Shown here piece after piece: positions 1-22,968 of a stretch of DNA of 22,968 nt (position 1 is its first letter; each line of letters starts with the position of its first letter). The notes under the pieces were generated by a model. It searched no databases, had not been told where the DNA came from, and saw nothing but the letters and a program-made list of their open reading frames with translations. Both the position numbers and the translations under genes were made by a program. Source of the stretch: a virus; the IMG/VR virus record IMGVR_UViG_3300030380_003668, positions 1 through 22,968 of that record; one strand, 5' to 3'.

Positions 1-1
1 A

Positions 2-274
2 CAAATTATTGAATCGTATAAACTTGAAGTTGAAGACAGAGACAGTGCAAGAAAAAGAGAAGTAGAAATTGCAAAGGTCAAAAAGTTTGACTTTATGTTT
101 AATTTAACTGGACTTGTAGGTTTAGGAACATTTGTGTTTTTAGTTTATTCTATTGTTTATATTACTATTCCAGAGCACAATGAAAAAACCTTTTATACTT
201 TAATCGGTTTATGTGAGGGAATTGTATTAAGTATTTTTGGGTTTTACTTTGGTAGTTCAATGCGGAAAAATTAA
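2..274 (+). CDS. Membrane protein, holin-like (5' end missing)
   Basis: This is the C-terminal 90 residues of a gene that begins left of the window; the frame is open from base 2 and stops at 272-274. The visible part starts with a charged, probably helical stretch (SYKLEVEDRDSARKREVEIAK), then two hydrophobic segments at about residues 33-55 and 66-84, separated by a short polar loop (IPEHNEKTF). It ends in FGSSMRKN, similar to the YFGSS ending of phage holins of the three-helix type. A soluble helix followed by membrane spans at the C-terminus fits a holin or other small phage membrane protein. The function is inferred from topology only. The next gene begins 11 bases downstream. Confidence 0.6.
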   Translation, partial: QIIESYKLEVEDRDSARKREVEIAKVKKFDFMFNLTGLVGLGTFVFLVYSIVYITIPEHNEKTFYTLIGLCEGIVLSIFGFYFGSSMRKN

Positions 275-285
275 AACATTTATTT

Positions 286-1362
286 TTGGGCCTAGATCGA
301 AATAAGTTACATTCTAAAAGATACAAAGAACAGAAGCAGAACAATCCTAGGTATAGGCTGAAACCTGATGAAGCTGAAATCATACACGAATATAGAAGGG
401 CTAAACATGAATGTGAGAAGGAAGGTTTAGACCCTAGCACATTACACAGTGGATGGATAAAAAATAAAAATGCTAGTTTATATTTTAAATTACCTAAAAA
501 AGAGGAAGAAGACTATAAAAAGTTATTTAAAGAATTAGTTAAAGATTTAGAAAACCATTCACCTAGTTACAAAAAAATAAAGAGAAAAAAAATTAATGAT
601 GGACATTTGTTCTTTTGTTGTCCGAGTGATTTGCATATTGGTAAGTTATGCAGAACTTTTGTAAGTGGTCAAGAGTATAATAATCAAATTGCGGTTATTA
701 GAGCTTTGCAGGGTGTTAGAGGATGCATTCAAAAAGCAGAAGGGTTTAATATTGACAAAATTGTTTTTTTGTTATCTGGTGATTTGTTGCATGTTGATGG
801 AGGGCAAACAACTACAAAAGGAACTATTCAGCAGACAGACGGTTTATTTAGTGACAATTTTATAATTGCAAAAAAGTTAATGGTTGAAATAATAGAAATA
901 TTATTAAGTATTGCGGATGTTCATTTAATGTTTACAGCAGGGAATCATGATCATGTCACAGGCTTTTTAATGGCGCAAGTTTTACAAGCCCATTTTAGGA
1001 AAAGTAAAAATATAACTTTCGACATTGATTATACTATGCGTAAATACTACACTTATGGAAATGTTTTAGTTGGTAGCACTCATGGAGATAGAATTAAATG
1101 GGATTTATTGCCTATGTTAATGGCTGATGAATGTAAAGACTGGAGCAACACTAAATACCGTTATATGTTTACACAACATGTACACCATAAAATAAGCAAT
1201 AAAGATTTAATTGGCTGCACTATTGAAAGTTTAAGAAGTCCATCAGAGGCAGACTCATGGCATCACAAAAGCGGTTACCAATCTAGCAATAACAAAGCAA
1301 TTGAAAGCTTTTTATTTCATAAGCAATTCGGACAGGTTGCGAGAATAACACATTTATTTTAA
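286..1362 (+). CDS. Calcineurin-like metallophosphoesterase
   Basis: A 358-aa protein with the full set of metallophosphoesterase motifs in order: DLH (115-117), GD (165-166), GNHD (219-222), HGD (266-268) and HVHH (298-301). These residues normally bind two metal ions and hydrolyse phosphoesters; phage members are often predicted to act on nucleic acids or nucleotides, but the substrate here cannot be read. The first 100 residues are charged, helical and outside the catalytic fold, and could bind DNA. The start is TTG at 286: the frame opens only at 256 and no ATG occurs before about residue 199, well inside the catalytic domain. It lies 11 bases after the membrane protein and is followed by a 74-base gap with a possible promoter. 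Confidence 0.85.
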   Translation: MGLDRNKLHSKRYKEQKQNNPRYRLKPDEAEIIHEYRRAKHECEKEGLDPSTLHSGWIKNKNASLYFKLPKKEEEDYKKLFKELVKDLENHSPSYKKIKRKKINDGHLFFCCPSDLHIGKLCRTFVSGQEYNNQIAVIRALQGVRGCIQKAEGFNIDKIVFLLSGDLLHVDGGQTTTKGTIQQTDGLFSDNFIIAKKLMVEIIEILLSIADVHLMFTAGNHDHVTGFLMAQVLQAHFRKSKNITFDIDYTMRKYYTYGNVLVGSTHGDRIKWDLLPMLMADECKDWSNTKYRYMFTQHVHHKISNKDLIGCTIESLRSPSEADSWHHKSGYQSSNNKAIESFLFHKQFGQVARITHLF

Positions 1363-1388
1363 GTTATAATTATATTTTTTTTGTGTGT

Positions 1389-1422
1389 TTTGTAATTCGT
1401 ATTCTATTTATATATATATTTA
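1389..1422 (+). promoter_or_regulatory. Possible Bacteroidetes-type promoter
   Basis: In the gap before the 52-aa gene, TTTG at 1389-1392 is followed after 22 bases by TATATTTA (1415-1422), a one-base departure from the Bacteroidetes -7 box TAnnTTTG. The region is extremely AT-rich, so a chance match is possible. It is weaker than the element at 2283-2314. Confidence 0.35.
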
Positions 1423-1436
1423 CAAAAAAAACAATT

Positions 1437-1595
1437 ATGAACAGGGAAATAAAATATACAACACGAACCTTTTATGTAAAGGCAGATAAAATTGATACAC
1501 TTGTAGAATTTCAAGAAAAATGCAGGAACAATGGCAGACGTTCTTATAGTGAGGTATTAGTTGAATTAATGGAAAACTATAATAAAAATAATTAA
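1437..1595 (+). CDS. Small ribbon-helix-helix-like protein
   Basis: A 52-aa protein starting at ATG 1437, preceded by the A-rich stretch typical of starts in this window; the frame extends back to a TTG at 1383, but those 18 residues are hydrophobic and lie in the promoter-like gap. The layout (a strand around RTFYVKAD, a helix KIDTLVEFQEKCRNNG, then YSEVLVELMENY as a second helix) resembles a ribbon-helix-helix DNA-binding protein such as Arc or CopG. If so, it would bind DNA as a dimer and could be an early regulator. It is followed 2 bases later by the next gene. The assignment rests on pattern alone. Confidence 0.6.
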   Translation: MNREIKYTTRTFYVKADKIDTLVEFQEKCRNNGRRSYSEVLVELMENYNKNN

Positions 1596-1597
1596 TT

Positions 1598-1912
1598 ATG
1601 GAGTCATATGCTTTTTATAATAGTCATAATGACTACATGGAACATTGGGAACGTTACGAAAGACATAATATTTTACAACAAAGGTTAATTACTATTATAT
1701 TTCAAGCTAATTGGAATAAGAGAATAATAAACAGCCCAAACTTTATACTTTCAAATAATGATTTAAAAACTCATAAAAATAGGTTTGATCGTTATATTGA
1801 TTTAATAAATATAATTAGTAAAGAAATGAAACTATTAAATATCAACTATAATAAAAAGAGAATAAATAAAATAAAAAGAATATTAACTAAAATTAGAAAC
1901 TATGAAAATTAA
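1598..1912 (+). CDS. Hypothetical protein, basic and Asn/Ile-rich
   Basis: A 104-aa protein with no family I recognise. It begins with an aromatic segment (AFYNSHNDYMEHWERYERHN) and continues as predicted helices rich in Asn, Ile and Lys, ending in a strongly basic tail (KKRINKIKRILTKIRN). The basic C-terminus is compatible with nucleic-acid binding, but nothing more specific is visible. It starts 2 bases after the preceding stop and overlaps the next gene by 11 bases, so it is translated as part of the same run. The expected coding pattern and tight spacing support it as a real gene. Confidence 0.65.
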   Translation: MESYAFYNSHNDYMEHWERYERHNILQQRLITIIFQANWNKRIINSPNFILSNNDLKTHKNRFDRYIDLINIISKEMKLLNINYNKKRINKIKRILTKIRNYEN

Positions 1913-2276
1913 AGAAATAGCACAAAAATACAATTTAACAAAAGAAGACTTTTGGGAATTAAAAAGGGGTTCGCGATCAATGTGGATAATTACTCACGAC
2001 GCATGCGAAAAGATAGCAGCAAAAGAGAATATTCAATTTGGTGCGCCTACAATATATAGAGACAGCAACAAAGATGTTGCGATTGTTGGAGATGCAAAAC
2101 GTGGGAATAAAATTATTTGGAGCACAGGCGAAGCATCACCAGAAAACTGCAAAGCTCCTTACCCTTATGCAATGGCCGAGAAAAGGCTAAAAGATCGTTT
2201 AACGCTCAAATTAATTAATGCCTATGAATACGGTATTTATTCAGATGTAGAAGCAGACAATTTTAAAAAACAATAA
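1902..2276 (+). CDS. Conserved phage protein with MAEKR/EAD motif
   Basis: A 124-aa protein. The C-terminal half carries IIWSTGEASPENCK, YAMAEKRLKDRLTLKL and YSDVEADNF, a pattern I know from a widespread family of phage hypothetical proteins (commonly EKRAxDRxxLKL...YSEEEAD). In other phages it is often found near recombination genes, and here it sits a little upstream of a PD-(D/E)XK exonuclease and an SSB-like protein, so a role as or with a single-strand annealing protein is possible; that is inference from context. The N-terminus (KIKEIAQKYNLTKEDFWELKRG) looks like a short helical, helix-turn-helix-like start. It overlaps the previous gene by 11 bases and is the last gene before the strong promoter at 2283. 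Confidence 0.65.
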   Translation: MKIKEIAQKYNLTKEDFWELKRGSRSMWIITHDACEKIAAKENIQFGAPTIYRDSNKDVAIVGDAKRGNKIIWSTGEASPENCKAPYPYAMAEKRLKDRLTLKLINAYEYGIYSDVEADNFKKQ

Positions 2277-2282
2277 AAATAA

Positions 2283-2314
2283 TTTGCGTTTATAAATATA
2301 ATTATATATATTTG
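2283..2314 (+). promoter_or_regulatory. Bacteroidetes-type promoter
   Basis: TTTG at 2283-2286, a 20-base spacer, and TATATTTG at 2307-2314 give a full match to the Bacteroidetes primary-sigma promoter (TTTG around -33, TAnnTTTG around -7). It sits in the 58-base gap before the gene at 2335, about 20 bases from the start codon. It would drive the replication, recombination and modification genes downstream. It is the best single clue to the host phylum. Confidence 0.75.
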
Positions 2315-2334
2315 AATAAATAAAACTTAAAACT

Positions 2335-2559
2335 ATGAAAAAAGAAAGTAAAGGAAACAAACAAGCAGAAAAATTAATTAAAACGTTAAGAGAGAAAGTT
2401 TATCCTAAATTAAGCAATGACGATATAACAGACTTTAAAATAATGATGGCTGATCATTTAGGATTAGAGCTTCCAAGTTATTTAAAACCTCAAAAGAATT
2501 GGTTTGCTGAAAACATGAATGACGATCTTAATAATTTAAATGCATTAACAATAAAATAA
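2335..2559 (+). CDS. Small hypothetical protein
   Basis: A 74-aa protein of unknown function, the first gene after the promoter at 2283-2314. It starts with a Lys-rich helix (KKESKGNKQAEKLIKTLREK) and has an acidic, Asn-rich C-terminus (ENMNDDLNNLNALTIK). No catalytic or metal-binding motif is visible. Its ATG is preceded by TTAAAACT, almost the same context as the exonuclease gene that follows 6 bases downstream, so both probably use the same translation signal. Its place next to the exonuclease hints at an accessory role, but this cannot be tested from the sequence. Confidence 0.6.
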   Translation: MKKESKGNKQAEKLIKTLREKVYPKLSNDDITDFKIMMADHLGLELPSYLKPQKNWFAENMNDDLNNLNALTIK

Positions 2560-2565
2560 AAAACT

Positions 2566-3288
2566 ATGAAAAAAAATAATTTAAGTTATAGCGCACTTTC
2601 GCAATTTAAAAAATCCCCAAATCATTTATTGGCTTATTGGAATAAAGAATTTAAAACAACTGATGCAATGCAGTTTGGTTCATTAGTACATAAATTAATT
2701 TTACAGCCCGATACATTTGGCGATGACTTTGCAGTTTTTGAAGGTGCAAGACGTGCTGGAAAAGCATGGCAAGAATTTAGCCAAACCAACCAAGATAAAA
2801 CAATTATTAAACAATCTGAACTTGATGCAGCAAATAATATTTTAAATAATGCTATGCAGCACGATATAGTTAAAACAATGTTACAAAATGCAACAGCTAA
2901 AGAATTAGAACTTAATTGGCAACATAAAGAAGTTAATTTTAAAGGCTTTGCAGACATTTTAACAACTTATGAAGGTAAACAATGCGTTGTTGACATTAAA
3001 ACAACCACAGATGCTGGAAAACGTTTTGAACGTGATTTATATTATAATGATTACAAAATGCAGTTAGCAATGTATCAAGATCAGTTTGGAAAAGATTGTG
3101 AAGCTTATATAATAGCTATAGAAACAACAACTCCATTTAATGTACAAGTTTATAAATTAGATGATAGTTTATTATTTAAAGGGTGGATGGACTATGACTA
3201 TTTAACTGAAAAGTTTAAAGAATGGGACGGAAAACATTATAATAGTTCAATAATAGAAGTTAAAACAGAAATAGAAGAAATAATTTAA
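2566..3288 (+). CDS. RecE/YqaJ-like PD-(D/E)XK exonuclease
   Basis: A 240-aa protein with the layout of phage recombination exonucleases (the DUF3799 / PDDEXK-like group related to RecE and YqaJ). Visible motifs are the opening YSALSQFKKSPNH, FGSLVHKLIL with the active-site His 42, KELELNW (about 113-118), GFADIL with Asp 130, VVDIKTT with Asp 143 and Lys 145, and QLAMYQ (166-171), which aligns the substrate in this fold. It should resect double-stranded DNA ends to single strands for annealing recombination. The likely partners are an annealing protein (perhaps the 1902 gene) and the SSB-like protein at 3431. Length is normal for the nuclease domain alone, so it lacks the extra N-terminal region of E. 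coli RecE. Confidence 0.85.
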   Translation: MKKNNLSYSALSQFKKSPNHLLAYWNKEFKTTDAMQFGSLVHKLILQPDTFGDDFAVFEGARRAGKAWQEFSQTNQDKTIIKQSELDAANNILNNAMQHDIVKTMLQNATAKELELNWQHKEVNFKGFADILTTYEGKQCVVDIKTTTDAGKRFERDLYYNDYKMQLAMYQDQFGKDCEAYIIAIETTTPFNVQVYKLDDSLLFKGWMDYDYLTEKFKEWDGKHYNSSIIEVKTEIEEII

Positions 3289-3291
3289 AAA

Positions 3292-3438
3292 ATGGTAATT
3301 AATAACGAAATATTTGACACTTATAGGATTGAGGAGTCAAAAATAAAAGAAAGCATAAGTTTTTTAAAAGAAAATAATTATGTTGTAATAAAAAAAGATA
3401 AGTTTAACGAATTAATTAAAACAATAACAGATGAATAA
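3292..3438 (+). CDS. Small hypothetical protein (48 aa)
   Basis: An uninterrupted 48-codon frame starting at ATG 3292, three bases after the exonuclease stop, and ending at 3436-3438 inside the next gene, whose ATG lies in the shared ATGAATAA at 3431-3438. Without it there would be a 142-base hole in an otherwise packed operon, which supports it as real. The product is charged and helical, beginning MVINNEIFDTYRIEESKIKE and ending DKFNELIKTITDE. The ending looks like the Phe-x-x-Leu-rich tails of small regulatory proteins, but no family is recognised. Confidence 0.6.
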   Translation: MVINNEIFDTYRIEESKIKESISFLKENNYVVIKKDKFNELIKTITDE

Positions 3439-3679
3439 AGAAGAAATAATCTACTGCGGTAGTGGTAAAGTAATGAATGAAAATTGGTTAAAAGTAACAA
3501 TTAACCCTGCAAAAATTGCTAAATATATTGAAGAATATAACGGAAATAAATTTGTAAAGTTAAATATCAATATAAAGCAAGAAGCGGATCAGTACGGAAA
3601 AAATGTTAGTATTAGTGTAGATACGTGGAAACCAGAAAAAAAACAAACTAAAGTTGAAGAAGATGACTTACCCTTTTAA
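3431..3679 (+). CDS. Small protein with SSB-type acidic C-terminal tip
   Basis: An 82-aa protein whose last residues are EEDDLPF, the signature C-terminal tip of single-stranded DNA-binding proteins (DDDIPF in E. coli SSB), which recruits replication and repair partners. The body alternates hydrophobic and polar residues (WLKVTINPAKIAKYIE, FVKLNINIKQ, NVSISVDTWKP) as in a small beta-rich fold, but is shorter than the 100-115 residues of a normal OB domain. It could be a minimal SSB or a protein that uses an SSB-like tip to recruit partners. Position just after the exonuclease fits recombination or replication. It starts inside the preceding gene through ATGAATAA. Confidence 0.65.
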   Translation: MNKEEIIYCGSGKVMNENWLKVTINPAKIAKYIEEYNGNKFVKLNINIKQEADQYGKNVSISVDTWKPEKKQTKVEEDDLPF

Positions 3680-3729
3680 AGTTGATATAATATTAAATAG
3701 ATTTCAAAAAAATGGCTTAACGTTAAAAT

Positions 3730-4020
3730 ATGAGTTCACAAGAAAAATATAATAATTTTGGTGATGTGGTAAAATTTCGCATCACCAATTTATTAAAAAA
3801 AGGTTATGATGAATATTATATTAGAGATACATTCGGCCTTTCATTAAAATTTACAAGAAATGTTTTATGGCCTAAAATTCAAAAAGTAAAAATTGTTTAT
3901 TTTGGAAGCAAACAAGAATCTTATTACGAAAATGAAATGGACTACGGTAAATTAGAACTTAATTATAGTTTTAGTGAATTAAATAACAATAAAATACAAG
4001 CTTATAATAATTATGAATAA
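3730..4020 (+). CDS. Hypothetical protein upstream of the ParB-like gene
   Basis: A 96-aa protein of no recognised family. Residues 10-50 (GDVVKFRITNLLKKGYDEYYIRD and TFGLSLKFTRNVLWPKI) could form a helix-turn-helix: a helix, a turn at GL, then a helix with FTRNVLWPKIQ. This suggests, weakly, DNA binding. The C-terminus is polar and Asn/Tyr-rich. Its last 8 bases (ATGAATAA, 4013-4020) contain the start of the ParB-like gene, so the two are translationally coupled, and it may be a regulator or fourth member of that cassette. A 50-base gap without a clear promoter precedes it. Confidence 0.6.
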   Translation: MSSQEKYNNFGDVVKFRITNLLKKGYDEYYIRDTFGLSLKFTRNVLWPKIQKVKIVYFGSKQESYYENEMDYGKLELNYSFSELNNNKIQAYNNYE

Positions 4021-5143
4021 AATCAAACAACTAATAAAAAAAAATTTAAATAATTTAGATTTTGACGAAAAAATAAATTTGATCAATGATTTAAGATTGT
4101 TTTTGCATCAAAACAGCCCTTTTAAAAACGAACCTGTTGATTTTGTTAGGTGGGTTAAATGTGAAGATGTAGTTTCTAATGATTACAATCCAAATAAGGT
4201 AGCTCCTCCAGAAATGGAACTTTTAGAAGTCTCAATAATAAATGATGGTTATACTCAACCAATTGTTACTTGGGATAACTACGAAAAAAATAAAATAGAA
4301 GTTATTGATGGTTTTCATAGAAATAGAGTTGGTAAAGAATCTAAAATTATAAATAAAAGAATAAATGGTTACTTACCTGTTGTAAATATAAGAAATGAAC
4401 AATCTTCAAAAAACGATAGAATAGCATCTACTATTAGGCACAATAGAGCAAGAGGAAAACACCAAGTTAATGCAATGAGTGAAATTGTTATTGAATTAAA
4501 AAATAGAAACTGGACAAATAAAAGAATATCAAAACAGTTAGGTATGGATGAAGAAGAAGTTTTAAGGTTATGTCAAGTTAGTGGATTAGAGCATTTATTC
4601 AATGATAAAGATTTTTCAAAAGCTTGGGAATCATCTGATTATGTAGAAAATAATTATGAAATATTAACTGATGATGTTAGTGATGTTATCGACTTATATA
4701 AAATACCATTAGAAGATGATAAAGAAAGAATTTTTCACACTTACGATAAATGGGAATGTCACAAAGCAGGCTTTTATAAAAGCAAATTAAATGATTTATC
4801 ACACGAAGAATGTGAAAATAAATTTATAGAAATAATGACTAATGAAAAATTATTTGATGAATCACTAAATAGAGTTATAAATGAATGGAAATATAGTTGT
4901 GAACATTATCTTACAAATAAAGCAATGAATAGAATTGCTTGGTTAGGTCAAGCTGCAGTTTGTATATTATCTGGTGTTCCTTCAAAATATTCTACTGCTT
5001 GGAGTAAGTTAAATAAAGAACAACAAAATAAAGCAAACTTAATAGCTAACAAATATTTAAACATTTGGTTAGAAAAAAATAAAATGCAAAAATTAGATTT
5101 AGAAGATGCATTAAATATTAACAGACAAATTGAATTATATTAA
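4013..5143 (+). CDS. ibrB: IbrB-like ParB-domain protein with C-terminal phage module
   Basis: A 376-aa protein. Residues 45-150 form a ParB/Srx-type domain with YNPN (58-61), GYTQPI (79-84), DGFHR (99-103) and RHNRARGKH (142-150), the pattern of IbrB-type proteins; a helix-turn-helix (about 160-192: MSEIVIELKNRNWTNKRISK, then MDEEEVLRL) follows. Residues 238-355 are a separate module with WECHKAGFY, EWKYSCEHYLTN and AMNRIAWLGQA, which I know from other phage proteins where it can occur alone. ParB-fold domains bind CTP or act as nucleases or kinases; which applies here is unclear. It is directly followed, 2 bases apart, by the IbrA-like gene, the partner found in enterobacterial ibrAB. The gene symbol reflects family resemblance, not proven function. 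Confidence 0.8.
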   Translation: MNKIKQLIKKNLNNLDFDEKINLINDLRLFLHQNSPFKNEPVDFVRWVKCEDVVSNDYNPNKVAPPEMELLEVSIINDGYTQPIVTWDNYEKNKIEVIDGFHRNRVGKESKIINKRINGYLPVVNIRNEQSSKNDRIASTIRHNRARGKHQVNAMSEIVIELKNRNWTNKRISKQLGMDEEEVLRLCQVSGLEHLFNDKDFSKAWESSDYVENNYEILTDDVSDVIDLYKIPLEDDKERIFHTYDKWECHKAGFYKSKLNDLSHEECENKFIEIMTNEKLFDESLNRVINEWKYSCEHYLTNKAMNRIAWLGQAAVCILSGVPSKYSTAWSKLNKEQQNKANLIANKYLNIWLEKNKMQKLDLEDALNINRQIELY

Positions 5144-5145
5144 TT

Positions 5146-6354
5146 ATGGCAACAAAATACTATTTAAATAAAAACGTGCTACAAGCATCTAGAGAAAGGA
5201 TATTTAAAGTTTTTGATTCTTTTGAAAAATATTATATAAGTTTTTCTGGAGGTAAAGATTCAACTGTTATGACTCATTTAGTTTTAGATGAAGCTATAAA
5301 AAGAAATAAAAAAGTTGGGCTTTTGATAATAGATTTGGAAGCTCAATATGAAAATACAATTCAACATATAGAAGAAATTATTGAAAAGTATAAAGACAAT
5401 ATAGATTTACATTGGTTTTGTGGTGAATTATTATTAAGAAACGCAGTAAGTGATTTTCAACCAAAATGGACTTGTTGGGATAATAATAATGAAAATATAT
5501 GGGTTAGAGAAAAACCAAATAAAGCAAGTGATTTATCACAATATGATTTTTATGTTCCTAAAATGGAATTTGAAGAGTTTATGGTTTTATTTGGTAAATG
5601 GTATGCTCAAGACAAATTAACTGCTGGATTTATAGGTATAAGATCCGATGAAAGTTTACATAGATATCGAGCTATTACATCTAATAAGAAAAATTTAACT
5701 TATAATAATTATAAATGGACTACAAAACTTAATAATAATTTATTTAATGTTTATCCAATTTATGATTGGAGAACTGAAGATATATGGATTTTTCACTCAA
5801 AATATAAAAATTTATGTCATAATAAAATTTATGATTTAATGACAATGGCAGGTGTTAAATTAAGTAATCAAAGGTTGTGTCAACCTTATGGAGATGACCA
5901 AAAAAAAGGATTATGGTTGTATCATATTTTAGAAAGCAATACTTGGTATAAATTATTAAATAGAGTGAGTGGAGTTAATAGTGGTTCATTATATATTAAT
6001 GAAAAGGGTAATATTAATGGTTACAATAATGTTACAAAACCAGATAATCATACTTGGGAAAGTTATTGTAATTATTTACTTAAATCATTACCATATAAGA
6101 TGCAAATACATTATAAACAAAAATTTAAAAAGTTTATAGTTGGATGGAAAAAAAGAGGCTATGCAAAAATACCAGACGAAGCTCCGCACGATTTAGAAGT
6201 GAAATGTTGGGCTCCATCTTGGAAAAGAATGGTTAGATGTATTTTAAGAAATGATTATTACTGCAAAGGATTAGGTCAAACACAGCCAAAATCAGAAGCT
6301 TATGAAAAATATAAATCAATAAAATATAAAAGAAAATTAGAATCTGAATTATGA
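5146..6354 (+). CDS. ibrA: IbrA-like PAPS-reductase-family protein (DUF3440 type)
   Basis: A 402-aa protein with the PP-loop SGGKDST (34-40), the ATP-pyrophosphatase signature of the PAPS reductase / DndC superfamily. Further family motifs are FIGIRSDESLHRYRAI (about 164-179), YPIYDWRTEDIW (about 203-214) and a long C-terminal region with RLCQPYGDDQKKGLW, as in IbrA/DUF3440 proteins. PP-loop enzymes adenylate a substrate; relatives act in sulfate reduction or, as DndC, in putting sulfur into the DNA backbone. I see no DndC-type pattern of cysteines that would prove sulfur chemistry. It sits between the IbrB-like gene and a nuclease gene that overlaps its stop by 4 bases. IbrA and IbrB in E. 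coli prophages are linked to activation of eib genes. Confidence 0.85.
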   Translation: MATKYYLNKNVLQASRERIFKVFDSFEKYYISFSGGKDSTVMTHLVLDEAIKRNKKVGLLIIDLEAQYENTIQHIEEIIEKYKDNIDLHWFCGELLLRNAVSDFQPKWTCWDNNNENIWVREKPNKASDLSQYDFYVPKMEFEEFMVLFGKWYAQDKLTAGFIGIRSDESLHRYRAITSNKKNLTYNNYKWTTKLNNNLFNVYPIYDWRTEDIWIFHSKYKNLCHNKIYDLMTMAGVKLSNQRLCQPYGDDQKKGLWLYHILESNTWYKLLNRVSGVNSGSLYINEKGNINGYNNVTKPDNHTWESYCNYLLKSLPYKMQIHYKQKFKKFIVGWKKRGYAKIPDEAPHDLEVKCWAPSWKRMVRCILRNDYYCKGLGQTQPKSEAYEKYKSIKYKRKLESEL

Positions 6355-6851
6355 AAATATATAACATCAATTTAGAAAATAAAAATAAAATTTGGAATTG
6401 GTTAAAATCAAATAATATAGCTCAAAGAGGAAAATTTGATGGAAGCAAAGAAAAACAACTTATTGGACTAATTGGCGAGTTTGAATTTTATTATATTTTA
6501 TTTGGTTCTTATCCTCCATTTAAAAATACATTTGACAAAGGAGTTGATATATTGTATAATAATAAATCTATTGATGTGAAAACAATGTCTAGGAATGTTA
6601 ATTGTCAAGATCACTATGTAAACAATTTTCTTGAATGTCAATTAAAATATAATTGTGATATTATTGTTTTCTTATCTATCAATATGAAAAAAAATACTTT
6701 TCAAATATGTGGTTATATACCAAAAAAAGAAATATCAGAAAAAGGTATTTTATATAAGAAAGGAGATATAAGAACAAGAGATGATAAAACTAAATTTATT
6801 TGTGAAGAAAATATGTATGAAATTAAAAATGTAGATTTATATAAATTTTAA
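6351..6851 (+). CDS. PD-(D/E)XK-type nuclease coupled to the IbrA-like gene
   Basis: A 166-aa protein whose first half shows a restriction-nuclease core: GLIGEFEFYYILFG (Glu 43 and Glu 45 on the first core helix), FDKGVDILYNN (Asp 66) and SIDVKTMSR (Asp 75, Lys 77), giving the D...D-x-K pattern. Relatives include phage endonucleases and type II restriction enzymes. The second half (CDIIVFLSINMKKNTFQICG, then IPKKEI) also follows the usual order of this fold, with a strand for substrate contacts. It overlaps the IbrA-like stop by ATGA, so the two are translated together. It may cut unmodified or host DNA while the ParB/PP-loop pair modifies or regulates; that link is inference. No specificity can be read. 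Confidence 0.7.
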   Translation: MKIYNINLENKNKIWNWLKSNNIAQRGKFDGSKEKQLIGLIGEFEFYYILFGSYPPFKNTFDKGVDILYNNKSIDVKTMSRNVNCQDHYVNNFLECQLKYNCDIIVFLSINMKKNTFQICGYIPKKEISEKGILYKKGDIRTRDDKTKFICEENMYEIKNVDLYKF

Positions 6852-6870
6852 AAACTATAAAAAACTAAAT

Positions 6871-7278
6871 ATGAAAAAATTACCATGGTTTAAATTTTTT
6901 CCTAACCAATGGCTAACAGGCACGATCTCTTTTATGGAATTAGATGAGCAGGGAGCTTTTTTAAAAGTTTGTTTATACTATTGGTCTAAAGAATGTAATA
7001 TTACTTTAGAACAAATTAAAACGTTAATACCAAAACAATGGCAAGCACTTATTGATGCTAATTTATTTAAGATTGAAAATGATAGTATTAAAATAAAATG
7101 GTTAGATGAGCAATACGAAGAAAGATTAAAAGAACATGAAAGAAATGTTGTCAATGGTCGTAAGGGGGGCTTAAGCACCGCTAAAGCATTAAGAAAAGAA
7201 AAGAAAAGAAAAGATAAATACGCAAACGACAATTTATTAAAAATAACACCTGAACTACGAAAATTACTTAATAAATGA
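6871..7278 (+). CDS. DUF1376-type replication initiator
   Basis: A 135-aa protein. Residues 4-90 (PWFKFFPNQWLTGTISFMEL, DEQGAFLKVCLYYW, then a Lys/Glu region ending in DEQYEERLKEH) match the winged-helix-like N-terminal domain of DUF1376 (YdaU) proteins, found at the replication loci of phages. The C-terminus is a low-complexity basic stretch: RKGGLSTAKALRKEKKRK. The DNA under that stretch carries the origin-like element at 7161-7220. The stop overlaps the ATG of the ATPase gene by ATGA, giving the lambda O/P arrangement of initiator then helicase or loader. It starts at ATG 6871 with an A-rich leader; a 19-base gap precedes it. Confidence 0.75.
   Translation: MKKLPWFKFFPNQWLTGTISFMELDEQGAFLKVCLYYWSKECNITLEQIKTLIPKQWQALIDANLFKIENDSIKIKWLDEQYEERLKEHERNVVNGRKGGLSTAKALRKEKKRKDKYANDNLLKITPELRKLLNK
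7161..7220 (+). repeat. Origin-like palindrome and AAAAG repeats inside the initiator gene
   Basis: Inside the DUF1376 gene, TAAGGGGGGCTTAAGC (7161-7176) contains the 8-base palindrome GCTTAAGC, followed by four tandem AAAAG units (about 7192-7212) on a purine-only strand. Bases 7185-7220 match 12751-12786 at 32 of 36 positions, and 7161-7176 matches the reverse complement of 12735-12750 at 14 of 16. This is a palindrome beside a purine-rich repeat, as in lambda ori within gene O. The origin role is inference; the repeats also serve the KEKKRK tail. Confidence 0.45.
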
Positions 7279-8120
7279 TATTAAAGGATAGTTCTACAAT
7301 ACCGTATTTAAAAGCATTTAAAGAAGGTAAAATAAAAAAAGGTATTGGTATAAATTGTGTTTTAGATGATTATTTCTTATATAAAAAAGGAAACTTTAAC
7401 ATGTTTTTAGGTCTAGACAATGTTGGCAAAACAAATTTTATATTATGGTATTTAACAGCATTAAGTAAACTGCATAAAAAAAAGTGGTGTATTTGGTCAG
7501 GTGAAAACAACCCAGGACAATTAAAAAGAGATATTATTCAAATGTGGACTGGTGAAAAGATAAAAGACTTGAACGAATATTTATTTTATCATGATGAAAT
7601 AAGTAAGTATTTTAAATTTGTAGATAATAAAAAGCTTTACAATCATAAAGAACTATTAAAGATATTTGAAGAAGAAGATTGTGACGGATGTTTAATTGAT
7701 CCATACACAGGAATTAATCACGATAGAAGAATCTCGCAGTTTGAAAGGAATTATCAAATATGTAATGATGTAAGGGAGTTTTGTAATAAAACAGGAAAAA
7801 CAATGTTTATTGCAATGCATCCACAAACAGAGGCAGCAAGGAGAGTTTTCCCGCCAGATCACGATTTGAACGGACATATACAACCACCAAGAAAAGCAGA
7901 CTGCGAGGGTGGGCAGGTATTTCCAAATAGAGTTGACAACTTTATTTGTTTACATAGATTGATCTCGCATGATAAACTTTGGATGATGACAGAGGTACAC
8001 ATTTATAAAATTAAAGATAAGGAAACTGGAGGAAAGCCAACAATGTTAAATGAACCTTTAAGGTTTGACTATAATAATGGTTTAGGCTTTACAATAGGAG
8101 GTGTAAACGTATTAAAATGA
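7275..8120 (+). CDS. RecA-fold ATPase (DnaB-like helicase or loader)
   Basis: A 281-aa protein with a Walker A motif G46-LDNVGKTN (46-54), a Walker B-like hydrophobic strand ending in Asp (DGCLIDPYTG, 137-146) and a third strand TMFIAMHPQ (about 176-184), as in RecA-fold ATPases such as the DnaB helicase core, Twinkle or RepA-type helicases. RVDNF (219-223) and the following VHIYKIKDKETGG resemble the late DnaB strands. It is short for a full DnaB (about 450 residues) and lacks an N-terminal primase-binding domain, so it may be a minimal replicative helicase or a loader. Overlap with the DUF1376 gene supports replication. A 'GLDNVGKT' P-loop rather than GxxxxGKT/S with a flexible glycine start is unusual but valid. 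Confidence 0.75.
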   Translation: MILKDSSTIPYLKAFKEGKIKKGIGINCVLDDYFLYKKGNFNMFLGLDNVGKTNFILWYLTALSKLHKKKWCIWSGENNPGQLKRDIIQMWTGEKIKDLNEYLFYHDEISKYFKFVDNKKLYNHKELLKIFEEEDCDGCLIDPYTGINHDRRISQFERNYQICNDVREFCNKTGKTMFIAMHPQTEAARRVFPPDHDLNGHIQPPRKADCEGGQVFPNRVDNFICLHRLISHDKLWMMTEVHIYKIKDKETGGKPTMLNEPLRFDYNNGLGFTIGGVNVLK

Positions 8121-8389
8121 AAACAATGAATGATCTAGACTTTACAATTACAAAAAACAATTTAGAAATATTACTTTTAAAATCACAAGCAAGTTTAAAA
8201 GTTGGCAAGGTAACACAAAGCAAATTAGATGCTGTAGAAACGTTGCAAAGCAGTTTAAAATTAATATTAGAGTTAAGAAATATAATTGATGAACTTAATA
8301 AAAAAAATACTTTAATTACGTTGCAAAACGTTAAAGCTTATAAAGAAACTGCACAACTTAAAAATAAATTAACTAATTTTAAAAAATGA
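8117..8389 (+). CDS. Coiled-coil hypothetical protein
   Basis: A 90-aa protein predicted to be almost wholly helical, with regularly spaced Leu and Ile (LEILLLKSQASLKVGK, VETLQSSLKLILELRNIIDE) and a Lys/Asn-rich end, suggesting a coiled coil and oligomerisation. No known motif. The ATG lies inside the stop of the ATPase gene (ATGA), and an ATG two codons later could also be used. It may serve the ATPase, for example as a loader or inhibitor partner, but only adjacency suggests this. Confidence 0.6.
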   Translation: MKTMNDLDFTITKNNLEILLLKSQASLKVGKVTQSKLDAVETLQSSLKLILELRNIIDELNKKNTLITLQNVKAYKETAQLKNKLTNFKK

Positions 8390-8496
8390 ACAAGATATTT
8401 TACTTAATGTTATTATCGCACATACTTTGTTTTATTGCTGGATGCTGCTTTGTTTTATTATTCAAAACATTTATGGAAGATGAAAAACAAAATTAA
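8386..8496 (+). CDS. Tiny membrane protein or lipoprotein (36 aa)
   Basis: A 36-codon frame that starts by ATGA overlap with the preceding gene and stops at 8494-8496. The product is one hydrophobic segment from residue 4 to about 26 (IFYLMLLSHILCFIAGC followed by CFVLLF) and an acidic tail, KTFMEDEKQN. IAGC at residues 17-20 matches a lipobox (LVI-AST-GA-C), so it may be a lipoprotein; but hydrophobic residues continue after the Cys, which fits a plain single-pass membrane peptide at least as well. The coupling and composition support it as real. Confidence 0.55.
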   Translation: MNKIFYLMLLSHILCFIAGCCFVLLFKTFMEDEKQN

Positions 8497-8635
8497 TTTA
8501 AATAAACATAGACAAGTTAAAGACAGTTACTATAAAAATGAAAATATTATCAGTAATAGTATAACTTATTTGTGCGCAATATATCCAAATAATGCAGAAC
8601 TAGGAGCAGCAATAAGAAAACATTTCCAAAAATGA
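8480..8635 (+). CDS. Small hypothetical protein (51 aa)
   Basis: I start this gene at ATG 8480, giving 51 residues and a 17-base overlap with the membrane peptide. The frame continues back to ATG 8435, but those 15 residues only shadow the membrane peptide. The product is basic with a Tyr/Asn-rich middle and ends in IYPNNAELGAAIRKHFQK. No family is recognised. Its stop overlaps the methyltransferase-like gene by ATGA. Confidence 0.5.
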   Translation: MKNKINLNKHRQVKDSYYKNENIISNSITYLCAIYPNNAELGAAIRKHFQK

Positions 8636-9285
8636 AGATACTTAATTTATATGCTTGTTTGGGTGGTAATCGTTACAAATGGGATGAGGTTACAGACATA
8701 CAAGTTACTGCGGTTGAGTTAGACCCTGAAGCTGCAAGATTATATCAAGATCGTTTTCTAAATGATACTGTCATTGTAACTGATGCGCATCAATATTTGT
8801 TAGGCCACTATAAAGAGTTTGACTTTATATGGAGTTCGCCGCCTTGCCCGACACATAGTAGAGCTAGGTATTGGGGGATAGGTGCTAATGGGAAAAAACC
8901 AATATATCCAAATATGAGTTTGTATCAAGAAATTTTATTTTTACAACATCATTTTAAAGGCAAGTATGTAGTTGAAAATGTAATACCATATTACGAACCA
9001 TTAATTCCTGCAAAGAAAAGAGGTCGGCACTTGTATTGGACAAACTTCAATTTACCAAATATTTTAAGTAAAAGAAAAGTAAAAATTAGCGGAGGTAAAA
9101 ATGAAGTAAAAAACCTATGTGCATTCCACGATTACGATTTTTTTAAGTACAAAGGAAGTCAACCAACTAATAAAATTGCAAGAAACCTAGTTGACTATGA
9201 AGCGGGTAAAACAATACTTGAAACTGTATTAGGAATAACTAGAAAAGAAAATGTCAAACAACAAACTATATTTGATGAATGCTAA
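8632..9285 (+). CDS. C5-cytosine methyltransferase-like protein
   Basis: A 217-aa protein with the order of C5-type DNA methyltransferase motifs: motif I LNLYACLGGN (4-13) for S-adenosylmethionine, AVELDPEAARLY (27-38), motif IV SSPPCPTHS (68-76) with the catalytic Cys 72, motif VI ENV (115-117) and GRHLYWTNF (131-139). A closing segment KIARNLVDYEAG resembles motif X. The usual PPCQ is PPCP here, and 217 residues is short of the 300-400 of a complete enzyme with a large recognition domain. It may methylate cytosines in phage DNA, protecting it from host restriction, or may be a domain of minimal specificity. It overlaps the nuclease gene by 35 bases. Confidence 0.75.
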   Translation: MKILNLYACLGGNRYKWDEVTDIQVTAVELDPEAARLYQDRFLNDTVIVTDAHQYLLGHYKEFDFIWSSPPCPTHSRARYWGIGANGKKPIYPNMSLYQEILFLQHHFKGKYVVENVIPYYEPLIPAKKRGRHLYWTNFNLPNILSKRKVKISGGKNEVKNLCAFHDYDFFKYKGSQPTNKIARNLVDYEAGKTILETVLGITRKENVKQQTIFDEC

Positions 9286-9625
9286 TAAAAAAGGGAAAAG
9301 ATTTGAATTAAAAATTGCAAAAGATTTAGCAAAGAAGTTTGATACTAATATTAGAAGAACACCAAACAGTGGAGGACTTTCTATAAAAGGTGATATACTA
9401 ACAACATCAGGAATTTTAAGTGAATATAGTTGGGAGTGTAAGAACCAAGAAAAGCTTAACATCTGGAAAGCATTACATCAAAGCGAAGGTGATGCAGCAG
9501 GTACGAGAAAAACACCAGTTGTAGTATTTACAAAGAATTTTGAAAATGATTATGCAGCTTTAAGGTATGAAGATTTTGTTAATATACTATTAGAACTTAA
9601 CGAATTAAGGAATGAAAGTGCTTGA
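9251..9625 (+). CDS. Holliday-junction-resolvase-like PD-(D/E)XK nuclease
   Basis: A 124-aa protein with GKRFELKIAKDL (Glu 19 on the first helix), RRTPNSGGLSIKGDI (Asp 48), WECKNQEK (Glu 62, Lys 64), the core of the small resolvase/VRR-like nucleases used by phages to process branched DNA. The length fits. Start: ATG 9251 overlaps the methyltransferase-like gene by 35 bases; a second in-frame ATG at 9275 (residue 9, before the conserved helix) gives an 11-base overlap and may be the true start. Lying between two methyltransferase-like genes, it could be a resolvase or the cutting part of a restriction-modification pair; the fold and family favour resolvase. Confidence 0.75.
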   Translation: MSNNKLYLMNANKKGKRFELKIAKDLAKKFDTNIRRTPNSGGLSIKGDILTTSGILSEYSWECKNQEKLNIWKALHQSEGDAAGTRKTPVVVFTKNFENDYAALRYEDFVNILLELNELRNESA

Positions 9626-10244
9626 ACTTTTTGCAGGATCTCGAAGCATAGGAAAAGAAGCAGAAAAACAAGGTTTTGATGTTTTTAGCGTTGATATAAA
9701 TAATTTTAAAAACATTAATTTAGTTATTGATATTCTTGATTTAGAAAAAAAAATGATTCCATTTAAGCCAGATATTATATGGGCTTCTCCTCCTTGCACC
9801 TATTTTAGTGTAGCATCTATAGGACATCATTGGAATGAAGACCACACACCAAAAACTAAAGAAGCTGAATTAGGAATAAAAATATTAAACAAAACATTAT
9901 CTATTTTTAAATGGTTTCCTAAAGCAAAATTTTATATGGAAAATCCAGTTGGAAAAATGAGAAGAAAAGTAAAAGGAATAGATAGAACTACTATAACCTA
10001 TTGTAGTTATGGAGACAAAAGAATGAAGCCAACAGATATATGGAGCAACAATATTTATGATATATTTAATATTAATGGTTGGAAGCCAAGACCTATTTGT
10101 TATGCTGGTAATAAACATTGTCATCACGAAGAAGCTCCAAGAGGTTCAAAAACAGGAACACAAGGATTGAAAGATAATTACGAAAGAAGTAAAATACCAA
10201 ATCAGTTATGTAAAGAAATACTTTTAGCAAGTGGAAACAAATGA
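9612..10244 (+). CDS. Second cytosine-methyltransferase-like protein
   Basis: A 210-aa protein. VLELFAGSRSIGKEAEKQG (3-21) is a clear motif I for S-adenosylmethionine, SVDIN (26-30) motif II, IIWASPPCTYFS (55-66) motif IV with Cys 62, and MENPVG (109-114) motif VI, with Pro in place of the Val of ENV. The C-terminus has MKPTDIWSN and RSKIPNQLCKEIL, typical of a phage family of short methyltransferases, so the protein is probably complete for its family. It differs from the gene at 8632 in all variable parts, so the two are not a recent duplication. It overlaps the resolvase-like gene by 14 bases and the sigma-like gene by 14. Confidence 0.75.
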   Translation: MKVLELFAGSRSIGKEAEKQGFDVFSVDINNFKNINLVIDILDLEKKMIPFKPDIIWASPPCTYFSVASIGHHWNEDHTPKTKEAELGIKILNKTLSIFKWFPKAKFYMENPVGKMRRKVKGIDRTTITYCSYGDKRMKPTDIWSNNIYDIFNINGWKPRPICYAGNKHCHHEEAPRGSKTGTQGLKDNYERSKIPNQLCKEILLASGNK

Positions 10245-10737
10245 TGTTTTAAACATATTACATAAACATCAAGAAAAATGGTTGCAAATTGCAAAAAATT
10301 TATTATATAAAGAGGATGATCAATTAATTAAAGATATAATACAAGAAATGTATTTAAGTATAGCAGAACAATTACATAATAAAAAATTGAAAGCTGATGA
10401 GGTAATTATTAATAATAAACCGCATTTTGGTATAATAAAAAAAACTATTCTACAAATAATACAAATAGAAGCAAAACGTAAAAACAAATATAATAAAAAT
10501 GAAAATTTAGAAATTTTAAATGTAGCTAGCAACGAAAATTCAAAATACCTAGAAGAAGACATTAATAATCTAATAAACAATTTTTATTGGTTTGATAAAA
10601 AGCTGTTAAAACTATATACTAAAAAATTTAATAGTGTTAGAAGTTTAGCAAAAGAAACAAAGCTAGGTCATGTTACAGTATTTGAAGTAATTAATAAATG
10701 TAAAAAAAAAATAAAAAAACGTTTATATGAAAAGTAA
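10231..10737 (+). CDS. Sigma-factor-like protein
   Basis: A 168-aa helical protein laid out like a small (ECF-type) sigma factor. Residues 10-50 (HKHQEKWLQIAKNLL then LIKDIIQEMYLSIAEQL) resemble region 2, where WLxIAKxL and DDxIQEMYL recall the core-polymerase-binding helices. Residues 120-165 (FDKKLLKLYTKKFNSVRSLA then TKLGHVTVFEVINKCKKKIK) form a helix-turn-helix like region 4. A polar linker lies between. It could direct host polymerase to the repeated promoter-like elements at 12812 and 22431. Similar proteins occur in many marine phages. Confidence is moderate because the match rests on fold pattern; no direct test is possible here. Confidence 0.6.
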   Translation: METNDVLNILHKHQEKWLQIAKNLLYKEDDQLIKDIIQEMYLSIAEQLHNKKLKADEVIINNKPHFGIIKKTILQIIQIEAKRKNKYNKNENLEILNVASNENSKYLEEDINNLINNFYWFDKKLLKLYTKKFNSVRSLAKETKLGHVTVFEVINKCKKKIKKRLYEK

Positions 10738-11089
10738 AGGATTAGGTGATAGTATAGAAAAGGTTACAAAAGCGACAGGAATTAAAGCAGCCACAAAATG
10801 GATATTTGACAAGTTAGGAAAGGATTGCGGATGCGACAAAAGAAAAGAAAAATTAAATAAATTATTTCCCTATAAACAAATAGAATGTTTAAACGAGGGA
10901 GAATATATGTTTTTGAAAAGCTTTTTTAAAATAAATAGATTAATATTATCAGCAAGCGAACAAACAGCGTTATTAGAAATACATAACAGAGTTTTTAACG
11001 ATAACAAAAAACCTTCAACTTGTGGCAGCTGCGTAAAAGAATTATATAACACAATGAAAAAATTATATAACGAATATGAAAAAAAGTAA
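10727..11089 (+). CDS. Conserved phage protein with paired Cys motifs
   Basis: A 120-aa protein beginning KGLGDSIEKVTKATGIKAAT, then GKDCGCDKRKEKLNKLFPY and, near the C-terminus, STCGSCVKEL. I recognise the GLGDxIEKxTKATGI...DCGCxxRxxxLNKLFPY pattern as a widespread phage family of unknown function. The CGC and CxxC pairs (residues about 33-36 and 98-102) could bind one zinc ion, which fits a nucleic-acid-binding or structural role. It lies between the sigma-like gene, overlapping it by 11 bases, and the terminase genes, where this family is often found. Its function is not known. Confidence 0.7.
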   Translation: MKSKGLGDSIEKVTKATGIKAATKWIFDKLGKDCGCDKRKEKLNKLFPYKQIECLNEGEYMFLKSFFKINRLILSASEQTALLEIHNRVFNDNKKPSTCGSCVKELYNTMKKLYNEYEKK

Positions 11090-11189
11090 ATGGAAAAAAG
11101 AAGCAGAAAATAAACTAAAAGAATACTTAAAAAAAAACATACAAATGTATACAAATACAGAACAACAACAGAACAAAAAAAATGAGTAA
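11076..11189 (+). CDS. Tiny basic protein before the terminase
   Basis: A 37-codon frame from ATG 11076 to 11189. It overlaps the previous gene by 14 bases and the terminase small-subunit gene by 8, exactly filling the only gap. The product is Lys/Asn/Gln-rich (MKKSKWKKEAENKLKEYL at the start, TEQQQNKKNE at the end). It looks like many small phage proteins next to terminase, but with so little sequence in an A-rich stretch the frame could be open by chance. Confidence 0.45.
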   Translation: MKKSKWKKEAENKLKEYLKKNIQMYTNTEQQQNKKNE

Positions 11190-11523
11190 AGAAGATTTAA
11201 TACCATATAAAAAAGGTGAGAGCGGAAATCCTGCTGGCAGGCCAAAAGGCAGCAAAAATAGAAGCACAATAATAAAAGAAATATTATCATTATTAGTTAA
11301 AACAGATAACCCACAAACAGGCGAGAGTGAATGGCAAACAAACGAATATTTAATGGTGCAAGCCATGGTAGAAAAAGCAATTAAAAAAGGAGATGTGCAG
11401 GCATTTAACACTTTGTATGATAATTTATACGGTAGGCTTAAAGATACCGTTGATATGAACACAACTGAAACTGTTAACCATGACTTTAAAAAGTTAATTA
11501 GTGGCATTAAGTTTAAGCAGTAA
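11182..11523 (+). CDS. Terminase small-subunit-like protein (DUF5681)
   Basis: A 113-aa protein whose N-terminus is KKGESGNPAGRPKGSKNRST (residues 10-29), the DUF5681 signature found in small packaging proteins just before large terminase genes. A helical body follows with WQTNEYLMVQAMVEKAIKKG, VQAFNTLYDNLYGR and ends in HDFKKLISGI. Small terminases bind the packaging site and stimulate the large subunit. The N-terminal basic GRPKGSKNR is likely a DNA-contacting element. It overlaps the large terminase gene by 23 bases, as usual. Confidence 0.8.
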   Translation: MSKEDLIPYKKGESGNPAGRPKGSKNRSTIIKEILSLLVKTDNPQTGESEWQTNEYLMVQAMVEKAIKKGDVQAFNTLYDNLYGRLKDTVDMNTTETVNHDFKKLISGIKFKQ

Positions 11524-12709
11524 ATATAATGTGTTTGCAACATCTGATGCACGTTATTTTATTGTTACAGGTGGACGTGGTTCGGGCAAATCATTTGCAA
11601 TAAATATAATATTACTATACTTAACGTACCAATCTAATCACACAATTTTATTTACTAGATATACTTTGCGAGCTGCTAGCATTTCAATTATTCCAGAATT
11701 TATTGAAAAGTTAGAATTGCTAAATGTTATTAATAATTTTACAATAACAAAAGATGAAATAATTAATAAATCTAATGGTAGTAAAATAATATTCAGAGGG
11801 ATAAAAACCTCATCAGGAGATCAAACTGCAAATCTTAAATCATTACAAGGCATCACTACCTGGGTTATGGATGAAGCAGAGGAGTTAAACAATGAAAACA
11901 TTTTTGATAAGATTGATTTGTCTGTTAGAAATATAGCTCAAGATAATAGAGTTATATTAATATTAAACCCAAGTACAAAAGAACATTTTATTTATCAACG
12001 TTGGTTTGAAAGCAGGGGAGTCGAAGCAGGTTCAAACATAACTAAAGATGACACAACATACATTCATACAACGTATTTAGATAATATTGAAAACCTATCA
12101 CCTAGCTATTTAAAGCAAATACAAACAATGAAAGAAAGAAGGCCCGAACGTTATAAACATACTATTGAGGGTGCATGGCTAGATAAAGCAGAAGGTGTTA
12201 TATTTACTAATTGGTCAATAGGTGAATTTAAACAAGTTAATAAAATTGTATTTGGACAAGACTTCGGATTTTCGAATGATCCAAGTAGTTTAGTTAAAAC
12301 AAGTATAGATAAACAAAATAAAGTTATTTATGTTCAATTATGTTTTTACCAGCCTAAACTAACTACAAGCGAAATATCAGTATTAAATAAAAAGTTTGCT
12401 GCTGATCATTTAATAGTGGGTGATAGTGCTGAACCAAGACTAATAAACGAATTAAGCAAAGATTGTAATATTGTGCCTGCAATAAAAGGACAAGGTTCAA
12501 TTACATTTGGAATAAGTTTACTGCAAGATTATGATTTAATAATTACAGAAGATAGCACAGATTTAATTAAAGAGCTTAACAATTATTGTTGGCTAGAAAA
12601 GAAATCACAAACACCAGTTGACAATTTTAACCATGCTATTGATGCATTGAGGTATGCAGTTAGCTATCAATTACAAAACCCAAGTTTAGGCGAGTATTAT
12701 TTATATTAA
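11501..12709 (+). CDS. Terminase large subunit (PBSX / Terminase_3 type)
   Basis: A 402-aa protein with Walker A GGRGSGKS (24-31), Walker B WVMDEAEE (121-128), motif III-like ILILNPS (about 152-158), and a C-terminal RNase H-like nuclease with Asp 254 (GQDFGF), Asp 308 (VGDSAEP) and Asp 381 (AIDALRYA). It pumps DNA into the prohead and cuts it. The length is normal. The start must be GTG 11501: the frame closes at TAA 11495-11497, and no ATG comes before the ATPase motif, so a non-ATG start and a 23-base overlap with the small subunit are used. It anchors the packaging and structural region. Confidence 0.95.
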   Translation: MALSLSSKYNVFATSDARYFIVTGGRGSGKSFAINIILLYLTYQSNHTILFTRYTLRAASISIIPEFIEKLELLNVINNFTITKDEIINKSNGSKIIFRGIKTSSGDQTANLKSLQGITTWVMDEAEELNNENIFDKIDLSVRNIAQDNRVILILNPSTKEHFIYQRWFESRGVEAGSNITKDDTTYIHTTYLDNIENLSPSYLKQIQTMKERRPERYKHTIEGAWLDKAEGVIFTNWSIGEFKQVNKIVFGQDFGFSNDPSSLVKTSIDKQNKVIYVQLCFYQPKLTTSEISVLNKKFAADHLIVGDSAEPRLINELSKDCNIVPAIKGQGSITFGISLLQDYDLIITEDSTDLIKELNNYCWLEKKSQTPVDNFNHAIDALRYAVSYQLQNPSLGEYYLY

Positions 12710-12714
12710 ATAAA

Positions 12715-12852
12715 ATGAAGATTGTTATAGCCCCCCTTAAGGCCCCCTTAAGCATTAAGATAAGAAAAGATAAGATAAGATATATAAGTGAAATTTTTTT
12801 TAATTTCGTACATAACACTAAACAATTTTTTTTACATTATATATATAAATGA
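12715..12852 (+). CDS. Doubtful 45-codon frame across the control region
   Basis: An open frame from ATG 12715 to TGA 12850-12852 crosses the whole control region and ends by ATGA overlap with the tail gene. The product (MKIVIAPLKAPLSIKIRKDK and a Phe/Tyr/Asn-rich tail) matches nothing. Against it: the repeats shared with 7161-7220 lie in a different codon frame from the DUF1376 gene, so the shared signal is DNA, not protein, and the promoter-like element is repeated at 22431 without a frame. It may be a leader peptide or chance. Confidence 0.2.
   Translation: MKIVIAPLKAPLSIKIRKDKIRYISEIFFNFVHNTKQFFLHYIYK
12731..12786 (+). repeat. Palindromes and ATAAG repeats, partner of the element at 7161
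   Basis: CCCCCTTAAG occurs twice 11 bases apart (12732-12741 and 12743-12752) with the palindrome CCTTAAGG at 12735-12742. The GATAAG/ATAAG pentamers that follow (about 12757-12780) match bases 7185-7220 inside the DUF1376 gene at 32 of 36 positions. The two CTTAAG sites could also pair as a short hairpin, but no T-run follows, so it is a poor terminator. It may be a second origin, a protein-binding site or a relic of the initiator gene. Confidence 0.5.
12812..12847 (+). promoter_or_regulatory. Candidate late promoter, copy 1
   Basis: This 36-base element ends right before the start of the first tail gene. It begins ATAACACT, then a run of T, and ends ACATTATATATATA. It matches 22431-22466 at 31 of 36 positions, both ends being identical and only the middle differing. 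Neither copy has the TAnnTTTG box, so it probably needs a phage factor, perhaps the sigma-like protein at 10231. Confidence 0.5.
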
Positions 12853-13478
12853 AAGTTAAAATTAACATACCTAATAAACTTGAAGAAATTACTTTAAAGC
12901 AATACCAAAAATGGTTAAAGATTGCAGAAGGTAAAGAAGACGAAAACTTTATTAAGCAAAAAATGATTGAAATATTTTGCAATATACCTTTAAAACAAGT
13001 ATTACAAATTAAACTTTCTGACGTAGATATTATTTGTCAAACGATCAATGAAGTATTTGAAAAAAAGCCTGTGTTTAAAAACAAGTTTGTATTTAATGAA
13101 ATTGAATTTGGTTTTATTCCTAAATTAGATGACATCACACTAGGTGAGCACATAGATTTAGAAACTTATTTAAATGACTTTGAATACATGCATAAAGCCA
13201 TGAGTGTTTTATATAGGCCTATAACATATAAAAATAAAGATCAATATTTAATTGAAGATTACGAAGGTTCTAATAAATATAATTTAGAAAATATTAGTTT
13301 AGATATTGCACTAGGTGCAAGTGTTTTTTTTTGGAATTTAAAAAAAGAATTATTGACCAATATTCTGAACTATTTACAAACACAAACGGAAGTGGAGATA
13401 CCACAAAATTTGCTGGATTTTCTCAAAAATGGGGATGGTATCAATCAATTTACGGGCTATGTAAAGGAGACATATTAA
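12849..13478 (+). CDS. Tail assembly chaperone-like protein (0-frame product)
   Basis: A 209-aa protein, the first gene of the tail block. It opens KVKINIPNKLEEITLKQYQ and has IEFGFIPKLDDITLGEHIDL (about 104-123), SVLYRPITYK (about 119-128 region of the middle), and a C-terminal GDGINQFTGYVKE. I know the pattern (ITLxQYQ...GFIPxLD...GEYIDL...LYRPI) from Bacteroidetes phages, where its role is not firmly established. The last third overlaps, in the -1 frame, a second reading that carries its own conserved-looking sequence; together they fit a G/GT-type tail chaperone pair that is made by frameshifting. The tape measure gene is 4.9 kb further on, further than usual, so the chaperone assignment is moderate. 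Confidence 0.65.
   Translation: MKVKINIPNKLEEITLKQYQKWLKIAEGKEDENFIKQKMIEIFCNIPLKQVLQIKLSDVDIICQTINEVFEKKPVFKNKFVFNEIEFGFIPKLDDITLGEHIDLETYLNDFEYMHKAMSVLYRPITYKNKDQYLIEDYEGSNKYNLENISLDIALGASVFFWNLKKELLTNILNYLQTQTEVEIPQNLLDFLKNGDGINQFTGYVKETY
13325..13346 (+). promoter_or_regulatory. Candidate -1 frameshift slippery sites
   Basis: In the reading frame of the gene at 12849, three heptamers of the form X-XXY-YYZ follow each other: T-TTT-TTT (13325-13331), T-TTA-AAA (13337-13343) and A-AAA-AAA (13340-13346). All three lie after the last in-frame stop (TAG, 13295-13297) of the -1 frame and before the 0-frame stop at 13478, so slipping at any of them joins the two frames. Slipping at TTTAAAA gives a product of about 247 residues. 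Confidence 0.6.
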
Positions 13479-13591
13479 AAATAGATGAGGTTACAAAAAT
13501 GAATTTACACACTTGTTTGACACATTTAACTTTTGAAAAGGAAAAAGCAGAACTTGAAAAACACATATTGAATAGAAATGCAAAGAGATGA
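13331..13591 (+). CDS. -1 frame extension of the tail chaperone
   Basis: In the -1 frame relative to the gene at 12849, open from 13298 to the stop at 13591. The useful sequence starts about 13343; the only candidate start is TTG 13331, with no ATG before 13499, so it is probably read only as a fused extension. It contains KWGWYQSIYGLCKGD, KIDEVTKMNLHTCLTHLTF and EKEKAELEKHIL, like short phage proteins of the 'WGWY...DEVT...FLxFEKE' type, in which the segment is joined to the upstream protein. The combined product would be about 247 residues (165 plus 82). A homopolymer sequencing error in the T9 or A7 run could also split one gene in two, but the 0-frame end also looks conserved. Confidence 0.6.
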   Translation: MEFKKRIIDQYSELFTNTNGSGDTTKFAGFSQKWGWYQSIYGLCKGDILKIDEVTKMNLHTCLTHLTFEKEKAELEKHILNRNAKR

Positions 13592-13844
13592 AATACTAAA
13601 ACAATTAATGGAGCGAGAGCTATTTAGTAAAGACGAATATTTAATTCTACCAGATGGTTTTGAAGATGCATTTTTAGGAGTCACAGCCATTAAACCTAGC
13701 AAAGCAGTTTACAGCTATTGGAAATGTTTAGATATTATAATGCAACAAGACGGTACAGACTTTGACGAATCTATTGACTGGCTTGATGAATTTACAAATG
13801 AAGATTTAGGAGTTCACACTCCAATATATATAAAATTAATATGA
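13578..13844 (+). CDS. Small conserved tail-region protein
   Basis: An 88-aa protein starting inside the stop region of the frameshifted gene (14-base overlap). It contains LPDGFEDAFLGVT, YSYWKCLDIIM, and DFDESIDWLDEFTNEDLG, a pattern I know from many phages as a short protein with the theme 'LxDGFEDAFIGV...YDxExCIxxL'. Acidic overall, it is likely a cytoplasmic assembly or regulatory factor. No function is established, and it may not be tail-specific. Its stop overlaps the next gene's ATG by 4 bases. Confidence 0.65.
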   Translation: MQRDEILKQLMERELFSKDEYLILPDGFEDAFLGVTAIKPSKAVYSYWKCLDIIMQQDGTDFDESIDWLDEFTNEDLGVHTPIYIKLI

Positions 13845-14296
13845 ATACTTATTATAATATAATAGACAAAATAAAAGAAGTTATAAGTGCAGAACCTTTT
13901 AACAATGAAGTAACATTTGGCGATATATCTAAAATTGATTTAAAAAAACAAAGTTTATTCCCTTTGGCTCATGTATTGGTAAATAACGCAACAATATTAA
14001 ACAACTATACAATTTTTAATGTTAGTATTTTCTTCATGGATATTGTAGATATTAGCAATCAGCAAACTAATGATGAATTTAATGGCAACAATAATTTACA
14101 CGACATTTTAAATACACAATTTGCACTAGCTACTAGAGTCAAAAGAGTATTACAAAAAGCGGATTTATATAGAGATGATTTTGAGTTGAATACAGATGCA
14201 ACTTGCACACCGTTTACAGAAAGATTTGATAATTTACTAGCTGGATGGGAAGTCACTTTTGATATAGGAGCTAAAACTGAAATGTCATATTGCTAA
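13841..14296 (+). CDS. Tail terminator/completion-like protein
   Basis: A 151-aa protein with SLFPLAHVLVNNATI, FNVSIFFMDIVDISN, NLHDILNTQFALATRVKRVL and TPFTERFDNLLAGWEVTF, and a closing C near the end (EMSYC). I recognise this from Bacteroidetes phages as a head-tail or tail-completion-like protein (strand-rich, with the 'PFTERFDNxLAGW' motif), between small assembly genes and an HK97 gp10-like gene. It likely caps the tail tube or joins it to the head. The stop (TAATG at 14294-14298) overlaps the next start. Family naming varies between phages. Confidence 0.6.
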   Translation: MNTYYNIIDKIKEVISAEPFNNEVTFGDISKIDLKKQSLFPLAHVLVNNATILNNYTIFNVSIFFMDIVDISNQQTNDEFNGNNNLHDILNTQFALATRVKRVLQKADLYRDDFELNTDATCTPFTERFDNLLAGWEVTFDIGAKTEMSYC

Positions 14297-14769
14297 TGAG
14301 TGAGTTTAAAAAAATATTAGAAAAATACGCAAAGTATGTAATACAACAGTCAAGAAGTAATTTGACTAAAGGCAAAATAAATGCATCTAAAAAATTATCC
14401 AATAGTTTAAGTTTTAAAATAGAAAAAAACAGAGTAATTTTTGAGAGTGAAAAATATGGAGAATTTATTGATCAAGGAGTCAAGGGGGCTAAATCAACAT
14501 ATCCCGAAAGTAATAACAGCCCATTTAAATACACTAATAAACAACCACCTTCAAGTGTTCTTGATAAATGGACAATTCGTAAAGGTATTGCGCCTAGAGA
14601 TAAACAAGGAAAATTTATTAATAGAAAATCATTAACTTTTTTAATTGCAAGAAGTATAAAAAACAAAGGTATTAGAGCAACAATGTTTTTTACAAAGCCA
14701 TTTGAAAAGGGGGTTGACAAATTTAGCGACGAAATGATTCAAGGAATTTTAAACGATATTGAAGTATGA
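14296..14769 (+). CDS. HK97 gp10-like head-tail connector protein
   Basis: A 157-aa protein. I start it at ATG 14296 rather than the TTG at 14290 two codons earlier; the preceding stop TAA shares bases with this ATG. The basic N-terminal helix (ILEKYAKYVIQQSRSNLTKG) is followed by GEFIDQGVKGAK, then SPFKYTNKQPPSSVLDKW and KGIAPRDKQGKF, and ends with SIKNKGIRATMFF. These match the pattern of gp10/tail-completion proteins of the HK97 type, with a 'YFVDxGVxG...SPFKY' theme. It is likely part of the connector or tail terminator. It overlaps the next gene by ATGA. Confidence 0.65.
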   Translation: MSEFKKILEKYAKYVIQQSRSNLTKGKINASKKLSNSLSFKIEKNRVIFESEKYGEFIDQGVKGAKSTYPESNNSPFKYTNKQPPSSVLDKWTIRKGIAPRDKQGKFINRKSLTFLIARSIKNKGIRATMFFTKPFEKGVDKFSDEMIQGILNDIEV

Positions 14770-15917
14770 GTACAATAATAAGAACAAGAAGCCCATTTTT
14801 TATAAGAACACCAGAAGAAACAAGTTCAGATTTAGATTATTTTGAAATTGTTATTTCTTTGTTTTCAGGTGATCTCTCTGATAAGACAACACCATTATGC
14901 GAAGATTTTTCAGATAGTGTGACATTAATTAAAAAACCAATAAATAGTGAAAATTCAGTTAGTGTTGAAATAAACGAAATTGTAAATAATTATTTAAGTC
15001 AGAATATTAACCCTGCAGATATTAAAGACCCATACAGAAAATACCAGTCAATGTGGGTTGACGTTAGCACAAGGCCATATAAAGCAGATGGAACAGCAAT
15101 AACAACAGCAACAACAAATACATATTTAGCACAGGAAGGTTATAACGATTTTACAGACGGTGTAAACTTTACAACAAACCCAAATGCTATGATTACAGCA
15201 AATTATATTCAATATAAAAAAGGTGATATTATTACAATTCCTGTTAATGCTGAAATAGTAAACAAAGTTGAATTTATAAACGTCAATGGCGGTGTTGCGC
15301 AAACAAACAATATTTCATTTACAGATAATGCGCCAGACATTATTAATTATTCAAGTGCGGACACCTCATCACTACCTAGAGACATTTTAAGTATTGTTAT
15401 AACTTATGATACTTCAACTACAAGAACAATAAAAGTTGAACCTATAGAAGAATGTAAGTATTCAGTTTTTAAATGTACTTTTTTAAATAAGTTTGGAGCT
15501 TATCAAGACGTATATTTTTTCAAAAAATCGGTTGAAAGTCTAGAAACTAAAAAAGAAAATTACAATAGAAGTGTTTTTCATGCTAACTATATTTACAAAG
15601 AAACTGTTGGGTTAACCTGTGAAATTAAAAGCAAATTCAATACATACTCTTTAAATGAACATAGCAACAAAGTTTATAATACAAACGGACAAGAAACTTT
15701 AGAATTAAACACAGGTTTTGTTAGTGAGCTAATGAATGAAACATTCAAGGAACTTTTAGTTAGTGAATACGTTTATTTGACTGATAGTGCTGGAAGTAGA
15801 TATCCTGTTAATTTAAAAGATAGTTCATTGACTTACAAAACAAGTTTAAATGATAAACTAATAAATTATACAATGAGCTTTGAAAAGTCATTTACCTATA
15901 TTAATAATATTAGATAA
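14766..15917 (+). CDS. Conserved Bacteroidetes-phage tail protein (383 aa)
   Basis: A 383-aa beta-rich protein with RSPFFIRTPEETSSDLDYFE near the N-terminus, then VSVEINEIVNNYL and a long strand-rich body with few charged helices. The opening RTxSPFFIRTPEE...DYFEI and EINEIVxNYL are typical of a Bacteroidetes-phage family I recognise by pattern, usually between the tail-completion and the large minor tail gene. It could be a tail tube/adsorption protein or a receptor-contacting part, as the strand content is high; neither is proven. The start and stop are fixed by ATGA overlaps with neighbours. Confidence 0.55.
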   Translation: MSTIIRTRSPFFIRTPEETSSDLDYFEIVISLFSGDLSDKTTPLCEDFSDSVTLIKKPINSENSVSVEINEIVNNYLSQNINPADIKDPYRKYQSMWVDVSTRPYKADGTAITTATTNTYLAQEGYNDFTDGVNFTTNPNAMITANYIQYKKGDIITIPVNAEIVNKVEFINVNGGVAQTNNISFTDNAPDIINYSSADTSSLPRDILSIVITYDTSTTRTIKVEPIEECKYSVFKCTFLNKFGAYQDVYFFKKSVESLETKKENYNRSVFHANYIYKETVGLTCEIKSKFNTYSLNEHSNKVYNTNGQETLELNTGFVSELMNETFKELLVSEYVYLTDSAGSRYPVNLKDSSLTYKTSLNDKLINYTMSFEKSFTYINNIR

Positions 15918-18214
15918 TGCAAGAGCTAATTTTATATATAAAGCCAAAAGTAATACCAGCAAATCAAACAGCGCAAAAGTTTGAAAGAGTTGATTTAATA
16001 GAAGCGGAACTAATTACATTAACACAGGTTATTCAAGATGTTAAGGAGATTGATAAAATATTTACTGACTTTTCAAGAACGTTTAATTTGCCTGCTTCAA
16101 AGGTTAATAACAAAATATTTCAACATTGGTATAATGACGATGTAATTGGATTTGACAATCATATAATGAGTGATGCTATTATTGAATTAAATCATTTACC
16201 TTTCAAAATTGGTCAAATCAAACTTGAATCAGTTGTTATGAAAAACAACAGGCCAAGTTTATACAAAGTAACTTTTTTCGGCAATACTGTTTCATTAAAT
16301 AATTTAATTGGAGAAGATAAATTGGAGGACTTAAACTGGTTAAGTAATTTTGATTTTTTAAATACGTTTCCAAACATATTAGATGGTTTTAAAAATGGTT
16401 TAGACGTTACAGTGGATTCTGTTAATTACACAGATGCAATAATCTACCCATTATTAACTCACACACAATCATATATTTATGATAGTGGTGGACAATTTGA
16501 TAATTTTACAAATATAGCTTTTGGAACTGATGTAAATGATGATAGGCGAGGAGTATTTCCCGAAGATTTAAAACCTGCTATAAAAGTAAGTTTGGTATTA
16601 AAGGCTATTGAACAACAATATGGTTTAACTTTTAAAACAAGTGAATTTTTTGATAGTTCTGTTTTTACAAACATGTATTTATGGCTGCATCGTGAAAAGG
16701 GTAAAATAGATCAGACTATAAAATCAGAATTAATAATTAATACAAGTTTCACATGTACAAACCCAACTGTACTCGGCCAAGATTTGACAAATCCAATTGA
16801 TAAATGTACTTTTTTTGCAAACACAACAGAATCAAAATTTAATAACGGTAAATTTGAAATACAAAAAACAGAGGATTTCTTTTATTACTCTTATTTAGTA
16901 GAAATAACCCCAACTGTTTCTACACAAGAATACACTATTGAGGTCATTGATGATTTAACAGGTGAAACATTAGCTGTAAGAAATGGAACAGGAGCTCAAT
17001 CGCTAACAATCACACTTGATACGGTTGACGATAAAATGCAAATAGGAGATAAAAAAAACTTAATAACAAAAATAAGTTCAAACAATCAATTAACATTTAC
17101 AAGTCAATTTGCAATATTAGTAGTTGAAGTGAAGCCTATACCAAATGATTTATCTATTACGAATTTTTATACTTTACCATCTAATTATGACGGTGAAGTT
17201 AAGTTGGGCGATTATGATTCATCTTCAATAGGTGGAAATCCAATTAATAAAAACCTTTTAATAGTTTCAAATTTTCAGAGCGGTTCTTTAACAACAGCAA
17301 ATGAAAACATATCAATAAGAAATAACACACCAAAAATAAGCGTTTTAAACTTTTTAAAAGGGTTATTTAAAATGCACAACTTAACTGCTTTTGTTAATAC
17401 AGACAATGAAATAGTTGTTAAGACTTTAGATGACTTTTATAGTGGTGATACAATAGACATAAGTAAGTTTGTTGTTACTGATCAGCATACGGTGGAAGCA
17501 AATTTGCCATTCACAGAAGTTGACTTCCAATATAAAGAACCAAAAACAATTTTAGCACAACAATTTTTACAAACAAACAATAAAAGGTTTGGCGAGCTTG
17601 AATTCAAAACAACTGCAAGCGATGAAAAGATTTATTTAGTTGAAGCACCATTCGAACATATGATGTTTGAAAGGTTAAACGATCAAAGCGATGGAAGTCA
17701 AACAGATATTCAATATGGGGCTTTTATAGATGACGATTTAAACCCAAGTATTGGCGCACCTCTTTTGTTTTATGGTGTTTACCAAGAAAATATCAGTAAA
17801 CAAATTAATTACGTTGAAACGACAAGGCCCGAAAGCGGAACACCTTCAACAGGCACGCAACGATCTATTAACGACTATTGGATGCCGAGCAACTACAATG
17901 AACTAGGCGCAAGTTCAACTCCTCCTGCATTTAATTTAAATTTCGGCAGTGAAATAAACGAATATAATTTAACTGATTATGGAGGTGTTAACAATAGCTT
18001 GTTTGAAAAGTATTATACAAATTATATAACTAGAATATTTAATAAAAAAACTAGACTATATAAATTAAAGGCAATACTACCATTGAAAGAACTTTTAAAA
18101 ATATCATTAGACGATAAAATAATAGTAGGCACAAGAGAATTTACAATTAATAAAATGACTACTAAATTACAAAGCGGAGAAACACAATTTGAACTATTAA
18201 GTGAAGCACCATGA
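15917..18214 (+). CDS. Large minor tail / baseplate-like protein
   Basis: A 765-aa protein, the largest in the window. The N-terminus contains EIDKIFTDFSRTFNLPASKV (about 44-63), NNKIFQHWYND, and FKIGQIKLESVV, a theme I associate with minor tail or baseplate proteins of Bacteroidetes phages. The C-terminus ends LPLKELLKISLDDKIIVGTR then a strand segment ending LQSGETQFELLSE, resembling a tail hub end. The middle is strand-rich, with KISVLNFLKGLFKMHNLTAF at about 480-500. It probably sits at the tail tip and takes part in host contact or DNA ejection. It overlaps the 383-aa gene by one base (TAATG). Confidence 0.6.
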   Translation: MQELILYIKPKVIPANQTAQKFERVDLIEAELITLTQVIQDVKEIDKIFTDFSRTFNLPASKVNNKIFQHWYNDDVIGFDNHIMSDAIIELNHLPFKIGQIKLESVVMKNNRPSLYKVTFFGNTVSLNNLIGEDKLEDLNWLSNFDFLNTFPNILDGFKNGLDVTVDSVNYTDAIIYPLLTHTQSYIYDSGGQFDNFTNIAFGTDVNDDRRGVFPEDLKPAIKVSLVLKAIEQQYGLTFKTSEFFDSSVFTNMYLWLHREKGKIDQTIKSELIINTSFTCTNPTVLGQDLTNPIDKCTFFANTTESKFNNGKFEIQKTEDFFYYSYLVEITPTVSTQEYTIEVIDDLTGETLAVRNGTGAQSLTITLDTVDDKMQIGDKKNLITKISSNNQLTFTSQFAILVVEVKPIPNDLSITNFYTLPSNYDGEVKLGDYDSSSIGGNPINKNLLIVSNFQSGSLTTANENISIRNNTPKISVLNFLKGLFKMHNLTAFVNTDNEIVVKTLDDFYSGDTIDISKFVVTDQHTVEANLPFTEVDFQYKEPKTILAQQFLQTNNKRFGELEFKTTASDEKIYLVEAPFEHMMFERLNDQSDGSQTDIQYGAFIDDDLNPSIGAPLLFYGVYQENISKQINYVETTRPESGTPSTGTQRSINDYWMPSNYNELGASSTPPAFNLNFGSEINEYNLTDYGGVNNSLFEKYYTNYITRIFNKKTRLYKLKAILPLKELLKISLDDKIIVGTREFTINKMTTKLQSGETQFELLSEAP

Positions 18215-18348
18215 AAATAATATTAGAGGCATTAGCATTTTGTAAAGAGCACAAATTATATGATAAAAATATCAATATTGCATTGGGGAAAAACAAAGTA
18301 CCACTTACAATTAAAGAAGGTTTACAACAATTAAAATATAAAAAATGA
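18211..18348 (+). CDS. Small protein between minor tail and tape measure
   Basis: A 45-codon frame with ATGA overlaps at both ends (18211-18214 and 18345-18348), which is strong evidence it is a real coupled gene. The product is a helical basic protein (MKIILEALAFCKEHKLYDK, then KVPLTIKEGLQQLKYKK). No family is recognised. Being translated just before the tape measure, it may be a small tail-assembly factor. Confidence 0.6.
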   Translation: MKIILEALAFCKEHKLYDKNINIALGKNKVPLTIKEGLQQLKYKK

Positions 18349-20276
18349 TTACAAAAATATTTGAATTTGTAGCGAAAACGGATAAAGCGGAAAAGGACGT
18401 TAAAGACTTTTCAAAAAGCATTGAGGGAGTTAACGAAAATTTGAATCAAACTAATAAAGATGTTAAAGAACTTAATAAAAGCGGGAAATCATTTGACACG
18501 TTAAAAAAAGGTGCAAAAGGTGTTGCGGGCGGTTTCAAAGCTATGGGAACAGCTTTAAAAGCAGCGGGTATTGGTTTAATTATTGGAGTATTTGTAACTT
18601 TAAAAGAATTATTACAAGAAAATCAAAAAGTAGTTGATGTTTTTAATATAGCTTTTGAAAGTTTGTCTTTAGCTTTTAGTGACTTTTTTAATTTTATTAG
18701 CAAGAATATTGGAACAGTAACAAAGTTTTTTAAATCAATTTTTGAAAATCCTCTTGAAAGTGTAAAGGCACTAGGGGAAGCAATAAAAAACAATATTATT
18801 GAAAGGGTTAAATCTGCTCTTGATGTATTTGGCTTTTTGGGAAAAGCTATGCAAAAACTTTTTGCTGGTGATTTTAAAGGCGCAATTAATGAAGTAAAAA
18901 ACGCTGGAGTTGAATTTGCAGACGTACTCACGGGAGTTGATAACAGCGTTGAAAAAGTTACAAATGTCGTTAGTGAGGGAGTGGAAGCGATCACAGAGTA
19001 TACTAAATCAACTGTTGAGGCAGCAACTGCAAACGTTGAACTAAAAAAACAAGCTGAATTAGCAGCTGTAGCAAATCAAGGTTTAATTGAAAAGTTTGAC
19101 AGGCAAGCAGAACAGCAGCGACAAATAAGAGATGATGAGCGAAAAAGTATTGAAGAAAGAAAAAAGGCAAATGATGAACTAGGCTTAATTCTTGAAAAAC
19201 AAGAAAAAACAATGTTGCAAAATGCTCAAACCACATTGAGAGCAGCGCAAGCAACACTTGACAAAGATAAAAACAACGTTGAATCAATAAAGGCTGTGAT
19301 GGAAGCAGAAAACGAATTGGCAGCAGTTCGTGCACAGGTCGAAGGTTTTAGATCAGAACAGTTAGTCAATCAAGCAGCATTAGAAAAAGAAGAAAAAGAA
19401 CTAATAAATTCCAAGTTAGAATCACAAGCAAATTTATCAATAGAACAAAAAAGATTTAACGCTGAACAAATAGAAGATAATTTACAAAGGTTAGAAAGAC
19501 AAAAAGAAATTGATGAAGAAGAAAGAGAACTGCAAACAGCAAGACTTCAAACTGTTATTGATAATGCTAATGCTGGAACTCAAGCAAAAATAGATGCAGA
19601 AATTGCACTTAATGAATTTTTACAGCAGGCGGGTCAACAAGAAATAACAAGAGAAACAGAAATTGCAGAAGCCAAAAAATTAATTAAAGAAAAAGAAGTT
19701 CAAGAAAATGACCTAGCAAATGAAAAACAAAGGGCAAGCGATGAAAGATTGCAAAAAGCTAAAATACAAAGTCTTTCAAATACTTTAACAACAATTTCAA
19801 ATTTAAGCGAAATTTTTGCAGGGGAAAGCGAAAAAGAACAAAAGAGAGCATTTAACATACAAAAAGCAGTTAGCATAAGTCAAGGGTTAATAAGTACTTT
19901 TGAAAGTGCTGTACAATCTTACAAATCACTTGCAGGCATTCCAGTTGTTGGCCCAGGTTTGGGTTTTGCTGCTGCGGCTGCTGCTGTGTCTGCTGGTTTA
20001 GCAAATGTAAATCAAATTAGAAAACAAAAATTTCAAGCTCAAGGTGGTGGCGCAACTACTTCACCAACGCAAAGCACTTCTAGTTTATCTAGTGCAACAG
20101 CAACTGCTGAAACTAGTGCACCAAATTTTAACGTAGTTGGTCAAAGTGGTTTTAATCAAATTGCGGATGCATTAGGACAGCAGCAACCTGTACAAGCTTT
20201 TGTTGTGGCTAGCGAAGTAACAACACAACAACAACTAGACAATGCGATTGTAAGTACAGCAACATTAGGAAATTAA
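18345..20276 (+). CDS. Tail tape measure protein
   Basis: A 643-aa protein, mostly helical and coiled-coil, as expected for a tape measure. A hydrophobic segment (about 72-86: AAGIGLIIGVFVTLKELL) lies near the N-terminus, a long Glu/Lys/Gln-rich coiled coil covers about 235-490, and near the C-terminus there is a second hydrophobic stretch (about 528-558: GIPVVGPGLGFAAAAAAVSA). It ends with a Ser/Thr/Gln-rich, glycine-rich tail and DNAIVSTATLGN, typical of Bacteroidetes-phage tape measures. It sets tail length: 643 residues at roughly 0.15 nm each suggests a tail near 95 nm, a rough estimate. It implies a tailed siphovirus or myovirus. Confidence 0.85.
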   Translation: MITKIFEFVAKTDKAEKDVKDFSKSIEGVNENLNQTNKDVKELNKSGKSFDTLKKGAKGVAGGFKAMGTALKAAGIGLIIGVFVTLKELLQENQKVVDVFNIAFESLSLAFSDFFNFISKNIGTVTKFFKSIFENPLESVKALGEAIKNNIIERVKSALDVFGFLGKAMQKLFAGDFKGAINEVKNAGVEFADVLTGVDNSVEKVTNVVSEGVEAITEYTKSTVEAATANVELKKQAELAAVANQGLIEKFDRQAEQQRQIRDDERKSIEERKKANDELGLILEKQEKTMLQNAQTTLRAAQATLDKDKNNVESIKAVMEAENELAAVRAQVEGFRSEQLVNQAALEKEEKELINSKLESQANLSIEQKRFNAEQIEDNLQRLERQKEIDEEERELQTARLQTVIDNANAGTQAKIDAEIALNEFLQQAGQQEITRETEIAEAKKLIKEKEVQENDLANEKQRASDERLQKAKIQSLSNTLTTISNLSEIFAGESEKEQKRAFNIQKAVSISQGLISTFESAVQSYKSLAGIPVVGPGLGFAAAAAAVSAGLANVNQIRKQKFQAQGGGATTSPTQSTSSLSSATATAETSAPNFNVVGQSGFNQIADALGQQQPVQAFVVASEVTTQQQLDNAIVSTATLGN

Positions 20277-20288
20277 AAAACAAATAAA

Positions 20289-21902
20289 ATGAATATAGTA
20301 GAATTATTATTAGATGAAGAAAACGAGGTTACAGGCATTGAAGCAGTTTCCATCGTTGAAAATCCAGCAATAGAAAGTGATTTCATAGCACTAGCAGAAC
20401 AAGAAATAAAACTTGCAAAGGTAGATGAGGACAAACGTATTTTAATGGGTGCAGCCTTAATACCGAACAAACCTATTTTTAGAAAGCAAAATGATGAAAT
20501 GTTTTATGTTTACTTTTCAAAAGAAACTGTGAGAAGGGCGGCAGAATTGTTTTTTAAAAATGGAAATCAAAACAATGCTACTTTAGAGCATAGCATGGGA
20601 ATTGAAGATTTAACGGTTTTTGAAAGTTGGATTGTAGAAGATACTAAAATGGATAAATCGGCAAAATATGGTTTAGACGTACCAGAAGGAACATGGATGA
20701 TCAGCATGAAAGTTGAAAATGATGAGGTTTGGAATGACTATATAAAAAGCGGAAAAGTAAAAGGTTTTAGTATAGAAGGTTATTTCGCAAATCGTGCTAA
20801 AATTAAAAGAGATAATTCAAAACAAGAAATGCAAGCTATTTTAGAAAATGAAGCCATTTACATGTTAAACACTATTAGAGGTTTAATAACAAATGATAGA
20901 AGAACAAGAAATGGAAAAAAAATAACTTTAGAAACTTACAATGATTATCCAAGTGGTGTTAGCAATAATGCAAAAAAAGGTATTGAATTAAATGAAAAGG
21001 TTAACAATAAATGTGCAACGCAAGTAGGCAAAATAAGAGCTACACAATTAAGAGACAAAAAAAATATTAGTGTTGAAACTATTAAAAGAATGTATAGCTT
21101 TTTAAGTAGAGCAGAGGAATATTATGATGAAAACGATAATGAAGCGTGTGGAACTATTTCCTATTTATTATGGGGAGGCAAAGCGGGGTTAAGGTGGTCA
21201 GCAAGTAAGCTTAAGGAATTAGGCGAAATTAATTTAACCTCAATGCTTATAAATGATGACTTTGCTATTATTGATGATAGACTAGCATATAGCACACAAG
21301 AAAAAGCAGAAGAAATGGCTGTTAATATAGGGTGCAAAGGTTTTCACGTTCATGAATTTGAGGGCAAAGATTGGTATATGCCTTGTGAAAAGCATATTAG
21401 TGATAAAATGTATAAGACTAAATGTCCAAAAGGTTTTAAAAAAAAGGATGGTAAATGCGTTAAAAAAAAAAGTAGTTATGCAGAAGTAGGCCCAAGAGGA
21501 GGTATTAAAAAAAGCCCAAAAGCACCACGAAGCGGAACACCTAACAAAAACCCAAAAGGAAAAGGAACTGCAAAAGGTGATGCTTCTACAAGTAGAGGTG
21601 CAAAGGTAAGCAAACAAGATGAAGCAACACTGCAGAAAAAAAGTGATGAATTTAATGAAAGGTATAAGAAAAAATTAGGTTACGGTGTTACAATAGGCCA
21701 ATTAAAAACTGTATTCCAAAGGGGTTTAGGTGCTTTTAACGTTTCACACAGCCCAAGAGTGACAAGCGCAAAACAATGGGCTTTAGCTAGAGTAAACGCT
21801 TATTTATATTTAGTAAGAAACGGAAGGCCGCAAAACGCGAAATATACAGGTGATTTTGATCTATTGCCTGCAAAACACCCAAAGTCACCAAAAAACAAAT
21901 AA
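20289..21902 (+). CDS. Multidomain XkdF-like prohead protease
   Basis: A 537-aa protein. Residues 50-170 form an XkdF-type phage protease: ALIPNKPIFRK, NNATLEHSMG (His 101), FESWIVEDTKMDKSAKYG, GTWMISMKV and GKVKGFSIEGYF (Ser 161). Residues 215-308 are a separate module with NKCATQVGKIRATQL, and SRAEEYYDENDNEACGTIS, LLWGGKAGLRW. Residues 348-393 form a Cys-containing linker with CPKGFKKKDGKC, and a Gly/Lys-rich spacer. Residues 455-530 are a DUF5824-like domain with GYGVTIGQLKTVFQRGLGAF and WALARVNAYLYLVRNGRPQN. The protease would cut capsid and scaffold proteins during maturation. The roles of the later modules are unknown. It starts at ATG 20289, preceded by AACAAATAAA. Confidence 0.8.
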   Translation: MNIVELLLDEENEVTGIEAVSIVENPAIESDFIALAEQEIKLAKVDEDKRILMGAALIPNKPIFRKQNDEMFYVYFSKETVRRAAELFFKNGNQNNATLEHSMGIEDLTVFESWIVEDTKMDKSAKYGLDVPEGTWMISMKVENDEVWNDYIKSGKVKGFSIEGYFANRAKIKRDNSKQEMQAILENEAIYMLNTIRGLITNDRRTRNGKKITLETYNDYPSGVSNNAKKGIELNEKVNNKCATQVGKIRATQLRDKKNISVETIKRMYSFLSRAEEYYDENDNEACGTISYLLWGGKAGLRWSASKLKELGEINLTSMLINDDFAIIDDRLAYSTQEKAEEMAVNIGCKGFHVHEFEGKDWYMPCEKHISDKMYKTKCPKGFKKKDGKCVKKKSSYAEVGPRGGIKKSPKAPRSGTPNKNPKGKGTAKGDASTSRGAKVSKQDEATLQKKSDEFNERYKKKLGYGVTIGQLKTVFQRGLGAFNVSHSPRVTSAKQWALARVNAYLYLVRNGRPQNAKYTGDFDLLPAKHPKSPKNK

Positions 21903-22274
21903 ATGAAAGTAATTGAAAAGGCTTCATATATTTTATTGATTGGCGATTCATGTTTAGATTTATTTAATTATTACAAAAAAGATTTTATACATGGTTTAAA
22001 TAAAGAAGACTGTAAATGTTATAATGAAACTAATTTAAATGCATATATAGCTGGCTTAAGTAACGAAAGCCCAAACGATAAAATAAATAATAAGCCTTTT
22101 GTTTTTATTAATGCAAAGAGATTAAATAAAACGTATAAAGATTATTTACTTATAAATCATGAATTTTTGCACTTGTCATTTAGAAAACATGATTATGATA
22201 TAAATAAAGAAGAACAAATTATTACATGGGCAGAATTAGAAACGATTAAAACAATAGAAAATATAATAAAATGA
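21903..22274 (+). CDS. HExxH-motif protein
   Basis: A 123-aa protein with INHEFLHLSFRKHDYD (about 83-98), an HExxH (His 85-Glu 86-Phe-Leu-His 89) that in metallopeptidases binds zinc and activates water, and an acidic helix with WAELE following, which could carry a third metal ligand. A CKCYNE near residues 37-42 adds Cys residues. I associate the pattern 'HExxHxxFxxHD' with a small family in Bacteroidetes phages. It may be a peptidase aiding capsid maturation or cell wall/protein turnover, or an inactive relative. It starts directly after the protease stop and overlaps the tiny Cys-rich gene by ATGA. Confidence 0.6.
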   Translation: MKVIEKASYILLIGDSCLDLFNYYKKDFIHGLNKEDCKCYNETNLNAYIAGLSNESPNDKINNKPFVFINAKRLNKTYKDYLLINHEFLHLSFRKHDYDINKEEQIITWAELETIKTIENIIK

Positions 22275-22411
22275 AAAGAAGAAGAAAAAACAAAACAGTT
22301 AGCAGAACGTCTCCAACAAATGACAAAAGGGCTTGTTTATGTGAGGATAATACATACAGCACTAAATGTTGTGACGGTTCACACCAAGCACAGGGAATTG
22401 GGCCTATATAA
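22271..22411 (+). CDS. Tiny Cys-rich conserved phage protein
   Basis: A 46-codon frame from ATG 22271 (ATGA overlap) to TAA 22409. After a basic start (MKRRRKNKTVSRTSPTN), the product has ACLCEDNTYSTKCCDGSHQA and ends QGIGPI. I recognise 'CLCxDxxYSxKCCDGxxQAQGIG' from many Bacteroidetes phage and prophage genomes, where it lies near capsid genes. The four Cys could bind a metal or form disulfides. Its function is unknown, but the pattern is strong evidence that it is real. Confidence 0.75.
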   Translation: MKRRRKNKTVSRTSPTNDKRACLCEDNTYSTKCCDGSHQAQGIGPI

Positions 22412-22430
22412 AAAAAATATTTAAAAATTA

Positions 22431-22466
22431 ATAACACTTAAAGTATTTTTTTACATTATATATATA
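22431..22466 (+). promoter_or_regulatory. Candidate late promoter, copy 2
   Basis: This element, starting ATAACACT and ending ACATTATATATATA, lies in the 69-base gap before the capsid-assembly gene at 22481 and matches the copy at 12812-12847 at 31 of 36 positions. Here no open frame runs through it, so selection for protein sequence cannot explain the match. It may mark the start of the capsid transcript. Confidence 0.55.
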
Positions 22467-22480
22467 TAATAAAAAAAGTT

Positions 22481-22968
22481 ATGAAGGCAAACGATATATT
22501 AAACAAGATAAAAAATATTGTCGGTGTGGAACTTTCAGAAGAAAAAACAGAATTAGCAGAAATGACACTAGAAAATGGAACTGTACTTGTTGCAGAAGCA
22601 TTTGAAAAGGGTGAGTCTATTTTTATTAAAACAGAGGAGGAGCAAATTGCACTTCCTGTTGGTGAATATAAAATGGAAGATGGCAAAATTCTTGTAGTTA
22701 CAGAAGAGGGTTTGATCGATAGTATAAAAGAAGCAGTCACAGAGGAAGAAGAAGAAGAAAAAGAACTTTCAGAAGAAAACATCACAGAAGAAGTTGAAAC
22801 GGAAATGGAAGAAGAAAAAGAGGAAATGTATGTGACAAAAGAAGAATTTTCAGTGGCTATGAATGAGCTTAAGAAAATGATTGAAGAAATGAAAGAAGTT
22901 AAAGAAAAAGAAGATTTATCAAAAGAAGCAGAACAAATTGAAATGTCTGCAGAACCTATTAAACACAA
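22481..22968 (+). CDS. Capsid-assembly or scaffold-like protein (3' end missing)
   Basis: The first 162 residues of a gene cut by the window edge. The N-terminal domain has MKANDILNKIKNIVGVELSE, LENGTVLVAEAFEKGESIFI and IALPVGEYKMEDGKILVVTE, a pattern I know from Bacteroidetes phages just before the major capsid gene. A strongly acidic Glu-rich segment follows (about residues 87-120), then a predicted coiled coil (EEFSVAMNELKKMIEEMKEV). This fits a scaffolding or capsid-assembly protein, and the acidic-coil layout is usual for scaffolds. It starts at ATG 22481 behind the candidate promoter at 22431. Confidence 0.7.
   Translation, partial: MKANDILNKIKNIVGVELSEEKTELAEMTLENGTVLVAEAFEKGESIFIKTEEEQIALPVGEYKMEDGKILVVTEEGLIDSIKEAVTEEEEEEKELSEENITEEVETEMEEEKEEMYVTKEEFSVAMNELKKMIEEMKEVKEKEDLSKEAEQIEMSAEPIKH

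Follow-up and report, generated by a model that had tools for sequence, protein, structure and literature searches.

Between a 96-residue gene and the replication genes of a group of phages, which probably infect Flavobacteria-like bacteria of marine and fresh waters, there is a hypervariable cassette slot with gene-precise borders. Depending on the phage, it holds enzymes of DNA modification, a small gene of nuclease type, the two together, or nothing that can be recognised. We give a probability of roughly 60% to the reading that the gene run analysed here is one occupant of this slot, in which a ParB–IbrA pair would be the modification part and a PD-(D/E)XK nuclease a separately exchanged cutter. 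No earlier description of such a slot was found in the literature searched, whose coverage was partial; IbrA/IbrB pairs are already known. Such pairs are widespread among phages, prophages included, and the literature found gives no biochemical role for them. Their placement among recognisable DNA-modification genes leads to a specific and cheaply testable prediction of a DNA mark.

The window, that is, the whole stretch of DNA analysed, corresponds to positions 1–22,968 of the linear IMG/VR record IMGVR_UViG_3300030380_003668 (22,968 bases). The original prediction described four adjacent open reading frames on its + strand, and a check of the sequence and its reading frames reproduced all their coordinates, frames and joints. 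The 96-residue gene (3730..4020), a backbone gene that by synteny forms the left flank of the slot and lies outside the cassette, overlaps by 8 bases the first cassette gene, which encodes a ParB/IbrB-like protein of 376 residues (4013..5143; phrog_2159). This gene ends at 5143, 2 bases before the start at 5146 of a gene for an IbrA-like PP-loop protein of 402 residues with PAPS_reduct and DUF3440 domains (5146..6354; Pfam and PHROG), whose stop shares the ATGA at 6351–6354 with the start of the nuclease gene (6351..6851; 166 residues, unnamed family, assigned to PD-(D/E)XK by its core and predicted fold). On the same strand follow the right flank of the slot, a DUF1376-like replication gene (6871..7278; phrog_29280, E = 5e-18), and the backbone anchor, a RecA-like/replicative ATPase gene (7275..8120). 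A Flavobacteriia-type host is likely, since the window's terminase is closest to those of the Nonlabens phages P12024L/S (51%) and its RecA-like protein to those of Cellulophaga and Maribacter phages; the matches of the latter in Cellulophaga phages, at about 32%, are annotated there as DNA primase/polymerase.

The tight joints had suggested that the pair and the nuclease may act as one coupled modification or conflict system, in which case relatives too should have the nuclease beside the pair; this linkage fails. Among the 80 nearest viral loci listed, the ParB gene lies directly 5' of the IbrA gene in 79 (the 80th is truncated where its contig ends), and this nuclease comes next in just one, the phage of the window itself (L003/L004, a single contig). 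The closest relatives, L087 and L002, have the nuclease gene after the 96-residue gene and no pair; the DNA of L087 matches the window to 4017 and again from 6347, and is thus without exactly the pair. Conversely, L006, L007 and L009 match the window through the pair to 6355–6364 and again from 6836–6870, so that the nuclease gene alone has been replaced by another gene. Across 52 loci the gene 3' of IbrA belongs to a mixture of replication and recombination genes, with no fixed partner directly after IbrA, and the pair was seen beside four nuclease-like families (that of the window, s2, s18 and s6), beside genes of other kinds, or alone. We therefore reject a conserved three-gene system: in close relatives the nuclease can occur where the pair is missing, and the pair can be followed by a different nuclease or by no nuclease at all. 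The 96-residue gene was rejected as a fourth member, being a backbone flank whether the slot is full or empty. What survives is the broader idea of a phage-borne modification or conflict function, and not the coupling of the trio; it is supported by the slot, which recurrently carries DNA-modification genes and PD-(D/E)XK-like nucleases, and by other PP-loop genes that recur 5' of this nuclease in further phage lineages.

Because the replacements in L087, L006, L007 and L009 are gene-precise, we analysed the slot across the phage family fetched by the RecA-like protein (at least 80 relatives). The loci of this family, counted as the matches listed, are metagenomic contigs, many of them short, with mechanical gene calls, partial dereplication and arbitrary lineage thresholds. 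Their common gene order is RecE-like, SSB-like, the 96-residue gene, the slot, DUF1376-like and RecA-like. The 96-residue gene, for which there is no family match in Pfam or PHROGs, precedes the slot in 75 of the 89 loci of the family, the remainder being mostly incomplete contigs, and a DUF1376-like gene stands 3' of it in most. Among 52 loci with both borders present and a RecA-like identity of at least 89%, we counted 21 different slot contents. The 96-residue gene ends in the left border, GC[AG]TATTATG, in 57 of 75 loci, whereas the whole 750 kb contains this motif only 59 times; it usually embeds the ATG of the slot gene; the window's own left border is diverged. The right border, which is the start of the DUF1376-like gene, is a recurrent TTATGAAAGAA-like sequence (58 of 75 loci). 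In phages with nearly identical flanking replication genes, the slot thus offers a natural catalogue of modification enzymes and of families of small nucleases, several of them without a Pfam name.

The recognisable contents cover several modification chemistries. By Pfam, they include an N6_N4_Mtase (4e-28), Tet_JBP (7e-26), TET-associated glycosyltransferases (TAGT; 2.6e-39 and 2.3e-31), a thymidylate synthase-like protein (1.8e-61) that is accompanied by MazG (1.8e-6), and also Mom (1.6e-28), an ABC-ATPase/GNAT protein and an FkbM methyltransferase. The N terminus of the slot methylases (family s3) is ParB-like. ParB-CTPase folds fused to DNA methylases have been reported to be frequent in phages (PMC12704722). 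The TET/JBP–TAGT, Mom and thymidylate synthase-like hypermodification genes share with the ParB–IbrA pair the same slot in sister phages, but are enzymes unrelated to it, the evidence that joins them being one of position.

Modification genes in the slot are often followed by one of about 12–16 small nuclease-like families, and small genes of roughly 110–190 residues occur beside or instead of modification genes. A strict PD-(D/E)XK-type motif is present in 12 of 22 small slot families compared to 7 of 44 families taken as controls from these loci (Fisher p = 0.003; 16% for shuffled sequences). One of the small families, s18, shows a profile relationship with the nuclease of the window (hhalign P = 2.8e-5) and another matches UPF0102 (E = 3.4e-4), while s33, s36, s40 and s41 are called nucleases from motifs read by eye. 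The 72 complete slots divide into 14 with both kinds of gene, 20 with a nuclease only, 12 with a modification gene only and 26, about a third, with neither; the linkage between nuclease and modification is therefore loose, and no strong statistical coupling was found across these slots. A further small family, s4 (158–161 residues, no Pfam match), has no PD-(D/E)XK motif and accompanies Mom, ABC–GNAT or FkbM/TAGT genes (L336, L366, L377, L378, L384, L356, L358 and L359); it may be a different kind of slot partner.

That the window's pair is IbrB/IbrA-like, as originally proposed, is borne out by its adjacency and by its PHROG and Pfam matches. The ParB-like protein matches phrog_2159 (E = 5e-67), and its N-terminal-like domain (residues 46–110; 4148..4342, + strand) matches Pfam ParB_N at 18.8 bits, under the cut-off of 26.3. 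The PP-loop protein matches phrog_2302 (E = 5e-83), DUF3440 (1.6e-31) and PAPS_reduct (2.8e-14). Its PP-loop, SGGKDS (residues 34–39; 5245..5262, + strand), is invariant in 49 relatives. Cys245 and Cys373 are likewise invariant, and Cys92 and Cys110 are present in 64 of 65 sequences. Foldseek matches PAPS reductases and ATP sulfurylase (E from 2.6e-6 to 1e-5), and a single-sequence search returned no solved IbrA relative. The PP-loop, the PAPS-reductase-like fold and the conserved cysteines are consistent with an enzyme that transfers sulfur, or some other group, after activation by ATP.

In the Dnd, Ssp and type-4 BREX systems, phosphorothioates are the product of PAPS-reductase-type proteins (PMC12839542). 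The window's IbrA resembles DndC/SspD in having a PP-loop and being PAPS-reductase-like, with a distant similarity (TIGR03183, E = 2.5e-7), but differs in carrying DUF3440 and in scoring 29.9 bits against a cut-off of 290.4, on which we reject it as a DndC member. Against the PADLOC DndC it scores 35.3 bits, and no further match to a Dnd or Ssp component came from a PADLOC scan of four proteins of the window. Compared with the IbrA/IbrB pairs of prophages, the window has the same two families, adjacent as they are in phages of many hosts, but here they precede a PD-(D/E)XK nuclease within a modification/nuclease slot.

Judging by position, we take the ParB–IbrA pair to be most probably a module for DNA modification, with the nuclease as an independently exchanged partner. 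The activities that follow are predictions: the IbrA PP-loop enzyme would activate its target with ATP and probably transfer sulfur, or another group; the ParB-like protein, going by what is known of its family, would load or aim IbrA on DNA; the resulting modification would shield the phage from the nucleases of its host and of its rivals; and the nuclease would cut DNA that lacks the phage's own state, be it host DNA or that of rival phages with other marks. A more far-reaching version of this arrangement of shield and sword, in which the slot swaps whole modification chemistries (methylation, oxidation by TET/JBP with added sugar, replacement at the nucleotide level, the Mom type and a PP-loop/ParB type) together with equally diverse small PD-(D/E)XK nucleases, and ParB–IbrA writes an undescribed and perhaps sulfur-based mark, is tentative, and we rate it at somewhat short of an even chance.

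The nuclease has the catalytic core proposed for it. D66, the predicted first catalytic acid (6546..6548, + strand), and D75 and K77, the second acid and the lysine of the D75-V76-K77 segment (6573..6581, + strand), are invariant in 48 of 48 distinct relatives and throughout a wider alignment of 57 rows. No family match was found in PHROGs, NCBIfam or PADLOC, or above the Pfam cut-off, and a sequence search of the PDB gave nothing useful. The AlphaFold model is confident (mean pLDDT 93.1) and matches phage ‘restriction endonuclease’ proteins strongly among the viral models of BFVD (E = 2.3e-11); its best Foldseek matches in the PDB are the restriction endonucleases DpnI, NhoI and Eco15I, all weak (E = 0.015–0.3, TM about 0.4). 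We conclude that the model adopts a restriction-endonuclease-like fold whose nearest solved folds are these enzymes, from which the window's nuclease differs in being smaller and of a single domain. As all three were solved with methylated DNA targets, the nuclease could instead be modification-dependent (type IV-like) and aimed at the modified DNA of rival phages, with ParB–IbrA as an unrelated shield, and lone copies of such a nuclease would be harmless to an unmodified phage. The weakness of the matches and the lack of a reader domain beyond the 166-residue core speak against this alternative, to which we assign about one chance in four.

Relatives of the nuclease are found in 465 stretches of viral contigs and also in Flavobacteriaceae chromosomes, at about 2–3% of the sampled genomes of this family. 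Where it is a chromosomal gene in some Flavobacteriaceae (L135–L145), 9 of 11 loci share a neighbourhood with an AddB-like large protein and a glycine C-acetyltransferase-like gene, both assigned by eye, and no PP-loop neighbour was seen among the labelled genes. When the nuclease alone was used to fetch loci (131 loci, which form 28 lineages at 70% identity), PP-loop genes from three subfamilies were found one or two positions upstream of the nuclease in 7 of 28 lineages (four at offset −1, three at −2), and elsewhere within eight genes they occur only at −4 and +3, in one lineage each. The pattern was first noticed in three lineages, and 80 further loci added four new ones; within each lineage it is facultative. 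On the evidence of these sequences, it is a second, independent association between PP-loop genes and the nuclease. The non-IbrA PP-loop genes just upstream of nuclease homologues are of LGMGxQST/CVFCP and SLSGGKTSSY/CVGCFH types (L093, L121, L264, L281, L310, L273, L232 and L234). L002, which lacks ParB–IbrA, has another PP-loop gene (3959–4804 of that locus) three genes downstream of its nuclease. Directly downstream of the related PP-loop genes of phrog_424 type lie Mom in 3 of 46 cases and a C5 methylase in 2 of 46.

This recurrence of PP-loop genes just upstream would also suit a classical restriction–modification unit of three cognate genes, with a nuclease that cuts DNA lacking the modification and a ParB–IbrA mark that protects the phage's own DNA. 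So would the order of modification and then nuclease with tight joints, and the presence of a nuclease-like gene in every slot with an N6/N4 methylase (8 of 8, some assigned by eye), a combination by which sister phages resemble type II systems in the very same slot. The window departs from these in having no methylase in its cassette and a nuclease that also occurs without the pair; two C5-methylase-like genes lie outside the cassette (8632–9285 and 9612–10244). L002 and L087 have the nuclease on its own, its partners differ in other lineages, and in flavobacterial chromosomes it lacks a PP-loop neighbour; the pair, for its part, is accompanied by nuclease-like genes of at least three other kinds or by none. 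We thus regard a strict cognate unit as unlikely, and as less likely than shield and sword because the nuclease is found alone and in host chromosomes as well. The weakest alternative, that ParB–IbrA is a pair of transcription co-activators and the nuclease an ordinary enzyme of recombination or host-DNA degradation that is its neighbour by chance, has for it the label ‘co-activators of prophage gene expression’ (PMC4490671; PMC5736727), the sole role named for IbrA/IbrB in the literature found, and the RecE-like and resolvase-like genes of the same region (Pfam, PHROGs), but is improbable given that the PP-loop, cysteines and PAPS-reductase fold point to an enzyme and that the other recognisable slot occupants are mainly DNA-modification genes.

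Further downstream, the window carries the two short C5-methylase-like genes mentioned above. In 18 loci of the family a relative of the first (8632–9285) comes immediately 3' of the RecA-like gene, and in others none is present there, which suggests a second variable modification site. Beyond them lies a small gene (10231–10737) that by eye is sigma-factor-like, and genes similar to it (c1) stand directly 5' of the nuclease in several other phage lineages.
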